Of a stretch of DNA of 64,000 nt, positions 1 to 64,000 are shown one piece after another. The first letter of the stretch is position 1. Each line of letters starts with the position of its first letter. The notes below the pieces were generated by a model. It was not told where the DNA came from. It made no database searches and saw only the letters and a program-made list of their open reading frames with translations. The DNA lies in the NCBI RefSeq assembly GCF_011777505.1, contig NZ_JAATJT010000002.1:434001-498000 (forward strand). The letters run 5' to 3'. The position numbers and the translations under genes are program-made. This DNA is from Gaetbulibacter sp. S0825 (GTDB lineage Bacteria; Bacteroidota; Bacteroidia; Flavobacteriales; Flavobacteriaceae).

Positions 1-1133
1 GGAGAACCTCCTAAAACTTCGCACAAGGCACCAGCTGCCATAGCTGCTGATACGCCAATTTCTGCTTGACAACCACCCATAGCAGCACTAATAGTAGCTC
101 CTTTCTTAAAAATGCTACCAATTTCCCCAGCTACCAATAAGAATTGCTTTATGTCTTTAAAATCTGCTTCATGGTTTTCAATAACCAAATAGTACATTAA
201 AACAGCAGGAATAACGCCAGCACTTCCATTGGTTGGAGCAGTTACGACACGACCTAATGATGCATTAACCTCATTTACACTTAATGCAAAACAACTAACC
301 CATTTTAATATCTGTCGAAATTTCACTTCTGTATTTCTAATAGCTTTTAGCCATTCTTTTGGATTTTCGTATGTATAATCACCTATTAGTTTGTGGTGCA
401 TATCAAATGCTCGTCGCCTAACGTTAAGTCCTCCGGGTAGATTTCCCTCGGTATGACACCCAACATACATGCATTCTAACATTGTGTTCCATATGCGACC
501 CATTTCATAGTTAATATTGTCATCACTACGTAATGATTTTTCATTTTCTAGTACAACTTGTGAAATAGATTTATTCAATTCGTTGCAATATTTTAAAAGT
601 TCATTGCCTTTAGCAATTGGATATGGAAATGTTTTAAATATTTCTTTATTTTTTTTGGCATTTTTGCGCTCTTCTTTCACCACAAAACCACCACCAATTG
701 AGTAAAATTTAGAACTAGATTTTTTACCATTGATGGTTGCAGTAAACTTCATTCCATTAGCATGAAAAGGAAGGAATTTTCGGTTATAAATAATATTGGT
801 TTCTGGATTAAACTCTATAGATTTTTCATTGTTAAAAGCTAGTGTGTTTGTGTTTTTAACCGAAGCAATAATAATATCGATAGATTCAGTTGGAATAACT
901 TCTGGGTCAGCACCACTTAAACCGAGTATAATAGCCAAATCTGTTGCGTGTCCTTTTCCTGTTAGAGATAATGATCCATAAAGATCCACAGAAATTTTTT
1001 CAACTTCATCAAATTTGTTTGCTCCTTTTAACTCATTAATCCAGCGCTCTGCAGCTCGCCAAGGTCCTAAGGTGTGTGAACTAGACGGTCCTACACCTAT
1101 TTTTAGCATATCAAAAACAGAAATACATTCCAT
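1..1133 (-). CDS. sdaA: L-serine ammonia-lyase (L-serine dehydratase), partial
   Basis: The gene runs leftwards off the window, so only its first 377 codons are present. The product deaminates L-serine to pyruvate and ammonia with a [4Fe-4S] cluster in the cytoplasm. The start [21 protein letters not shown] carries the GPSSSHT signature near residue 15 that marks the beta-type domain at the N-terminus. Further on, [10 protein letters not shown] and the Cys-containing [13 protein letters not shown] segment belong to the alpha-type catalytic domain. It is therefore the fused single-chain form. ATG at 1133 is the start because the family's N-terminus begins there. A Bacteroidota -7 box lies 26 bp upstream at 1159-1166. 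The family assignment is secure; the missing C-terminus prevents checking the last cluster cysteines. Confidence 0.93.
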
Positions 1134-1158
1134 TAACTTATACCTTTTAGTGTTTGGG

Positions 1159-1166
1159 CAAATATA
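1159..1166 (-). promoter_or_regulatory. Bacteroidota -7 box (TATATTTG) for sdaA
   Basis: On the minus strand this reads TATATTTG, a perfect match to the Bacteroidota -7 consensus TAnnTTTG, 26 bp before the sdaA ATG. I see no TTG at the usual -33 spacing, so it is supported by the -7 box and position only. Confidence 0.45.
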
Positions 1167-1214
1167 AATGTTGTGAGTTTATAATTGAGGAAATAACTAT
1201 TAATTATTTTGTAT

Positions 1215-1249
1215 AAAAAAAGCCTGAAAATTTACTTTCAGGCTTTTTA
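1215..1249 (-). terminator. Intrinsic terminator of the collagen-like lipoprotein gene
   Basis: AGCCTGAAA (1221-1229) pairs with TTTCAGGCT (1236-1244) around a 6-nt loop. On the minus strand the stem is followed by a run of seven T. It lies 19 bp beyond the stop of the lipoprotein gene. The plus-strand side also ends in a T run, so it may work in both directions. Confidence 0.8.
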
Positions 1250-1268
1250 GCTTTATATAGATTTTCTA

Positions 1269-1784
1269 TTATCTAAAATCAATACTTTGAATATTGATAG
1301 AGCTTAGTACTGCATTAATATCTGTTACATCTACACCATCAATATTATCAGCAGGCACAACTACAACTCTAAATACCTGATCAAGAGTCCAAACATCATC
1401 TAAAGAAGTGAAATCTGAAGTGCCATCTAAAAAGAAGCGTACATCGTCTTGTGTGAAGTCGAAATTATAAACCAAGTTACTACCATCGTCAAAGTAAACA
1501 GTTTGTGGCATCAAACGCCATATATCTTGACCGTTATCTGTATCCCATAAAATGTAAACTAAAGTAACATCGGTTGGTAATACTTCAAATCCGTAAGCTT
1601 CTATGTATTCAAAATTATTGGTATCATTAAAATCAACTTCTATTTCAAAAGCAGAAGATGCAATAATTTCGCCATCTAATCCATCCAGCCCATCTAAGCC
1701 ATCAAATCCAGGGGGACCCATTGGACCTTCACAGGCAGTTAATAATAAGGCTAGTACTGTAAATAAAGATAATATACGTTTCAT
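1269..1784 (-). CDS. Collagen-like lipoprotein of unknown function
   Basis: This 171-aa protein begins with a lipoprotein signal peptide (MKRILSLFTVLALLLTAC), lipobox LLTAC with the acylated cysteine near residue 18. Directly after it comes a short collagen-type Gly-X-Y run (GPMGPPGFDGLDGLDGLDGE, six triplets). The remaining 130 residues are acidic and rich in aromatic residues and predicted beta strands, with no family I recognise. Similar collagen-like lipoproteins are common in flavobacteria. The run may be a stalk holding the C-terminal domain off the membrane. It is a single-gene unit with its own terminator. The lipoprotein call is strong; the function is unknown. Confidence 0.8.
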   Translation of the reverse strand: MKRILSLFTVLALLLTACEGPMGPPGFDGLDGLDGLDGEIIASSAFEIEVDFNDTNNFEYIEAYGFEVLPTDVTLVYILWDTDNGQDIWRLMPQTVYFDDGSNLVYNFDFTQDDVRFFLDGTSDFTSLDDVWTLDQVFRVVVVPADNIDGVDVTDINAVLSSINIQSIDFR

Positions 1785-1864
1785 AAGATTTTAGTTTTGT
1801 TTTTATACCTATCAAATCACGTACCAAAAATGACAACCAGAAAAATATATTTTAAAAACCATTC

Positions 1865-1911
1865 TGACATGATGTCATATTTTTTGACATGGCATAATGA
1901 TTGACTATAAC
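1865..1911 (+). promoter_or_regulatory. Possible dnaK promoter with TGACAT inverted repeat
   Basis: A perfect inverted repeat TGACAT-G-ATGTCA (1865-1877) is followed by a third TGACAT (1885-1890). That third copy overlaps a TTGACA hexamer (1884-1889), which lies 16 bp before TATAAC (1906-1911). The hexamers resemble a classical sigma-70 promoter, which is not the normal Bacteroidota form, so the promoter call is weak. The repeat is a plausible operator. Confidence 0.3.
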
Positions 1912-1947
1912 AAGTTGTATTAAAAAACAATACAAGTTTTAGAAAAT

Positions 1948-2055
1948 ATGACAGAAGTATTAAAAACAAAGAACAATCAATTTACCCAAAAACTAAACGC
2001 TTCAAAAAAAGCCCACGTTTGGAACTCTAAAAGACGTTATAGCAACCTTAGGTAA
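1948..2055 (+). CDS. Possible 35-aa leader peptide upstream of dnaK
   Basis: An ATG-initiated ORF of 35 codons lies 39 bp before dnaK and in the same direction. Its product, beginning MTEVLKTKNNQF and ending RRYSNLR, is strongly basic with no hydrophobic segment, so it is neither secreted nor membrane-bound. It matches no family I know. It could be a real small protein, a leader peptide affecting dnaK translation, or chance in an AT-rich leader. Nothing in the sequence separates these options. Confidence 0.25.
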   Translation: MTEVLKTKNNQFTQKLNASKKAHVWNSKRRYSNLR

Positions 2056-2094
2056 ATTTAAGACAACACAACAAAATAAAGAATTAATAAAGTT

Positions 2095-3999
2095 ATGAGT
2101 AAAATTATTGGAATCGACTTAGGAACAACAAACTCTTGTGTTTCTGTTATGGAGGGTAACGAACCAGTAGTAATCCCAAATGCAGAAGGAAAGCGTACAA
2201 CGCCATCTGTAATTGCCTTTGTAGAAGGAGGAGAGATTAAGGTTGGTGATCCAGCAAAACGTCAAGCAGTAACTAACCCTACTAAAACGGTTTATTCGAT
2301 TAAACGTTTTATGGGTAATAAGTATTCTGAGTCTAAAAAAGAAGCAGAGCGTGTACCATATAAAGTGGTAAAAGGTGATAACGATACACCAAGAGTAGAT
2401 ATCGATGGTCGCTTATATACACCTCAAGAATTATCGGCTATGATTCTTCAGAAAATGAAGAAAACTGCTGAAGACTATTTAGGAACAACTGTTAGTGAGG
2501 CTGTTATTACAGTACCAGCTTACTTTAACGATTCTCAACGTCAAGCTACTAAAGAAGCAGGTGAGATTGCAGGTTTAAAAGTTCGTAGAATTATTAACGA
2601 GCCAACAGCTGCAGCTCTAGCTTATGGAATGGACAAAAAAGGTACAGACCAAAAAATAGTAGTATTTGATTTTGGTGGAGGTACACATGATGTATCTATC
2701 CTTGAATTAGGAGATGGTGTATTTGAAGTATTATCTACCGATGGTGATACGCACTTAGGAGGTGACGATGTCGATGAAAAAATCATTAACTGGTTAGCAG
2801 ACGAGTTTGAAAAAGAGGAATCTATGGATTTACGTAAAGACCCAATGTCTTTACAACGTTTAAAAGAAGCTGCTGAAAAAGCGAAGATTGAATTATCATC
2901 TTCTGCCCAAACAGAAATCAATTTACCATATATCACAGCTACTGCTAGTGGACCAAAACACTTGGTGCGTACGTTAACACGTTCTAAATTCGAGCAATTA
3001 ATTGACGATTTGGTAAAACGCACTATTGAGCCTTGCGCATCTGCATTAAAAGCTGCTGGTTTGTCAAAATCAGATATTGATGAAGTAATTTTAGTAGGTG
3101 GTTCTACACGTATTCCTGCAGTACAGGAAGCTGTTGAGAAGTTCTTCGGAAAAACACCAAGTAAAGGTGTAAACCCTGATGAGGTTGTATCTCTAGGTGC
3201 TGGTATTCAAGGTGGTGTATTAACTGGAGATGTTAAGGATGTATTACTTTTAGATGTAACACCTTTATCACTAGGTATTGAAACTATGGGTAATGTATTT
3301 ACAAAGCTAATTGAGGCTAATACAACAATCCCAACTAAAAAATCACAAGTGTTTTCGACAGCTGCAGATAATCAGCCATCGGTAGAAATTCATGTACTAC
3401 AAGGTGAACGTGCTATGGCGGCAGATAATAAAACTATTGGACGTTTTCACTTAGACGGTATTCCACCAGCAAGACGTGGTACACCGCAAATTGAAGTTAC
3501 GTTTGATATTGATGCCAATGGTATTATTAAAGTATCGGCAGAAGATAAAGCAACTGGTAAGAAACAAGATATTCGTATTGAAGCATCTTCTGGTTTAACT
3601 GAAGAAGAAATCCAAAAGATGAAAGCTGATGCTGAAGCAAATGCTGAAGCTGATAAAGCAGCTGTAGAAATTGCTCAAAAATTAAATGAAGCAGATTCTA
3701 TGATTTTTCAAACAGAAAAGCAGCTAGAAGAGTTTGGGGATAAATTATCTGATGATAAAAAGAAACCAATCGAGGATGCTCTAGAAGAATTGAAAAAAGC
3801 TTATGAGTCTAAGGATTTAGAGGTAATTACACCAGCTTTAGATAAAATAAACGAAGCTTGGAAAGTTGCAAGCGAAGAAATGTATAAAGCACAAGCCGAA
3901 GCACAACAAGGTAGTGAAGCTCCAGGACCTGATGCTAGTCAAAATGGACAAGAAGAGGGTAGTGATGTGGAAGACGTAGACTTTGAAGAAGTAAAATAA
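2095..3999 (+). CDS. dnaK: Molecular chaperone DnaK (Hsp70)
   Basis: At 634 aa this is a full-length Hsp70, the cytoplasmic ATP-driven chaperone that works with DnaJ and GrpE. The start [18 protein letters not shown] is the phosphate-1 loop of the ATPase domain. [18 protein letters not shown] (about residues 191-208) is phosphate-2, and [13 protein letters not shown] (about 331-343) is the adenosine motif. The substrate-binding domain follows from about residue 385, then a helical lid, and the protein ends in the DnaK-type acidic tail ...[11 protein letters not shown] at 2095 fits the family N-terminus exactly. No grpE or dnaJ is adjacent, as is usual in Bacteroidota. A strong hairpin terminator closes the unit. 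Confidence 0.99.
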
Positions 4000-4020
4000 G
4001 TTATTTTAACATTTATATTA

Positions 4021-4056
4021 AGAAAAAGCGCAACCATTTTTGGTTGCGCTTTTTTA
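4021..4056 (+). terminator. Intrinsic terminator of dnaK
   Basis: AGCGCAACCA (4027-4036) pairs perfectly with TGGTTGCGCT (4041-4050) around a 4-nt loop, followed by a T run. It lies between the convergent ends of dnaK and the PepSY-like gene, and the A-rich left flank means it can also serve the opposite strand. Confidence 0.9.
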
Positions 4057-4074
4057 GTTAAAAACTTTCTTTAG

Positions 4075-4575
4075 TTATAAAACATTACCGTCTCCATCTA
4101 CTTTTATTCTGATAACTTCTCCAGAATTGGTAAGCTTTAATTTATATTGCTTTTTAGCTATACCATCTTTGCTTTCGTATTTTACTGTATAAACATCACT
4201 AGCAATTGCCCAATTTGGAAATTTTTTTGTGACCTTATTACGGATATTCATAGGTAATTTTACATCTTTATATCTTTCAATAGTTCTAATAAGTTTACCA
4301 TTATCGTCATAGGCAGCAACGATATAACCATCAGGAATATAAAAAGTGACAGAATAAGTGTCGTATTCATCATTGTATAATTCTGTGTTTTTTAAATTAT
4401 ACATTGCAACTTTGTCTTCTAAATTTTTCACATTCATATCGGCTACATTTGTATCAACTGCGCTTAAATATTTATAGTTTACAGCTTTAATTGTTACCTC
4501 TGGTAGTTTTGTGATTTGTGAAAACATTTGGGTGGTTAGCCCAAAAAGAAATAAACCAAGAATCAATTTTTTCAT
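4075..4575 (-). CDS. Secreted PepSY-like protein of unknown function
   Basis: This 166-aa protein has an N-terminal signal peptide (MKKLILGLFLFGLTTQMFSQ, cleavage expected near residue 20). The mature part has two similar alpha/beta stretches in which a strand such as YDTYSVTFYIPDGYIVAAYD is followed by a lysine-rich helix and a further strand (VYTVKYESKDG). This resembles the PepSY-like (BLIP-like) folds common in secreted Bacteroidota proteins. No catalytic motif is visible. It shares the terminator region with dnaK and is monocistronic. Export is well supported; the fold is an inference. Confidence 0.7.
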   Translation of the reverse strand: MKKLILGLFLFGLTTQMFSQITKLPEVTIKAVNYKYLSAVDTNVADMNVKNLEDKVAMYNLKNTELYNDEYDTYSVTFYIPDGYIVAAYDDNGKLIRTIERYKDVKLPMNIRNKVTKKFPNWAIASDVYTVKYESKDGIAKKQYKLKLTNSGEVIRIKVDGDGNVL

Positions 4576-4705
4576 AATTTCTTATTTTTATGGGTTAATA
4601 AAAGAAAGTTACTCTTTAATTAACTAACCCACAATGATATTGGTCATGTTGATTATTTGTAATCTTATAAACATTCAAAAACAATTATGCATGCATAATA
4701 ATTAT

Positions 4706-4713
4706 TATATTTG
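4706..4713 (+). promoter_or_regulatory. Bacteroidota -7 box (TATATTTG) for the nitronate monooxygenase gene
   Basis: A perfect TAnnTTTG match ends 16 bp before the ATG at 4730, which implies a very short leader. The palindrome ATGCATGCAT lies about 10 bp upstream. No TTG is at the expected -33 spacing. Confidence 0.45.
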
Positions 4714-4729
4714 TTCAAATTAAATTTTA

Positions 4730-5677
4730 ATGACAACAAAACTCACAGAACTTCTTCAAATTACATATCCAGTAATTCAAGCGCCAATGTTTTTGGTGTC
4801 AAACACTAAAATGGTAATAGAGGCCATGAAAGGTGGAATCGCTGGTTGTATTCCTGCACTAAATTATAGAACACTTGATGAACTACGAGTAGCTATAAAG
4901 GAGTTAAAAGAGGCTAAAGTAGAAGGTGGTTCGTTTGGTTTTAATTTAATAGTCAATAAATCTAATGTTAAGTATAGAGGACAACTTGAAGTATTGTGCG
5001 AAGAAGGTTGCGATTTTATAATCACTTCTTTAGGTAGTCCAGAAGAAACTATAAAGCAGGCTCATAAAGCTGGTATCAAAGTATTTTGTGATGTAGTAGA
5101 TTTAAAGTTTGCCAAAAAAGTAGAGCATTTAGGAGCAGATGCTATCATCGCTGTGAATAATCAAGCTGGAGGACATAGAGGTGATACATCTCCAGAGGAG
5201 TTAATTAAACATTTAGTTGCAAATTGTAGTATTCCAGTCATTTCGGCTGGAGGCGTTGGTTGTAAAGCAGATATTGATAGAATGTTAAGCTATGGAGCAG
5301 CTGGTGTCTCAGTTGGTAGTCCATTTATTGCGTCTGTTGAAGCTAATGTCACCGACGAGTACAAACAAGCTTGTGTAGAATATGGCGCAGACGACATTGT
5401 AGTCACTGAGCGTATTTCAGGAACACCTTGCACAGTGATTAATACACCTTATGTACAAAAAATTGGTACTAAAGCCACTTGGATTGAAAATTTACTCAAT
5501 AAAAATAAGAAACTTAAAAAATGGGTAAAAATGATTCGTTTTTCAATAGGAATGAAAGCCACGGAAAAAGCTGCTACTAAGGCAACTTATAAAACCGTTT
5601 GGGTTGCAGGACCAAGTATAGAACATACTAACAAAATTTTACCAACAAAAGCAATAGTTGAGAGGTTGGTAAACTAA
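4730..5677 (+). CDS. NAD(P)H-dependent flavin oxidoreductase, nitronate monooxygenase family
   Basis: The 315-aa protein is an FMN-dependent TIM-barrel enzyme of the nitronate monooxygenase/2-nitropropane dioxygenase family. The N-terminus has the family motif YPVIQAPMF. NNQAGGHRGD (about residues 138-147) contains the conserved His-Gly-Gly type catalytic and phosphate-binding segment, and ISAGGVG followed by GAAGVSVGSPFIAS binds the FMN phosphate. Members oxidise alkyl nitronates; several Bacteroidota members have unknown physiological substrates. The last 50 residues are very basic. ATG at 4730 is preferred, since the family begins a few residues before the QAPM motif. Fold and cofactor are secure, the exact substrate is not. 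Confidence 0.85.
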   Translation: MTTKLTELLQITYPVIQAPMFLVSNTKMVIEAMKGGIAGCIPALNYRTLDELRVAIKELKEAKVEGGSFGFNLIVNKSNVKYRGQLEVLCEEGCDFIITSLGSPEETIKQAHKAGIKVFCDVVDLKFAKKVEHLGADAIIAVNNQAGGHRGDTSPEELIKHLVANCSIPVISAGGVGCKADIDRMLSYGAAGVSVGSPFIASVEANVTDEYKQACVEYGADDIVVTERISGTPCTVINTPYVQKIGTKATWIENLLNKNKKLKKWVKMIRFSIGMKATEKAATKATYKTVWVAGPSIEHTNKILPTKAIVERLVN

Positions 5678-5764
5678 ACATCTCATTTCTTTTTGTATCT
5701 TAATCTCCTCATAATTTTATTATGACCAAATGCCTCGTGGTCATATGAATTAACACTATCTAAG

Positions 5765-8131
5765 ATGACAAGAAAACTAAAAAGAATTAGAAGCTGGATT
5801 AATGCACAATGGCTAAAAATTAAACCAGGCAAGCAAGCTGTTAAAGGAGCTTCTAGAACACTATTAGGCGCAGTTGTTTTATGTTGGCTAATTTTTTCGC
5901 TTAGATTGGTTTTTGGTATAAATGACCCATGGATTCTTGTATTTGCAGCAGCAATGCTACTATTGTTTTGGCTTAGTTCTTTACTGATAGTTAAAGCTAT
6001 TAAATTGCTAAATAGCATTCCGAAAGGTCTAAAAATAGTACTTTTCACTTCTATTCCATTATTGTTTTTCATGTTTGATAATCCTATAATCGCTATAGCG
6101 TTTATAGTTATTGTATCGTTACTAGGTGCTTCCATTTTTGTATTAAGAAAAACTGGAATCAAATCTTTAACAAGAATAAAAAAGGGGATAGTGGTTCTAG
6201 GGCTTTTATTAGGAATTGGAGGTTTGGTTTTTTCTTTTGTGTCATACAGTACTAAAGGCTATGATGTAGATAAAATGGTTAATGCAGCACACCAATCTAT
6301 AGATAAAATAGAACCGTTACAATTTGAATCTCCTGCAACTAAAGGAACATACACAGTAAAACAATTAACCTATGGTAATGGTAATGATAAGCGTAGAGTA
6401 GAATATGGAAAAGACGCTACCATTAAAACAGAATCAGTAAATGGTGTCCCTTTTATCGATAACTGGGTAGGTTTTAGTGGTTGGGCTAGAGAAAAAATTT
6501 GGGGATTTGATTACAAAGAACTACCAATTAATGGTCGTGTTTGGTACCCAGAGGGTGATGGTCCTTTTCCGTTAGCGCTTATCGTGCATGGTAATCATTC
6601 AATGCAAGACCATTCAGATCCTGGATATGATTATTTAGGAGAATTATTGGCGTCGCGAGGTATTATACTAGCTTCAGTTGATGAAAATTTCATAAATGGA
6701 GGATGGACCAATATTTTTGGAGGTCTTGATGAAGAAAACGATGCTAGAGGTTGGCTGCTCTTAGAACATTTAAAGGTATGGCATGAGTGGAATGACAAAT
6801 CTGAGAATCCGTTCTATAAAAAAATTGACACCTCAAATCTGGCTATAATTGGTCATTCTAGAGGTGGTGAAGCTGTTGCAATTGCTGCTATGATGAATAA
6901 ACTGCCTTATTATCCGGATGATGCTTCTATTAAACTAGATTATAATTTCAATATAAAATCGGTTGTTGCCATTGCTCCAGTTGATGGTCAATATAAACCA
7001 GGAAATAGCGGAACAAAATTTAAAGATGTTAATTATTTCGTCATTCATGGTGCCCAAGATGCCGATGTACGTTCTTTTATGGGGTCGCAGCAATACGAAC
7101 GTATTGCATTTAAAGACAGTGCCTACTATATGAAGTCAGGACTTTACGTTTATGGTGCTAATCATGGTCAGTTTAATTCAACTTGGGGAAATAACGATCA
7201 AGGATTTTCATTTACTGGAATGTTAAACCTTAAGCAATTATTATCCGAAGAAGACCAACAAGAAATTGCCAAAGTATATATAAGTGCTTTTTTGGATGCT
7301 ACTTTAAAAGATAAGAAAGAGTATTTACCTCTTTTTGTTGATGCTCGTAAAGGAAAGAATTGGCTGCCCGAAACCATTTATTTAAATCAGTTTGAAGATT
7401 CGACAAGTGAATATGTTAGTGGTTTTGATGAAGATTTTGATGTCGTTACAACTAGTAAAAAAGGAAAAATTAGTTCTAAAAACTTAACCGTTTGGCGTGA
7501 AGAAGAAATAAAATTAAAGTGGCAACAAAAGGGTAGTCGTGCGTTGGTTTTGGGATGGGATTATGAACTTGAAGATGAAGAAGAAGCTATACCTAATGAA
7601 AAATTAGCAAGTTATTCAATTCATATAGATTCTAATGCTGTTGATACTGATTTATCAAAAGCATTTGTGTTTTCAATGGCAGAATCTACCGAAAGCTCAA
7701 ACCCAAAAACCAAAGGTAAATGGGTTGATGATAATGAAAAAAATGAGTCGAATGAGGAGGAAGAAAAAGATGAAGAAGAAACAGAGAAGGATGAGAAAGA
7801 TGAAGAAGATGGGAAAGACGAGCCTAAACAACCTATAGATTTTTCAATCTTATTTGAAGATTTTAAAGGAGAATCCATAAAATTTTCTTTGAGTGATTTT
7901 TCACCTTTGCAGCGTGAAATAGAGTCTGTTATCATGAAGATAGATTTCTTGACTGGCGATAATGAATCTGAAAAAATATTCCAAACGTTTTACTTTCCAA
8001 TTAAAAAAGTGAGTGAAAAGAATCCGAGTTTTGATATTACTAGCTTAAAAAAGATTACCTACTTGTTTGATAAAAGCAATAAAGGTGTCGTAGTTATTGA
8101 TAATGTAGGGTTTATGAATGTTATAGAATAG
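5765..8131 (+). CDS. Membrane-anchored alpha/beta hydrolase with acidic low-complexity segment
   Basis: This 788-aa protein has four or five hydrophobic helices in its first 160 residues, then a large alpha/beta-hydrolase domain. The oxyanion strand is ALIVHGNHSMQDHSD (about 272-286). The nucleophile elbow is GHSRGG with Ser at about 365. A likely acid is in HGAQDADV (about 430-437) and a likely His in GANHGQF (about 475). The surroundings of the nucleophile resemble chlorophyllase/lipase-like hydrolases, but the substrate cannot be named. Residues about 657-690 form a Glu/Asp/Lys-rich stretch between the hydrolase and a C-terminal beta-rich domain of about 100 residues. The membrane helices imply an envelope location. 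It is convergent with the next gene. Confidence 0.75.
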   Translation: MTRKLKRIRSWINAQWLKIKPGKQAVKGASRTLLGAVVLCWLIFSLRLVFGINDPWILVFAAAMLLLFWLSSLLIVKAIKLLNSIPKGLKIVLFTSIPLLFFMFDNPIIAIAFIVIVSLLGASIFVLRKTGIKSLTRIKKGIVVLGLLLGIGGLVFSFVSYSTKGYDVDKMVNAAHQSIDKIEPLQFESPATKGTYTVKQLTYGNGNDKRRVEYGKDATIKTESVNGVPFIDNWVGFSGWAREKIWGFDYKELPINGRVWYPEGDGPFPLALIVHGNHSMQDHSDPGYDYLGELLASRGIILASVDENFINGGWTNIFGGLDEENDARGWLLLEHLKVWHEWNDKSENPFYKKIDTSNLAIIGHSRGGEAVAIAAMMNKLPYYPDDASIKLDYNFNIKSVVAIAPVDGQYKPGNSGTKFKDVNYFVIHGAQDADVRSFMGSQQYERIAFKDSAYYMKSGLYVYGANHGQFNSTWGNNDQGFSFTGMLNLKQLLSEEDQQEIAKVYISAFLDATLKDKKEYLPLFVDARKGKNWLPETIYLNQFEDSTSEYVSGFDEDFDVVTTSKKGKISSKNLTVWREEEIKLKWQQKGSRALVLGWDYELEDEEEAIPNEKLASYSIHIDSNAVDTDLSKAFVFSMAESTESSNPKTKGKWVDDNEKNESNEEEEKDEEETEKDEKDEEDGKDEPKQPIDFSILFEDFKGESIKFSLSDFSPLQREIESVIMKIDFLTGDNESEKIFQTFYFPIKKVSEKNPSFDITSLKKITYLFDKSNKGVVVIDNVGFMNVIE

Positions 8132-8147
8132 TAGCTGTTTTTTTAAT

Positions 8148-10217
8148 TTATAATTCTTTTTTCTTTCGATTTAAGTATATAAAAACAATAACTCCTGCAA
8201 TAATTAGAACCCAAACACCAATACTAAAGAAAGCTTTAATAATCCCTATTATTATATTTTCTTCTAGATTGGGTATAGTGGACATTCCAGAAGCATCGCT
8301 TGATATATAAAGGGTGAAGCCAAAATTATTGTCGACTTCCTTTAAGTCTTTTTGATATTGCAGAATTTCATTATTTGTAATATGGTTTTTTTGTGTTTTA
8401 AGTATGTGTGTAACTTCAACTTGATTTGATTTTTTGTTGTAATCTACTTTCCAATCATAATAAAATCCAGCTGAGTTAATCATAGAAAAATCATTAGAAA
8501 CATTCCAAGTGGTTGGTAAATTAATCTTGATATCGTGATATTTGTTTATTGGGTAAGCAATTGCAAATTCATTATTTCTTTCTTCTTTTGATGATGGGTA
8601 AAGTATGCCGCTAAGTGTAGATGGAATGAAAGAAGCTGAGATAAAATTCTCCTTATTTTCCATGGGTGTCCACAAACTATCTATTTGATATTCTTCATAA
8701 ACCCTAAATTCATTTTCCTGAACGTTATCTTTAATTTGTGGAGTTTGAAGAGAAGTTACTTTACTGTAATAATTTGCATAAAAATTTTCGAAATCATTTT
8801 TTATTGATTTTAAACTATTCATTTTAAAATAGCTTCTCATGTTATCAGCATCACCATCATAGTATACAGAAGTTACTTTTAAATTTGCGCCCCCACCAAT
8901 TTCATCAAGTGTAAACTCTTCAACTGTTTCGGTTCTATTATTCTCTGAAGCTTCAATTTTGTCAAACTCAAAGTTATTTTTCTTAATGACCAAACCGTAC
9001 TCATAATCTGGAAAGTAAGTTTTATAATAGTTACCACCTTGATTAGTCATTGTGGGGTCAAACCACTGCTCGTTTTCATTCTTATCAATCACCTTAACAA
9101 CGCAGTGGTCAAAAAACTTTGGTGATGGTAAAAATTCTTCAATGGTATGTTTTAGTGTTGTGTTAACAAGCATTGGGTATGCTTCAATATTCATTTTATT
9201 AAGCATAGTAGTCATTAGTAAACTCTTGTCTTTACAATCCCCAAAACGTTGCTCTAATACCTTACTTGGAGGGAAGGGTTGGTAAGCTCCTATGCCATAT
9301 TCTAACCCTAAATATCTAATTTCATTTTGTACAAAATCCAACGTGGCCTTTACCTTTTCTCCTTGAGTTTCGAAAGCATTATTTATTTCTTCAATTTTAT
9401 CAAGCAGTTCATTGCTTAAATTACCTTGCTTACTAAAAACTTCAACACTCCAATCTACTACTTCTTTCCATGAATCATAATTAGAAACAAGTACCATATC
9501 GTAAATAATTTTCCATGATGGAGTATTGTCTTCAAACTCAACTTGCTCAGGATTAGAAACTCTCCAAGAGTATTTAATTAAGTTATCGCTTTTGGTTATA
9601 GTTGGCTCTTTGGCTGAGTTAAATAGCTTATATTTAATCTTTTCTCGAGTAAGTATGTCTACATTAAGGAATCCAACAGGTTCATAATCATTTAAATAGA
9701 AACTAGATGAAAATTTATTTTTGTGAATTGGATTAAATCCTGAAATTGAATACGAATAATCAATGATGTCTCCAGTTCTTACATCAGAGATATTCATTAT
9801 CGCTGAGAGTGACCCATCGTATAAATAATTTTCTGAATTCATTTCCCTTCTAATAACTTGAAAATGCTCAGGATTTAATTTCTCAATAATTTTTCCATCT
9901 CTGATGATATTTATTGTATGAAATTTCAACTTCTGATAAGTAGGATCATACTCTGTGCTAATTGTAGATGCGCTTTGTATTCCAACATTGTCAATTACCT
10001 CTGTCACTATTCTATAATACACTATTTTTTTTGGTACATGGACTTGTTGGTCAAAAAGTAAAATTGCTGTTCCTTGAGTAACATTGTCTTTATTTATTTT
10101 CGCTTCTTTATAATCAACTTCGCTTACCCATGATGGAGTAACTGCTTTTGAGACTTGAGCTTTAACAGTAGGTATTAGAAATAGTAAGAAAAGAATTGCT
10201 AAGCTTATTTTTTTCAT
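8148..10217 (-). CDS. Secreted DUF3857 and transglutaminase-like protein with C-terminal anchor
   Basis: The 689-aa product begins with a signal peptide ending in VKAQ. A DUF3857-type beta domain covers about residues 50-210. A transglutaminase-like core follows, with the expected triad visible: Cys328 in RFGDCKDKS, His371 in FFDHCVVK and Asp388 in QWFDPTMT. The C-terminal 150 residues form a DUF3858-like beta region, and a single hydrophobic helix (about 660-682) followed by RKKK ends the protein, which would anchor it in the membrane with the catalytic part outside. This architecture is widespread in Bacteroidota; substrates are unknown. It may process peptides or cross-links in the periplasm. 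Confidence 0.85.
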   Translation of the reverse strand: MKKISLAILFLLFLIPTVKAQVSKAVTPSWVSEVDYKEAKINKDNVTQGTAILLFDQQVHVPKKIVYYRIVTEVIDNVGIQSASTISTEYDPTYQKLKFHTINIIRDGKIIEKLNPEHFQVIRREMNSENYLYDGSLSAIMNISDVRTGDIIDYSYSISGFNPIHKNKFSSSFYLNDYEPVGFLNVDILTREKIKYKLFNSAKEPTITKSDNLIKYSWRVSNPEQVEFEDNTPSWKIIYDMVLVSNYDSWKEVVDWSVEVFSKQGNLSNELLDKIEEINNAFETQGEKVKATLDFVQNEIRYLGLEYGIGAYQPFPPSKVLEQRFGDCKDKSLLMTTMLNKMNIEAYPMLVNTTLKHTIEEFLPSPKFFDHCVVKVIDKNENEQWFDPTMTNQGGNYYKTYFPDYEYGLVIKKNNFEFDKIEASENNRTETVEEFTLDEIGGGANLKVTSVYYDGDADNMRSYFKMNSLKSIKNDFENFYANYYSKVTSLQTPQIKDNVQENEFRVYEEYQIDSLWTPMENKENFISASFIPSTLSGILYPSSKEERNNEFAIAYPINKYHDIKINLPTTWNVSNDFSMINSAGFYYDWKVDYNKKSNQVEVTHILKTQKNHITNNEILQYQKDLKEVDNNFGFTLYISSDASGMSTIPNLEENIIIGIIKAFFSIGVWVLIIAGVIVFIYLNRKKKEL

Positions 10218-10298
10218 AATAATGTAGAGGTAAATTCGTGGTAAAAATAGATTTATGTAATATTACTATTTTATAAGAATCATTTAGAAAAACTTCGA

Positions 10299-10634
10299 TT
10301 AGTTGTTTCTTTTTTTCTTTGTAAAAAGGTTTAGACTAATACTTATGGTTAATCCACCAGCTGAGGTTGCAACAAATTCACCTGTATCAAATTTGTTTCC
10401 TTTTTTGGTGCTATCATAAATTTCTTTCGTTAAACCAGCTAGGGCAGAAGCACCTAAACTCATCCAAAACGCTTTTTGTTTATTTTTGGTTTTAGTGTAA
10501 ACAAAGGTATAAGTCGCTCCAGAAATTAAAGCCCCAGCTCCAAGATGCAATTTATCATCATCAGAGATAAATTGAGCGTTGCAATTACTAGAAAACGCAA
10601 AAAACACAATTATAAAAGCTATTATAAATTTCAT
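10299..10634 (-). CDS. Small secreted protein, YfiM-like
   Basis: The 111-aa protein has a signal peptide (MKFIIAFIIVFFAFSSNCNAQ). The mature part begins with a DDDKLHLGAGALISG motif and continues with two glycine/alanine-rich helices (WMSLGASALAGLTKEIYD and GEFVATSAGGL). The DKxxH...G and KExxD pattern is like the small YfiM/DUF2279 lipoproteins, in which the charged residues sit at the ends of hydrophobic helices. Here there is a Cys near position 18 but the context is not a clean lipobox. Function is unknown. It is in the same direction as, and upstream of, the transglutaminase-like gene with an 81-bp gap. Confidence 0.6.
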   Translation of the reverse strand: MKFIIAFIIVFFAFSSNCNAQFISDDDKLHLGAGALISGATYTFVYTKTKNKQKAFWMSLGASALAGLTKEIYDSTKKGNKFDTGEFVATSAGGLTISISLNLFTKKKRNN

Positions 10635-10733
10635 ATTATTCGTAGATTTAGATTATTAAAATAACCTATAATTCAAAACCGAAATAAAATATTAGACATT
10701 TTGTATATTATTGCCTATTAACTGCAAATCATT

Positions 10734-11057
10734 ATGTGGGAAGAAAAATTAGAAGTTTATGATGCCTTAGTTGCTAGATGCGATCGTTTTAAAAGAAAAG
10801 GCAAAACGATGCCTTATACATCGGCAAATGGCTGTATGTTTTCATTATTCAATAAAAATTGTGAGATAGGTATTAGGTTTTCTAAAGAAGTTCAGGAAAA
10901 GTATATTAGCCAATTCAATTCTTCTATTTACAAGTCTTATGGAGCTGTTATGAAAGGTTATGTACTTATACCAGAAACAATGCTTAAAGATTTAGATCGT
11001 GTCGCCAAATATTTAGATGAGAGTTATGATTCTGTAATCAGTCTAGAACCAAAATAG
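10734..11057 (+). CDS. Small soluble protein of unknown function
   Basis: The 107-aa product has no signal peptide or membrane segment. It shows a central beta-hairpin (NGCMFSLFNKNCEIGIRFS) followed by a loop and GAVMKGYVLIPETML, then an amphipathic helix and a short acidic end. The arrangement vaguely recalls TfoX-N or YjbR-type small domains, but the key residues are not clear enough to assign it. It is divergent from the YfiM-like gene and seems to be a single-gene unit. Confidence 0.6.
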   Translation: MWEEKLEVYDALVARCDRFKRKGKTMPYTSANGCMFSLFNKNCEIGIRFSKEVQEKYISQFNSSIYKSYGAVMKGYVLIPETMLKDLDRVAKYLDESYDSVISLEPK

Positions 11058-11115
11058 TTCTGTTTTAATTACTTGTAATAATTATTAGTATCTTGTCATT
11101 TAACTGCCCCTTTTT

Positions 11116-11169
11116 TTATACTTAACCTGAAATTTGCATAAGTATAATTCATATAAAGTATAATTCATG
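11116..11169 (+). promoter_or_regulatory. Repeated AGTATAA/TATACTT elements before the alkaline phosphatase gene
   Basis: TTATACTTA (11116-11124) and TAAGTATAA (11139-11147) form a perfect inverted repeat with a 14-bp spacer. The sequence AGTATAATTCAT occurs twice, at 11141-11152 and 11158-11169, with a 17-bp period; the second copy overlaps the start codon. This may be an operator for phosphate control, but no Bacteroidota Pho box is known to me for comparison. Confidence 0.35.
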
Positions 11170-12297
11170 AAATTTAAAAAGTATCTATTACTTGGTTTGA
11201 TAACCGTTCTATGGTCATGCAAATCAGCTAGCAATCAAAATGTGTCAAAAAATGATAATATGCCAAAGAATGTCATTCTATTAATTGGTGATGGCACAGG
11301 CTTATCACAAATATCTTCAGCTTTTTTCTTTAAAGAAACGGCACCAAATTATGGTCGATTTAACCATATTGGATTAATTAAAACATCATCAGCTATTGAA
11401 GATGTTACTGATTCTGCAGCTAGTGGAACTGCGTTTGCAAGTGGTATAAAAACATATAATGGCGCTATTGGAGTGGCAATCGACTCAACTGAAGTAGCAA
11501 CTATTGTAGAAATTGCAACACCAAAAAACATTAAAACTGGTGTTGTTTCAACATCTTCTATTGTGCATGCAACTCCGGCAAGTTTTTATGCACATGCTTT
11601 AAGAAGAGGATATTATGAAGAAATAGCCTCAGATATGGTTGCTTCTGATATTGATTTCTTTTCTGGAGGAGGTACTAAGTTTTACACTAAAAGAAAAGAT
11701 GGTAGAGATCTATTAGCAGAATTAAAAGCAAAGAACTTTATTGTAGACACAACAAAACTAGGTGATTTCAATAGCATTAAATCGTATTCTAAAGTAGGCT
11801 ATTTGTTTGGGCCTGAACATATGCCACCAACTGCAAAAGGACGTGGAGATTACCTTCCTAAAGCGACTCAATTGGGAATAGATTTTCTTAAAAAGGATAA
11901 CTCTAATTTCTTTTTAATGGTCGAAGGGTCCCAAGTAGATTGGGGAGGACATGCTAATGATGCAGATTATTTAATTTCTGAATTGATTGATTTTGATGAT
12001 GCCATTGGAAAAGCTTTAGATTTTGCCGAAAGAGATGGTAATACTTTAGTAGTGGTAACTGCCGATCATGAAACAGGAGGTTTTACATTAGCATCAAAAA
12101 CAAAAAAGACAGAAGATGGAAGAGAGTATAGTGATTATTCTGAGACAGAAGGTATCTTTTCGACTGGAGGGCATTCTGCAACATTAATTCCAGTGTTTGC
12201 TTATGGTCCAGGAGCCGAAGAATTTTCGGGAATTTATGAAAATACAGAGATCTTCCATAAAATCATGAAATTAACGAAATGGAAAAACAGTAAGTAG
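11167..12297 (+). CDS. Alkaline phosphatase, lipoprotein
   Basis: The 376-aa protein hydrolyses phosphate monoesters outside the cytoplasm. Its signal peptide ends in a lipobox-like LWSCK. The family's metal motif NVILLIGDGTG follows at about residues 37-47. The catalytic serine is in VTDSAASGTAFASG (about 80-93), matching the alkaline phosphatase signature. Zinc ligands are visible in MVEGSQVDWGGHAND and VVTADHETGG, and the C-terminal zinc histidine is in TGGHSAT. At 376 aa it is shorter than E. coli PhoA, which is normal for the family in Bacteroidota. It is followed after 35 bp by the VOC lipoprotein gene, so the two probably share a transcript. Confidence 0.95.
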   Translation: MKFKKYLLLGLITVLWSCKSASNQNVSKNDNMPKNVILLIGDGTGLSQISSAFFFKETAPNYGRFNHIGLIKTSSAIEDVTDSAASGTAFASGIKTYNGAIGVAIDSTEVATIVEIATPKNIKTGVVSTSSIVHATPASFYAHALRRGYYEEIASDMVASDIDFFSGGGTKFYTKRKDGRDLLAELKAKNFIVDTTKLGDFNSIKSYSKVGYLFGPEHMPPTAKGRGDYLPKATQLGIDFLKKDNSNFFLMVEGSQVDWGGHANDADYLISELIDFDDAIGKALDFAERDGNTLVVVTADHETGGFTLASKTKKTEDGREYSDYSETEGIFSTGGHSATLIPVFAYGPGAEEFSGIYENTEIFHKIMKLTKWKNSK

Positions 12298-12332
12298 GCA
12301 TTGGTAAGTACTAACCAACTAAAACATTAATT

Positions 12333-13700
12333 ATGAAGCATAATATTTTTCTTTTATCAGTTGTATTACTTTTTGTTTTTGTTGGATGTAAAAACGAAGG
12401 AGACATAGATAAATATTCTTATAACCTTGGTGTTATTGGTGCATTTTCAGAATTAGTTAACTCAGGAACAAAGCAACTCGCTTTGAGTGCAACATTAACT
12501 TCTGAAGATATGAATGCTTTTATTGATGATGCCAAAAATAAGGCCTCAGAACATGATGTATCTATATATAGAGAATCCGATTTAATCGTTACTAACTTAT
12601 TCCCAGCAGATATTGCTAAAGACTTGGATGTACTATTATTGTTTCAAGGAACTACATTGGATGAATACCTTGCATTAAAAGAAGATGTAGTTAAACATAA
12701 AAGTGAAGGAACTTATAATCTAGAAGCTCAATTAGATATTTCTAGGCGTTTTGGAAGAATGCTAAGCTATAGTCCAAGAAAAATTAACAAACTAATTTCT
12801 CAAAACACGTCTTTTAGAACTATGGATGATTTTGGGATTAAAGCTCATAACGTGTTCCTGTATTATAAAGATGTAGAAAAAGCAACAGAGTTCTATTCAA
12901 AAATACTTGGTTTGGAAGTTGTGGCAGATTACGGTATGGCGTCCATACTTAGAGTCACTCATGATTCGTACATAATTATTGTTGATGCTGCTAAGGGCAT
13001 GCATACAGCCGAAGAACCAAAAACAGTAGCAATTGCTTTGTTAACTGATAAACTTGAAGAATGGTATAACTATTTAAAAGAGCAAAACGTCGAGATAAAG
13101 TATGAGTATAAACCAAAACAAGGAGGTGCACATGATGGTTTTGTTGCTGTAGATCCAGAAGGTTATTTACTCGAGTTCGAGATGTTTAAACAGCATCCAG
13201 AAAATGAACCATTTATTCCTATTCTTGAACAAAATAAGTATAAACAAGTAAATGCAAGTAATGAAAGTACAGTGCCTGAAGGTTTAGGTTTTCACTCTAC
13301 CATCACATGGTTGTATTATAAAGATGTATTGGCAATGCAAAATTTTTACGAAAATGTATTCGGTTTAGAACTAGTTGCAGACCAAGGATGGGCAAAAATT
13401 TATAGAGTTTCAGAAACTGCTTTTTTAGCGATTGTTGATGAGCGACGTGGCATGCATAAGTTTTCTAAAGATAAAGCTGTTAATGTTGGGTTTATTATAG
13501 ACGATATTGAGGGTTGGTTTAAGTATGTACAAGAGCATGAACCATTTAAATTGCGTACTGAAAAACTAGAAATAGAATCTGGTAAAAAGTACACAGCGTT
13601 TGTAGGCTACGGACCAGAAGATTATTATTTAGAATTTGACTTTTTTCATCCTCATCAATTAAATACAAGGCTTTTAGAATATCTAAATCCGGAAGATTAA
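12333..13700 (+). CDS. Lipoprotein with two VOC (glyoxalase-fold) domains
   Basis: The signal peptide ends in the lipobox FVGC (Cys near residue 19), so this 455-aa protein is exported and lipidated. Residues about 25-165 form a helical N-terminal part that I do not recognise. Two homologous VOC modules follow, at about 170-290 and 310-445. Both start with an xYYKDV...FYxxxxGLExVAD pattern and end with DPEGYLLEFEMF or GPEDYYLEFDFF, where the Glu is the usual metal ligand. VOC enzymes are normally cytoplasmic, so export is unusual. Substrate unknown. It lies between the alkaline phosphatase and the DUF6090 array, only 6 bp before the latter, which suggests one transcript. Confidence 0.8.
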   Translation: MKHNIFLLSVVLLFVFVGCKNEGDIDKYSYNLGVIGAFSELVNSGTKQLALSATLTSEDMNAFIDDAKNKASEHDVSIYRESDLIVTNLFPADIAKDLDVLLLFQGTTLDEYLALKEDVVKHKSEGTYNLEAQLDISRRFGRMLSYSPRKINKLISQNTSFRTMDDFGIKAHNVFLYYKDVEKATEFYSKILGLEVVADYGMASILRVTHDSYIIIVDAAKGMHTAEEPKTVAIALLTDKLEEWYNYLKEQNVEIKYEYKPKQGGAHDGFVAVDPEGYLLEFEMFKQHPENEPFIPILEQNKYKQVNASNESTVPEGLGFHSTITWLYYKDVLAMQNFYENVFGLELVADQGWAKIYRVSETAFLAIVDERRGMHKFSKDKAVNVGFIIDDIEGWFKYVQEHEPFKLRTEKLEIESGKKYTAFVGYGPEDYYLEFDFFHPHQLNTRLLEYLNPED

Positions 13701-13706
13701 ATTACT

Positions 13707-14426
13707 ATGATTAAATTTTTTAGAAAAATTAGACAGCAACTTCTCAAAGAAAACAAATTCAGTAAATATATTCTCTACGCAATTGGTGAAATTATTTTGG
13801 TAGTTATTGGAATATTAATCGCGCTACAAATTAACACTTGGAATACAGAAAAGTTATTGATTGATAAGGAAATAAAGCATCTAATAGAAATTGATAGAGA
13901 TTTAAAATCTAATGTTGAAAATTTTGAGGAATTAATTAAAACTCAAGGTGTAGTGATAGAAAAGATTGATTTTCTACTAAATAACATTAAAGAGAAAAAG
14001 CCGTATTCTTTTGATTTTAGTAAAAATTTGCAATCTGTAAAAGGAATAGAAGAAATTGAGATTATTACTACGGGTTTTAATACTCTTAGTTCTTTTGGAA
14101 TGGATAATATTAGAACAGATAGTTTGCGTTCTGAAATCGTGTTATTATTTGATCATGAATACCCTAAAAATCAAAGTTTATTTAAAGACCTTGGTCGTAT
14201 GCATCATGAATCACTTGTTATCCCTATTATGTTAAAATATTTTACAAATGGTCAAGGAGCAATTCCAATTCCAAACAATTATCAAGAACTACTTGAAAAC
14301 AATGAATTTGTTAGTATGTTAGGTACACGTAGAAATGTAAAAGCTGCCTTAATAAGGTATTTAAATAAGATGATAGAAGATTCAAATTTGTTAAGAAAAC
14401 AAATTCAGGAAGAATTAAAAAAATAA
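13707..14426 (+). CDS. DUF6090-type membrane protein, copy 1
   Basis: This 239-aa protein starts with the shared module MIKFFRKIRQQLLKENKFSK followed by a glycine-containing transmembrane helix (GEIILVVIGILIALQIN, about residues 27-45) and the Asn-Thr-Trp motif that ends the module. The rest is a charged, helical, probably extracytoplasmic or cytoplasmic domain of about 190 residues with no known motif. It is the most divergent of six tandem copies at the N-terminus. It follows the VOC lipoprotein by 6 bp and precedes copy 2 by 11 bp. Function is unknown for the family. Confidence 0.85.
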   Translation: MIKFFRKIRQQLLKENKFSKYILYAIGEIILVVIGILIALQINTWNTEKLLIDKEIKHLIEIDRDLKSNVENFEELIKTQGVVIEKIDFLLNNIKEKKPYSFDFSKNLQSVKGIEEIEIITTGFNTLSSFGMDNIRTDSLRSEIVLLFDHEYPKNQSLFKDLGRMHHESLVIPIMLKYFTNGQGAIPIPNNYQELLENNEFVSMLGTRRNVKAALIRYLNKMIEDSNLLRKQIQEELKK

Positions 14427-14437
14427 ATCGATAACCA

Positions 14438-15169
14438 GTGATTAAATTCTTTCGAAAAATAAGATATAACCTTATGGAAAAAGGAAAAACAGGCAAATAC
14501 TTTAAATATGCTATTGGTGAGATAGTACTCGTTGTTATAGGAATATTAATAGCCTTGAGTATTAATACATGGAATGAAAACAGGATAAATAAAAATCTAG
14601 AGCAAGAACTATTAAGCAATCTGTTAAGTGATGTAGAAGTAGATATAGAAAACCTTAAGGATCTTGATAGTATTTCTGAACTTGCTTTAATTGCTAAAAA
14701 AAAGATATTAAGTTATATAAAAGGAGAGGAACTATCTCGTGATAGTGTGTTTTATTTCGTTTCAAAATCAGGATATACCAACAGTTTTAGTGCAACGACC
14801 ATTACCTATGATGAGATGAAAAACTCTGATGCATTTAAAATTATTAGCAGCAAGGAAATTAGGAGAGAGATCGCAGTATTATATAAACAATATGAAAAAG
14901 TTAAGGCTAGCGAGGATTGGTATTTTATAGGTCACTTAACGCTTAGGGACATAAGAATTGAAGATTTTTCAACAGGATCATTGTATCAAATTGGAATTGG
15001 TGAAATCAGTAATCTAGATCAAGTTATAGATCAAATAAAAACAAACAGACAGTTTAAAAATGCGTTAGTATCAAATTATGCATCAACACAACATGAAGTC
15101 TATAAGGAAAGTCTTGAAAAAGCTAAACAGTTTAAAAATAAATTAATTATGTACCTAAAAAATGATTAA
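14438..15169 (+). CDS. DUF6090-type membrane protein, copy 2 (GTG start)
   Basis: The product is 243 aa. GTG at 14438 is chosen as the start because only this start restores the family's conserved MIKFFRKIRYNLME beginning; the next ATG would cut it off. The transmembrane helix (EIVLVVIGILIALSIN, about 28-46) ends in TWNEN. The C-terminal domain is helical and charged. Its last codons overlap the start of copy 3: the ATG at 15162 lies inside the end of this gene (ATGATTAA, stop TAA at 15167-15169). This suggests coupled translation. Confidence 0.85.
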   Translation: MIKFFRKIRYNLMEKGKTGKYFKYAIGEIVLVVIGILIALSINTWNENRINKNLEQELLSNLLSDVEVDIENLKDLDSISELALIAKKKILSYIKGEELSRDSVFYFVSKSGYTNSFSATTITYDEMKNSDAFKIISSKEIRREIAVLYKQYEKVKASEDWYFIGHLTLRDIRIEDFSTGSLYQIGIGEISNLDQVIDQIKTNRQFKNALVSNYASTQHEVYKESLEKAKQFKNKLIMYLKND

Positions 15170-16178
15170 ATTCTTTCGTAAAATACGCTATAACCTTATG
15201 GAACAAGGCAAAACAGGTAAATACTTTAAATACGCTATTGGCGAAATAGTTCTAGTAGTTATTGGAATATTAATTGCCTTGTCAATTAATAATTGGAATG
15301 AAAACAAAAAAGCCAACATCAAATTAAATAAGTTATTAGTAAATGTTTTTAACGATCTTGAAGTTGATCTTGCAACAACTCAGGAAACTATTGATTATTA
15401 TAGAAATAAAGACACACTTGCTAATAAAATAATCAATGGTGAATTATCTGCGTCTTATTATAAGAAAAATTCAATTCTAAACCCTATATTCTCTAATTAT
15501 AGAACATATCGCATCACAGATATGGGCTATAACGCATTAATGCAAAATACTGAAAATATACCTAGTGAGTATGAAGAACTCATAGCTGATTTAAATCGAC
15601 AATATATTATAACTGCAGAGGGTATAGAATCTAATTTGACGCTATTTGCAAGTATTGTTGAAAGTACAAGAATGCGTTATACTCTCAATTTCCCATGGTA
15701 TAGTCAGAATGATTCTGTTAGCAATGAAAAAAGATGGCAACATTTAGCAAATGATCCAATTTACAAAAATGAAGTGCAATTGTATCAAAGGTATGGTCGC
15801 AACTTTTCGCAATATGTGAGAGAATTTTACCAACAAGGTTTCCCCTTATTTCTTTCATTAAAAGCGACTATAAATGACACAAGTGCACTACCAAGTTTTT
15901 TTCCATCAAACGCTGAAGGTTTTGAGAATGTTAAATCCGATTATATTGGCAAATATTTAAACCCTTCAGGGAATGAATTTAGTATAAAGGAAAAAAATGG
16001 TTTTCTGTTTATTTATACTAATGATAGACCTTTATCTATATTATCTATGATTTCCAAAAACAAATTTAAAAACCATACTAATGGGCGGGTTTTAACATTT
16101 TTAAGAGATGAATCAAACAAGGTTATTGGTTGGCACAATGGAGCTATAACCTATAATACAGTAGACGTTAATGATTAA
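15162..16178 (+). CDS. DUF6090-type membrane protein, copy 3, with extra C-terminal domain
   Basis: At 338 aa this copy is about 90 residues longer than its relatives. The N-terminal module (MIKFFRKIRYNLMEQGKTGK and one transmembrane helix) is nearly identical to copy 2. Residues about 260-330 form an extra beta-rich unit beginning SDYIGKYLNPSGNEF and continuing GFLFIYTNDRPLSI. It resembles the small lipocalin-like DUF3471-type domains that often end in Y-x-G-x-Y...; this is an inference. Its start overlaps copy 2, and its stop is overlapped by a 57-codon ORF that begins at 16171 and carries the inserted palindromic element. Confidence 0.85.
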   Translation: MIKFFRKIRYNLMEQGKTGKYFKYAIGEIVLVVIGILIALSINNWNENKKANIKLNKLLVNVFNDLEVDLATTQETIDYYRNKDTLANKIINGELSASYYKKNSILNPIFSNYRTYRITDMGYNALMQNTENIPSEYEELIADLNRQYIITAEGIESNLTLFASIVESTRMRYTLNFPWYSQNDSVSNEKRWQHLANDPIYKNEVQLYQRYGRNFSQYVREFYQQGFPLFLSLKATINDTSALPSFFPSNAEGFENVKSDYIGKYLNPSGNEFSIKEKNGFLFIYTNDRPLSILSMISKNKFKNHTNGRVLTFLRDESNKVIGWHNGAITYNTVDVND

Positions 16179-16344
16179 ATTCTTTAGATTATCGAAACAG
16201 TGCGGAGCGTTTATAAAAGGTTTGGCAAACCTTTTTAGCGAACGAGCCAGCTTGTCGTGCTGGAAAAAACAAATTAGAATGTCCAGTGGACATTTGGTTG
16301 AGATAGCCGCTTGCGGACATATGATAAACAAAAACATCAATTAA
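16171..16344 (+). pseudogene. 57-aa ORF: DUF6090 start truncated by a palindromic insertion
   Basis: The ORF starts with ATGATTAAATTCTTTAG, the same bases that open the DUF6090 genes, overlapping the stop of copy 3 in the same way as the other copies. After MIKFFR the family sequence breaks off and the reading frame passes through a palindrome-rich element without a stop. It ends in TAATG, sharing its last base with the ATG of the next copy at 16344. It is probably the remnant of a start interrupted by the insertion, or the original start of copy 4 with the element between. It keeps a continuous stop/start chain, so it may still be translated as a linker. Confidence 0.6.
16189..16320. repeat. 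REP/MITE-like palindromic element
   Basis: The 130-bp stretch is clearly richer in G and C than its flanks and contains three inverted repeats: AAAAGGTTTG-G-CAAACCTTTT (16215-16235), CCAGC-N7-GCTGG (16247-16263) and AATGTCCA-G-TGGACATT (16278-16294). CCGC-TT-GCGG follows at about 16307-16316. There is no transposase ORF. This fits a small, non-autonomous repeat of the REP or MITE type. Exact borders cannot be set because no target duplication is visible and other copies are not in the window. Confidence 0.6.
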
Positions 16345-17084
16345 TGATAAAGTTTTTTAGGAAGATTAGATACAACCTTATGGAACAAAACAAAACAGGC
16401 AAATACATCAAGTATGCTTTAGGAGAAATCCTATTGGTAATGATTGGAATCTTATTAGCACTTCAGGTTAATAATTGGAATGAAAAGAAAAAACAGGATG
16501 CCGTTTCCATAAAGTTTTTGGAGAATTTAAAAAAAGAAGTTATTCAAAATGAAATTACGCTCAAAGTAAAGCTTGCAGACCATCACTTGGTTGTAACCAA
16601 AACAACAGAATTATTAGAACTAATGGAGCTAACCCCTAGAGAAATAAATTCTTCTAAATTAGACACTCTAATGTTCGCTATGTTGCTTATGCCAGAATTT
16701 AAGCCAATAAAAACTTTTATTAATTCTGAAAACCTTGGATTAATTAATGATGATGATTTAAAAAACTTAATTGGCTTATGGAGTCATAATTTTGATCAAT
16801 ACGTATACGATCTTAAAATAATTTACGATCTCTATTACAATAATATTTATGATTTTATGCAACATAACTATCAAATGAAAAACGTAAAAAGTGAATATAT
16901 AAATTTAAGCGAAAGTAAGTTTAAAGTAAATTCTATAAACATATTAAGTAGCGCGGTTTTTGAGAACCATGTAACAATGAAAAAACTTAATGCCGACAAC
17001 GTCTACGAGGGAGCTTTAGAAATCTCAGAAATTCAACAAAAAATTATTGAAAAAATCAACGAAAAGCTAGCAATTGACAAATGA
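16344..17084 (+). CDS. DUF6090-type membrane protein, copy 4
   Basis: The product is 246 aa. The start at 16344 is preferred over an upstream in-frame ATG at 16311 because the family begins with MIKFFRKIRYNLME, and because the ATG overlaps the stop of the preceding 57-codon ORF (TAATG). The transmembrane helix is GEILLVMIGILLALQVN (about 28-46). The remaining part is helical with no recognised motif. The stop TGA at 17082-17084 overlaps the ATG of copy 5 (ATGA). Confidence 0.83.
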   Translation: MIKFFRKIRYNLMEQNKTGKYIKYALGEILLVMIGILLALQVNNWNEKKKQDAVSIKFLENLKKEVIQNEITLKVKLADHHLVVTKTTELLELMELTPREINSSKLDTLMFAMLLMPEFKPIKTFINSENLGLINDDDLKNLIGLWSHNFDQYVYDLKIIYDLYYNNIYDFMQHNYQMKNVKSEYINLSESKFKVNSINILSSAVFENHVTMKKLNADNVYEGALEISEIQQKIIEKINEKLAIDK

Positions 17085-17851
17085 TTAAATTCTTTCGTAA
17101 AATACGATATAACCTCATGGAAACAGGAAAAACAGGCAAGTACTTTAAATACGCTATTGGTGAGATAGTATTAGTGGTTATCGGTATATTAATTGCATTA
17201 CAAATTAATAATTGGAATGAAAACCGAAAAAAAATTGTGCAGGAGGTGTTTATTCTTGAAAAATTACAATTTGATATTGCATTAGATTTAAGTGCAATAT
17301 CAATTGAATTGACAGACATTGATAATAATATAAATGAATTAACTTTTTGTACTGATGCCATTTTAGGTAAGACGGAGCCAACTCGAGAAGAATTTATCAA
17401 AAACCTAAATTCATTATTAACAATTAGTCTTTTTGACCAAAACCAAACAACTTTCAATAATATAGTGTCGTCTGGCCAAATAGAATATATACAAAATCAA
17501 GCCTTAACAGATTCGATAACAAAATATTATAATTACGATTATAAAGGTTGGGATACAGCTTTACGAGATTACACTAGAAATATTACAGCACCTTTTATGT
17601 TAAATTTCGATCATATACCACAGGCTAATCTTGGTGATAGAGGTTTTGATGATTTTATTAAAATTGATATTAACCAATCTAAAATAAAACCTAAAACTTT
17701 GGAAGATTATCGAAATGAAGTGTTTTTTTTAAACACCTTACGTCAGAAAATATGGAACATGGAAGGGCAAAAAATTCAATATCAAAACTTAAAGAAAATG
17801 ATGTTTCAATTAAGTAATCAAATAGACAGCGAATTAAAAAAATCTAAATGA
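17081..17851 (+). CDS. DUF6090-type membrane protein, copy 5
   Basis: This 256-aa copy has the consensus module MIKFFRKIRYNLMETGKTGK and the helix EIVLVVIGILIALQIN. The C-terminal 205 residues differ from all neighbours. Both ends overlap by 4 nt with the adjacent copies (ATGA at 17081-17084 and at 17848-17851), which favours coupled translation. Function unknown. Confidence 0.85.
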   Translation: MIKFFRKIRYNLMETGKTGKYFKYAIGEIVLVVIGILIALQINNWNENRKKIVQEVFILEKLQFDIALDLSAISIELTDIDNNINELTFCTDAILGKTEPTREEFIKNLNSLLTISLFDQNQTTFNNIVSSGQIEYIQNQALTDSITKYYNYDYKGWDTALRDYTRNITAPFMLNFDHIPQANLGDRGFDDFIKIDINQSKIKPKTLEDYRNEVFFLNTLRQKIWNMEGQKIQYQNLKKMMFQLSNQIDSELKKSK

Positions 17852-18579
17852 TAAAATTCTTTAGAAAAATACGATACAACCTTATGGAAACAGGAAAAAC
17901 AAGCAAGTACTTTAAATACGCTATTGGCGAAATTGTTCTGGTTGTTATCGGGATTTTAATAGCATTAAGCATTAATAATTGGAATGAAGGGAGAAAGAAC
18001 GACCGAAAAGAATCTCTATTAATTAAAAATATAATAGAAGACCTAAGTCTAGATTCGGTCCATATTAACAAAGCTTTGGATGAATTGGCTAGTCAAATGG
18101 ATGTTATTGACGATTTGATTGGCAAGGCACTTGATGGTAAAAAAACATTGAATTATGACTTAATTGGGCTTGTCCGATATTCATCAGACTTCAGACCAAT
18201 ATCTCAACGAAATCATGCTGAATCTGTGAGTAATTTAGAAAATGAATTTATGCGAAAAACAATTCAAAACTATTTTTTAAAGGAAGATCAAGTATTGGAT
18301 ATTTTTAAGGAGTATGAAGGTATTATTCATAACAAAGTTAGGCCTCATTTAAGTGATGTTGGGATGCACAATCTTAAATCACTTTATGAAAAACCAGATT
18401 ATATAGATAATGTGCTACTTCATCCTCAAGTTCTTGAAGAACAATTGAAAAATGTAAAATTTCAACAACTTCTTTTTGAGCGCCGACTTAAAACGGGCTC
18501 ATTTAAAAGATTTTTGGAGGAACTAAAGATGGACAATCAAGAGCTTATTATAATTCTAAGTAAGAACAATAATTATTAA
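17848..18579 (+). CDS. DUF6090-type membrane protein, copy 6
   Basis: The last copy of the array encodes 243 aa. The module MIKFFRKIRYNLMETGKTSK and the helix EIVLVVIGILIALSIN are followed by a charged helical domain. The start overlaps the stop of copy 5. After it comes a 97-bp gap with the palindrome TTAAACGTTTAA (18650-18661) and no clear terminator, then the YtxH gene. Function unknown. Confidence 0.85.
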   Translation: MIKFFRKIRYNLMETGKTSKYFKYAIGEIVLVVIGILIALSINNWNEGRKNDRKESLLIKNIIEDLSLDSVHINKALDELASQMDVIDDLIGKALDGKKTLNYDLIGLVRYSSDFRPISQRNHAESVSNLENEFMRKTIQNYFLKEDQVLDIFKEYEGIIHNKVRPHLSDVGMHNLKSLYEKPDYIDNVLLHPQVLEEQLKNVKFQQLLFERRLKTGSFKRFLEELKMDNQELIIILSKNNNY

Positions 18580-18676
18580 TAAATTTTTAAAGTTAAATAG
18601 TTGACTTTGGAATGGTTGTAACAAATAGGTTGAATGTTATACTAATAAGTTAAACGTTTAATTAAAAAGAAAAATT

Positions 18677-19000
18677 ATGATTCAGTATAAAGGAGCAATT
18701 ATATTAGGAGTTTTAGCTGGAGCAGCTGCAGGGATTTTATTAGCACCAGAAAAAGGAAGCCTTACCAGAGATAATCTTAAGAGAGAAGCAAAAGACATAA
18801 AAGATAAATTATCTAAGGATTTCAAAGAGGTTAAAGATGACTTATCTAAAACGGCAAAATCTGGTAAAAACACTTTTAAAAAAGAAATGAAAGACGTTGC
18901 CTCTAGGACAAGCCATAAAACAGAGCAAGCTATTATGTTTTTAGAAAAGCAATTAGCAATACTAAAAGAAAAAAATAAATCGTTTCAAACTACTAGCTAG
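18677..19000 (+). CDS. YtxH domain protein
   Basis: The 107-aa product has an N-terminal glycine/alanine-rich helix (GAIILGVLAGAAAGILLAPEKG) ending in the APEKG motif typical of YtxH-type small stress proteins, followed by a Lys/Asp-rich amphipathic helix (KDIKDKLSKDFKEVKDDLSK). These proteins sit in the membrane and are often induced by envelope or general stress. The stop codon TAG is embedded in a CTAG that is also the stop of the convergent GNAT gene, a 4-bp overlap. Confidence 0.8.
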   Translation: MIQYKGAIILGVLAGAAAGILLAPEKGSLTRDNLKREAKDIKDKLSKDFKEVKDDLSKTAKSGKNTFKKEMKDVASRTSHKTEQAIMFLEKQLAILKEKNKSFQTTS

Positions 19001-19569
19001 AACCCTTTAAAAATTGTGGCTTTTATCTCAGGCCATTCATCTTTTAAAATGCCATAACAGCAGGTGCTTCGCTTAAAGCCATCGCGCATTAGTGTGTCTT
19101 TTCGTAGGATACCCTCAAGTTTTGCATTAAGTTTTTCAACCGCTTTTCGCGAGGCTGTGTTACGTTCGTCAATTCTAAATTCTACCTTATCAAACTCTAA
19201 AGTTTCAAAAGCATATTGCAGCATTAAAAATTTCATATGGGTATTTAATCCAGTACCTTGAAATTGTTTCCCTATCCAAGTCCAACCAATATGAAGCACC
19301 TTGTTTTTCCAATTAATAAGTCCAAAACGTGTACTTCCAGCATAGGTTTGAGTTTGCTTATCAAAAATTATAATGGGAATAATGGTTTTGTGATAATAAC
19401 CATCAACAGCAACTTGCACGTAGGCTTTTAATTTTTCAGGAGTCGAAATATCGCTTGGCGAATATTGTATTAAGTTGTCTTGACTAGCTATCTCGATAAG
19501 GTTTTTGTAGTTACTTAAATCTAACAGTGAGAGTTTAACGCGCTCGTTTTCTAATGTTGGTGCAATCAT
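18997..19569 (-). CDS. GNAT acetyltransferase, RimJ/RimL type
   Basis: The 190-aa protein has the GNAT fold in the RimJ/RimL arrangement, in which an acetyl group moves from acetyl-CoA to an amine. The acetyl-CoA loop lies in WIGKQFQGTGLNTHMKFLMLQYAFE (about residues 95-120), and FDKVEFRIDERNTASRKAVEKLNAKLEG is the characteristic second half. Its start overlaps the end of the alpha/beta hydrolase gene by 4 nt (ATGA), so the two form an operon. Substrate unknown. Confidence 0.85.
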   Translation of the reverse strand: MIAPTLENERVKLSLLDLSNYKNLIEIASQDNLIQYSPSDISTPEKLKAYVQVAVDGYYHKTIIPIIIFDKQTQTYAGSTRFGLINWKNKVLHIGWTWIGKQFQGTGLNTHMKFLMLQYAFETLEFDKVEFRIDERNTASRKAVEKLNAKLEGILRKDTLMRDGFKRSTCCYGILKDEWPEIKATIFKGF

Positions 19570-20201
19570 ACTAAATTATTTATAAGTTCAACATTAACTA
19601 TATGCTTCCCTTCAAAAGGATTGATATTCAAGTTATTACCAAATAACTCAAATGCTCGAGTTTTTTCTAACTCCATACGCTCATTACTCAAATACTCATC
19701 TGCAGTACCATAAATAAGTGTTACTTGAGCTTTTAAAAATTCAAAATCCTTTTTTCTTAACTCTTTTGGTATTCCACCAGACATTAATACTAATTGGCTA
19801 CATTGTAACTGTCTTGTGGCCAGATATCGCATTGCAACACTAACGCCTTGTGAATACCCTACAACAATAAGGTTTTTATCCTTTGGAATATTTTCAGCTT
19901 CAAAAACTGCATCAAAATAATGCATTACATTATCTGTTTCTTTTACTGTATTTTCTTTGGTTAACCAACTTGCTCCAACATGTTTAAAAGCAGGTTGTAT
20001 ATAATATTTGCTTTGTGCTTGAGGAGCAATAATGTAATTCTCGTCAGGATTTAATTCTTTAAAGTATTTTAAAAAGTATCTACTTAAATAACCCATACCA
20101 TGACACACAAACCACATATTTTTTGTCTTGGAGGTAAGCGCATTTAATGTAGAGTAGGAGTTTGTCGTTTTGTATGATATTTCTTTTTCAACTGAATTCA
20201 T
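19566..20201 (-). CDS. Alpha/beta hydrolase (carboxylesterase-like)
   Basis: Starting at the ATG at 20201 the protein has 211 aa. An upstream in-frame ATG at 20261 would add 20 residues but would overlap the divergent thioesterase start, so the shorter form is preferred. The oxyanion loop is WFVCHGMGYLSRYF. The nucleophile is in VVGYSQGVSVAMRY, a G-Y-S-Q-G elbow as in phospholipase/carboxylesterases, and the His is in EGKHIVN near the C-terminus. It is adjacent to the menaquinone genes but divergent. A menH role is possible only as speculation. Confidence 0.75.
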   Translation of the reverse strand: MNSVEKEISYKTTNSYSTLNALTSKTKNMWFVCHGMGYLSRYFLKYFKELNPDENYIIAPQAQSKYYIQPAFKHVGASWLTKENTVKETDNVMHYFDAVFEAENIPKDKNLIVVGYSQGVSVAMRYLATRQLQCSQLVLMSGGIPKELRKKDFEFLKAQVTLIYGTADEYLSNERMELEKTRAFELFGNNLNINPFEGKHIVNVELINNLV

Positions 20202-20255
20202 TTGTGGTGTTGGTTTTGTACATTTACATCTAGATATTAAAAGTAAACTTTTTAT

Positions 20256-20681
20256 ATGCAATTATCTAAACAAGATGCAATCGCACAGGCAAATTCTATT
20301 TGCAAAAACACCCTTATGGAGACTTTAAATATTGAGTTTATTGATTTTGGCGATGATTTTGTCATTGCAAAAATGCCAGTAAATTCTAGAGTTTATCAGC
20401 CAGATGGGGTACTTCATGGTGGTGCAACTGTAGCATTAGCAGAAACAACAGGGAGTTTTGCAGCTCATATGTTTTTAGATTTAAAAAATGTGTTTGTTCG
20501 TGGTATTGAGATTTCAGCCAACCATATAAAAAGTGTTAAAGAGGGTCATGTATATGCCAAAGCATCATTTATTCATAAAGGAAGAACAACACAATTGTTA
20601 GAAGTTAAAATTACGGATGATGATGAAAATTTAATATCACTGTGTAAATTAACTACAGTAGCAATACCAAAATCTAAATAA
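20256..20681 (+). CDS. menI: Hotdog-fold acyl-CoA thioesterase, candidate DHNA-CoA hydrolase
   Basis: The 141-aa protein belongs to the PaaI/YdiI group of hotdog thioesterases. The signature GVLHGGATVALAETTGSFAA includes the catalytic acid (E) used by this subfamily. It sits immediately upstream of menF (4 bp) and menD, so the best guess is 1,4-dihydroxy-2-naphthoyl-CoA hydrolase, the step between MenB and MenA. Related enzymes can hydrolyse other aryl-CoA esters. The gene symbol rests on context rather than on a diagnostic residue. Confidence 0.7.
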   Translation: MQLSKQDAIAQANSICKNTLMETLNIEFIDFGDDFVIAKMPVNSRVYQPDGVLHGGATVALAETTGSFAAHMFLDLKNVFVRGIEISANHIKSVKEGHVYAKASFIHKGRTTQLLEVKITDDDENLISLCKLTTVAIPKSK

Positions 20682-20685
20682 CTTG

Positions 20686-21807
20686 ATGACTTCAAAGGAT
20701 TTTTTAGGTTACATTAATAAGCATTATGACAAAAATCTGCCATTTGTAGCTTATAGTTTGCCAAACACGTTTGAGATTAAAGCCGTTTTGCAAAAAGACG
20801 AAACACTCTATAAAATTGAAGATTTTACTGAAACTGGTTTTGTATTTGCACCTTTTGATATTAGAAAAGATGCTATTTTGTTGCCTTACAGTAAATCGAG
20901 AATGCTCTTAACAACAGAAGACTTAAGTATCGATGAATATGAACCAATGTCTTTTGAAACTGAAAACAATAAACAACATCACTTACACCTGGTAGAAAAA
21001 GGAGTGGAGACAATTAATGAGGGTAATCTTGAAAAAGTAGTGCTTTCGAGAAAAGAAATTTTAAAGTTAAAGTCTCCTTTAGATATTTTAAAAGTTTTTA
21101 AAACCTTATTAAACAATTATAATTCGGCATTTGTCTATTGTTGGTATCACCCAAAAGTAGGGTTATGGCTAGGCGCAACACCAGAAACCTTATTGAGTAT
21201 AGAGAGTAACAGATTTTCTACTATGGCTTTAGCAGGTACACAGGATTATGTTGGTACACTAGATGTTAGTTGGAATACTAAAGAAATTGAGGAACAAAAA
21301 TTGGTTTCTGACTATGTTGAAAAGGCTTTGCAAGAGCATATTAAAGATGTAGAATTATCTGATGTGCAAACCGTAAAAGCAGGAAGACTCTTGCATTTAA
21401 AAACAGATATCACTGGAGAGTTGATGGATCACTCAAAAAGTATTCAAAAACTTATTTTAAAATTACATCCAACACCAGCAGTTTGTGGTTTGCCTAAAAT
21501 TGATGCTATGCAGTTTATTTTAGATAACGAGCATTATAACCGTGAGTTTTATTCTGGATTTTTAGGAGAACTAAATAAAGAAACAAAAGTTAAACCACGT
21601 TCTGGACGCAGAAATATTGAGAATGCTGCCTATGCATTTAATAAGCGCTCAACCAATTTGTTTGTAAATCTTAGATGCATGCAATTACAGGATTCTAAAG
21701 CTATTTTATATGTAGGAGGTGGAATTACTAAAGACTCCATTCCAGAAAATGAATGGCTTGAAACTGTTAATAAAACCAATACGATTAAAAGCGTTATAGT
21801 TTCATAA
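20686..21807 (+). CDS. menF: Isochorismate synthase
   Basis: The 373-aa chorismate-utilising enzyme converts chorismate to isochorismate, the entry to menaquinone synthesis. The C-terminal two-thirds is the chorismate-binding domain, with WYHPKVGLWLGATPETLL, STMALAGTQ, the HLKTDITGEL helix, HPTPAVCGLPK and EFYSGFLGE all visible. ATG at 20686 is chosen; a TTG directly before it is not needed. The gene follows the thioesterase after 4 bp and precedes menD. Confidence 0.93.
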   Translation: MTSKDFLGYINKHYDKNLPFVAYSLPNTFEIKAVLQKDETLYKIEDFTETGFVFAPFDIRKDAILLPYSKSRMLLTTEDLSIDEYEPMSFETENNKQHHLHLVEKGVETINEGNLEKVVLSRKEILKLKSPLDILKVFKTLLNNYNSAFVYCWYHPKVGLWLGATPETLLSIESNRFSTMALAGTQDYVGTLDVSWNTKEIEEQKLVSDYVEKALQEHIKDVELSDVQTVKAGRLLHLKTDITGELMDHSKSIQKLILKLHPTPAVCGLPKIDAMQFILDNEHYNREFYSGFLGELNKETKVKPRSGRRNIENAAYAFNKRSTNLFVNLRCMQLQDSKAILYVGGGITKDSIPENEWLETVNKTNTIKSVIVS

Positions 21808-21823
21808 AATGAAGTATTATAAA

Positions 21824-21831
21824 TAACTTTG
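21824..21831 (+). promoter_or_regulatory. Bacteroidota -7 box (TAACTTTG) before menD
   Basis: A perfect TAnnTTTG match lies 8 bp before the menD ATG at 21840. The alternative GTG start at 21831 would overlap the box, so its position favours ATG and a very short leader. No TTG at the -33 spacing was found. Confidence 0.4.
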
Positions 21832-21839
21832 TGTATTCA

Positions 21840-23585
21840 ATGAAACTACCAAAAATTCCTTTAGCACAAACCATTATTCAGCTTTGTATAGCTAAAAAGA
21901 TGAAGCATATCGTTATTTCTCCAGGTAGCCGAAACGCTCCATTAACTATTGGGTTTTCTAATCATGAGTATTTTTCTTGTTACAGTATCGTTGACGAGCG
22001 TTGTGCTGCTTTTTTTGCATTGGGTATTGCCCAGCAATTACAAGAACCTGTTGCTCTGGTCTGTACTTCTGGTAGTGCGATGTTAAATTATTATCCAGCA
22101 ATAGCTGAAGCCTACTATAGTAGCATTCCATTAGTAGTGATTTCGGCAGATAGACCAAACCATTTAGTCGGTATTGGTGATGGGCAAACTATTAATCAAA
22201 AAGGTGTTTATCAAAATCATATTTTGTACGAAGCAAATCTTAAAGAAGATATTATTATAGATAATAATAGTTCAATAGATGAGCCAACTATTATTAAAAA
22301 CCTAGAAAATAAAGTAGATCGATTTCTAGGACTTCAAAAAGACTTAGCTGAGTTTAACGTTGACGAAATTAATAGCGCGATTAATTCTGCCATCATCAAT
22401 AGAGGACCAGTACATATTAATGCACCCTTTAATGAGCCCTTATATGATATGGTTGATGAGTTTTCTGTAACTGTTAAGCCTGCTCAACCAAATTTTGTTA
22501 GTCATAAAGAGGATTTATCTTCTTATGCTCAATCATGGAATAAAGCATCAAAAAAAATGGTGCTCGTAGGCGTTAATGCACCAAACGCTATTGATAAAAA
22601 GATTTTAGAGTTTTTAGCCAATGATGACAGTGTGATTGTATTTACCGAAACAACATCAAATTTATATCACGATGAATTTTTTCCAAGCATTGATAAGATA
22701 ATTGCTCCTCTTGAAAATGCTGATTTTGAGAAATTACAACCAGAAATATTATTAACTTTTGGAGGCTTAATAGTGTCAAAAAAAGTAAAAGCTTTTCTTA
22801 GAAAACACCAACCAAAGCAGCATTGGCATATAGACGAAACAAAAGCTAATGACACATTCTTTAGTTTAAGTAATCATTTTAAATACTCTGTAAATCAGTT
22901 TTTTAATCAGTTTTTATCTGATGTAAGGCATATGGAAAGTGTATACAAACCTTATTGGAGTAAAGTAAAAGCGTATAGAAAAGTAGAGCATGAAAAGTAT
23001 CTTGAAAATTGTGAGCATTCCGATTTAAAAGTTTTCGAAAAAGTGTTGCAATCGCTTCCAAATAACGCAATTGTTCATTCTGGAAATAGTTCAGCCATAA
23101 GATATATGCAGCTTTTTAATACTAATAAGAATTTACAAGTCTATTGTAATAGAGGTACTAGTGGAATAGACGGAAGTACCTCAACAGCAATTGGTGCAGC
23201 TGTAGCTTCTAAAGAACAAACTATTTTAATTACTGGAGATTTAAGTTTCTTTTATGATAGCAATGCGTTGTGGAATAATTATATTCCAAATAATTTCAGA
23301 ATTATACTTATTAATAATGGAGGAGGAGGTATCTTTAGAATCCTTCCAGGACACAAAAACACCGATAATTTTGACACGTATTTTGAAACCAAACATAACT
23401 TAACAGCAAAACAATTGTGTGCAATGTATAATATTGCATATCAAGAGGCTAATAGTATGATGAATCTTAAAAATGAACTCCAAAATTTTTATGATGTAGA
23501 TAGAACTCCCAAGTTGCTTGAAATTTTTACTCCAAGGGAGAATAACGATCAAATTTTATTGAATTATTTTAAAGCATTAGTTTAA
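21840..23585 (+). CDS. menD: SEPHCHC synthase (2-succinyl-5-enolpyruvyl-6-hydroxy-3-cyclohexene-1-carboxylate synthase)
   Basis: The 581-aa thiamine-diphosphate enzyme joins isochorismate and 2-oxoglutarate. The N-terminal PYR domain shows HIVISPGSRNAPLTIGF and VALVCTSGSAMLNYYPAIAEAYY, and VISADRP follows. The C-terminal PP domain has GTSGIDGSTSTAIGAA and TGDLSFFYDSNALWN, with the metal-binding GDLS..N pattern. ATG at 21840 gives the family start; a GTG three codons upstream is rejected because it overlaps a -7 box. The gene is monocistronic or the last of the thioesterase-menF unit. Confidence 0.96.
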   Translation: MKLPKIPLAQTIIQLCIAKKMKHIVISPGSRNAPLTIGFSNHEYFSCYSIVDERCAAFFALGIAQQLQEPVALVCTSGSAMLNYYPAIAEAYYSSIPLVVISADRPNHLVGIGDGQTINQKGVYQNHILYEANLKEDIIIDNNSSIDEPTIIKNLENKVDRFLGLQKDLAEFNVDEINSAINSAIINRGPVHINAPFNEPLYDMVDEFSVTVKPAQPNFVSHKEDLSSYAQSWNKASKKMVLVGVNAPNAIDKKILEFLANDDSVIVFTETTSNLYHDEFFPSIDKIIAPLENADFEKLQPEILLTFGGLIVSKKVKAFLRKHQPKQHWHIDETKANDTFFSLSNHFKYSVNQFFNQFLSDVRHMESVYKPYWSKVKAYRKVEHEKYLENCEHSDLKVFEKVLQSLPNNAIVHSGNSSAIRYMQLFNTNKNLQVYCNRGTSGIDGSTSTAIGAAVASKEQTILITGDLSFFYDSNALWNNYIPNNFRIILINNGGGGIFRILPGHKNTDNFDTYFETKHNLTAKQLCAMYNIAYQEANSMMNLKNELQNFYDVDRTPKLLEIFTPRENNDQILLNYFKALV

Positions 23586-23660
23586 ATCTTCAGTGACTTT
23601 TTTTGTATTTTAGTGTCATATTGGTAGTTAGTATAATTAATTTTAAAAAACAATGTAATT

Positions 23661-23999
23661 ATGAGTAAAAGAGACGAACTTATTGCAAAGTATGCAGCAG
23701 ATTTAAAAGACAAGTGTGGTATGAAACCTGACATGGATTTATTAACCAAAGTAACTATTGGTTGTGGACCATCTATTTACAATGCTGATGCTGCAACTGT
23801 ATCTGGATCAGATGCATCAGAATTAGCAACAGTGAAAAACAACTTCTTGATTAAAAAATTAGGCTTGAAGGATAGTGCAGATTTAGATAAAGCTATAGAT
23901 AAAGTTATGGACACTTATGGACGCTCAAACAGAAACAAATATAGAGCTGTAGTTTACTATATGTTAACAAAACATTTCGGTAAAGAATCTGCTTATTAA
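23661..23999 (+). CDS. DUF2853 family protein
   Basis: The 112-aa product begins MSKRDELIAKYAADLKDK and matches my memory of the small DUF2853 family: helical, with a CG-containing turn (TIGCGPSIYNADAATVSG), and a basic C-terminus with YRAVVYYMLTKHFGK. It is soluble. No function is known. It has its own terminator immediately downstream and lies inside the menaquinone region without an obvious link. Confidence 0.75.
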   Translation: MSKRDELIAKYAADLKDKCGMKPDMDLLTKVTIGCGPSIYNADAATVSGSDASELATVKNNFLIKKLGLKDSADLDKAIDKVMDTYGRSNRNKYRAVVYYMLTKHFGKESAY

Positions 24000-24042
24000 A
24001 TAAAAAATATAAGCTTATAAGATATGAGCTTAACCATTATTT

Positions 24043-24074
24043 AAAGCGTCACAATTAGTTGTGGCGCTTTTTTA
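24043..24074 (+). terminator. Intrinsic terminator after the DUF2853 gene
   Basis: AAAGCGTCACAA pairs with TTGTGGCGCTTT around TTAG, with one G-T pair, then a run of T. It closes the DUF2853 gene and precedes the cvfB -7 box by about 20 bp. Confidence 0.85.
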
Positions 24075-24093
24075 TTTCTGCTATTAATATCCT

Positions 24094-24101
24094 TACATTT
24101 G
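24094..24101 (+). promoter_or_regulatory. Bacteroidota -7 box (TACATTTG), suggesting leaderless cvfB mRNA
   Basis: A perfect TAnnTTTG match ends 4 bp before the ATG at 24106. Transcription starting about 4-7 bp after the box would begin at or next to the start codon, giving a leaderless message. No -33 TTG is visible at normal spacing. Confidence 0.4.
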
Positions 24102-24105
24102 CACT

Positions 24106-24939
24106 ATGATAAACATTGGAGAATATAACACACTAACAATTCTTAGAGAAAAGGAACCAGGACTGTTTTTAAGCGATGAAGAAGGTGATGAAGTGCTTTT
24201 ACCTAACAGATATGTTCCTAAGGAGTTTAAAATTTGGGATAAGCTCGAAGTTTTTGTGTATTTAGATAATGATGAACGATTGGTGGCTGTTACCGACAGG
24301 CCATATATTACAAAGGGTGACTTTGCGCTATTGCGTTGTAACGATGTTACTAGTCATGGCGCTTTTTTGGATTGGGGTATGGTAAAAGAGCTGTTTTGCC
24401 CATTCAAAGAGCAAGCATTTAAAATGAAAAAAGGTGGTTGGTATTTGGTACACTGCTATTTAGACGAAGAAACTAATAGGTTGGTAGCTTCAAGTAAAAC
24501 CAATCATTTTTTAGATAATAAAGAGTTAACCGTTAGCCAATTTGAAGAAGTGGATCTTATTGTGTCACATCCTTCAGAAATTGGTATGAATGTAATCGTT
24601 AATAAAAAACATCTCGGGTTAATATTTAATGATGATATTTTTAAAGATTTGAGTGTTGGCGATAGATTAAAAGGTATCGTTAAAAAAATACGCCCCGATA
24701 ACAAGTTGGATATTGCATTAGGACAAATAGGTTATAGAAATATAGAGCCAAACGCTGAAGCAATTTTAAATGAGTTAGAAGACAATAGTGGCTTTTTAAA
24801 CTTAACCGATAAATCGTCACCTGAAGATATTAAAGAAGCACTTCAAATGAGTAAAAAAAGCTTTAAAAAAGCTGTTGGAACACTTTATAAACAACGAATT
24901 ATTACTATTGAAGACGATGGAATAAGATTAGTTGAGTGA
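24106..24939 (+). CDS. S1 domain RNA-binding protein, CvfB family
   Basis: The 277-aa protein has an N-terminal OB-like segment (MINIGEYNTLTILREKEPGLFL, a start typical of CvfB), two S1-type domains (about 65-135 and 140-210, the second with VGDRLKGIVKKIRPDNKLDIAL) and a C-terminal winged-helix (about 225-275, LYKQRIITIEDDGIRL). CvfB proteins bind RNA; in staphylococci they influence virulence gene expression, but in Bacteroidota their role is unknown. The 3' end overlaps the convergent gene at 24928 by 12 bp. Confidence 0.88.
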   Translation: MINIGEYNTLTILREKEPGLFLSDEEGDEVLLPNRYVPKEFKIWDKLEVFVYLDNDERLVAVTDRPYITKGDFALLRCNDVTSHGAFLDWGMVKELFCPFKEQAFKMKKGGWYLVHCYLDEETNRLVASSKTNHFLDNKELTVSQFEEVDLIVSHPSEIGMNVIVNKKHLGLIFNDDIFKDLSVGDRLKGIVKKIRPDNKLDIALGQIGYRNIEPNAEAILNELEDNSGFLNLTDKSSPEDIKEALQMSKKSFKKAVGTLYKQRIITIEDDGIRLVE

Positions 24940-25356
24940 GATATTTGCTTTGTTTTTAACTCTCTTATAAACTACCTCTAATCCTTGATATAAATTGTCA
25001 AAACAAATATCTTCCCAATAGCAAAAACTACTTTCTATCTCAGCACTCATTCGACTAGCACTATTGTAGCTTACTATTCCATACGCTGCTAAATTTGGTA
25101 ATGCTTGTCTAGCATCTTTTATATCTAATAAAGAAATAGAGTATGAATTAACTCTGTTAGCTATTATACCAAATGGTTTCGAGTCACCAAAGTACGTAAG
25201 AATATCACTAAGTGTTTTTCCTACTGAAATTAAGTCTATATGAGTTCCTTCATTAAATTCTACAACAGCTATATGCTCAAAAAAGTGTAGAGTTCCAACC
25301 TCAGTTTGTGTTTGCTTTACAATTAGATTTGCAACATTAGATTTTTCTACAGTCAT
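24928..25356 (-). CDS. STAS/SpoIIAA-like protein A of a tandem pair
   Basis: The 142-aa protein has no signal peptide or membrane segment. It shares a layout with its neighbour at 25495-25899: an N-terminal strand pair (GTLHFFEHIAVVEFNEG), then KTLSDILTYFGDSKPFGIIANRVNSYSISL, a helix and VAAY/AAYGIVSYNS. The pattern of strands and the KPFGI(I/V)xxR motif is conserved in both copies. Similar unnamed proteins occur in flavobacteria and the fold resembles SpoIIAA or STAS domains; this is inferred. It overlaps the end of cvfB by 12 bp. Function unknown. Confidence 0.7.
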   Translation of the reverse strand: MTVEKSNVANLIVKQTQTEVGTLHFFEHIAVVEFNEGTHIDLISVGKTLSDILTYFGDSKPFGIIANRVNSYSISLLDIKDARQALPNLAAYGIVSYNSASRMSAEIESSFCYWEDICFDNLYQGLEVVYKRVKNKANISLN

Positions 25357-25494
25357 AACTTTTACTTAATTTTTTTAATTGGTTGGGTGAAACCCATTTT
25401 AAGACACAATATTTATATTAAAGTCACAAAAAGAGCAAAACCAAGAAGTTACACTAGGGTTTTGGAGTATTAGATTTTTAAACTTTAGAAAGTT

Positions 25495-25899
25495 TTAATT
25501 CACTTCCTTTTTAACCCAAGTAATAGCAGAATCTATATTATTAAAAAACTTACCTTTAAAATTCAAAAGGCGCTTTTCTAGTTCAAAATTTTTAACAGAA
25601 AGATCAGTATATGCTACGACTGCATTAGCAACTACAGAATCGAATTTATCTGAAATAGGAATCAATTCAAACAAATTTACTGAATAAGGGTATAACCTAT
25701 GGCTAACAATTCCAAAAGGCTTATTTGATCCAAAATTATCAGAACACAAATCGAAAATTTTTAAAAACTCTTTTTCACCAACAATCATGCCTTCAAAAAT
25801 TTCTGTTATAAGAAAGTTTTCGAAGAAATATAGGTTGCCAAATTTTGTTTTAATAGTAGAAATAGCACTACTAGCCAAAGGAGTTTCTTTGATAGTCAT
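25495..25899 (-). CDS. STAS/SpoIIAA-like protein B of a tandem pair
   Basis: This 134-aa protein is a paralogue of the preceding gene. GNLYFFENFLITEIFEG, NKPFGIVSHRLYPYSVNL and VVANAVVAYTD line up with GTLHFFEHIAVVEFNEG, SKPFGIIANRVNSYSISL and NLAAYGIVSYN in the neighbour. The two are separated by 138 bp without a terminator. It is soluble and without catalytic motifs. Transcribed away from menB. Confidence 0.7.
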   Translation of the reverse strand: MTIKETPLASSAISTIKTKFGNLYFFENFLITEIFEGMIVGEKEFLKIFDLCSDNFGSNKPFGIVSHRLYPYSVNLFELIPISDKFDSVVANAVVAYTDLSVKNFELEKRLLNFKGKFFNNIDSAITWVKKEVN

Positions 25900-25999
25900 T
25901 AAGAGGGATTTAATAAGTTACATAAAGTTAAGAAAAAAAAGATGGCTTATTCAATAAACCTATTTTAATATGTATTTTTACACTATATAATTACAAGAA

Positions 26000-26839
26000 A
26001 TGAATACAATAAATTGGAAGGTAGTAAAAGAATATGAAGATATTACCTATAAAAAATCTAATGGTGTAGCTAGAATAGCATTTAACAGACCAAATGTTCG
26101 TAATGCTTTTCGTCCAAAAACGACAAGCGAATTATATGATGCCTTTTATGATGCTAATGAAGACACATCTATTGGTGTTGTACTTTTAAGTGCTGAAGGT
26201 CCTTCATCAAAAGATGGAGTTTATTCGTTCTGCAGTGGAGGCGACCAAAAAGCCAGAGGACATCAAGGGTATGTTGGTGAAGATGGTTACCATCGCTTAA
26301 ATATATTGGAAGTACAACGTTTAATTCGTTTTATGCCTAAAGCAGTTATTGCTGTAGTTTCAGGTTGGGCAGTTGGTGGTGGACATAGCTTGCATGTTGT
26401 TTGTGATTTAACATTGGCGAGTAAAGAGCATGCGATTTTCAAACAAACAGACGCAGATGTTACAAGCTTCGATGGAGGTTACGGTAGTGCCTATTTAGCA
26501 AAAATGGTTGGACAGAAAAAAGCACGTGAAATCTTTTTCTTGGGGAGAAATTATTCTGCTCAAGAAGCCTTTGATATGGGAATGGTAAATGCAGTAATTC
26601 CTCATGAAGAATTAGAAGATATAGCGTATGAGTGGGCTCAAGAAATTTTGGCTAAATCACCAACATCCATAAAAATGCTAAAGTTTGCTATGAATCTCAC
26701 GGACGATGGAATGGTTGGACAGCAAGTATTTGCTGGAGAAGCGACACGTTTAGCCTACATGACCGATGAAGCTAAAGAAGGTCGTGATGCATTCTTAGAA
26801 AAACGTAAACCAAATTTTAATAAAAAATGGATTCCTTAA
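26000..26839 (+). CDS. menB: 1,4-Dihydroxy-2-naphthoyl-CoA synthase
   Basis: The 279-aa crotonase-fold enzyme closes the second ring of the menaquinone head group from o-succinylbenzoyl-CoA. GVARIAFNRPNVRNAFRPKT is the N-terminal crotonase part, SFCSGGDQ and SGWAVGGGHSLHVVCDLTLAS give the oxyanion hole, and QTDADVTSFDGGYGSAYLA and the C-terminal FLEKRKPNF are specific for MenB. Start ATG 26000 fits the family. menA follows after 12 bp. Confidence 0.97.
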   Translation: MNTINWKVVKEYEDITYKKSNGVARIAFNRPNVRNAFRPKTTSELYDAFYDANEDTSIGVVLLSAEGPSSKDGVYSFCSGGDQKARGHQGYVGEDGYHRLNILEVQRLIRFMPKAVIAVVSGWAVGGGHSLHVVCDLTLASKEHAIFKQTDADVTSFDGGYGSAYLAKMVGQKKAREIFFLGRNYSAQEAFDMGMVNAVIPHEELEDIAYEWAQEILAKSPTSIKMLKFAMNLTDDGMVGQQVFAGEATRLAYMTDEAKEGRDAFLEKRKPNFNKKWIP

Positions 26840-26851
26840 ATCTAGTTGTTA

Positions 26852-27763
26852 ATGGAGAAAATTAAATTATGGATTTCGGCTTTTAGATTAAGAACTTTAC
26901 CTCTTTCGGTATCTGGGATTATTATTAGTGCTTGTATAGCGTATTATAATGGGTTCTTTAATGTAACTATTTTCATTTTAACATTATTGGCGACTATTAG
27001 CTTACAAGTGTTATCAAACTTAGCTAATGATTATGGTGATGGAGTTAAGGGAACAGATAACGATGAGCGCATTGGACCAGAGCGTGCATTACAAAGTGGT
27101 AAAATAACTCCTGACGAAATGTTTTCGGCAATTAGAATTAATATTCTAATAGTTATATTATTTGTTTTTTTAACAGTTTACACTTCTTTTGGATCACAAC
27201 ATTTTTTATATGCAATGCTCTTTTTTGTACTAGGAATTATAAGCGTTTTTGCTGCTATTAAGTACACAATTGGTGATTCAGCTTATGGTTATCGTGGTTT
27301 AGGAGATATTGTTGTGTTTATTTTTTTCGGGCTTTTAAGTGTGATAGGTACTTATTTTTTATATGCTAAGCAATTAGATCATGTACTATTTCTGCCTGCT
27401 TGTGCCATTGGCTTGTTAAGTACAGGTGTTTTAAACCTAAATAATATGCGTGATATTGAGTCTGATACATCTGCAAATAAAATTACCGTGGCCGTTAAAT
27501 TGGGGCTTAAAAAAGCAAAGACATATCATGCAATTCTAGTTGTTGGAGCTATTGTTTTAAGTTTGCTATTTGGTGTTTTGTATTATAGGTCTGTTGTTAA
27601 TTTTATTTTTGTAATTGCATTTATTCCATTAATAATACACCTTAAAGCAGTATTAAAAGTTAAGAATCCTAAAGATTTAGACCCACAGTTAAAAGTATTG
27701 GTATTGTCTGCATTTTTGTTAGCAATCTTGTTAGGAATTGGTCAAATAATTAATATTCTTTAA
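26852..27763 (+). CDS. menA: 1,4-Dihydroxy-2-naphthoate polyprenyltransferase
   Basis: The 303-aa membrane enzyme prenylates 1,4-dihydroxy-2-naphthoate. NLANDYGDGVKGTDNDERIGPERAL (about residues 53-77) holds the Asp-rich diphosphate/magnesium motif of UbiA-type prenyltransferases; the second motif is in NNMRDIESDTSANK. About eight or nine transmembrane helices follow. ATG at 26852 is chosen over a TTG at 26846 that would add two residues. It lies 12 bp after menB and 48 bp before the metallo-beta-lactamase gene. Confidence 0.95.
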   Translation: MEKIKLWISAFRLRTLPLSVSGIIISACIAYYNGFFNVTIFILTLLATISLQVLSNLANDYGDGVKGTDNDERIGPERALQSGKITPDEMFSAIRINILIVILFVFLTVYTSFGSQHFLYAMLFFVLGIISVFAAIKYTIGDSAYGYRGLGDIVVFIFFGLLSVIGTYFLYAKQLDHVLFLPACAIGLLSTGVLNLNNMRDIESDTSANKITVAVKLGLKKAKTYHAILVVGAIVLSLLFGVLYYRSVVNFIFVIAFIPLIIHLKAVLKVKNPKDLDPQLKVLVLSAFLLAILLGIGQIINIL

Positions 27764-27811
27764 GTAGATTTTTTGTATTTTCATTTTTAGTATAATAGAA
27801 AAAAATCCTTT

Positions 27812-28489
27812 ATGAAAATCACATTTCTAGGTCACGCAAGTCTTCAAATTAGTATTGGAGATATCACCATTTTAGTAGATCCATTTATTTCTGGAAACCC
27901 TAAAGCGTCACATATTAATGTAGATACTTTAGAAGCCGATTATATTTTGCTAACTCATGCACATCAAGATCATATTCTAGATGTTGAGGCTATTGCAAAG
28001 CGTACTGAAGCGGTTATTGTTTCTAACTACGAAATAGTAACACATTATCAAAATAAAGGGTTGGAAGGTCACCCAATGAATCATGGTGGTAATTGGGATT
28101 TTGAATTCGGTAAACTTAAATACGTAAATGCTATTCACACATCATCGTTTCCAGATGGCAGTTATGGAGGACAACCAGGAGGCTTTGTTATTGAAGGCGA
28201 GCACAAAAACATATACATTGCTGGCGATACAGCCTTGACTTACGATATGAAGCTAATTCCACTGCAAACAAAATTAGACCTTGCTATTTTGCCTATAGGA
28301 GATAATTTTACCATGGGAATAGATGATGCGCTTATGGCTGCAGATTTTGTAGAATGTGATAAAATTTTAGGTTATCATTTTGATACGTTTGGGTATATAG
28401 AAATTGACCATGAAAACGCTAAGCGTAAATTTTTTGAAAATGACAAGGACTTAATGCTTCTTGAAATAGGTGAGTCTTTAGAGCTATAA
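27812..28489 (+). CDS. Metal-dependent hydrolase, UPF0173 type (metallo-beta-lactamase fold)
   Basis: The 225-aa enzyme has the metallo-beta-lactamase fold of UPF0173. The metal-binding motif is LLTHAHQDHILD (about residues 46-57), followed by further ligands in MNHGGNWDF, YIAGDTALTYDMKL and GYHFDTFG. Members are widely conserved, but the substrate is unknown. It abuts menC (0 bp) and lies inside the menaquinone genes, so a shared transcript is likely. Confidence 0.88.
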   Translation: MKITFLGHASLQISIGDITILVDPFISGNPKASHINVDTLEADYILLTHAHQDHILDVEAIAKRTEAVIVSNYEIVTHYQNKGLEGHPMNHGGNWDFEFGKLKYVNAIHTSSFPDGSYGGQPGGFVIEGEHKNIYIAGDTALTYDMKLIPLQTKLDLAILPIGDNFTMGIDDALMAADFVECDKILGYHFDTFGYIEIDHENAKRKFFENDKDLMLLEIGESLEL

Positions 28490-29524
28490 ATGAAAGCATC
28501 CTACAAAAAGTATATATTAGATTTCAAACGACCTAGTGGTACCTCTCGCGGTGTATTAACTCAAAAAGAAACTTGGTTTATTATTTTAGAAAATGATGGT
28601 AAAACTGGAATAGGCGAATGTGGTATTTTAAGAGGCTTGAGTGTTGACGATACTCCTAATTATGAAGAGATACTAAAATGGACCTGTCTAAACATTCATC
28701 TAGGATTAAATGTTTTATTGAATGAACTAGTCGAATTCCCTTCCATTCAATTTGGATTGGAAGTAGCTTTTCGTTCCTTAGAAAAGGATGATAAATTCAC
28801 CTTATTTCCATCAGCTTTTACTAGAGGAGAAGATGCTATACCTATTAATGGTTTAGTTTGGATGGGAGACAAGGCTTTTATGAGTCAACAAATTAAAGAC
28901 AAGATTCAACAAGGCTTTAAATGCATCAAGTTAAAAATTGGAGCTATAGATTTTAAAACAGAACTTGAATTATTAAAATCTATTAGAAAAGAATTTAGCG
29001 TTAACGATATTGAACTTCGTGTTGATGCTAATGGTGCTTTTTTACCAGAAACAGCTTTAGACAAGCTAAAACAATTATCAGAATTGGAATTACACTCCAT
29101 CGAACAGCCAATTAAACAAGGGCAATTTGAAGAAATGGCTAGACTCTGTGAAAGTACACCTTTGCCAATAGCTTTAGACGAAGAATTAATTGGTGTGCTT
29201 TCTTTAACAAAGAAGCAGAAATTATTGCAAACTATAAATCCGCAATGCATTATTTTAAAACCAAGTTTAGTTGGAGGTTATAAAGGCAGTGAAGAATGGA
29301 TAACACTTGCAAAAGAGCAACATATTGATTGGTGGATTACAAGCGCTTTAGAAAGCAATATTGGCTTAAACGCCATTGCGCAATGGACTTATAGTTTAAA
29401 CACTAAGATGTACCAAGGCTTAGGTACAGGAGGTTTGTTTACTAATAATTTTGATTCGCCATTAATAGTAAAAAATGGTACATTGCAACACGAACAAAAT
29501 AGACATTGGAACGTAAACCTATAG
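28490..29524 (+). CDS. menC: o-Succinylbenzoate synthase
   Basis: The 344-aa enolase-superfamily enzyme dehydrates SHCHC to o-succinylbenzoate. The N-terminal cap ends near residue 110. The barrel carries catalytic lysines in GFKCIKLKIGAIDF, metal ligands in LRVDANGAF (Asp), SIEQPI (Glu) and IALDEELIG (Asp/Glu), and a lysine in IILKPSLVGG. The gene starts directly after the previous stop. It precedes the CPBP gene by 3 bp. Confidence 0.93.
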   Translation: MKASYKKYILDFKRPSGTSRGVLTQKETWFIILENDGKTGIGECGILRGLSVDDTPNYEEILKWTCLNIHLGLNVLLNELVEFPSIQFGLEVAFRSLEKDDKFTLFPSAFTRGEDAIPINGLVWMGDKAFMSQQIKDKIQQGFKCIKLKIGAIDFKTELELLKSIRKEFSVNDIELRVDANGAFLPETALDKLKQLSELELHSIEQPIKQGQFEEMARLCESTPLPIALDEELIGVLSLTKKQKLLQTINPQCIILKPSLVGGYKGSEEWITLAKEQHIDWWITSALESNIGLNAIAQWTYSLNTKMYQGLGTGGLFTNNFDSPLIVKNGTLQHEQNRHWNVNL

Positions 29525-29527
29525 AGT

Positions 29528-30496
29528 ATGTATATATCACAAGTTTTTAAAGTTGAACACGATTGGTGGCGTTATATTATTGGTGTAATGGGAGCTATTG
29601 TTGGTGTTGGTGTTTTTTCGATGCCACATTTAATAGCGTTAATGATGAAGGTTTTTGATGGTACCGCTGATCAAGCAAAGTTTGAAGATATGAATTATCT
29701 TTTAAGTTTGTTTGAGCCTAATCTAAACTTGGTATTTATATTATTACCTTTTGTTGGCGGACTTATTTGTTTGCTATTAGTTGTTAAATTTTTGCATAAG
29801 CAGTCTTTTAAAATGCTTACCACATCTAGAGAAAAAATAGATTGGAAACGTTTTTGGTTTGCTTTTTTGTTTTGGGGAATTATATCTTCAGGAATGATAC
29901 TTATGGATTATTTTGTAAGTCCAGAAGGCTACGAACTTAACTTTAATCTAGGCAAATTTTTAGTGTTGTGCATCATTGCTATTTTATTGGTGCCTTTACA
30001 AACAAGCTTTGAAGAATATCTGTTTAGAGGTTATTTGATGCAAGGTATTGGTGCTTTAGTAAAAAATAAATGGGTTCCATTGTTATTTACTTCTGTGGTA
30101 TTTGGTTTACTTCATATTGCTAACCCAGAAATTGAAAAACTGGGATATATCTTGTTAGTATATTACATAGGTACAGGTCTGTTTTTAGGGATTATGACAC
30201 TTATGGATGATGGACTAGAGTTAGCTCTTGGTTTTCATGCAGCCAATAATTTATTTACGGCTTTATTGGTCACGGCAGACTGGACAGCGTTTCAAACAAA
30301 CTCTGTTTTTAAGGATATCTCCGACCCAACTGAAGCTGGGTTTATTGATGTATTTGCGCCTGTATTTATTTTGTTTCCAATACTGCTTTTAATTTTTGCA
30401 AGGGTGTATAAGTGGAACAATTGGAAAGAAAAATTATTTGGACCAGTAGTTGAACCTCCAGAAGAGGATTATAAGGTTTTAGGGGAAGATATTTAA
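29528..30496 (+). CDS. CPBP-family intramembrane metalloprotease
   Basis: The 322-aa membrane protein has about eight helices. The CPBP (Abi/CAAX) motifs are visible: EEYLFRGYLMQGIG (about residues 161-174) with the EExxxR, FGLLHIANPE for the second His, and LGFHAANNLF for the third. Such proteins cleave substrates in the membrane, and some act in prenyl-protein or peptide processing. It is co-transcribed with menC (3 bp) and upstream of menE. The link to menaquinone is contextual. Confidence 0.88.
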   Translation: MYISQVFKVEHDWWRYIIGVMGAIVGVGVFSMPHLIALMMKVFDGTADQAKFEDMNYLLSLFEPNLNLVFILLPFVGGLICLLLVVKFLHKQSFKMLTTSREKIDWKRFWFAFLFWGIISSGMILMDYFVSPEGYELNFNLGKFLVLCIIAILLVPLQTSFEEYLFRGYLMQGIGALVKNKWVPLLFTSVVFGLLHIANPEIEKLGYILLVYYIGTGLFLGIMTLMDDGLELALGFHAANNLFTALLVTADWTAFQTNSVFKDISDPTEAGFIDVFAPVFILFPILLLIFARVYKWNNWKEKLFGPVVEPPEEDYKVLGEDI

Positions 30497-30559
30497 AAAT
30501 TAGTAACTTATTTTAATAGAGAGGGTGATATAATTTTTCTGATTGAAATTGCTTTTAGA

Positions 30560-31660
30560 ATGATTCCAAGTTTCGATAAAATCCATAACAAATTCAAATT
30601 AAATGGTGAGCATTACTACCAAAGCACCTTAAAGGAAGTTGCTTGTGACTTTATTAAAGAAGGTCTGCCATATCAAAAAGTGATTGGCGATTTTTTATTG
30701 GATTGGTTAAATGATAAGGATGCCATCTCTGTAACAACTTCTGGCTCTACTGGAAGCCCTAAATTATTGGCTTTAAAAAAACAGTCTATGGTGCATTCGG
30801 CTCTAGCGACTGGCGATTATTTTGGTCTAGCACCAGGAAATACAGCATTACATTGTTTGCCTACAGGATTTATTGCAGGAAAAATGATGTTGGTAAGAGC
30901 TTTAATTTTAGGGTTAGAACTGGACATTGTAGAGCCAAATTCACAACCACTTTTATTTGTTGATATGCCTTATGATTTCTGTGCAATGGTGCCTTTGCAA
31001 TTACAGAATTCGATTAATCAATTACGTGATATAAAAACCCTTATTGTTGGAGGCGTAGCTGTATCAAACAAGCTCCAAAATAAAATTCAAGAAACCAACT
31101 GCAATATATATGCAACTTACGGTATGACCGAAACCATTACGCATATTGCTGTTAAGAAATTAAACAATTTTTCGTCATTGCGAGGAAGCAAAGCAAAACA
31201 ACCTGATGATGAAACGTTTGAGATACTCCCAAATATTAGCATATCAAAAGATGATAGGGAATGTCTTGTAATAAATGCACCTCAATTAACAGATGTTCCA
31301 GTAGTGACTAACGATATTATTGAACTGTGTTCTAAGAACAGTTTTAAACTGCTTGGTCGTATTGATAACGTCATTAATTCTGGTGGTATAAAATTATTTC
31401 CTGAACAAATAGAAGAGAAATTAGCTCAAGTTATTGAAGCGTCCTTTTTTATTGCCTCTAAAAAAGATGATTCACTAGGTGAGTGTTTAATTTTAGTTGT
31501 TGAAGGCTCTTGTTATGTTGAACACATTGCCGAAATCATAAAAAAACTCCCAAATCTTGATGTCTACGAAATTCCAAAACAGATATTTTGCATCCCTCAA
31601 TTTGCTAGGACAAATTCAGGAAAACTACAACGTAAGCAAACGCTAGAATTATTACAATAA
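30560..31660 (+). CDS. menE: o-Succinylbenzoate-CoA ligase
   Basis: The 366-aa ANL enzyme activates o-succinylbenzoate. VTTSGSTGSPKLLALKK (about residues 58-74) is the P-loop, TYGMTETITHIAVKK the second motif, LLGRIDNVINSGG the hinge, and the catalytic lysine is in NSGKLQRKQTL at the C-terminus. The protein is shorter than E. coli MenE, as is normal in Bacteroidota. Residues about 205-212, reading SSLRGSKAK, come from a CGTCATTGCGAGGAA repeat inserted in frame between TETITHI and the middle domain. The enzyme core stays intact. Confidence 0.92.
   Translation: MIPSFDKIHNKFKLNGEHYYQSTLKEVACDFIKEGLPYQKVIGDFLLDWLNDKDAISVTTSGSTGSPKLLALKKQSMVHSALATGDYFGLAPGNTALHCLPTGFIAGKMMLVRALILGLELDIVEPNSQPLLFVDMPYDFCAMVPLQLQNSINQLRDIKTLIVGGVAVSNKLQNKIQETNCNIYATYGMTETITHIAVKKLNNFSSLRGSKAKQPDDETFEILPNISISKDDRECLVINAPQLTDVPVVTNDIIELCSKNSFKLLGRIDNVINSGGIKLFPEQIEEKLAQVIEASFFIASKKDDSLGECLILVVEGSCYVEHIAEIIKKLPNLDVYEIPKQIFCIPQFARTNSGKLQRKQTLELLQ
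31173..31197. repeat. CGTCATTGCGAGGAA-type repeat fragment inside menE
   Basis: The sequence CGTCATTGCGAGGAAGCAAA here matches a repeat I know from many bacterial genomes, where it often reads CGTCATTGCGAGGAACGAAG and translates as SSLRGTK. It sits in frame in menE and encodes SSLRGSKAK. The fragment is only about 25 bp, so a chance match cannot be ruled out. Confidence 0.5.
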
Positions 31661-31755
31661 GGAGTTCACTCACTCAAAGTACCACTTCACTCATTCTTGG
31701 TTTTAAATATTACTAATTGACTATAGTTTTATATAAACTTTAAAACCGAGACAAG

Positions 31756-33822
31756 ATGAAAACACTTACTACATTAATACTAACGGCATTTATAACAATG
31801 TCTAGTATTGCGCAACAAAGAATGATTAAAGGAAATGTATCTGACCAATCTGGAATACCACTTCCAGGAGTTAATATTATGATTAAAGGAGCAACTACAG
31901 GAACACAATCTGACTTTGATGGTAACTATGAAATACTAACTAATGTTGGAGATGTTTTGGTGTTTACTTATGTAGGCTTAAAAACCTCAGAACAAACGGT
32001 AGGGACTTCAAATACTATTAATGTAACTATGGAAGAAGATGCTGCTCTTTTAGAAGAAGTTGTTGTTATGGGTTATGGATATTCAAGAGTTAGTTATAAA
32101 CCAACCAAAGCACAGCTTAAACGTCAAAAACAAAAAGCATATCATAATAGTATAACTCAGGCGCTTCAAGGGAAAGTAGCTGGTGTACAAATAAGGGGGA
32201 CAGTAGCAAATACTTCAAAAGATCAACCATTATATATTGTTGATGGTGTGCCAATTCAAGCACATTATAATTCAATTATCAAGAATATTGACTCTCAAGA
32301 CATAGACCACATAAATGTTTATAAAGACGCTAAGGCAAAGGCAGTTTTTGGACAGTCTGCAAAAAATGGGTGTATTGTTATTACAACCAAACAGGGTAAT
32401 TATAGAATTGAAAACCAAGAGACGTATGCTCAAATTGACGAAAACAGTTTTAAAAGAACCACTTTAACGCCATTGTCAACCTTTTCGATAGATGTGGATA
32501 AAGCATCTTATAGCAATATTAGAAGGATGATTAATAATGGTCAAAGAATACCTTTCGACGCTGTAAAGATTGAAGAAATGGTTAATTATTTCGATTATAA
32601 TTATCCACAACCTACAGGTAATCATCCATTTTCAATTAACACTGAAGCAGCAGTTACACCATGGAATAGCAATACTAAAATCGTAAAAATTGGTTTACAA
32701 GGAAAAACTTATTTGAATGAAGAATTACCACCGTCTAATCTTACATTTTTAATAGATGTTTCTGGTTCAATGAGTTCAGATAACAAGTTGCCATTACTAA
32801 AATCGGCATTTAAACTATTGGTGAACCAATTGAGAGAGCAGGACAGAGTATCTATTGTGGTGTATGCTGGAGCAGCAGGAGTAGTTTTAAAACCAACCTC
32901 TGGAGCGCATAAAGAAAAAATATTAAGTGCACTAGAACATTTAGAAGCTGGAGGCTCTACCGCTGGTGGTGCAGGAATTGAATTAGCTTATAAATTAGCT
33001 CAGCAAAATTATAAGCGAAAGGGAAATAATAGAGTGATATTAGCTACAGATGGCGATTTTAATGTTGGAAAATCAAGCAACAAAGCTATGGAGAAGCTTA
33101 TAGAAGAAAAAAGAAAATCTGGAGTATACCTGTCAGTTTTAGGATTTGGTTATGGTAATTACAAAGACTCAAAATTAGAAACATTAGCAGATAAAGGCAA
33201 CGGAAACCATGCTTTTATTGATACTATGCAAGAAGCTCAAAAAGTATTTGGTAAAGAATTTGGAGGCACTTTATATACCATTGCTAAGGATGTGAAAATT
33301 CAAGTAGAATTTAATCCTACTAAAGTAAAAGCATACAGATTAATTGGTTATGAAAACCGCCTTTTAAATGACGAAGATTTTATTGATGACACTAAAGATG
33401 CTGGTGAATTAGGTAGTGGACACACTGTAACTGCACTTTATGAAATAATTCCAGTTGGTGTTGAAAGTGAGTATCTAAAAGATGTAGATGATTTAAAATA
33501 CACAAAATCAGTTAATACCAATAGTTTTTCGGATGAGTTTTTAACTGTAAAATTCAGATATAAAAAGCCTAGTGAAGATAAGAGTATAGAAATGATTCAC
33601 ACATTAAAAGATGAGGTTACTGAATCTTCTGAAGATTTAAAATTTGCATCTTCAGTGGCTTTGTTTGGTATGCATTTAAGAAAATCTCAATACTTAAATG
33701 ATTCTAGTATTGATGACGTACTTACTCTTGCTAAAAAATCTAAAGGAGATGATAAAGATGGCTATAGAGCTGAGTTTGTAAGACTCGTTAAGACTATGAA
33801 TTACAAAACATCAAGTCAATGA
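31756..33822 (+). CDS. VWA protein with CarboxypepD_reg and TonB-plug-like N-terminus
   Basis: The 688-aa exported protein has four parts. A signal peptide (to about residue 20) precedes a CarboxypepD_reg-type beta domain (about 23-95, KGNVSDQSGIPLPGVNIMIK). Residues about 100-213 resemble the plug of a TonB-dependent receptor, with QPLYIVDGVPI and NVYKDAKAKAVFGQSAKNGCIVITTK. A YfbK-like VWA region follows: MIDAS motif FLIDVSGSM (334-338 is DVSGS), VILATDGDFNVG for the third ligand. The last 180 residues are beta-rich, like DUF3520. No beta-barrel is present, so it is not a receptor. The plug is probably a protein-interaction module. It is monocistronic and closed by a terminator. Confidence 0.85.
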   Translation: MKTLTTLILTAFITMSSIAQQRMIKGNVSDQSGIPLPGVNIMIKGATTGTQSDFDGNYEILTNVGDVLVFTYVGLKTSEQTVGTSNTINVTMEEDAALLEEVVVMGYGYSRVSYKPTKAQLKRQKQKAYHNSITQALQGKVAGVQIRGTVANTSKDQPLYIVDGVPIQAHYNSIIKNIDSQDIDHINVYKDAKAKAVFGQSAKNGCIVITTKQGNYRIENQETYAQIDENSFKRTTLTPLSTFSIDVDKASYSNIRRMINNGQRIPFDAVKIEEMVNYFDYNYPQPTGNHPFSINTEAAVTPWNSNTKIVKIGLQGKTYLNEELPPSNLTFLIDVSGSMSSDNKLPLLKSAFKLLVNQLREQDRVSIVVYAGAAGVVLKPTSGAHKEKILSALEHLEAGGSTAGGAGIELAYKLAQQNYKRKGNNRVILATDGDFNVGKSSNKAMEKLIEEKRKSGVYLSVLGFGYGNYKDSKLETLADKGNGNHAFIDTMQEAQKVFGKEFGGTLYTIAKDVKIQVEFNPTKVKAYRLIGYENRLLNDEDFIDDTKDAGELGSGHTVTALYEIIPVGVESEYLKDVDDLKYTKSVNTNSFSDEFLTVKFRYKKPSEDKSIEMIHTLKDEVTESSEDLKFASSVALFGMHLRKSQYLNDSSIDDVLTLAKKSKGDDKDGYRAEFVRLVKTMNYKTSSQ

Positions 33823-33862
33823 TTGGTTGGTTCATAAGTAGTTTAGTTTGGACTTGATAATT

Positions 33863-33893
33863 GAGGAGCATTTAAAAGGTGCTCCTCTTTTTT
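33863..33893 (+). terminator. Intrinsic terminator of the VWA gene
   Basis: GAGGAGCA (33863-33870) pairs perfectly with TGCTCCTC (33880-33887) around a 9-nt loop, followed by six T. It separates the VWA gene from the M24 peptidase gene. Confidence 0.85.
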
Positions 33894-33945
33894 GATGTCA
33901 ATTAATTTCTATATTTTTATATCCTAACCAACCAAGATTACCAAT

Positions 33946-35283
33946 ATGAGAAAAGTATGCTTCATTGTTTTTTTAATTACTCTTCAAATTAATGCACAAC
34001 GTATTCTGCCAGAACGTGAAAGAGCTAGGGTAGTCGATGAAATATTAGCTGATAGATTCAATAATCTGTTGCCTCAATTAATGGATAGAACAGGAATAGA
34101 TATGTGGATTCTAATATCAAGAGAATATAATGAAGATCCTGTGTTGAGAACGATGCTTCCTGCTACTTGGTTAAATGCACGCAGACGAACAATTATTCTA
34201 TTTTATAGAGATAAAGCAAGAAATACCATTGAAAAACTCGCAGTTGCTAGATATAATTTTGGCGAAAATATCATTTCGGCATGGAATAAAGAAAAAGAAC
34301 CAAACCAATGGAAACGTCTCATGCAGCTCATTGAAGAACGTAATCCTAATAAAATAGGACTCAACTATTCTAAGCATTTTAATATAGCTGATGGTTTAGA
34401 TAAAACTGATTATGATGAGTTCATGTCCTACTTACCAAAAAAGTTTGAAAAAAGAGTGACTTCGGCACAACCATTAGCCACAGGTTGGATAGAAACCAGA
34501 ACAGAACGTGAAATGGTTATTTTTAATCAGTTGGTAGATATTACACATGATATTATTGCAGAAGCATTTTCGGAAAAAGTGATTACTCCAGGGATTACAA
34601 CCACGACAGACGTAGAGTGGTGGATGCGTGACAAAGTAACGCAATTAGGTCTAGAAACATGGTTTCACCCAAGTGTTGATGTGCAACGAACCAGTGAGGA
34701 ATTAGAAGGCCATTTATATTCCTTTTCCGATAGACCAGGAAAAATGGTGATTTTACCAGGAGATTTATTGCATTGTGATTTCGGAATCACTTATCTGCGT
34801 TTAAATACTGACTGTCAAGAATTGGCGTATGTATTAAAACCAGAAGAAAAAGCACCACCAAAGTTTTTATCGGATGCTTTTGCTGAAGGGAATAGAGTTC
34901 AAGATATATTCACAAATAATTTTGTAGAAGGTGCTACAGGAAATCAAATTCTGTTAAAGTCACTTGAAGAGGCTAAAGCAGAAGGGTTGCGACCATCTAT
35001 TTATACACACCCATTAGGAAGTTATGGGCACTCATCTGGAACCACATTAGGTATGTGGGATGCTCAAGGAGGGGTTCCTGTAAATGGTGATTATCCTTTG
35101 CATATAAATACCGTTTACGCTATTGAACTAAACACCACAGTGAATATTCCAGAATGGAAACGTGATATTCGTATCATGTTCGAGGAAGCTGGTTTTTTTG
35201 GTAAAGATGGTTTTAGGTACGTAAACGGACGACAAACTAAGTTATTGACTATTCCGAGAGTTAAAGATCATCAAGGGAATTAA
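33946..35283 (+). CDS. Secreted M24-family metallopeptidase (Xaa-Pro aminopeptidase-like)
   Basis: The 445-aa protein has a short signal peptide (MRKVCFIVFLITLQINAQ), a creatinase-type N-terminal domain, and a pita-bread catalytic domain. The metal ligands can be traced: Asp in LLHCDFGITY, Asp in LNTDCQELAY, His in PLGSYGHSSG, Glu in YAIELNTTVNI and Glu in IMFEEAGFF. The enzyme would remove N-terminal residues before proline. Convergent with the carboxyltransferase gene (overlap 4 bp at 35280-35283). Confidence 0.85.
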   Translation: MRKVCFIVFLITLQINAQRILPERERARVVDEILADRFNNLLPQLMDRTGIDMWILISREYNEDPVLRTMLPATWLNARRRTIILFYRDKARNTIEKLAVARYNFGENIISAWNKEKEPNQWKRLMQLIEERNPNKIGLNYSKHFNIADGLDKTDYDEFMSYLPKKFEKRVTSAQPLATGWIETRTEREMVIFNQLVDITHDIIAEAFSEKVITPGITTTTDVEWWMRDKVTQLGLETWFHPSVDVQRTSEELEGHLYSFSDRPGKMVILPGDLLHCDFGITYLRLNTDCQELAYVLKPEEKAPPKFLSDAFAEGNRVQDIFTNNFVEGATGNQILLKSLEEAKAEGLRPSIYTHPLGSYGHSSGTTLGMWDAQGGVPVNGDYPLHINTVYAIELNTTVNIPEWKRDIRIMFEEAGFFGKDGFRYVNGRQTKLLTIPRVKDHQGN

Positions 35284-36908
35284 ACTTGTATAACTCCCAA
35301 ATTAAACTTTTTCTCAATAGGAGCGTGGTTCGCAGCCTCAATTCCCATACTAATCCAAGTTCTAGTATCTAATGGGTTAATTACTGCGTCTGTCCAAAGT
35401 CGTGCAGCTGCATAATAAGGTGATACTTGGTTGTCGTATCTATCTTTTATTTTATTAAAGAGTTCTTCTTCTTTTTCTGGGGTGATTTTTTCTCCCTTTT
35501 TCTTTAATGAAGCAGTTTCAATTTGCAACAGTACTTTAGCTGCTGAGTTTCCACTCATTACAGCTAATTCGGCACTTGGCCAAGCAATAATCAATCTTGG
35601 GTCGTAGGCCTTTCCACACATGGCATAATTTCCAGCACCATAACTGTTTCCAATAATAATTGTGAATTTTGGAACGACACTATTACTTACCGCATTTACC
35701 ATTTTAGCACCATCTTTTATAATACCTCCATGTTCACTTTTACTACCAACCATAAAACCTGTAACATCTTGTAAAAACACCAACGGAATTTTCTTCTGAT
35801 TGCAATTGGCAATAAAGCGCGTTGCCTTATCGGCACTATCATTATAAATTACGCCACCAAATTGCATTTCACCTTGTTTGGTTTTTACTAATTTTCGTTG
35901 ATTAGCAACAATACCAACTGCCCAACCATCAATTCTTGCATAAGCTGTGATAATGGTTTTTCCATAGCCAGCTTTATATTCATCGTATTCTGAATTATCA
36001 ACCAAACGCTTTATGATGTCGTACATGTCATATTGGTCTGCACGACTTTTAGGCAGTAAACCATAGATGTCTTCTTGTGTTTCTTTTGGTAACTCAGCTT
36101 TAGTTCTATTAAACCCAGCTTTATCGTAATCACCAATTTTGTCAATAATGTTCTTAATGGTATCTAAAGCATCTTTATCATCTTTAGCTTTATAATCGGT
36201 TACACCACTAATCTCACAGTGTGTCGTAGCACCACCAAGTGTTTCGTTATCGATGGTTTCACCTATGGCTGCTTTTACTAAATAACTTCCAGCCAAGAAA
36301 ATACTACCAGTTTTATCAACTATCAAAGCTTCATCACTCATAATAGGCAAGTAAGCGCCTCCAGCAACACAATTTCCCATAACTGCAGCGATTTGGGTTA
36401 TTCCCATACTGCTCATCACAGCATTATTCCTGAAAATGCGTCCAAAATGTTCTTTATCAGGAAAAATCTCGTCTTGCATTGGTAAATACACACCAGCCGA
36501 ATCAACTAAATAAATAATTGGCAATTTGTTTTCTATAGCAATTTCCTGAGCACGTAAGTTCTTTTTTCCAGTAATTGGAAACCAAGCACCAGCTTTAACT
36601 GTTGCATCGTTGGCTACTACAATACATTGTTTGCCTTTTACATAACCAATTTTAATTACAACACCTCCAGAAGGACAGCCACCATGTTCTTCATACATAT
36701 TATCCCCTGCAAATGCTCCAATCTCAATACTTTTTGATTTAGTATCTAAAAGGTAATCAATACGTTCGCGTGCTGTCATTTTACCTTTAGCATGATGTTT
36801 TTCTATACGATTTTTACCACCTCCAAGCTTCACTTGAGCAAATCGCTTCGTTAAATCTGATACTAAAAGTTTATTATGATCTTCATTTTTATTGAAGTTG
36901 ATGTCCAT
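35280..36908 (-). CDS. Acyl-CoA carboxylase, carboxyltransferase (beta) subunit
   Basis: The 542-aa carboxyltransferase transfers CO2 from biotin to an acyl-CoA, as in propionyl- or methylcrotonyl-CoA carboxylase. GKMTARERIDYLLD is the family's N-terminal motif. CoA and biotin sites appear as AGVYLPMQDEIFPDKEHFGRIFRN, CVAGGAYLPIMSDEALIV, and later VTGFMVGSKSEHGGIIKDGAKM and IGNSYGAGNYAMCGKAYDPR. The C-terminal WTDAVINPLDTRTW matches methylcrotonyl/propionyl types. The biotin carboxylase subunit is not in the window. Substrate uncertain. Confidence 0.92.
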   Translation of the reverse strand: MDINFNKNEDHNKLLVSDLTKRFAQVKLGGGKNRIEKHHAKGKMTARERIDYLLDTKSKSIEIGAFAGDNMYEEHGGCPSGGVVIKIGYVKGKQCIVVANDATVKAGAWFPITGKKNLRAQEIAIENKLPIIYLVDSAGVYLPMQDEIFPDKEHFGRIFRNNAVMSSMGITQIAAVMGNCVAGGAYLPIMSDEALIVDKTGSIFLAGSYLVKAAIGETIDNETLGGATTHCEISGVTDYKAKDDKDALDTIKNIIDKIGDYDKAGFNRTKAELPKETQEDIYGLLPKSRADQYDMYDIIKRLVDNSEYDEYKAGYGKTIITAYARIDGWAVGIVANQRKLVKTKQGEMQFGGVIYNDSADKATRFIANCNQKKIPLVFLQDVTGFMVGSKSEHGGIIKDGAKMVNAVSNSVVPKFTIIIGNSYGAGNYAMCGKAYDPRLIIAWPSAELAVMSGNSAAKVLLQIETASLKKKGEKITPEKEEELFNKIKDRYDNQVSPYYAAARLWTDAVINPLDTRTWISMGIEAANHAPIEKKFNLGVIQV

Positions 36909-36982
36909 TAATTCTTTTGTTTGATGCTAAAGTACAAAAGAACGAGTTGCTATAAAAGATTGAATTTGTATTTATATATTAC

Positions 36983-37001
36983 ATGGAAATATATTCCATG
37001 G
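36983..37001 (+). promoter_or_regulatory. Candidate MarR operator upstream of the redox operon
   Basis: ATGGAA (36983-36988) and TTCCATGG (36994-37001) form an imperfect inverted repeat. The half-sites match the palindrome at 38837-38854 (TAGTTTCCATGGAAACTA). It lies 22 bp upstream of the -7 box at 37023, so a bound repressor would cover the -33 region. Confidence 0.5.
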
Positions 37002-37022
37002 TATATATTTAAATATTTTTTG

Positions 37023-37030
37023 TATATTTG
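37023..37030 (+). promoter_or_regulatory. Bacteroidota -7 box (TATATTTG) of the redox operon
   Basis: A perfect TAnnTTTG match lies 21 bp before the ATG at 37052. The TTG within the box is the start of a longer ORF, which I reject for this reason. Operator-like sequence occupies the -33 area. Confidence 0.55.
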
Positions 37031-37051
37031 CTTAAAATTAAAAACAATATT

Positions 37052-37408
37052 ATGAAAAGAGATAAGATTATTTATTACATAGCAACAGGATTATTGACAC
37101 TTTTAATGCTATTTTCAGTTGGCATGTACTTTTTTAACCATGATGAAGTAGCAACTATGTTTAATGATTTTGGATATCCAACGTATATTATTTATCCATA
37201 TGCTGTTGCAAAGCTATTAGGACTGTTTGTGCTTTGGAATCCAAACTACAACACACTTAAAGAATGGGCATACGCTGGTTTCTTTTTTGCATTTATTTTG
37301 GCATTTTTTGCTCATTTTATGATTGGAGATGGTGAACAAGGAGGAGCTTTAGTAGCTTTAATTTTACTTATAGTGTCCTATATTTTTAATAAAAGAATCA
37401 AACAATAA
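37052..37408 (+). CDS. DoxX-like small membrane protein
   Basis: The 118-aa protein has four transmembrane helices in the DoxX-like pattern, with FGYPTYIIYPYAVAKLLGL (helix 2) and WAYAGFFFAFILAFFAHF (helix 3). ATG at 37052 is preferred; a TTG eight codons upstream lies inside the -7 box. First gene of an operon with the FMN reductase (1-bp gap) and the downstream redox genes. DoxX-like proteins are often found with thiol- or quinone-stress genes; the role here is an inference from the neighbours. Confidence 0.78.
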   Translation: MKRDKIIYYIATGLLTLLMLFSVGMYFFNHDEVATMFNDFGYPTYIIYPYAVAKLLGLFVLWNPNYNTLKEWAYAGFFFAFILAFFAHFMIGDGEQGGALVALILLIVSYIFNKRIKQ

Positions 37409-37409
37409 T

Positions 37410-37940
37410 ATGAAAAAAATTATAGCCTTTGCAGGTAGTAATAGTAAAGAATCTATAAATAAACAATTGGCAGCATATGCTGCTAGTCAAATAAGCGATG
37501 TTGAAGTTGAAGTATTAGATTTAAACGAATTTGAGCTGCCACTTTATGGCATAGATTTAGAAAATGAACACGGAATACCTGATAATGCTCATGCATTTTT
37601 GGATAAAATCAAATCATCAGATGGTCTTGTATTATCCTTAGCTGAGCATAATGGAGCGTATTCAACAGCATTTAAAAACATTTTTGATTGGATGTCTAGA
37701 ATCGATGGTAAACTTTGGAGCGATAAGCCAATGCTATTAATGGCGACTTCACCAGGTGGAAGAGGAGGAGCAACTGTTTTGGAGATTGCTAAAGGTCGTT
37801 TTCCATATATGGGAGGAAATATTGTTGCAGATTTTTCATTACCTTCATTTGGTCAGAATTTTTCCGAACAAGGAATAACAGATTCTGAATTGGCAGAGCA
37901 ACTTGAAAAGGCTTTAAATACATTTGAAGCATCAATATAA
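37410..37940 (+). CDS. NADPH-dependent FMN reductase family protein
   Basis: The 176-aa flavodoxin-like protein reduces FMN, quinones or azo compounds with NAD(P)H. The phosphate loop is IIAFAGSNSKESINKQLA near the N-terminus. LVLSLAEHNGAYSTAFKNIFDWMSR binds the isoalloxazine, and TSPGGRGGATVLE lies further on. Flavin family secure; physiological substrate unknown. Second gene of the redox operon, with the CDGSH gene after 12 bp. Confidence 0.88.
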   Translation: MKKIIAFAGSNSKESINKQLAAYAASQISDVEVEVLDLNEFELPLYGIDLENEHGIPDNAHAFLDKIKSSDGLVLSLAEHNGAYSTAFKNIFDWMSRIDGKLWSDKPMLLMATSPGGRGGATVLEIAKGRFPYMGGNIVADFSLPSFGQNFSEQGITDSELAEQLEKALNTFEASI

Positions 37941-37952
37941 ATATTATTCATT

Positions 37953-38381
37953 ATGGGTACAGATAAAGAAATTATTAAGGAATATACCAGAGGAGATTTA
38001 ACAGTAGTTTGGAAGCCTAAAAAGTGCATACATGCTGCTGAATGTGTAAAACGATTGCCAGAAGTTTATAATCCAAAAGACAAGCCTTGGATAAAAGCTG
38101 AAAATGCTACCATTGAAGAATTAATGAATCAGATAGATGCATGTCCTTCCGGAGCATTAACGTATAACATTCAAGGACAAGATGAGAAAATCGTACAGAA
38201 TGAAACGGAAATTAAAGTTATGAAAAATGGACCATTATTGGTTTCAGGTAGCTTGAATGTAAAGAATGCTGATGGTAGTATAGAGGTTAAGGGTGAATCA
38301 ACTGCCTTTTGCAGATGTGGTGCATCAAGTAATAAACCTTATTGTGATGGAGCGCATAGAAAAATCAATTTTGTGGGTTAA
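37953..38381 (+). CDS. Fused 4Fe-4S mono-cluster and CDGSH iron-sulfur protein
   Basis: The 142-aa protein has two metal-binding parts. Residues about 22-70 show CIHAAECVKRLPEVY and CPSGALTYN, a divergent single-cluster ferredoxin-like domain (Fer4_19-like). Residues about 120-140 show CRCGASSNKPYCDGAH, the CDGSH signature that binds a redox-active [2Fe-2S] cluster through three Cys and one His. It would shuttle electrons or sense redox state. It is one base before the MarR gene. Confidence 0.85.
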   Translation: MGTDKEIIKEYTRGDLTVVWKPKKCIHAAECVKRLPEVYNPKDKPWIKAENATIEELMNQIDACPSGALTYNIQGQDEKIVQNETEIKVMKNGPLLVSGSLNVKNADGSIEVKGESTAFCRCGASSNKPYCDGAHRKINFVG

Positions 38382-38382
38382 T

Positions 38383-38820
38383 ATGGGAGATATATCAAAG
38401 GATATTAATTCAAGTTTTCCTAATAACAAGGTAAAGGCATTACTAAATATTATTTACACGAGTAATTGGATTAATAGTCACCAGAATACATTTTTTAAGC
38501 CATTTGGTATCTCACCACAGCAATTCAATATTCTTAGAATTTTAAGAGGTGCTGTAGAACCATTAAAAGTACAAACCATTAAAGAACGCATGATAGAACG
38601 AGCTCCAAATGCCACTCGATTAATGGATAAACTATGTGCCAAAAGGCTAATAGAACGCATACCATGTCCTGAGGATAGAAGAGTTGTGCATATAGCTATT
38701 ACTAATGAAGGTTTAAAATTACTGGAAGATATTTCAAAAAAAATGAATTTTGATTTATTAAAAAATCTAAATGAAAAAGAAGCAGGGCAATTAAGCGACT
38801 TGCTAGATAAAATTCGCTAA
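38383..38820 (+). CDS. MarR-family transcriptional regulator
   Basis: The 145-aa protein has the winged-helix of MarR regulators. ATG at 38383 is preferred; an in-frame ATG 90 bp upstream would run into the CDGSH gene. FGISPQQFNILRILRGA is the first part of the HTH, PNATRLMDKLCAKRLIERIPCPEDRRVVHIAITNEG is the recognition helix and wing, with the DxR motif in the wing. Such regulators usually repress and respond to phenolic or oxidative signals. It probably regulates its own operon through the palindromes at 36983 and 38837. Confidence 0.9.
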   Translation: MGDISKDINSSFPNNKVKALLNIIYTSNWINSHQNTFFKPFGISPQQFNILRILRGAVEPLKVQTIKERMIERAPNATRLMDKLCAKRLIERIPCPEDRRVVHIAITNEGLKLLEDISKKMNFDLLKNLNEKEAGQLSDLLDKIR

Positions 38821-38836
38821 AAAAAATTTAATTAAA

Positions 38837-38854
38837 TAGTTTCCATGGAAACTA
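38837..38854 (+). promoter_or_regulatory. 18-bp palindrome TAGTTTCCATGGAAACTA before the pirin gene
   Basis: A perfect palindrome, 14 bp before the pirin ATG. It contains TTCCATGGAA, half-sites that also appear upstream of the DoxX gene at 36983-37001. It is the best candidate for a MarR operator, either repressing an internal promoter or controlling pirin translation. No TAnnTTTG box is next to it. Confidence 0.55.
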
Positions 38855-38868
38855 AAAAATAGAGAATT

Positions 38869-39735
38869 ATGAAACTAAACACAATAAAGAGAGTAGGACG
38901 AAGTGATTTTGTAAATATGGGACCAATTGAGTTAAGACAACCCATTCCGACTCAGGACATAGAAATGGTGGATCCATTTATATTATTGCACCATTATGGA
39001 CCGTATCAAATAGATGAAGATAATAATCCGTTTGATTTAGGGCCACATCCTCATCGAGGATTTGAGCCAATAACATTTCTCATTCAAGGAGAGCAATTAC
39101 ATCGGGATTCATTAGGTAATGAAAGTGTTGTTAAAACTGGAGATGTACAATGGACAACTGCTGGAAGAGGTATTATTCATGCTGAAGGACCAACAAAGGA
39201 CTTTGTTCAAAAAGGAGGCACATTAGAAGGAATTCAATTATGGCTTAATTTGCCAGCTGATAAAAAAATGATTCAACCGAATTATCAACATGTAAAAAAT
39301 GAAGACTTTAATGTAATTGTTTCTAAAGACAAAAAAGTAAGTATTCAAGTAATTGCTGGTAGCTTGGAAGGAAAATCCGGAAAGATAGCAACACAAACTT
39401 CAGTTAATGCTTATATGATTGATGTGGAAGAAGGAGGTGAGCATCAAATTAATCTTCAGAATAACCATCAATCTTTGATTTATTTGTTAAATGGATATGT
39501 AACTATAAATGATGAAATCTTGAAAAAAGATGAAAATCAATTAATTGAATTTAATCAAGATGGAGACGGATTTAGCGTTAAAGGAAAAACAAAAAGTAAA
39601 TTACTCTTTTTATCGGGTATGCCTTTTAATGAGAAAGTTGCAAGTTGGGGACCATATGTAATGAATAATCAAACTGAAATTATGGAAGCCCTTCGTGATT
39701 ACCAAATGGGAAAAATGGGATTTCTTCCTAGATAA
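38869..39735 (+). CDS. Pirin family protein
   Basis: The 288-aa bicupin has the metal ligands of pirins in the N-terminal cupin: LGPHPHRGFEPITFLIQGE (His-His), then HRDSLGNES, GDVQWTTAGRGIIHAE (His/Glu). The second cupin has YMIDVEEGGEHQINLQNNH without clear ligands. Pirins may act as quercetinases, redox sensors or transcription cofactors. It is the last gene of the redox operon and has its own terminator. Confidence 0.9.
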   Translation: MKLNTIKRVGRSDFVNMGPIELRQPIPTQDIEMVDPFILLHHYGPYQIDEDNNPFDLGPHPHRGFEPITFLIQGEQLHRDSLGNESVVKTGDVQWTTAGRGIIHAEGPTKDFVQKGGTLEGIQLWLNLPADKKMIQPNYQHVKNEDFNVIVSKDKKVSIQVIAGSLEGKSGKIATQTSVNAYMIDVEEGGEHQINLQNNHQSLIYLLNGYVTINDEILKKDENQLIEFNQDGDGFSVKGKTKSKLLFLSGMPFNEKVASWGPYVMNNQTEIMEALRDYQMGKMGFLPR

Positions 39736-39738
39736 ATT

Positions 39739-39766
39739 AAAGCATCCAGAAAAGGATGCTTTTTTT
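39739..39766 (+). terminator. Intrinsic terminator of the pirin gene
   Basis: AAAGCATCC and GGATGCTTT pair around AGAAAA, followed by a run of T, immediately after the pirin stop. Confidence 0.85.
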
Positions 39767-39824
39767 ATATAAAAATGCGATATTTGTGTTTCGACTAACT
39801 ATCAAAACAAACTAAGAATAGATT

Positions 39825-40007
39825 ATGGCAATGAATAAGAATACAGTATTAGCATGGGCAACTGTGCTAATGGTAATTATGGGAATAGTTTTAATATTAA
39901 TGGGAGCTTATAGGTATGATGATGTTGCAGGCTGGGGATTTGCAACTGTAGGTATAGGTTTTTTTGCAATAGCTTGGGTGTTTAACGCTTTAAAAGGTAG
40001 AGTATAA
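39825..40007 (+). CDS. Small two-helix membrane protein, CAL67264-type
   Basis: The 60-aa protein has two hydrophobic helices (ATVLMVIMGIVLILMGAY and FATVGIGFFAIAWVFNAL) joined by RYDDVAGW. It matches my memory of the CAL67264-type membrane protein in Flavobacteriaceae. Its stop TAA shares a base with the ATG of ettA (TAATG), so translation of the two is likely coupled. Function unknown. Confidence 0.75.
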   Translation: MAMNKNTVLAWATVLMVIMGIVLILMGAYRYDDVAGWGFATVGIGFFAIAWVFNALKGRV

Positions 40008-41698
40008 TGAGTGATGATAAAAAGATAATTTTCTCAATGTCTGGTGTAACAAAGACATATCAAAGTGCGAATACACCAGTTTTAAAAAATATTTACTTAA
40101 GCTTCTTCTATGGAGCTAAAATAGGAATCTTAGGACTTAATGGTTCAGGTAAGTCTACACTTCTTAAAATTATAGCAGGAGTTGATAAAAACTATCAAGG
40201 AGATGTGGTGTTTTCACAAGATTACTCTGTTGGGTATTTGGAGCAAGAACCTCAATTAGATGATAATAAAACGGTTATGGAGGTTGTTAGAGAAGGAGCT
40301 GCTGAAACTGTTGCTATACTTGATGAGTACAATAAAATAAATGATCAATTTGGTTTAGAAGAAGTTTATAGCGACCCAGATAAAATGGAAAAGCTCATGA
40401 ACCGTCAAGCTGAATTACAAGATCAAATAGACGCAGCCAATGCTTGGGAATTAGATACCAAATTAGAAATTGCCATGGATGCACTTAGGACTCCAGAAGG
40501 TGACAAGAAAATAGGTGTATTGTCAGGTGGAGAAAGACGCCGCGTGGCTTTATGTCGTTTATTATTGCAGGAACCAGATGTATTATTATTAGATGAGCCA
40601 ACAAACCATTTGGATGCTGAATCTGTACATTGGTTAGAACATCACTTAGCACAATACAAAGGAACAGTAATTGCTGTAACTCACGATAGATATTTTTTAG
40701 ATAATGTAGCTGGCTGGATTTTAGAACTTGATAGAGGTGAAGGAATCCCATGGAAAGGGAATTACTCATCATGGTTAGATCAAAAATCTAAGCGTATGGC
40801 TCAAGAAAGTAAAACAGCCTCAAAACGTCAAAAAACGTTAGAGCGTGAGCTTGAATGGGTTCGACAAGGAGCTAAAGGTCGTCAAACAAAACAAAAAGCA
40901 CGTTTGAAAAACTATGACAAGTTAATGAGTCAAGACCAAAAACAGTTAGATGAAAAACTTGAAATCTATATTCCAAATGGGCCTCGTTTAGGTACAAATG
41001 TTATCGAAGCAGTAGGAGTGAGTAAAGGTTATGACGATAAACTTTTATATGAAGATTTAAATTTCAAACTACCTCAAGCAGGAATCGTTGGTGTTATTGG
41101 TCCTAATGGAGCTGGTAAAACAACTATTTTCAGAATGATAATGGGAGAAGAAACTCCAGATAAAGGAGAATTTATAGTAGGGAAAACAGCTAAAATTGCT
41201 TATGTAGACCAAAAACATTCAAATATAGATCCAAATAAAACAATTTGGCAGAATTTCAGTGACGAGCAAGAGCTAGTTATGATGGGAGGAAAGCAAGTCA
41301 ATTCTAGAGCTTATTTAAGTCGATTTAATTTTTCTGGAAGTGAGCAAAACAAAAAAGTAAATCTGCTTTCTGGTGGTGAACGTAACCGTTTGCATTTAGC
41401 AATGACATTGAAAGAGGAAGGTAATGTGTTGCTTTTAGATGAGCCCACTAATGATCTTGATGTCAATACATTAAGAGCGTTAGAAGAAGGTTTAGAAAAT
41501 TTTGCTGGTTGTGCAGTGGTTATTTCCCATGATAGATGGTTTTTAGATAGAATTTGCACACATATTTTGGCTTTTGAAGGAGATAGCCAAGTCTATTTCT
41601 TCGAAGGAAGTTTCAGTGATTATGAAGAGAATAAGAAAAAACGTTTAGGAGGCGATTTAATGCCAAAACGAATAAAATATAAAAAACTAGTGAGATAG
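40007..41698 (+). CDS. ettA: Energy-dependent translational throttle protein EttA (ABC-F)
   Basis: The 563-aa ABC-F ATPase has two nucleotide-binding domains without membrane segments: Walker A GLNGSGKSTLLK and GPNGAGKTTIFR, signature LSGGERRRVAL and LSGGERNRLHL, and Walker B LLLDEPTNHLD and LLLDEPTNDLD. The linker between domains has the basic KRQKTLERELEWVRQGAKGRQTKQKARL. EttA binds the E site of ribosomes and gates entry into the elongation cycle by ATP/ADP level. The start overlaps the small membrane gene. Confidence 0.95.
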   Translation: MSDDKKIIFSMSGVTKTYQSANTPVLKNIYLSFFYGAKIGILGLNGSGKSTLLKIIAGVDKNYQGDVVFSQDYSVGYLEQEPQLDDNKTVMEVVREGAAETVAILDEYNKINDQFGLEEVYSDPDKMEKLMNRQAELQDQIDAANAWELDTKLEIAMDALRTPEGDKKIGVLSGGERRRVALCRLLLQEPDVLLLDEPTNHLDAESVHWLEHHLAQYKGTVIAVTHDRYFLDNVAGWILELDRGEGIPWKGNYSSWLDQKSKRMAQESKTASKRQKTLERELEWVRQGAKGRQTKQKARLKNYDKLMSQDQKQLDEKLEIYIPNGPRLGTNVIEAVGVSKGYDDKLLYEDLNFKLPQAGIVGVIGPNGAGKTTIFRMIMGEETPDKGEFIVGKTAKIAYVDQKHSNIDPNKTIWQNFSDEQELVMMGGKQVNSRAYLSRFNFSGSEQNKKVNLLSGGERNRLHLAMTLKEEGNVLLLDEPTNDLDVNTLRALEEGLENFAGCAVVISHDRWFLDRICTHILAFEGDSQVYFFEGSFSDYEENKKKRLGGDLMPKRIKYKKLVR

Positions 41699-41711
41699 TT
41701 TATACATAAAT

Positions 41712-41741
41712 AAAAAGCCAGCAAATTGCTGGCTTTTTTTA
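41712..41741 (+). terminator. Intrinsic terminator of ettA, bidirectional
   Basis: AAAAGCCAGCAA pairs with TTGCTGGCTTTT across the centre, with T runs on both sides, between the convergent ettA gene and the 56-aa membrane gene. Confidence 0.88.
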
Positions 41742-41909
41742 TAATTTCTTTTGAGATTTCAAGCGTGAAATTTCTTTTTCTAGTTTATGAGTTTTAAATA
41801 AACTCAAGCAGAGTAGTCCAAAAATTGTAATTAAACCAATTGATAAAACAGAAATGAGTTGGCTTAAGTCCTCAGTATTGCCTTGTATAAGACTAATAAA
41901 GTTTAGCAT
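41739..41909 (-). CDS. 56-aa single-helix membrane protein
   Basis: An ATG at 41909 opens a 56-codon frame. The product MLNFISLIQGNTEDLSQLIS... has one helix (VLSIGLITIFGLLCLSLF) and a basic, coiled-coil-like tail with EKEISRLKSQKKL. Its layout (short N-terminus, one helix, charged tail) resembles the 79-aa gene 21 bp upstream at 41931-42170, so the two look like an operon of related small proteins. Function unknown. Confidence 0.6.
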   Translation of the reverse strand: MLNFISLIQGNTEDLSQLISVLSIGLITIFGLLCLSLFKTHKLEKEISRLKSQKKL

Positions 41910-41930
41910 AATTTAATTTTTAAAATAATA

Positions 41931-42170
41931 TTAGTCATACAAATGGCCCTCAGTAAAATCTTTATAAGTTTCATTATCTTTAGTTGAAGATGAATTAGAC
42001 TTTCTACTTAACTTTTCGTTTTCAGCTTTTAGCTTGTATGACTTTCTCACACCCAATATCAAAAGGATTAAGAAGAATACTACAGTAATTATTAATACAG
42101 TGACAATGCTAGATTGCTCTATTAATAAAATTGAATTAAAATGGGTTATTAGTAGGTTGATTAGTAGCAT
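41931..42170 (-). CDS. 79-aa single-helix membrane protein
   Basis: The product has a weakly hydrophobic N-terminus, one clear helix (VTVLIITVVFFLILLILGV) and a positively charged tail, RKSYKLKAENEKLSRKS, predicted to be coiled. A perfect -7 box lies 29 bp upstream at 42200-42207 on the minus strand. Function unknown. Confidence 0.65.
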   Translation of the reverse strand: MLLINLLITHFNSILLIEQSSIVTVLIITVVFFLILLILGVRKSYKLKAENEKLSRKSNSSSTKDNETYKDFTEGHLYD

Positions 42171-42199
42171 TTTATAAAGCGATTTGGGTTAATCATTTT

Positions 42200-42207
42200 C
42201 AAATATA
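42200..42207 (-). promoter_or_regulatory. Bacteroidota -7 box (TATATTTG) for the small membrane genes
   Basis: On the minus strand this reads TATATTTG, 29 bp before the ATG at 42170. No -33 TTG is clear. Confidence 0.5.
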
Positions 42208-42346
42208 GCACAAAATTTTTACTAATTTACTTGAAATGAATATTTTATCGATAAAATACCTAATCAAAGTTTACTAAATAATCTTACTACAAAAACTTAA
42301 ATAACCTGACTCAGGTTTAAAAATATTCTCACAAAATGTGATGCTA

Positions 42347-42366
42347 TATGTAACTTAAGTTACATA
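42347..42366 (+). promoter_or_regulatory. 20-bp perfect palindrome upstream of the FadL-like gene
   Basis: TATGTAACTTAAGTTACATA is a perfect 20-bp palindrome about 115 bp before the porin start, typical of an operator for a dimeric regulator such as a TetR-type protein. Three other palindromes lie within 110 bp upstream. Confidence 0.55.
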
Positions 42367-42480
42367 AGAAGGTTTAGTGATTTTTGTCATGATTTAGATA
42401 GATGTTTAGTATTAATTTCACCAAAGTAATTTGTTAGTACAGGTTACTATTAAATGATATTAACTAAAAACACTCATATT

Positions 42481-43827
42481 ATGAAATCCAATTTATTAAA
42501 ACTATTTGCATTATTGTTTTCAACATTATTATATGCTCAATCTGGGCATATTATGCAAGGCGTGGGATCCGTTAATATGTCAATGGGTGGGGCTTCAACC
42601 GCTCAACCACTAGATATTTCGGGTGCTATGCAATGGAACCCTGCAGCCATTAGCACTTTTGATTCAAAAATTTTAAAATTTGATTTAGGTTTGTTTTTCT
42701 CATCACCAGAGCTGCGTTCAAGTTTGCCACCAGACATGTTAGGACCTGGAGCACCTGGAGTAAGTGGTGTTACAAAAGATGATAGAGGTGTATCACCAAT
42801 GCCAGCTTTAGCAATGCTTTGGGGAAAGCCTGAGAGCAAACACACTTTTGGTGTTTCTGCTTTTGGTATTAGTGGCTTTGGAGTTACTTTTCCAGAGGAA
42901 GCAAATAACCCTTTGAGCCCTGATTTTAATCCAATGAATGACTCAAATCCAATTAATTACCCTCAACAAGCGATGGGGTTTGGACATATTGAATCAGATT
43001 ATATGTTATTACAAGTAGGCTTTTCTTATGCTTATGAATTGTCTGATAAGTTCTCAATTGGTGTACAACCAAATATTGATTATGCAGCTTTAGAGCTTAT
43101 GCCTAATCCAACAGCTAATCCAACTGGAGCAGGTTATCCTTCAACGGATAAGGCTACTGCCATAGGTTTTGGTGCTCAATTTGGTGTGTTCTTTGATTCA
43201 GGTTCAGGGTTTAAGCTAGGTGCTTCTTATAAAACAACACAAAGTTTTAACGACTTTGAGTTTGAAAACACTTATTTAGATAATAGTACTTCAACTAGTA
43301 AGTTTAATATGGATTATCCTTCAATATTATCATTTGGTTTAGGGTATTCAACTGGAGATATTGATTTTGCATTGGATTATAGAAGTGTTAACTATGAGAA
43401 TACCGATGGTTTTTCAAAAACTGGTTGGACATCAACAGCATCAGTAGCTGGATTTGGTTGGGATAATATCTCAATAATTTCTGCGGGTCTTCAGTATAAA
43501 GGCATTGATAAAATACCATTAAGATTTGGTTATACGTATAGTTCTAATCCAATTAGCAAAAAAGTAGCCTTTTTTAATGTTCCAGCAACGGCGATTATTA
43601 AAAATGCATTTCAATTTGGTTTAAGCTATCAGGTAAATGACAATTTAAACTTTGATGGAGTGTATCATTACGGAACTAGTGGAGGCTCCACTAAAGGGCA
43701 AATGTTATCTCCAATGATGGTTGGACCTGGCAATCCTTATGGAGCAATACCAGGTTCTTCAGTATCATACGATATGACAACTTCCATGATTATGGTAGGT
43801 TTTAGTTATAACTTTAGTAATAACTAA
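42481..43827 (+). CDS. Outer-membrane transport protein, FadL/OmpP1 type
   Basis: The 448-aa protein has a signal peptide (MKSNLLKLFALLFSTLLYAQ) and a beta-barrel rich in aromatic strands, ending in SMIMVGFSYNFSNN with the C-terminal aromatic residue near the end. The early motif GVGSVNMSMGGASTAQPLDISGAMQWNPA corresponds to the FadL-type N-terminal hatch, which guides long-chain fatty acids or other hydrophobic compounds across the outer membrane. ATG at 42481 is chosen because it gives a proper signal peptide; an ATG at 42454 would add nine residues before it. Behind a palindrome-rich control region. Confidence 0.85.
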   Translation: MKSNLLKLFALLFSTLLYAQSGHIMQGVGSVNMSMGGASTAQPLDISGAMQWNPAAISTFDSKILKFDLGLFFSSPELRSSLPPDMLGPGAPGVSGVTKDDRGVSPMPALAMLWGKPESKHTFGVSAFGISGFGVTFPEEANNPLSPDFNPMNDSNPINYPQQAMGFGHIESDYMLLQVGFSYAYELSDKFSIGVQPNIDYAALELMPNPTANPTGAGYPSTDKATAIGFGAQFGVFFDSGSGFKLGASYKTTQSFNDFEFENTYLDNSTSTSKFNMDYPSILSFGLGYSTGDIDFALDYRSVNYENTDGFSKTGWTSTASVAGFGWDNISIISAGLQYKGIDKIPLRFGYTYSSNPISKKVAFFNVPATAIIKNAFQFGLSYQVNDNLNFDGVYHYGTSGGSTKGQMLSPMMVGPGNPYGAIPGSSVSYDMTTSMIMVGFSYNFSNN

Positions 43828-43848
43828 TACTTGCATATTATTAGAATG

Positions 43849-43883
43849 AGCGGTTTCCATGAATATTGGGAACCGCTTTTTTT
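43849..43883 (+). terminator. Intrinsic terminator of the FadL-like gene
   Basis: AGCGGTTTCC pairs with GGGAACCGCT (one G-T) around ATGAATATT, then a run of seven T. Confidence 0.85.
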
Positions 43884-44017
43884 ATTAAATGCTAAGCGTT
43901 GTAACATTTTTTAAAAAAAATATACTAATATTTTAAGCGGTTTATATTTTTAAAATCCTAATTTTTACCGAAATTGCTTATCTAAAAAAATGTTCAACCT
44001 TAACTACACGAAACAAT

Positions 44018-45358
44018 ATGTCTGATGATTTTGATTTATTAGAAACCAATTCTAACGAGAAACAAGAAAAAGTAGATGTAAATTGGGGAAAAGCTATCGA
44101 TACAATGAAATCGAAATTAGCTCAGGAAGACGACCCTGAAATGCGTCAAAAAATATTAAATGCTACATTGGATGATGTTGTTCATATGGCTGAAAAAGAC
44201 CGTACGTCTTTATTAGATGCTATTAAGGATCTTACAGATTACCAAGATGAAGTTGGAATTATTTTTGAAAACTTTTCCTCGTTAAATGGCGATGAACAGA
44301 AAATTATTGATAGTGCTATTAAGCGTTTAGAGCGTGCCAGAGTAGAACTTGAAGATGCTGAAAATAAACCAGATACTTGGTGGAATAACCTTTGGGGAAG
44401 AAAAAGCAAGATTAAAAAAGCACAAGACGAACTAAAAGCAGCTCAAAAATCTCGTGATGAAGCAGATAATAAAGCAAAAGCTTTATTTCAGCAGCGTATA
44501 GAAAATGCTGATGTACAAACATTATTAAACGAATTATCTTTTAAAAGTCAAGCAGCTGTTAAACGTTTAAAAGATCGTGAAGTAGAGATCAAAGAGGTTG
44601 AAGATAAACTTCAAGATGCCATTGTCGAAGCAACAAAAAACCATACTAAAGCTCTAGAGAAGAAGAAAGAAGTAGAAGGACTTTTAGAAGAAAAATATGC
44701 GCTTTTAAAACAAGCACGTCAAGAACTGGAAGAAATTGTAGATAAACAATCTGCAGATTATGCTCAAGCCATAGGAAAAGTGACGCAGTTAGAACAAAAA
44801 GTAGAAGAACTTGAAGGTTTGAAAAATGCATATACCACTTTAGCTGCCTCTAAAGACAGTTTTGTGCACAAGCACAACTTAACTATAAAAGTATTAACGT
44901 CATTAAGAAGCAATTTACAAACACATAGAGCCAAATTAAAATCTGACACCGAAGAGCGTTTAAAATATTACGATGGTTACGTGGTTGCATTAAAAGCACG
45001 TACAGATCAAGAGTTTGCTGCCATTTTAGAACATTTAGGTGTTAAAACAGATGAGCATATTGGTGAAACTTTAGCAGCAATGCATTCGGCTTCTGCTAAG
45101 GCTAGACAAGAAATGATGGATAATATTCCAGTGCATGAAAAAGTAATGCAAGGTGTATATGGTAGTTATGCTGAGGCGTTACAAGAAATTCGTGTGAAGG
45201 ATGCAGAAATTCAGAAGAACTTTGCTGACCGTTATGGCATCGATATGAAAGAGATTTTCGAAGAGTATTATAAAGCAGAAAACAATCCTCCTGCTGGAGA
45301 TGATGGAGGTGAAGGAGCAAGCCCTAAGCCAGAAGGAGACGACGATTTATTATCATAA
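44018..45358 (+). CDS. Cytoplasmic coiled-coil protein, first gene of an uncharacterised operon
   Basis: The 446-aa protein has no signal peptide or membrane segment. Residues about 85-310 are long, heptad-like charged helices (for example LERARVELEDAENKPD, EVEIKEVEDKLQDAIVEA and ARQELEEIVDKQSADYAQ). The tail is acidic and proline/glycine-rich and ends in EGDDDLLS. Similar coiled-coil proteins often receive automatic names such as microtubule-binding protein; this says nothing about the function. It heads nine co-directional genes and is followed by a hairpin terminator, so it is probably made in excess over them. TelA-like resemblance in the middle is too weak to assign. Confidence 0.75.
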   Translation: MSDDFDLLETNSNEKQEKVDVNWGKAIDTMKSKLAQEDDPEMRQKILNATLDDVVHMAEKDRTSLLDAIKDLTDYQDEVGIIFENFSSLNGDEQKIIDSAIKRLERARVELEDAENKPDTWWNNLWGRKSKIKKAQDELKAAQKSRDEADNKAKALFQQRIENADVQTLLNELSFKSQAAVKRLKDREVEIKEVEDKLQDAIVEATKNHTKALEKKKEVEGLLEEKYALLKQARQELEEIVDKQSADYAQAIGKVTQLEQKVEELEGLKNAYTTLAASKDSFVHKHNLTIKVLTSLRSNLQTHRAKLKSDTEERLKYYDGYVVALKARTDQEFAAILEHLGVKTDEHIGETLAAMHSASAKARQEMMDNIPVHEKVMQGVYGSYAEALQEIRVKDAEIQKNFADRYGIDMKEIFEEYYKAENNPPAGDDGGEGASPKPEGDDDLLS

Positions 45359-45362
45359 TAAT

Positions 45363-45391
45363 TTGTGCTTCTTTCGAGAGGCACAATTTTT
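45363..45391 (+). terminator. Hairpin with TTCG loop between the first and second genes
   Basis: TTGTGCTTCT (45363-45372) pairs with AGAGGCACAA (45377-45386) around a TTCG tetraloop, then five T. It has ten pairs including one G-T. As the next gene is co-directional, it is probably a partial terminator that lowers downstream expression. Confidence 0.75.
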
Positions 45392-45426
45392 CTTATTCAA
45401 TTTTTTAACCATTTTCTTAATAAGTA

Positions 45427-46482
45427 ATGTCTATTAACCACATTGTAACACCATTAGATTCTGCAGAACTCGATTCTAAAGAGCAATATGTGTTTTACCA
45501 TAAAATGGTAGATTTTACTTTAAAAGAACTCATAGTTAATGTTCAGCGTCAGCAAATATGTAATGAGAAAGAACTAATCTTTTTTAAACAATACTCTGAT
45601 TTGTTGCTGTATTCTATTGAAGCCATGCGAATTAAGTATATGTATGATGAAGAGGATAACATGAAAATTGATTTAACCGATTCTGGTTTTCCAAATTACT
45701 TAGAGTTTCGCTATTTGTTCAATGATTTATCATTAAGAGCTGAGTATTTGAATAAGCTAATTCCAGAAGAAGTATTAAAAAAAGAGTTTTTAGATACCTT
45801 AATGCGTAAAAAAGTACCAGTTAAGAAAAGCAAACTCTTTCAGGCTGCATCAATAGTGTATTATAAATCTGTTCAGCAGAAATTTATTTTTAATCGATTT
45901 GTCCAAGGCAAAATTATTTCGGCACCAAAGCATAGTCAAGGAGAGTTATTAACTAGCTGGAGTTTCTACGATGTATCACTTAACAGACCATTTATCTGCT
46001 TTATGTATTTCGATTATGATGGTCAAAAATTTCTTGATTATAAAGATAAAGTATATGAGGTTTTAAAAAACGTAGCAGATAGAAATATGTCTTTGGACAC
46101 GATGGCGTATGCGATAGATAGAAAGCTGCCAAATATTTTTCCAAAACATATCAAACGAATAGACTTAGGGCCTTTGCACAATGTATTTGCAAAGGATGAA
46201 AATGAGATTACACACGCAATTCTTGATAGCATTGGTAAAAAAGAAATCCCTTTAGAATCGTATGCTATATCCTTAAAAATTGACGAAGTCTTTTCTGGCA
46301 GTGAATTTAAGGAAGGCAGTTTTTTTAATAAACAAACCCTACAAAACTGGAGTGATGTTGTAAAGCAAGAATATGTATTTGCACCACATCGCATTATACA
46401 AATGCTCTATAATAAAACACCAGATATTATGAATATGTTGGCAAAACCACCAATTCAAATGGCTGATTTAAAAACAATATAA
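45427..46482 (+). CDS. Soluble protein of unknown function in the AAA+ operon
   Basis: The 351-aa product has no signal peptide or membrane segment. The first 150 residues are mainly helical (KELIVNVQRQQICNEKELIFF and others), and the second half is mixed with SWSFYDVSLNRPFICFMYFDYDG as a strand region. No catalytic motif is visible and I do not recognise the family. It stands between the coiled-coil gene and the AAA+ gene and is probably a partner of the ATPase. Confidence 0.7.
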   Translation: MSINHIVTPLDSAELDSKEQYVFYHKMVDFTLKELIVNVQRQQICNEKELIFFKQYSDLLLYSIEAMRIKYMYDEEDNMKIDLTDSGFPNYLEFRYLFNDLSLRAEYLNKLIPEEVLKKEFLDTLMRKKVPVKKSKLFQAASIVYYKSVQQKFIFNRFVQGKIISAPKHSQGELLTSWSFYDVSLNRPFICFMYFDYDGQKFLDYKDKVYEVLKNVADRNMSLDTMAYAIDRKLPNIFPKHIKRIDLGPLHNVFAKDENEITHAILDSIGKKEIPLESYAISLKIDEVFSGSEFKEGSFFNKQTLQNWSDVVKQEYVFAPHRIIQMLYNKTPDIMNMLAKPPIQMADLKTI

Positions 46483-46555
46483 AAGTAGTTCTCAGTCTCT
46501 CCAGTCCAACGTATTTAGAACTGTTGACTGCGACTGTAGCTGAACACTAAAACAT
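46483..46555 (+). other. Structured 73-bp intergenic spacer before the AAA+ gene
   Basis: The spacer has AGTTC and two CAGTC copies on its left (46487-46506) and GAACT with two GACTG copies on its right (46518-46536). These can pair in more than one way. No T run follows, so it is not a normal terminator. Confidence 0.35.
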
Positions 46556-48520
46556 ATGGAACACAACTCAACATTCCCAATAAAACAAAATGAGCTCGAT
46601 GCACTTCGTGACGAAGCGACGTCGTATATAAAAAGTGTACAATGGGAACAAGGTCAACGTGCAAAAAACAAAGAAAATAATGGTAAGGATGAATCCATTT
46701 TATTGTATTTATCAAGAGCTCAAGGAGGTAATGGAGGTGTTGAAGTCACCTCTGTATCTAAAACTATATTAGCATTAAAAAAGCGCTTGTTACCAGATTC
46801 TGTAGCAATTCCCATTCATTTAAATGAAACTTTATTTGCTGTTCAAGAGGGATTAACATTAGGAATTTGGATAAAAGACAGCTATTACGATGCTTCTGGA
46901 TTGTCTAGTTTGAGTGAACGTAAATCTGTTCTAGATAATGCTGGGAAGCGTGAGTACGAAAGTAAAATGCATACAGCAACTGCTTTTATGTTATTTGCAA
47001 CAGCATATAATATCCTTCATAATTTGCAACCACATGCTTCAGATGATTTAAGTGTGATGAAAAACAAGTTTGCGGGCATTCCCGAAGTGTCTTTTATGTC
47101 ACCTCTTAAAGGAACTGCTTGTGCTTTATATTATTACGATAAATATTTAAGCCATCCAGATATTGTAAAAACGGATAAAGATGTAATCGATTTTACAGTA
47201 GTATATTTTGAAGCACTAATTGATGAAATTCAATTACGCAAGAGTTCTTTGGAATACACTGAAACCATTCTCGACAGAACATATAAACTTGAAAATTCAG
47301 ATTTTGCCGTATCTGGTTGGGAGAATGTATTTGCAGGAGCAGCTAAAAGTGTAGAGTTTAATAAAATACAATTTGAACAAATAGTTGGTAACAGAGATGC
47401 CAAACATTTTGCTCGTCGTTTAACCGAACGCATGTTGAGCTACGATTTTGCAGCTCAAAAAAATCCATTTCAAGAATTAGGAGGTTTTATGCCTGTGTTT
47501 ATGGGGTACGGAATCCCAGGAACTGGGAAGAGTATGTTGATTGCCGCTATTGCTACACGACTAAAAGAACATTGTGATAATCTAGATATTCCATTTTTAT
47601 TTCATCCAATGCCTGATACGTTAATTAGTACATTCCAAGGTGGTTCTGCTGAGAAAATGGTCGAGTGGATGAAACCCTTACAAGACCCAACACGTTTAAT
47701 ATTTGCTCCAATTGATGATGCCGAAAACAACTTGCAAGAGCGTACTGCTCAAGGGGTTTCTGCGGGTGTCAAGGAAGTAATAGGAGTGTTTTTAAGATAT
47801 ACCGAAGGTGCTTATGCTGTAAACTATGGAAATAGCTCTATTGGGTTGTTTACTAACCTTCCTGAAATGCTAGATAAAGCAGTGATTTCTCGTGTTCAAG
47901 GACGATTTTTAATTGATGGAGCACGAACGGAACATGACTTTTTAGACCAAGATCATTTATGGTGGCGAAAATTGGATGATACCATGCCAGACTTTGTAAA
48001 TATGCAAGGTCCTGAAAATTATAGTTATTTGCAAGACCAAGGGTTGGCTAAAAATATGGGAGAAATCTTAAATGTTACAGATAAACCAACTGAAGAGCGA
48101 GTTTTTGAAGCCTATGATAAGGTAGAGAAGAACTTTAAAACAAATCAACATTTGTTTTATGCGAATTTATATAAGGAGATTCAAAAGATATTCCCGTTTT
48201 TCTCATCGCGTGATGTGAGAAATATTCAAAGTGCTGTATCACTGCGTTTAACTGATTTTGACTTGGAAGAAGATTGGTTTGAAAATCCAGAAATCTATTT
48301 CAAAAAGGATTACGATACCAAGTTTAATATGCTACAAGAATTGATGAGAGCGAATATGAAAGGCTTGGATTTCTCTGAAATTAGACGACAAGAAGTGGTG
48401 CGTTACTTAGACAATGTGGCAACCATTGCTGATACCGATTTTAAGCGTAAAGTAGATGCTAGAGTGAATCAATTAAATATTGATTTAGAAGCGAGAAGGA
48501 AGTTTGATAACTCTAAATAA
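46556..48520 (+). CDS. AAA+ ATPase of an uncharacterised operon
   Basis: The 654-aa protein has an N-terminal helical domain (about 1-300) with no known motif, then an AAA+ core. Walker A is GYGIPGTGKS (about 317-326). The Walker B position is LIFAPIDDAENN (about 381-392), so the usual DE is DD and a Glu follows two residues later. Sensor-1 Asn is in LFTNLPEM (about 434) and a candidate arginine finger is in SRVQGRF. The C-terminal domain (about 500-650) is helical. No membrane segment is seen. It is the energy source of the operon. The AAA+ call is strong, the family is not recognised. Confidence 0.82.
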   Translation: MEHNSTFPIKQNELDALRDEATSYIKSVQWEQGQRAKNKENNGKDESILLYLSRAQGGNGGVEVTSVSKTILALKKRLLPDSVAIPIHLNETLFAVQEGLTLGIWIKDSYYDASGLSSLSERKSVLDNAGKREYESKMHTATAFMLFATAYNILHNLQPHASDDLSVMKNKFAGIPEVSFMSPLKGTACALYYYDKYLSHPDIVKTDKDVIDFTVVYFEALIDEIQLRKSSLEYTETILDRTYKLENSDFAVSGWENVFAGAAKSVEFNKIQFEQIVGNRDAKHFARRLTERMLSYDFAAQKNPFQELGGFMPVFMGYGIPGTGKSMLIAAIATRLKEHCDNLDIPFLFHPMPDTLISTFQGGSAEKMVEWMKPLQDPTRLIFAPIDDAENNLQERTAQGVSAGVKEVIGVFLRYTEGAYAVNYGNSSIGLFTNLPEMLDKAVISRVQGRFLIDGARTEHDFLDQDHLWWRKLDDTMPDFVNMQGPENYSYLQDQGLAKNMGEILNVTDKPTEERVFEAYDKVEKNFKTNQHLFYANLYKEIQKIFPFFSSRDVRNIQSAVSLRLTDFDLEEDWFENPEIYFKKDYDTKFNMLQELMRANMKGLDFSEIRRQEVVRYLDNVATIADTDFKRKVDARVNQLNIDLEARRKFDNSK

Positions 48521-48529
48521 TAGCTAGTT

Positions 48530-49165
48530 ATGGAAGAAGAAGTAATTAACCCAATCGAAAAAAAAGAATCACAATTAGGTATACAAGATTATTTATCTAT
48601 TGGCTATGTTTTTCTATTGATTTTAGGTGTATTGCATCAAACCATTTATTATAATTTTCTAGGGGTTAATATTTTTGAGTATTCTTCGATTTTAGATGTT
48701 TTAATAAGCCCAGTTTCTGTAATTGCTGGGGATTTAAAGTTATTAATTGGTATAATTATATGTGTTGTGTTGGCTATTGGTTATGCTAAAGTATTACCTA
48801 AATACTATACTTGGTTAAGTAAGAAAAAGAAATACCAATCTGGAAAGAAAAAGGCTAGGTTAGATAAAGCATTGAATACATTTAAAACAGGCTCTAAACA
48901 GTTGGTATTTGTAATGATATCATTATACATTATTGGTGCGTTTATTGGGTTTGGTGTTGGTCGAGGTGGAAAAATAAAACAGAAAATAGAAAACGGTGAT
49001 ATTAAAATAACCCATCAAATAACTTTTAGCGATGGAGAAAGTCAAAAAATTACAATGTTAGGAAAAAACAGTTTAAATGTTATTTACGTAAAAGAAGGAC
49101 AAAAAGAAGTACTTGTTTCTCCAATTGAAGGAAATATTAAAACAATAAAAAAGATTGCTGATTAA
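48530..49165 (+). CDS. Membrane protein of the AAA+ operon (three helices)
   Basis: The 211-aa protein has three hydrophobic helices at about 20-45, 63-85 and 123-147. A basic cytoplasmic loop (KKKKYQSGKKKARL) lies between the second and third. The C-terminal 60 residues (ITHQITFSDGESQKITML...) form a beta-rich domain that the positive-inside rule puts outside the cytoplasm. Function unknown. The stop TAA shares a base with the next ATG (TAATG). Confidence 0.75.
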   Translation: MEEEVINPIEKKESQLGIQDYLSIGYVFLLILGVLHQTIYYNFLGVNIFEYSSILDVLISPVSVIAGDLKLLIGIIICVVLAIGYAKVLPKYYTWLSKKKKYQSGKKKARLDKALNTFKTGSKQLVFVMISLYIIGAFIGFGVGRGGKIKQKIENGDIKITHQITFSDGESQKITMLGKNSLNVIYVKEGQKEVLVSPIEGNIKTIKKIAD

Positions 49166-50400
49166 TGCAAAAACTAAAAACAGCAAATTTATATAGAAGC
49201 GAGCTCATTCCTGTAAGCGGGAAATTGGTTGAGAGTTATAATCTGTGTTTAGAAAAATTGGGCTTTAAAGCGACCAAGCTCAAAACCTTTTCTATTGATG
49301 GTTTGGGTTGGAGCCCAGAAATAGCCGAAGAGAAGAAAGACTTACAGTATCTTAATCATGGTGAGGCTAACCCTCATGGTATCATTATATCGCCTTTGCA
49401 AAAAGGAAAACCTGTATATGTGCCAACTCATACGTTTGATAGGGACATGATGCAATTTATCTTTAAGGAGCATGGAGATGCTATTAACGATATTACCAGA
49501 GATTGTGCTATTTGTATAGATTTCGACCAACACATAGATACGTTTTTTGGGCCATTAGATGTATTGAAATATGATACTGTTTCTATTAATTTTCATTTAA
49601 TAAATAACTTATTTCATATTCAAGAGGAGCAATTAGAACTAGTCGAAAAGTTTAATCAAGGCAATAATTTTGTTAATGAAACAATTCACCAAGAATTGCT
49701 TGATTCGGCAAAAAAACATGGCGATTTACGTCATCGAAAATTATACTTAAAGCCTATTGAATTTAAGACTAATTCTTTTTTTACCAAGGCTTTTGGCGGT
49801 ATTTATGTGTTGCGTGATTTTATTTCGCCAATTGTAGTCTTTCAAGATGAAGAAGCACATAAAGAAGCTATTAAAGATACAGTTCACGATGTGTTAATTT
49901 ACCATATTTCACAACCAGAATTGATAGATAAATTAAGAGACCACCTAATTATTGAATGTAACTTAGATGAGGTTGTAAAAGACAAGCGTTACGACCGTAT
50001 TAAAAAAGTGATGCTGTTTAATGAACTGAAGAAAACTGAGCATTCGTATAAAGATATTTTAAATGATAAAGTATTATTCCGTAGGTATTTAAACACCATA
50101 GATGCAAACGCTTTAAAGCGTGTTACAGGAGTAGAAATATACTTAGAACGGTTAGAGCGAAGCAATGCTTTTAAAATTGCCGATTTAGTTGACCAGGGCT
50201 TTTATTTTGCTTTGCATCAACCTCATTCATCGTTAGATGTAAAACAATACGATTTAATTTGGAGGCTTTTAGTAAATGTATCTCCAAAAGATGTGTTATT
50301 TCTGTATTGGTACGATAAAGAACAGTTTTATAAGAGTTACGAAGCTTGGAATGAGTCCTTCCAAGATTGGGTAATTGAGACCATTAGTAACAATATTTAA
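49165..50400 (+). CDS. Soluble protein of unknown function, coupled to the membrane gene
   Basis: The 411-aa product has no signal peptide or membrane helix. It starts MQKLKTANLYRSELIPVSGK, overlapping the previous stop. Motifs such as NPHGIIISPLQKGKPVYVPTH and YLKPIEFKTNSFFTKAFGG are unlike any enzyme I know. I think it belongs to a Bacteroidota-restricted DUF but cannot verify this. It lies in the centre of the AAA+ operon and may be an adaptor between the membrane parts and the ATPase. Confidence 0.7.
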   Translation: MQKLKTANLYRSELIPVSGKLVESYNLCLEKLGFKATKLKTFSIDGLGWSPEIAEEKKDLQYLNHGEANPHGIIISPLQKGKPVYVPTHTFDRDMMQFIFKEHGDAINDITRDCAICIDFDQHIDTFFGPLDVLKYDTVSINFHLINNLFHIQEEQLELVEKFNQGNNFVNETIHQELLDSAKKHGDLRHRKLYLKPIEFKTNSFFTKAFGGIYVLRDFISPIVVFQDEEAHKEAIKDTVHDVLIYHISQPELIDKLRDHLIIECNLDEVVKDKRYDRIKKVMLFNELKKTEHSYKDILNDKVLFRRYLNTIDANALKRVTGVEIYLERLERSNAFKIADLVDQGFYFALHQPHSSLDVKQYDLIWRLLVNVSPKDVLFLYWYDKEQFYKSYEAWNESFQDWVIETISNNI

Positions 50401-50446
50401 AAATTATAGACTAATTTTATAAAGAGTATTCACTAAAACATAAATT

Positions 50447-50986
50447 ATGACCATAGAACTCATAGTATTTATCTCAGCCATTTTATTTGGAGTATTACTT
50501 TATTGGAGAGAATCTAATGGTAATGGATTATATCGCTTCGTAAATAAGATTGTAAATTCTAAAGAATTGCAAATGAAAAAGGGTGACAGAACTGGATTTG
50601 TCTTTCAGCAAAAATTCTTGTTACGCTTGGTATATGTTGCGTTCCTATTTTTAATTGTGTCCTTAGTGCTACAATTTTTTACGCCGTTTAAGCCGTTTGG
50701 AAGCTACAATGGCGTTTCTACCTTTGCTTCTAGTGTTGTTGGAACTGTTATAGGTACTTATTTAGCCAATTTTGTACTAAAATCTGGAAAAATTGTGGAT
50801 GAAAAGAGCAATACTTTAACTGATATGGTTAGTGAAACTATTGAAAAAAGTAAAGAATTTCTAGATGATATCACTACTAAAGATGAGATAGATGATGCTA
50901 TTGAAGAAACACCTAAAGTAGAGGATACACCAAAAGAAGAAAAGAAAAGTGCTAGAGAACGCTTAAAAGATAAAGGGCTGATGTAG
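50447..50986 (+). CDS. Membrane protein of the AAA+ operon with acidic cytoplasmic tail
   Basis: The 179-aa protein has about three hydrophobic segments (IELIVFISAILFGVLLYW, LVYVAFLFLIVSLVLQFF and VSTFASSVVGTVIGTYLANFVL). The loop after the first is basic (NKIVNSKELQMKKGDR), hence cytoplasmic. The last 65 residues are charged, Glu/Asp/Lys-rich and probably disordered, ending in ARERLKDKGLM. Followed by the 68-aa gene after 1 bp. Confidence 0.72.
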   Translation: MTIELIVFISAILFGVLLYWRESNGNGLYRFVNKIVNSKELQMKKGDRTGFVFQQKFLLRLVYVAFLFLIVSLVLQFFTPFKPFGSYNGVSTFASSVVGTVIGTYLANFVLKSGKIVDEKSNTLTDMVSETIEKSKEFLDDITTKDEIDDAIEETPKVEDTPKEEKKSARERLKDKGLM

Positions 50987-50987
50987 T

Positions 50988-51194
50988 ATGAAAGGATTTA
51001 CTAAGTTTATGTTACTAGTAGTGATAATGTGTATATACTTGCTTATCATCAGAATTGTAGATACTAATTATGGAGATTTTTGGAATTTGGAGAGTATTTT
51101 AAGGTTAGCAATGCCACTATTAATAATACTCCTTTTTGGTTTCTCCATTAAATTTGATTTAAGAAAACTTAAGGAAGATAAAAGCAATGATTAA
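50988..51194 (+). CDS. 68-aa two-helix membrane protein of the AAA+ operon
   Basis: Two helices (FMLLVVIMCIYLLIIRIV and LAMPLLIILLFGFSIKF) with a short loop and a basic C-terminal tail. Overlaps the next gene by 8 nt (ATGATTAA), the same type of overlap seen in the DUF6090 array. No family recognised. Confidence 0.68.
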   Translation: MKGFTKFMLLVVIMCIYLLIIRIVDTNYGDFWNLESILRLAMPLLIILLFGFSIKFDLRKLKEDKSND

Positions 51195-52881
51195 AAAATA
51201 CTGGAATAAAGGAAAGAAGCAAAAAGTAATTACCATAATTGGTAGTATTGTGCTGCTATTACTATTATTCATTCTTCGTGATGAATACCAACCGTTTTTA
51301 TTATTTATTAGAAAATTCACTTTTGTCATCTTATTAAGCGGAATAATTCTGTTCTTTTTATTAAAAAAATTCAGACGAACACCCAGTTCTGGTAAACGCC
51401 TTGGTATTTTAGGTTTGTTAGTGGTAATCTTCGGAATAATTTACGTCGTTGGTTGGCATTATAAAATGTACGACTACATGAAAACCTATAATGTGTTTAA
51501 TGATTTAAATAAAGTTGAAATTCATGAGTTACCACTTACTCAAAACGAACGCATACAACCATTGCGCAATATTTTTTCCATGGCAAACGAATCTGTTGGT
51601 GAAACTAAAGATGTATCGTTGCCACATTTAGTAAGAGTCGATGGAGAAAACCAATGGACCATGGCTATTCAACCAACAGTAAAATATATTTGGCAACGAA
51701 TAAGCGATAATACCGAAGAAGTGTTTTCGGTGTCCAGTACAACCCCATTTCCGAGGTTTTCTAGTGAAAACAGAATACCTGTAACATTCTCCATTGGTGA
51801 ATCATTAAAATTTAGCAGAAACACCTATAATGCCGTGGTACAACGCTTCGGAATTGCTAAGCTGTTCTCAACAGAGCCTGGAGATGTGTTTTATATGAAA
51901 AATGATGAAGGTGAATGGGTTCAAGTCGTGAGCTTAATTAATTGGAAAGGTTTTTTCTTTCCATACCCAACGTTTGGTGGCGTGGTAATTATTGAAAATG
52001 GCGCACATGATTTTGGCGATTACGTAGAGCGTGTATTAATTGGTAAAGGAACTTTTGTTAGTCCAGAGGATATGAAAAATTATCCGTTTTTAACCAAACA
52101 AAATACCTTATCTGAAAAGGTATCACGCTTGCAAGCAGAATCTTTAAAATTTTTGGGAGGTTTTAGTGATCCGTTGCCTTGGAATATGGAAACTGCAGTT
52201 AAAATTCCAGATTTACCAGACGATCAAAATCAACAACCATTTGTTACCGATTTTAATTTTGAAGGTTCACCAACTGATGCTTATAGTGGTTTATACCATT
52301 GGTTTGGCTTAGAACCAGTAGGAGTAGAGCGCACAAGTTTAACTTTTAGTGTCTTTATTCCTGCAGATGGAACTGACAAATTGTATTATTTTGACCATGC
52401 AGCCAAAAAACAAGGATATGCAGGTGTGTCTGCAATGCCTTTAAAGATAATTGAATCCCGAAAAGAATTTGATTGGTCTGTAAATAAGCCTGTAGAGTTT
52501 AGACCATATATTAAAGATATCGCTGGTAGAAAACGAATGTTTTTCTTAGGGACAGTGTCTGCAGTAAAAGAAGATTCTGGAAATTTTGATGGATCTGCAA
52601 CACCTGATTTAGCATTGGTTGATAGTGAATATCGTGATGTGGTTTGGATAGATGTAAAACGTCCAAGCACTTGGGATAAGACTGTGTATGATCAATTATC
52701 AGAGGCGTGGCGATCTAGTGAAGGTATTGGGTATTATTATGAAGAGAAACCAACCGTAGATATTGACTTAATTAGAGCAGTAACCGATACTATTAAAAAC
52801 ATTCCAAATACTAGCAAAAACCAAGAACAAATAGACGCTTTGCAGCGCAAGATAGATTCTTTAAAAAACAGTAGTAACTAA
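51187..52881 (+). CDS. Large membrane protein with extracytoplasmic domain, AAA+ operon
   Basis: The 564-aa protein has three N-terminal helices (about 13-32, 41-60, 73-92). The basic N-terminus and the basic second loop (KKFRRTPSSGKRLG) place the large C-terminal region of about 470 residues outside the cytoplasm. That region is beta-rich, with PTVKYIWQRI, FGGVVIIENGAHDFGDYVERVLIGKG and DVVWIDVKRPSTWDK as landmarks. Its end has a coiled-coil-like helix (QEQIDALQRKIDSLKNSS). Domain family unrecognised. It is the largest external component of the operon. Confidence 0.75.
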   Translation: MIKKYWNKGKKQKVITIIGSIVLLLLLFILRDEYQPFLLFIRKFTFVILLSGIILFFLLKKFRRTPSSGKRLGILGLLVVIFGIIYVVGWHYKMYDYMKTYNVFNDLNKVEIHELPLTQNERIQPLRNIFSMANESVGETKDVSLPHLVRVDGENQWTMAIQPTVKYIWQRISDNTEEVFSVSSTTPFPRFSSENRIPVTFSIGESLKFSRNTYNAVVQRFGIAKLFSTEPGDVFYMKNDEGEWVQVVSLINWKGFFFPYPTFGGVVIIENGAHDFGDYVERVLIGKGTFVSPEDMKNYPFLTKQNTLSEKVSRLQAESLKFLGGFSDPLPWNMETAVKIPDLPDDQNQQPFVTDFNFEGSPTDAYSGLYHWFGLEPVGVERTSLTFSVFIPADGTDKLYYFDHAAKKQGYAGVSAMPLKIIESRKEFDWSVNKPVEFRPYIKDIAGRKRMFFLGTVSAVKEDSGNFDGSATPDLALVDSEYRDVVWIDVKRPSTWDKTVYDQLSEAWRSSEGIGYYYEEKPTVDIDLIRAVTDTIKNIPNTSKNQEQIDALQRKIDSLKNSSN

Positions 52882-52933
52882 CTTAGAACTGTAACAAAAG
52901 CCCTCTAATTCAGACTTATAAGTAAAGTTCATT

Positions 52934-53419
52934 ATGGGTTATATGGGATTTGGTATGCAGAAATGGATTTACTCAAGAAATCCTAGAAAACCTTTTGCTA
53001 AAGGTAGAATACCTTCGTTTACCTCTATAAATACTTATGAAAGAACATTTAAGGCTCAACCCTCTAAATCATTGGGTAAGTTCTATATATACATTAGCAT
53101 TCTCCTTTTGGGTTTATTTTTTAGTATAATTTATTTGAAGAAAGATGAGTTTTTGATTCACTCAGCAAAAATTAATAATCAAATAAATGAGCAAGCTATT
53201 CAAATTGATAAAGACGCTTTTAGATTTTTAATGAGTTCTGGAATGCATCGTCTAGAATCTAGTAATATAAAAGGGGCGTATTCTGAATTTAAACTAGCAT
53301 ACAACATATATCCAACAAACATTGAGCTTCAGGAAATTATGTTTCATACCTTAAGTATTTTATGCTATAATGATGTAAAGTTTTGTCAAGAGCTAGATGA
53401 TTTTACTCAAAAAGAATGA
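52934..53419 (+). CDS. Small membrane protein with C-terminal TPR-like region
   Basis: The 161-aa protein starts MGYMGFGMQKWIYSRNPRKP, then a basic stretch, one transmembrane helix (FYIYISILLLGLFFSIIYL, about 49-67) and a helical C-terminal segment with RFLMSSGMHRLESSNIKGAYSEFKLAYNIYP, which looks like a TPR pair. The arrangement of a short cytoplasmic N-terminus, one helix and an external TPR suggests an assembly factor. It may belong to the AAA+ operon, 52 bp after it. Confidence 0.65.
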   Translation: MGYMGFGMQKWIYSRNPRKPFAKGRIPSFTSINTYERTFKAQPSKSLGKFYIYISILLLGLFFSIIYLKKDEFLIHSAKINNQINEQAIQIDKDAFRFLMSSGMHRLESSNIKGAYSEFKLAYNIYPTNIELQEIMFHTLSILCYNDVKFCQELDDFTQKE

Positions 53420-53426
53420 AAATTGT

Positions 53427-53987
53427 TTAACTCATAAAATAGGACGCCCCAAAAATGTAAATAGAGCACAATACCAACTCTCCCAACAATAAAGCGCTAA
53501 CAAACACAGGTAGTTTTATACGTAATGCTCCTGAAACATAGCAAATAATATCAGTAGGCACTATTGGAAAAAACGACCAAAACAGGATATAATAAAAGCC
53601 ATATTTACTAGCAAGTTTCTCTTTAATTAGCTTTATGTTTTTGCTTTCACTTTCAAAAAAACTTGAAAACCCAAGCTTATCTGAAAAGTAATAGATTAAC
53701 ACCGAAGAGCCTAAAATTCCAATTAGGGATACTATTAACACCCAAATTAATTGATTAGGAAACAAAATAACGCCTGCAAAAATTAAAGGAGTACTAGGTA
53801 ATAATACAAAACCTCTTAGTAGATGTATTAATAAATAAGCAGCCCAGGCATAACCACTAAACTTGAGTATAAAAGCAGCAATAGTTTCATTAGCAAAAAC
53901 AGAAGGGTCAGCAATATATACAACCACACAAATAGTTATAATGCTAATCCACAGCCATTTCAATACATTTTGAGTTTTCTTGGTCAT
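53427..53987 (-). CDS. VTT-domain (TVP38/DedA-type) membrane protein
   Basis: The 186-aa protein has five or six helices and the VTT pattern: LLPSTPLIFAGVILF (the first re-entrant part), then ILFWSFFPIVPTDIICYVSGAL (second), the F..P(I/V)VPTD motif being typical. These proteins transport or flip lipid carriers such as undecaprenyl phosphate. It converges with the preceding gene. Confidence 0.82.
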   Translation of the reverse strand: MTKKTQNVLKWLWISIITICVVVYIADPSVFANETIAAFILKFSGYAWAAYLLIHLLRGFVLLPSTPLIFAGVILFPNQLIWVLIVSLIGILGSSVLIYYFSDKLGFSSFFESESKNIKLIKEKLASKYGFYYILFWSFFPIVPTDIICYVSGALRIKLPVFVSALLLGELVLCSIYIFGASYFMS

Positions 53988-54309
53988 TGTTTAGTTTCAA
54001 ATACGACGAAGATATTTGAAAAAAGTTACACGAAATCATGTTTAGTTTAAAATTTTAACAAAACTTTTACTACAAACTAAAAATGGTACTATCGCTTTAT
54101 TTATCGGTGTTTTGTAATGTCTATGTTCGTTTGTAAAAGATATTTAATAGCGTTCGACATCTAAATTTTTTAGTTTGTCGTATATAATGCTGAATGAGGT
54201 TTTAATTAGTAATTGTTAATTACATGGTTATAATTATTTGCTCATTACAAAAACAAACATTAAAGTTTTAATTAGATTTATAAAACAATTAACAAAACAA
54301 TTATCAATT
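53988..54309. other. 322-bp gap before the coiled-coil membrane gene
   Basis: AT-rich. It holds the divergent promoters of the VTT and the coiled-coil genes. I see no exact TAnnTTTG box. An inverted repeat GTAATT-GTT-AATTAC lies at 54209-54223. Otherwise nothing. Confidence 0.4.
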
Positions 54310-55200
54310 ATGGAAAACAAAGCTGCAGACAACAATAGAAGCTTAAAAGTAATTTTAAGCATCGCAGTATTATTACTAGTAGGTACAGCATTTTATTCGT
54401 ACTCATTATACAACGATAGTGTAGATACAAAAAAGCAATTAACAGAAGAAAAAGAATTAGTATTAAAAGACCTTAACAATATGGCTGCTCAATTTGATGT
54501 AGCAATTGGCGAAAACGAGGTAGCAAACCAAAAATTAGTAGAAGCTAGAGAGCGTATTAAAGGATTAATGGATTCGCTTAAAGTTTCTGAGAACTCTGTA
54601 AGAAGTTTATGGAGATACAAAAAGAAATTCTTAGACCTTCAATCTGAAATGGATGTGATTCTAGCTGAAAATGATTCTTTAAAAATAGAGAACGTATTAT
54701 TGGCATCATCTTTAGATAGCACAAAAATTGAATTAGAATCTACAACGATGTTCAATGATTCTTTATTGGTTCAAAACTCTGAATTAGCTGATATCGTTGA
54801 AAACGCAGCAGTATTAACTGCAGCTAAACTGGAAGGTTATGGTGTATTAGTACGTACATCAGGTAAATTAGTTCCAATGGAAAGAGCTAGAAGAGTAGAC
54901 AAAATTAGAGTGTGCTACACTGTTGCCAAAAACAACTTAGTTGAAAAGGGTGATAAAGAGTTCTTTGTACAGGTATTGGATCCACAAAGCAATGTTTTGG
55001 GATTAAATGAGCAAATTAAATTTGAAGAGACAACATTAAACTACAGCTTAATAAGCAAGTTTAATTATGAATCAAGAAATTTAGATGTATGCGAGTTTGT
55101 TGATGCAAGAGGAGCAGATAAGTTTAGTGCAGGGCGTTATGTTGTTAACGTATTTGACCAAAAGAATTTAGTGTCTTCTACAGAATTTATACTAAAGTAA
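54310..55200 (+). CDS. Membrane-anchored coiled-coil protein
   Basis: ATG at 54310 gives a 296-aa protein; a TTG at 54238 is rejected because it only adds leader-like residues. After a short charged N-terminus comes one transmembrane helix (VILSIAVLLLVGTAFYSYSL, about 15-34). Residues about 40-185 form a long coiled coil (heptads such as KKQLTEEKELVLKDLNNMAAQ). The C-terminal 100 residues form a beta domain (GVLVRTSGKLVPMERARRVDKIRVCYTV). Flavobacterial relatives exist but have no known function. Monocistronic with a terminator shared with hutI. Confidence 0.75.
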   Translation: MENKAADNNRSLKVILSIAVLLLVGTAFYSYSLYNDSVDTKKQLTEEKELVLKDLNNMAAQFDVAIGENEVANQKLVEARERIKGLMDSLKVSENSVRSLWRYKKKFLDLQSEMDVILAENDSLKIENVLLASSLDSTKIELESTTMFNDSLLVQNSELADIVENAAVLTAAKLEGYGVLVRTSGKLVPMERARRVDKIRVCYTVAKNNLVEKGDKEFFVQVLDPQSNVLGLNEQIKFEETTLNYSLISKFNYESRNLDVCEFVDARGADKFSAGRYVVNVFDQKNLVSSTEFILK

Positions 55201-55227
55201 TCCTTTAATTAGGTTTAGATAGAAAAT

Positions 55228-55260
55228 AAGCCTTGGCATTATTGCTAAGGCTTTTTTATG
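55228..55260. terminator. Bidirectional intrinsic terminator
   Basis: AAGCCTTGGCA pairs with TGCTAAGGCTT (one mismatch) around TTAT, with a T run on the plus strand and an A run on the left. It lies between the convergent coiled-coil gene and hutI. Confidence 0.82.
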
Positions 55261-56494
55261 TTAATACTTTTCCAGAAAGAATAATAGAATCAATATGGTT
55301 GTTTCCAAAGGCATAAGGCAAAAAACCATAACTTGTAATCTCTTTCGTGATTATAAGGTTTGCTTTTTTACCTTTAGTAATACTACCACATTCGTTAGAT
55401 AATCCCATAGCATAAGCACCATTTATGGTTGCAGCATTAATGGCTTCTTCAGGAGTCATTTTCATTTTTATACAAGCTGTACTCACTACAAAATTCATGT
55501 TGCCGCTTGGTGTAGAACCTGGATTATAATCGGTTGCTAAAGCCAATGGCAAACCTGCATCAATAAGTTGTCTTGCTGGTGTATATGGAATACTCAAAAA
55601 ATAGGAGCAAGAAGGTAAAGCCACAGGAATGGTATTGCTGTCTTGTAAGGCTGTAATGTCTTCTTGATTCAATTCCTCCAAATGGTCTACAGATAGAGCT
55701 TTATGTTTTACACCAAGTGCAACGCCTCCAAATGCATTGAATTGGTTTACATGAATTTTAGGAATTAGATTATATGTTTTTCCAGCTTTTAAAATATGTT
55801 CGGTATCTTCAAGCGAGAAATAGCCCTTTTCACAAAAAACATCAATGTAGTCTGCCAATTGTTCTTGGGCAACTTTTGGTAACATATCGTTAATCACCAA
55901 ATCCAGATAGTCATCTTTTCTATTTTTATAGGCTAAAGGAAGTGCGTGAGCGCCTAAAAAAGTGGTTTTAACTAATATAGGAAACTCCTTTTCAATTCTT
56001 TTGGCAACACGCAACATTTTAAGTTCAGCTTCGGTTGTTAAGCCATAACCAGATTTGATTTCAATTGCGCCTGTACCAAGTTTCATAACCTCTTTAACAC
56101 GAGGGATAGATTGGTTATATAAATCGTTTTCAGAGGTTTCTTGAAGTGTTTTTGCAGAATTTAAGATGCCTCCACCACGATTAGCGATTTCTTCGTAACT
56201 CAAACCATTAATTCTATCAACAAACTCTTGCTCTCTATTTCCAGCATAGACAATGTGTGTGTGCGAATCGCACCAACTTGGTAATACCATTTTACCTGTA
56301 GCATCAATTTGCTTATCTGTTTGTGTTTTTGGCAAATCTTGCATTTCTCCAAAATCTATAATAACATCATCTTCAATTAAAACAAATGCATTTTTAATGG
56401 TTGGTAAAAGCTTCATATCATTTCCAGAAACTTTATCGATACTTATATCACGTATTTGAAGTAATTCTTTAATATTAATTATGAGTGTGGTCAT
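55256..56494 (-). CDS. hutI: Imidazolonepropionase
   Basis: The 412-aa amidohydrolase opens the ring of 4-imidazolone-5-propanoate in histidine degradation, giving N-formiminoglutamate. The metal motif is WCDSHTHIVYAGNREQEF (HxH, about residues 74-91). IEIKSGYGL, FLGAHALPL and IHVNQFNAFGG follow, and LATDYNPGSTPSGNMN contains the metal Asp. Full length. No other hut genes lie nearby. Confidence 0.95.
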   Translation of the reverse strand: MTTLIINIKELLQIRDISIDKVSGNDMKLLPTIKNAFVLIEDDVIIDFGEMQDLPKTQTDKQIDATGKMVLPSWCDSHTHIVYAGNREQEFVDRINGLSYEEIANRGGGILNSAKTLQETSENDLYNQSIPRVKEVMKLGTGAIEIKSGYGLTTEAELKMLRVAKRIEKEFPILVKTTFLGAHALPLAYKNRKDDYLDLVINDMLPKVAQEQLADYIDVFCEKGYFSLEDTEHILKAGKTYNLIPKIHVNQFNAFGGVALGVKHKALSVDHLEELNQEDITALQDSNTIPVALPSCSYFLSIPYTPARQLIDAGLPLALATDYNPGSTPSGNMNFVVSTACIKMKMTPEEAINAATINGAYAMGLSNECGSITKGKKANLIITKEITSYGFLPYAFGNNHIDSIILSGKVLT

Positions 56495-56568
56495 TTAAAT
56501 TTTGAATAATTCTGTTTCGAGCTATAAATTTAGAATAAATATGATGCTTAATAAATAATAGCTTAAAT

Positions 56569-56576
56569 TAATTTTG
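56569..56576 (+). promoter_or_regulatory. Bacteroidota -7 box (TAATTTTG) of the racemase gene
   Basis: A perfect TAnnTTTG match, 35 bp before the ATG at 56612. No -33 TTG was found at normal spacing. Confidence 0.4.
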
Positions 56577-56611
56577 TTATTTGCAATGATTCTACTAACA
56601 AATATGATTTT

Positions 56612-57301
56612 ATGAAAACTATTGGACTTATTGGAGGCATTACACCACAATCTACCATTTTGTATTATCAAATCTTAAACGACTTAGCCAATAAGGAGTT
56701 TGGAGGAAATCATTCTTGTAAAACAATAATTCATAGTTTAGATTTTGGAGAAATTTCTAGTCTTCAATCACAAGATGATTGGGATGCATTGGATGAAATA
56801 ATGAAGGGCGCTGGAAAAAGTCTGGAAAAAGCAGGAGCTGACCTTATCATTATTTGTGCAAACACTATGCATTTGTCCATTGATGCTGTAAGGGGAGTGG
56901 TTTCAATACCAATAATACATATAGCTGAAGCAACAGCATATAAAATAAAAGAACAGCAAATTAATGAAGTAGCTCTATTAGGGACAAAGTATACTATGGA
57001 GAAGGATTTTTTTAAAGATATTTTACTTTCTAATGGGATTAAAGTGATTATTCCAGATTTTAAACAGAGAGAAAAAATACATGATGTTATTTACTCAGAA
57101 TTATCAAAAGGCATCATGAATAGTGCATCTAAACAAATTTATTCGCAAATAATAGATAAATTAATTGGCAATGGCGCAAAAGGTGTAATTTTAGGTTGTA
57201 CTGAAATTCCTTTGCTAATTCAACAAGGAGATGTTTCTGTTCCTGTGTTTGATACTACAACAATTCATGCAAATGCAGCATTTAATAGCACTTTAAAATA
57301 A
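56612..57301 (+). CDS. Aspartate/glutamate racemase family protein
   Basis: The 229-aa cofactor-independent racemase has both catalytic cysteines: Cys in LIIICANTMHL (about residue 82) and Cys in VILGCTEIPLLI (about 193). The N-terminal IGLIGGITPQSTILYYQ is typical of aspartate racemase-like members. It converts L- to D-aspartate or a related amino acid. It precedes a Crp/Fnr gene by 8 bp, probably co-transcribed. Confidence 0.88.
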   Translation: MKTIGLIGGITPQSTILYYQILNDLANKEFGGNHSCKTIIHSLDFGEISSLQSQDDWDALDEIMKGAGKSLEKAGADLIIICANTMHLSIDAVRGVVSIPIIHIAEATAYKIKEQQINEVALLGTKYTMEKDFFKDILLSNGIKVIIPDFKQREKIHDVIYSELSKGIMNSASKQIYSQIIDKLIGNGAKGVILGCTEIPLLIQQGDVSVPVFDTTTIHANAAFNSTLK

Positions 57302-57309
57302 GTAATACT

Positions 57310-57906
57310 ATGAATGCTAATTTTGTTTTTTTAAATTCTTTTACTCAAATAGATGAAGCGGCTTTTAAAAGGCTTCAAGAAATTACTTCATATAGAATTC
57401 TCAGGAAAAACGAAATAGTAGCTAGAGAAGGTGAAATTCCCTCACTAAGTGTCTATATGCTTATTTCTGGTGTTATGAGAGCCTATATAAGTACAGAATC
57501 TGGTAAGCAGTATAACAAAAAGTTGTTTGTTCCAAAATCTTTTGTAGGACCACTAACGGCTATTATTACCAAAAGGCCATCAAAATTAACTTATGAAACG
57601 CTTACCGAGTGTAAAGTAATTGAAACTAATTTTGAAACTTTTTTGGGTATGTGTAAAACAGATATCCAACTTTCTAACCTATATAATAAAGTGCTAGAAA
57701 ATATATTTATGGAGTATGAACGCAGGAGTCTAGAACTAATGTCTCTAAATGCAACAGAGCGATATCTTAATTTGAGAAAACGTATTCCAAATATAGATGA
57801 ACTTATTCCACAATTTCAAATAGCTTCTTTTTTAAACATCACTCCTGTGCAATTGAGTAGAGTTAGAAAAAAACTAAACTATAAACATATGTTAATGAAG
57901 AATTAG
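57310..57906 (+). CDS. Crp/Fnr-family regulator (cyclic-nucleotide-binding fold)
   Basis: The 198-aa protein has a cNMP-binding-like beta barrel (about 25-110, REGEIPSLSVYMLISGVMRAYI) and a C-terminal helical segment with ERYLNLRKRIPNIDELIPQFQIASFLNITPVQLSRVRKKL, in which the HTH is IASFLNITPVQLSRVR. This form, common in Bacteroidota, lacks the classical cAMP residues. Adjacent racemase gene may be a target. Confidence 0.85.
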   Translation: MNANFVFLNSFTQIDEAAFKRLQEITSYRILRKNEIVAREGEIPSLSVYMLISGVMRAYISTESGKQYNKKLFVPKSFVGPLTAIITKRPSKLTYETLTECKVIETNFETFLGMCKTDIQLSNLYNKVLENIFMEYERRSLELMSLNATERYLNLRKRIPNIDELIPQFQIASFLNITPVQLSRVRKKLNYKHMLMKN

Positions 57907-57982
57907 TTTAAGAATGATATTTTTATCACTTCATATTACATAATTATCCTAGGAAAAGATTAATAGCTAACTAACCAATTGA

Positions 57983-58016
57983 AAAAAGCAGGAAACTTAA
58001 TGTTTACCTGCTTTTT
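57983..58016. terminator. Intrinsic terminator, bidirectional
   Basis: AAAGCAGG-AAAC pairs with GTTTA-CCTGCTTT with a 1-nt bulge around TTAAT; A run before and T run after. Between the convergent Crp/Fnr and FG-GAP genes. Confidence 0.75.
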
Positions 58017-58040
58017 GCATTATTAATTATGTGTTTTTTT

Positions 58041-59435
58041 CTATTGTTTTATAAACTTATATGCTTTACTAAAATCGTCAAGTTTTAATATATAGATTCC
58101 AGATTCTAAAGTAGAAACATCTAAAGGTGAATTAACATTTTTAGTGGCTCCCAAGACTTTTTTGCCTAACAAATCATAAACGGAGATATTAAAATCCTCA
58201 GAATTAGTACTCCTAAAATTCAATCTATCTAATGTAGGATTTGGGTAAATCCCAAACGAATCTTTGTCGTTATCATCCAATCCTAAAATGTAATATTGAT
58301 TTTCAAACCAATTGAGATGGTCATCATTATAAGCAGAACTTGCAATATCGGGATAGGTATCATTATCAAAATCTGCTAATTCAAACACATATGCTTGATT
58401 TTGTGTATTGTCTATTACCTGTTCAGGTCCAAAACTTCCAGAACCATTATTTTTTAACCAAATTAGATCATTAACATCAGCTAAAGCACCACTGCTTACT
58501 ATAAGGTCATTCATACCATCATTGTCTAAATCTTTCATTCGAGCCATAGAGGGATTACCAAAACTTGTAGTGATAGTAGTAGATGAAAATCCTGCGCCTG
58601 TATCTTCATACCAAATAAGAGAGCCAGCTCCAGCTGTTTCACCAAGTTCAGTTACTAAAATATCTAAATTTGCATCGCCATCATAATCAACCGAAATAGC
58701 TTCAGAAAGATAATTTAATCCACTACCAACAGATGATGCATCTTTAGTAAAAGCTCCTGCGCCATTATTTCTAAAGATTTCGACAACATTAGTAGACGAA
58801 CTTTGACTTGTCACTACTATGGCGTCCAAATCTGTGTCTCCATCTAAATCTTCTAAAGTAATTGTGTCTGGACTTGTAAGGGTATTGTCTAGAGTGGTTG
58901 GTCCTGTAAACGATCCTGAGCCATTATTACTAAACCAAACAATGGTGTTATCATCAATTGCAGAAACAGCAATATCCACAGAAGTTCCAGCATCAATAGT
59001 TCCAACTGCTAAGCCAGAGGCTCCATTAACTGAGCTTGATATTGTTTGTTCTGTTCCATAATTTCCACCACCTCCACCGTCGTTGGCAAACCAGACAACT
59101 TTATCATTACTGTATGAACAAGCAACAATGTCTTCAAAAGTATCACCATTAAGATCAACAAATTTTATTCCTGTAATTCCATCTAATGTGTTTATTAATG
59201 ACGAGTGCAATGAAAAAGAGCCAGTACCGTCATTACTATATAACTCAATGGTGTTATCTCCAAAAGTTGCAACAATTAAATCTATATTACCGTCATTATT
59301 AAAGTCTCCAGAAACCATCCTATACGGTTGATCTCCAGTAAGAGCAATAATATTCTTAGTACTAAAAGTTGTTTGTGCATTTACAACAATTGATATACAG
59401 AAAAGAATAATAAACCAATGTAATTTGTTTTTCAT
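58041..59435 (-). CDS. Secreted FG-GAP/VCBS repeat protein with T9SS sorting domain
   Basis: The 464-aa protein has a signal peptide (MKNKLHWFIILFCISIVVNAQ), then about six FG-GAP/VCBS repeats in which DFNNDGNIDLIVATFGDNT, VDLNGDTFEDIVACSYSND, EDLDGDTDLDAIVV, DYDGDANLDILVTE and DLDNDGMNDLIVSS recur with calcium-binding D-x-N/D-x-D-G. The last 80 residues are a type A T9SS sorting domain (FGIYPNPTLDRLNF, ending VYDLLGKKV and FIKQ). Exported across the outer membrane by the type IX system and anchored or released there. Probably binds carbohydrate or protein; target unknown. Confidence 0.92.
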   Translation of the reverse strand: MKNKLHWFIILFCISIVVNAQTTFSTKNIIALTGDQPYRMVSGDFNNDGNIDLIVATFGDNTIELYSNDGTGSFSLHSSLINTLDGITGIKFVDLNGDTFEDIVACSYSNDKVVWFANDGGGGGNYGTEQTISSSVNGASGLAVGTIDAGTSVDIAVSAIDDNTIVWFSNNGSGSFTGPTTLDNTLTSPDTITLEDLDGDTDLDAIVVTSQSSSTNVVEIFRNNGAGAFTKDASSVGSGLNYLSEAISVDYDGDANLDILVTELGETAGAGSLIWYEDTGAGFSSTTITTSFGNPSMARMKDLDNDGMNDLIVSSGALADVNDLIWLKNNGSGSFGPEQVIDNTQNQAYVFELADFDNDTYPDIASSAYNDDHLNWFENQYYILGLDDNDKDSFGIYPNPTLDRLNFRSTNSEDFNISVYDLLGKKVLGATKNVNSPLDVSTLESGIYILKLDDFSKAYKFIKQ

Positions 59436-59484
59436 AGTGATGCTATTAAGGTTAATATTTTTTATTTCAATTAAATAATAGATG

Positions 59485-60882
59485 TTATTTTAAATTTCCA
59501 ACCATATCTTCAGGTTTTACCCATTCGTCATAATCATCTGCTGATACATAGCCTAAATTTATAGCTTCTTCTTTTAAAGTTGTTCCATTTTTATGAGCGG
59601 TGTTTGCTATTTCGGCTGCTTTATAATACCCTATTTTTGTATTTAAAGCTGTTACCAACATTAACGAATTGTTTAACAACTCCTTAATTACAGCATGATT
59701 AGGCTCTATACCTATTGCACAGTTCACATCAAAACTTACACAAGCATCACCTAATAATTGAGCTGATTGTAATAAGTTTGCTGCCATCATTGGCTTAAAG
59801 ACATTCAATTCGTAATGCCCTTGAGTGCCTCCAACAGTTATAGCTACGTCGTTCCCCATAACTTGAGCACACACCATTGTTAAAGCTTCACATTGAGTAG
59901 GATTTACTTTTCCAGGCATAATAGAACTTCCTGGTTCGTTGGCTGGAATAATAATTTCTCCAATCCCTGAGCGTGGCCCAGAAGCCATCATACGAATGTC
60001 GTTGGCTATTTTATTAAGTGATACAGCTAGTTGTTTTAAAGCACCATGCGACTCTACAATGGCATCATGAGCTGCCAAGGCTTCAAATTTATTTTTGGCA
60101 GTTATAAAAGGTAATCCAGTGAATTCAGTAATATATTTGGCGACTAAGACATCATAGCCTTTTGGCGTATTTAAACCAGTTCCAACGGCTGTTCCACCTA
60201 AAGCTAATTCAGCTAAATGTGGTAAGGTGTTTTCAAGTGCTTTTAAGCCGTGATCTAATTGAGACACATAACCAGAAAATTCTTGACCAAGTGTTAAAGG
60301 TGTCGCATCCATTAAATGGGTTCTACCAATTTTAACAACGTCCTTAAAATCATTAGCTTTTTTATGGAGTGTGTCTCGTAATTGCTTTACTCCAGGAATA
60401 GTGTTTTCTACAATCTTTTTATAAGTTGCAATATGCATTCCTGTAGGGAAGGTATCGTTTGACGATTGCGATTTATTGACATCATCATTAGGTTGAATGG
60501 TTTTATCACCCTCTCCAATTACTTTTCCAGCAATTTGATGTGCTCTATTAGCAACAACCTCATTCACATTCATATTACTTTGTGTTCCTGAGCCTGTTTG
60601 CCAAATTACTAATGGAAATTGTTCATCATGCTTTCCGCTTAATATTTCATCACAAACTTGAGCAATTAAATCACGTTTTTCATTAGGTAATACACCAAGT
60701 TCACAGTTTGCATAAGCTGCTGCTTTTTTTAAATATGCAAACCCATAAACTATTTCTAAAGGCATTGATGCTGGCGCTCCAATTTTAAAGTTGTTTCTAG
60801 AGCGTTCAGTTTGCGCTCCCCAAAGTTTATCAGATGGGACTTTTACGTCTCCCATAGTATCTTTTTCTATTCGGTAACTCAT
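59485..60882 (-). CDS. fumC: Class II fumarate hydratase
   Basis: The 465-aa enzyme of the TCA cycle hydrates fumarate to L-malate. [19 protein letters not shown] is the family start and [18 protein letters not shown] the substrate segment. [17 protein letters not shown] holds the catalytic His and [17 protein letters not shown] is the signature. Full length. -7 box at 60909-60916. Confidence 0.97.
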
Positions 60883-60908
60883 TGTTTTTAATGATTTTAT
60901 TTACGTAA

Positions 60909-60916
60909 CAAATTTA
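60909..60916 (-). promoter_or_regulatory. Bacteroidota -7 box (TAAATTTG) of fumC
   Basis: On the minus strand TAAATTTG, 26 bp before the fumC ATG. Flanked by TTACGTAA-like sequence. No clear -33 TTG. Confidence 0.45.
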
Positions 60917-61065
60917 CGTCATTTCACTTACTTTTTTTATCTCTAAGTTCAATGATTTATATACAAAATGGTAAAGTTTTAAACACTTTAGTTATAAAAC
61001 TAAATTATAGATTAAATAAATGTTATATTCGATTTCAAAATTTAAAATTGATAACCAGATTCATT

Positions 61066-62601
61066 ATGAAATTTAAAAACATTTTCTTCATTCTAGCATT
61101 TATTTTAATAATGCCAAATAGCTTTTCGCAAATCAGTAAAGATCAAAAGGTTTTAGCTCAAATAAGAACAGAAGGTTTTTTAAACACGCAAGCCATGTCT
61201 ATGTTAGAAGAACTTACTGAAGTTTATGGTCACCGCCTAACAGGTTCTAGAGAATATTTAGCAGCTGCAAATTTTATTTCTAATAAAATGAAAAGTTTGG
61301 GTTTGGATAATGTACATTTTGAGAATTACTGCGATAATTGTCGCGGATGGAGTATGAAAAGTTTTAATGTAGAAATGACATCGCCAAATTTTATGCATAT
61401 TAATGCTTATCCACTAGCAATGGCCAAAAGCAGTAATGGCATAGTTGAAGGAGAAGTAGTTCATATTGAGAGTTTTAGAAGTATGGACGCCATAAGGAAG
61501 CAATATGCAGGGAAGTTAAAAGGTAAAGTTGTGTTGTTAGGTACAGAACCTAGACAAATGCCTCTTAATGAAAAAGTGTCTAAGCGCTATAGTGAAGATG
61601 AGCTAGACAAAATGGAAGATAAATTGGTACCAAAAACAAAGCAAACACCCTTGCCAGATTTGTTTAAAGGTTGGGAAACAAGTGATGTATATGATAAAGA
61701 GTTTTTAGAATTTATAGAAGCCGAAGGTGCTTTAGCTGTCTTAAAATCGCGTTCTATTTTGTTAGGAATATTGCATCCAGATGGCACGTATTATTATCAA
61801 ACAGGAGCTTTAAAACCATTACCATATTTTACCATAATGCCTGAGCATTTTGGACGATTAGCTAGAATGATAAAGCTAGGAGCGACTCCAAAAATACGAT
61901 TGAATCTTGAAACTGAATTTTATAACGAACCAGGTAATAATGTCAATATTATTGGTGAAATAACTGGTGCTGATCCAAAATTAAAATCTGAAACGATATT
62001 AATTGGTGCACATTTCGATTCATGGCATTCTGGAACAGGAGCTACAGACAATGGCGCAAACAGTGTTGTACTAGTTGAAGCTTTACGTATTTTAAAAGCC
62101 ATTGGTTACAAACCAAAACGTACCCTTAGAATGGGACTTTGGGGAGGCGAGGAGCAAGCCTTTTTGGGTTCTGCGGCTTATGCAAGACAACATTTTGGAG
62201 GCTTGCTAGAAAAACCTAATAATGCGTCAAAGAAAATCTCAGCGTATTTGAATTTAGACAATGGTGCAGGAGCTATTAGAGGTTTATACTTGCAAAAAAA
62301 TGAAATGGCTCGTCCTGTGTTTGAAGACGTGTTTGCACCAATAGATAATTTAAGTGAAGGTGCTTTAACAATTGAGAACACCTTGTCCACAGACCATGAA
62401 ACGTTTGACCATTACAATATTCCAGCGTTTCAATTTATACAAGATGAACTAGCTTATGGTAATGTGACACATCATACACAATTAGATGTGTTGGAGTATG
62501 TACCAGAAGAAGATATTATGAAAAATGCAGTTATTTTAGCTTGGACTATTTATAAGTTATCTGAAAATGAAGCCATGGTGCCTAGGAAGGTGAGGGATTA
62601 A
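61066..62601 (+). CDS. Secreted M28-family zinc aminopeptidase
   Basis: ATG at 61066 gives a 511-aa protein with a proper signal peptide (MKFKNIFFILAFILIMPNSFSQ); a longer frame from 60952 is rejected. A PA-domain insertion lies at about 130-250. The zinc site is complete: His-Asp in LIGAHFDSWHSG, Asp in TGATDNGANS, Glu-Glu in GLWGGEEQAFLGS, Asp in YLNLDNGAGA and His in THHTQLDVLEY near the C-terminus. Removes N-terminal amino acids from peptides outside the cytoplasm. Confidence 0.93.
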   Translation: MKFKNIFFILAFILIMPNSFSQISKDQKVLAQIRTEGFLNTQAMSMLEELTEVYGHRLTGSREYLAAANFISNKMKSLGLDNVHFENYCDNCRGWSMKSFNVEMTSPNFMHINAYPLAMAKSSNGIVEGEVVHIESFRSMDAIRKQYAGKLKGKVVLLGTEPRQMPLNEKVSKRYSEDELDKMEDKLVPKTKQTPLPDLFKGWETSDVYDKEFLEFIEAEGALAVLKSRSILLGILHPDGTYYYQTGALKPLPYFTIMPEHFGRLARMIKLGATPKIRLNLETEFYNEPGNNVNIIGEITGADPKLKSETILIGAHFDSWHSGTGATDNGANSVVLVEALRILKAIGYKPKRTLRMGLWGGEEQAFLGSAAYARQHFGGLLEKPNNASKKISAYLNLDNGAGAIRGLYLQKNEMARPVFEDVFAPIDNLSEGALTIENTLSTDHETFDHYNIPAFQFIQDELAYGNVTHHTQLDVLEYVPEEDIMKNAVILAWTIYKLSENEAMVPRKVRD

Positions 62602-62672
62602 GTTATATATGTTAATAAAATAATTAAGTACAAACATATAAGGTATTGACTTTATATAATTAAAAATATAAC

Positions 62673-62733
62673 TTCGTTTAACGTAGTGTATAAGTTATTA
62701 AAACGAACTCATACACATTAATAGTTAAACGAA
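62673..62733. repeat. Nested inverted repeat (hairpin element)
   Basis: TTCGTTTAAC (62673-62682) pairs with GTTAAACGAA (62724-62733) and, inside it, GTGTATAAGTT (62686-62696) with AACTCATACAC (62706-62716, one mismatch). The 61-bp structure has no T run, so it is not a classical terminator. It may be a small dispersed repeat. Confidence 0.6.
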
Positions 62734-62783
62734 ACTCCAAAATCCAACCGTTCATATCCTGTTAATAAATTTGAAATTTCCTA

Positions 62784-62814
62784 TTGTATAACAATATTTC
62801 TTAACTTATCTTTG
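62784..62814 (+). promoter_or_regulatory. Bacteroidota promoter: TTG-N20-TATCTTTG
   Basis: TTG at 62784-62786 lies 20 bp from a perfect TAnnTTTG box (TATCTTTG, 62807-62814). Both elements and spacing fit the Bacteroidota consensus. Start codon at 62844, 29 bp after the box. The clearest promoter in the window. Confidence 0.65.
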
Positions 62815-62843
62815 TACACAGTTTAAAACAATAGACCACAATT

Positions 62844-63026
62844 ATGTTTGAATTTGACCAATATTTAGGATTTTTAGCTTTTTTAACCATTTTAACCATA
62901 GGTTTCTGGTTAATGATTTTTTTAATAACCTTTGTAGTGCCTTACTGGATTGGAGGTTCGTTAATAGAGCGACTTAGAGAAATTAAAGCTGAAAAGAAAG
63001 CAAAACGCGACGCATTAACACAATAA
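62844..63026 (+). CDS. 60-aa membrane protein
   Basis: One long or two short hydrophobic helices (YLGFLAFLTILTIGFWLMIFLITFVVPYWI) and a basic C-terminal helix (RLREIKAEKKAKRDALTQ). Strong promoter and terminator flank the ORF, which supports it as a real gene. Function unknown. Confidence 0.7.
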   Translation: MFEFDQYLGFLAFLTILTIGFWLMIFLITFVVPYWIGGSLIERLREIKAEKKAKRDALTQ

Positions 63027-63044
63027 ATTTGTGTTTTATCATAT

Positions 63045-63076
63045 AAAAAAAGGAAGCCAATTGGCTTCCTTTTTTA
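63045..63076. terminator. Bidirectional intrinsic terminator
   Basis: AAAAAAGGAAGCCAATTGGC continues as TTCCTTTTTT, a perfect palindrome with A and T runs, between the small membrane gene and the convergent barrel gene. Confidence 0.9.
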
Positions 63077-63098
63077 GTTTATATATTATTCTATCATA

Positions 63099-64000
63099 TT
63101 AGAACATCATTTCCTCGTCACCACCCATATCTTCTCGACTTTGTCGTTGACGCTGCTTTTTCTGGTTGAATCTATAAGTGAATGATAGGTTAAAACTACG
63201 TTGTCTCCATCTAAATTCTCCATAGCTCTCATAAGTATCAGTAAACGTTTCTGATTGACGCATACTTGTGTTAAACAAATCACTTACTCTTGCAGAAATA
63301 GACCCATTACCTTTAAATACATCTTTGCTAAAGGCCATATTGGTTGAAATGACTCCTTTGCTTTTAGACTGTGCTCCTTCACTTGGGCCTCTATACGATA
63401 CTGTAGTTTGCCAATCAATCTTGGCTGGTAATGTATATTTATTACTTAAACGTGCTCTATAACTAACGTTTTCATTATCAAAGTTTATCCCATTAAATTC
63501 ACCTCTGTCAATAGATTTAAAGAAGTTAAAATCACCATTAATACGCCATGCTCTACTTGGACTATAGGTTAAGTTAAATTCATAACCATAACGATCATTA
63601 GTCGACAAGTTTATAGGTGATCGTTGTATTACTGGAACTTCTTGTCCATTTACTGTGGCAGTTTCTCCACTATCAAAGCTAATAAAGTTCCAAGAATTTG
63701 TTGAATGCGTATGATAAATAGATGTACTTAACACAAATTTGCCAAAGCGGTTTAAATATCCTAAGTCATAAGTTCCAGAGTAAGTTGGGTCTAAATCTGG
63801 GTTACCAGAAAAAATACTTGTAACACTAGATCTAGAAGGGAAAGGGTTAATCATTCGTGAGCGTGGACGACGTAAACGTCTGCTATATCCTAGAGTGATA
63901 TTTTCGGTTTCGCTTATTTCATAATTTAAATTAACTGTAGGAAATAAACCTGTATAATTCTTCTTAATATAATCACCACTTGTTGGTTGATCTATGGTAA
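63099..64000 (-). CDS. Outer-membrane beta-barrel (TonB-dependent receptor-like), 3' part
   Basis: The frame has no stop between 63099 and the window edge, so at least 300 codons belong to a larger gene that begins outside. Reading from the edge it contains LFPTVNLNYEISETENITLGY, followed by amphipathic beta strands such as YDLGYLNRFGKFVLSTSIYHTH and YGYEFNLTYSPSRAW. The end SFTYRFNQKKQRQRQSREDM is a barrel strand with a basic/acidic tail. It matches the OMP_b-brl_3 group of TonB-receptor-like barrels. An internal ATG at 63854 is not the start. Confidence 0.85.
   Translation of the reverse strand, partial: TIDQPTSGDYIKKNYTGLFPTVNLNYEISETENITLGYSRRLRRPRSRMINPFPSRSSVTSIFSGNPDLDPTYSGTYDLGYLNRFGKFVLSTSIYHTHSTNSWNFISFDSGETATVNGQEVPVIQRSPINLSTNDRYGYEFNLTYSPSRAWRINGDFNFFKSIDRGEFNGINFDNENVSYRARLSNKYTLPAKIDWQTTVSYRGPSEGAQSKSKGVISTNMAFSKDVFKGNGSISARVSDLFNTSMRQSETFTDTYESYGEFRWRQRSFNLSFTYRFNQKKQRQRQSREDMGGDEEMMF

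Follow-up and report, generated by a model that had tools for sequence, protein, structure and literature searches.

A conserved AAA ATPase gene block of Flavobacteriaceae and its possible role in envelope stress

Layout and conservation of the gene block

The window analysed here, a stretch of 64,000 nucleotides from Gaetbulibacter sp. S0825 (contig NZ_JAATJT010000002.1, positions 434,001 to 498,000), contains nine consecutive forward-strand genes, here termed A to I, all of which lie where the initial sequence-only reading had placed them. Gene A (44018..45358) encodes a coiled-coil protein of 446 aa with a homologue in 98 of 100 flavobacterial loci, B (45427..46482) a soluble protein of 351 aa without a known family (99/100), and C (46556..48520) a classical AAA ATPase of 654 aa (100/100, C itself being the bait with which the loci were fetched). 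These are followed by D (48530..49165), an accessory membrane protein of 211 aa present in 7 of the 100 loci, and by E (49165..50400), a protein of 411 aa belonging to Pfam family DUF6638 (PF20343; 98/100). F (50447..50986; 179 aa; 95/100) is a membrane protein with helices and a charged C-terminal tail, G (50988..51194; 68 aa) a small accessory membrane protein and H (51187..52881; 564 aa; 94/100) a membrane protein with three N-terminal helices, while I (52934..53419; 161 aa; 28/100) is a one-helix membrane protein regarded as a co-regulated neighbour. Spacing is tight between C and D (9 bp) and between F and G (1 bp), with overlaps of 1 bp (D-E) and 8 bp (G-H); the remaining gaps are 68 (A-B), 73 (B-C), 46 (E-F) and 52 bp (H-I). 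A terminator-like hairpin on the same strand (43849..43883), read directly from the sequence as GCGGTTTCC...GGAACCGC followed by a T-run, lies between the upstream FadL-like gene and the block.

The nine genes had been taken as one set, a view which the comparison narrows to a core of six, A-B-C-E-F-H, since D, G and I vary between loci and I has a promoter copy of its own. The expectation that the genes are conserved together was borne out for this core, which is complete and in the same order in 92 of the 100 loci, and A, C and H are confined to an identical set of 22 of 60 genomes. Median identity among homologues is 86% for A and 87% for C, with one strong match per genome. Either EttA or the gene designated z adjoins the block in 79 of the 92 complete loci, indicating mostly a single syntenic place; in the other 13 neither usual flanking gene lies within the stretch available. 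Small ORFs forming a family occupy the F-H gap of 8 loci, one of which gives a clear match to G (E 4e-4).

The slot filled by D in this window is occupied in 69 of the 100 loci by a Nudix gene (NudK-like, YffH/AdpP family) following C, which might suggest a metabolite pathway linked to Nudix activity, with the AAA module sensing or repairing a compound akin to a nucleotide sugar or ADP-ribose. Against this, no Nudix gene was seen in the other 31 loci (some of them incomplete), none is annotated in the core loci of Vibrio and S. meliloti, and a tblastn search of the window's own genome, run without a positive control, found none; we give this explanation hardly any credence.

A-B-C-E alone recurs in Vibrio and in the Rhizobiaceae (Sinorhizobium, Shinella and Rhizobium), in a survey of other phyla that drew on plasmid, phage and viral collections. 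Profile alignment of flavobacterial A with A of the Vibrio/Rhizobiaceae group gave a probability of 96.8 (E 2.1e-10), and on these sequence grounds A-B-C-E is taken to be the older core, being found in Vibrio and Rhizobiaceae too. In the annotated Vibrio locus hypothetical genes lie upstream and no named membrane protein directly adjoins the core. Profile comparison detected no relation between H and DUF2333, the neighbour of the rhizobial core, so that an ancestral membrane partner is not established. One Rhizobium locus has a sigma-70 gene after E. As a separate, suggestive observation, DUF2333 occurs near a sigma-70/anti-sigma pair in two Skermanella plasmids and one Rhodobacteraceae plasmid; its one literature match was a passage in a T6SS paper. 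A match on a Burkholderia plasmid, covering 20% of C and lying alongside an S8 peptidase gene, was excluded from the core loci.

Sets of AAA and coiled-coil proteins are known in antiphage defence, and in PADLOC C weakly matches IetA (1.2e-4; 6.8e-7 for Vibrio C), as A does JetC (2.6e-5). These matches span just the AAA domain or the coiled-coil stretch, however, and the mostly single syntenic place, the housekeeping-like conservation, the one strong match per genome, the absence of any relative from the viral contigs searched and the lack of a peptidase among the eight proteins scanned all argue against a defence system, which we regard as very improbable.

A two-box promoter and its predicted regulon

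An ECF-type promoter of the form TGTAACA-N16-TACnnATA (P1; 43900..43930, forward strand, exact match) ends 87 nt 5' of gene A. It is followed by a second conserved block, ACCGAAATTGCTT ... TGTTCAAC (43966..43998, forward strand); CGAAATTG is present in 91 of 97 stretches upstream of A, and the gap from GAAATTGC to TTCAA is most commonly 14 nt. Upstream of A the promoter was found exactly in 68 of 96 loci and with at most one mismatch in 87 (0.0 and 0.2, respectively, in shuffled sequence), and in 83 of the 96 stretches TAC lies exactly 23 nt from the start of TGTAAC, a spacing derived from the same data. A copy with one mismatch (P2; 52890..52920, forward strand), revealed by a motif scan of the window, ends 13 nt 5' of gene I, and the promoter (at most one mismatch) precedes 14 of 28 I homologues. 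At the same threshold it was found at none of the B, C, D, E, H or z genes and at 3 of 94 F genes. The window as a whole has three such matches where 0.21 are expected, and none of 100 shuffles yielded at least three. A sigma-A consensus (TTG-N18-22-TAnnTTTG) was rejected as not enriched upstream of A, occurring in 1 of 97 stretches as against 2.0 when shuffled.

The third match in the window is a site (18617..18647, forward strand) upstream of a gene for a YtxH-family protein of 107 aa (18677..19000, forward strand; Pfam YtxH 60 bits), the ATG of which lies 29 nt after the match and which is predicted to be co-regulated with the block. Four exact sites were detected in the window's own genome (one in the reversed control), all of them 19-87 nt upstream of an ORF, and 42 in 15 other genomes, where the control gave 9, so that about one fifth of the 42 may be chance occurrences. 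Besides YtxH genes, the promoter precedes genes for J-domain, TraB, flotillin/Band 7 and TM2 proteins, as well as an ECF sigma gene that has a membrane protein as its partner; the J-domain gene carries it in the window's own genome. Genes 3' of the sites include the sigma gene in 7 of the 15 genomes, a flotillin-like gene in 4 and another Band 7 gene in 2. Pfam finds sigma regions 2 and 4 in both of the sigma gene products tested; the exact search found no site at an ECF sigma gene in the window's own genome. Among 43 sites examined, 6 precede genes not identified as stress genes.

In ten other block-bearing genomes the exact promoter lies 5' of A in six and is absent from that position in four (G034, G044, G009 and G012), G012 having no exact site genome-wide; block-free genomes also carry such sites, with 7 in four of the five searched. 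The block shares a two-box promoter of fixed spacing with other genes, as expected of an ECF-sigma regulon, and its membership in this promoter-defined regulon is well supported. Judged from the families of its member genes, the regulon would be an ECF-controlled response to membrane or envelope stress. Among the literature matches listed, neither such a module nor such a promoter is described in the titles, abstract openings and passages.

The block proteins and their proposed function

Family scans with Pfam and NCBIfam covered eight of the block proteins (A-F, H and I; G was left out). C, recognised from the outset as an AAA+ ATPase, is confirmed as an AAA protein (Pfam AAA 34.1 bits against a cut-off of 21.2) and is classical by domain and motifs, with Asp replacing the usual Glu in Walker B. 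An N-terminal domain of approximately 260 residues, to which no family is assigned, precedes a region in which all 105 homologues examined retain Walker A, an IDD Walker B, an aromatic pore-loop-like motif and R...R[FW]; these we take to be the nucleotide-binding, pore-loop and arginine-finger elements of the ATPase. The second acidic residue of Walker B is likewise Asp rather than Glu in 105 of 105, for which reason ATPase turnover is not assured.

The two soluble proteins initially left unrecognised fared differently. B has no known family and shows no relation to E by profile comparison, while E scores 112.1 bits against the DUF6638 cut-off of 27 (199.1 bits for the Vibrio and 256 bits for the Sinorhizobium protein), a family for which no literature match was found. 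Protein I, described earlier as TPR-like, matched no Pfam family at E <= 1. From its positive loops, the remaining ~470 residues of H are predicted to be periplasmic; its AlphaFold model (mean pLDDT about 39; 39.1) is too poor to test this outside location. A carries a DDFDLLE-type motif at its N-terminal end and a DDLLS-type motif at its extreme C-terminus, both acidic and nearly invariant. A search of the window's own genome for the tail motif yielded one match, equal to the control count, with a pattern that missed A itself.

Since the block shares its start signal with flotillin and other membrane-stress genes, it is probably a device against envelope damage. As A is helical, with near-invariant acidic ends that could serve as handles, we propose ATP-driven scaffold turnover: the block may constitute an envelope-stress AAA+ machine of Flavobacteriaceae that remodels coiled-coil A at the inner membrane, a reading to which we assign a probability of roughly 40%. 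An ECF sigma factor freed by membrane or envelope stress would turn the block on, and a ring of C would grip a protein and pull it through its pore. The likeliest client would be A, the acidic end motifs of which could be the handles for C, with ATP spent on building, dismantling or moving a scaffold made of A at the cytoplasmic side of the inner membrane. Adaptor roles are proposed for B and E, and anchor and sensor roles for F and H, with H extending into the periplasm. The energy-driven envelope complex first suggested for this locus is upheld in part, as an ATPase-driven module outside any recognised system, with an envelope link through the shared ECF-type promoter.

The same ATPase could also be read as part of stress-induced protein quality control, with C unfolding or extracting membrane proteins or damaged ones, A, B and E serving as its adaptors, and no A scaffold being remodelled. 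The aromatic pore-loop-like motif in every C homologue, the matches of the C profile to VCP-like, proteasomal and Pch2 ATPases, and the J-domain gene under the common promoter in the window's own genome are consistent with such a role, but none of the eight proteins scanned with Pfam belongs to a peptidase family, and it leaves unexplained why coiled-coil A equals the ATPase in conservation. We consider quality control possible, if rather unlikely.

The analysis gives the block, a conserved module in which only the AAA domain belongs to a family of known function, a testable place in cell physiology. With it, a predicted, promoter-defined membrane-stress regulon is outlined for marine flavobacteria, comprising flotillin, Band 7, YtxH and TM2 genes together with the AAA block.

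Comparison with known systems

That the locus belongs neither to T9SS or gliding nor to a known defence system, as its first reading implied, agrees with the scans: no T9SS or gliding NCBIfam family exceeded its cut-off in the eight block genes scanned, and defence matches are weak and at most domain-level. The likeness to the antiphage system IetAS is limited to the weak PADLOC match of IetA to the AAA domain of C. The block differs in gene set and has no S8 peptidase (IetS) among the eight genes scanned, and at 13.9 bits against a cut-off of 510 for NCBIfam IteA_antiphage, C is not an IetA equivalog.

TelA of the Ter systems is a helical cytoplasmic protein with a proposed stress role. It was rejected as a relative of A, with no TelA Pfam match and an hhalign probability of 0.1, and no TerD family was found among the eight proteins scanned with Pfam. 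Of the TelA neighbourhoods of four Bacteroidota genomes, three contain TerD-like genes, as judged by their start motif, and none of the four gave a tblastn match to the block proteins.

Band 7 genes also belong to SM6, an ECF-type promoter regulon described in Flavobacterium psychrophilum, along with an ECF sigma/anti-sigma pair and an ABC ATPase (PMC9723704). The -10 element of SM6 is given as a CGT box, and T9SS genes are among its members (PMC9723704). The motif here has TACnnATA, and the two are not equated. In the stress-induced YdjI/PspA-SPFH complex of Bacillus subtilis, a cytoplasmic ESCRT-III homologue associates with an SPFH protein and with membrane proteins (PMC8581546). It is similar in that SPFH genes share the promoter of the block; the abstract names no AAA protein (PMC8581546), the SPFH genes here lie at other places in the genome than the block, and by sequence A is not a PspA.

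The pairing of ESCRT-III/PspA with a Vps4-type AAA protein, as in Psp systems and archaeal Cdv, is alike in placing a classical AAA protein beside a helical cytoplasmic protein in a stress setting with membrane partners, and bacterial examples of the ESCRT/Psp theme are known (PMC11237479). A could thus be a remote PspA/Snf7 homologue in a Psp-like pair, with C as its Vps4; a PDB search with the C profile lists Vps4 chains among others (E about 1e-5), and the structures resembling the A hairpin include Vipp1 chains (Z 10.3-10.4). The Vipp1 rows are nevertheless level with dozens of unrelated coiled coils (A model pLDDT 59.7), 785 of 797 aligned chains reaching Z >= 2, which makes this comparison too general to use. 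Moreover, Pfam detected no PspA, Snf7 or MIT family at E <= 1 in C or in A, whether from the window, from Vibrio or from Sinorhizobium, and none of the 11 rows from a PDB profile search of A was ESCRT-III or PspA; descent from that pair seems quite improbable. We know of no ESCRT-III/Psp counterpart of B, E (DUF6638), F or H. Whether A and C instead form a non-ESCRT-III, AAA-driven cytoskeletal or membrane-scaffolding pair, with an A-B-C-E core in two phyla to which Flavobacteriaceae added envelope coupling through F and H and control by an ECF membrane-stress sigma factor, is a broader proposition that we put forward only tentatively and with considerable doubt. Should C remodel A, the block would represent a further bacterial family of ATP-driven scaffold remodelling beside ESCRT-III/Psp.

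Gene content and conservation of the block

All nine plus-strand genes (A to I, 44018-53419) attributed to this block by the sequence-only reading are present as described, and a terminator-like hairpin lies upstream, so that A is probably the head of a new transcription unit. Pfam, NCBIfam and PHROGs scans covered eight of the nine proteins (A-F, H and I), and a PADLOC scan covered five (A, B, C, E and H). Among the eight, a curated Pfam or NCBIfam cut-off was exceeded in two cases only, by C with its AAA domain and by E with DUF6638, the former bearing out the assignment of C as an AAA ATPase; sub-cut-off matches were of AAA-domain or coiled-coil type, or chance-like, in the eight proteins as in the PADLOC scan of five. 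The TPR-like label previously given to I found no support in the Pfam, NCBIfam or PHROGs scans.

Strong relatives of C were detected in 22 of 60 Flavobacteriaceae genomes, including the window's own (three further matches being weak AAA-domain ones); a phylum-wide sample of 395 genomes contained 5 with such relatives, again counting the own genome and all of them Flavobacteriaceae; 29 additional matches in the latter sample were weak, at 21 bits or less. Of these 60 genomes, the same 22 carry A, C and H (one further weak H match was dropped), while the usual flanking gene z has matches in 51 and close relatives (at least 59% identity) in 23, all of these being raw counts that include genome kinship. 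Six of those 23 genomes lack the block and five genomes carry the block without a close z; the distribution of z differs from that of A, C and H.

Gene order was mapped in 100 loci, comprising 80 named loci (the best 80 of 340 C relatives; four titles give order or class only, the others naming Flavobacteriaceae or genera taken as such) and 20 regions from further genomes of the family. Homologues of A were found in 98 loci, B in 99, C in 100, E in 98, F in 95 and H in 94, as against z in 66, I in 28, D in 7 and an upstream FadL-like gene in 4. Conservation of the neighbourhood, which the nine-gene proposal called for, thus holds for the six-gene core (A, B, C, E, F and H), complete in 92 of the 100 loci, and not for D or I. 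Among the eight remaining loci, L110, L150, L152 and L154 are fragments, either short or at the end of a contig, the neighbour map shows every core gene in L076, and L070 is without the end of H only, H being whole in its genome; L081 bears a large insert between core genes, with E just past the stretch examined, and L080 is similar in appearance. Both z and the other usual flanking gene, EttA, are absent from the examined stretch in 13 of the 92 complete loci, several of which (for example L075, L078, L137 and L148) have clearly different flanks around a block that is still intact.

The gaps between core genes are occupied by variable small genes, the commonest being a YffH/AdpP-family Nudix gene after C (69 of 100 loci; for example L123:11967-12551), in place of which the window has D. 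A YffH/AdpP-type Nudix was not found in the own genome by a tblastn search run without a positive control. Four-helix-bundle-like genes (25 ORFs) and GIY-YIG-like genes (11 ORFs), named by sequence reading, recur in the B-C and E-F gaps of many loci and resemble small mobile insertions.

Proteins A and C and their relatives beyond the family

Median identity to the window's proteins is 86% for A, 87% for C, 76% for H, 74% for B, 67% for E and 56% for F, compared at the same loci with 96% for EttA (74 loci), 90% for a fumarase-like gene (11) and 73% for HutI (29), these three names having been assigned by sequence reading. That A is as conserved as C would point to ordered contacts along the length of A. 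It is predicted to be all-helical, with a long hairpin at approximately residues 166-307 in a low-confidence model. Of 98 A proteins, two of them truncated at the N-terminal end, 95 have a DDFDLLE-type motif at the N-terminus and 97 a DDLLS-type motif, preceded by a variable linker, at the extreme C-terminus. A also carries a hydrophobic-basic turn, WWNNLWGRK, which could be in contact with the membrane; proteobacterial A has a shorter GIF-plus-lysine stretch there. All 105 homologues of C retain Walker A, an IDD Walker B (Asp-Asp, versus the usual Asp-Glu), [FY]QG[GK]S, which presumably corresponds to the pore loop 1 position of classical AAA proteins, and R...R[FW].

In a plasmid collection, ten records from Vibrio, Sinorhizobium, Shinella and Rhizobium, some of them megabase replicons, hold a C relative at 27-28% identity, nine of these matches spanning at least 80% of the protein; in an eleventh, from Burkholderia, the match spans 20% of C only. 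A, B, C and E keep the same order in all five loci examined of those ten, although in S. meliloti C is separated from E by an endonuclease-like gene and a transposase, and profile comparison indicates that flavobacterial and proteobacterial A are homologous. A DUF2333 membrane protein follows E in S. meliloti, a Sinorhizobium strain and Shinella, and profile comparison detected no relation between DUF2333 and H; R. leguminosarum TP16 has a sigma-70 gene after E in place of DUF2333. No relative was found in the viral contigs searched.

On another Rhizobium leguminosarum plasmid, L181:8989-11343 holds A and DUF2333, with B, C and E missing at that site, and the corresponding place in S. meliloti reads A-B-C-E-DUF2333. 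Record L171 (CP090106.1), labelled S. meliloti plasmid pSymB, is chromosome-like (3.7 Mb, with anthranilate synthase and the like), and its label may be wrong. SMc02733 is presumably near the S. meliloti module. A fragment bound by ChvI has been mapped within SMc02733 (PMC3687685).

A shared promoter and its predicted regulon

In 83 of 96 stretches upstream of A (the window and 95 loci), the same stretches from which the pattern was derived, TGTAAC is followed by TAC at an offset of exactly 23 nt, counted from the first base of TGTAAC; the next commonest offset has 15 occurrences. We take the TGTAAC box to resemble ECF -35 elements. The full promoter, TGTAACA-N16-TACnnATA, is exact in 68 and present with at most one mismatch in 87 of the 96 (0.0 and 0.2 in shuffled sequence); it also occurs, at most one mismatch allowed, upstream of I in 14 of 28 loci, and upstream of F in 3 of 94, while the same one-mismatch search of these loci gave none upstream of B, C, D, E, H or z. 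The window has three sites at this threshold, preceding A, I and a YtxH gene, with 0.21 expected and three or more in 0 of 100 shuffles. The 80 block-centred named loci hold 64 exact sites versus 1 in the reversed control, 57 of them before A and 4 before I. A second conserved block lies between the predicted promoter and the A start codon (window 43966-43998), reading AACGAAATTGCTT in relatives and then TTCAAC, usually 14 nt on.

The own genome contains four exact sites (control 1), each 19-87 nt upstream of an ORF, namely A, YtxH, a J-domain protein and a TraB/GumN protein. Across 15 chosen genomes, ten with the block and five without, 42 exact sites were found versus 9 in the control, so about one fifth of sites may be chance. 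An exact site precedes A in six of the ten block-carrying genomes and is absent there in four; two of the 15 have no exact site at all (G012, with the block, and G021, without).

Downstream genes were examined for 43 of 46 sites, the three omitted lying just before A by coordinates. Four sites precede A, seven (in seven genomes) a sigma gene followed by a membrane protein of about 212 residues, and four a membrane protein some 250 nt on and then a flotillin-like Band 7 gene. YtxH accounts for three; TraB, TM2, another Band 7 protein, GIDE-like (just below the Pfam cut-off), HEAT-like (below cut-off), gene-I-like small membrane ORFs (by eye) and ABC-transporter-like genes for two each; J-domain, AIM24, DUF4870, YbjQ and LEA-like proteins for one each; and other genes for six. 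One or two representatives per family were checked against Pfam and the others assigned by eye; the names anti-sigma and NfeD-like rest on gene position, Pfam having given no such match, and the promoter-linked sigma gene has a provisional start codon. The LEA-like protein (L235) is repetitive and rich in lysine and alanine, and the TM2 proteins (L200 and L214) begin, by eye, with a similar stretch.

In seven flavobacterial genomes (L209, L211, L222, L224, L231, L233 and L237), this promoter apparently also drives the sigma and membrane-protein pair. As two of these genomes, G001 and G007, are without the AAA block, the regulon would be wider than the block. The SM6 promoter class of F. psychrophilum likewise includes Band 7, sigma/anti-sigma and ABC genes, but has a CGT box, unlike the promoter described here (PMC9723704).

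A proposed envelope role and comparison with known systems

Through its predicted regulon the block is grouped with genes of membrane and envelope stress; this grouping, together with the membrane proteins H and F, supports the envelope link proposed in the sequence-only reading. By analogy with AAA biology, and considering the end motifs of A, C would pull on A. The earlier view that the genes match no recognised system stands, as none of the known systems tested fits, and no description of the module was found in open-licence literature. Although no sequence link to ESCRT-III/Psp was detected, that system is the closest in kind of those tested, and we would group the block with AAA-driven, stress-controlled envelope devices.
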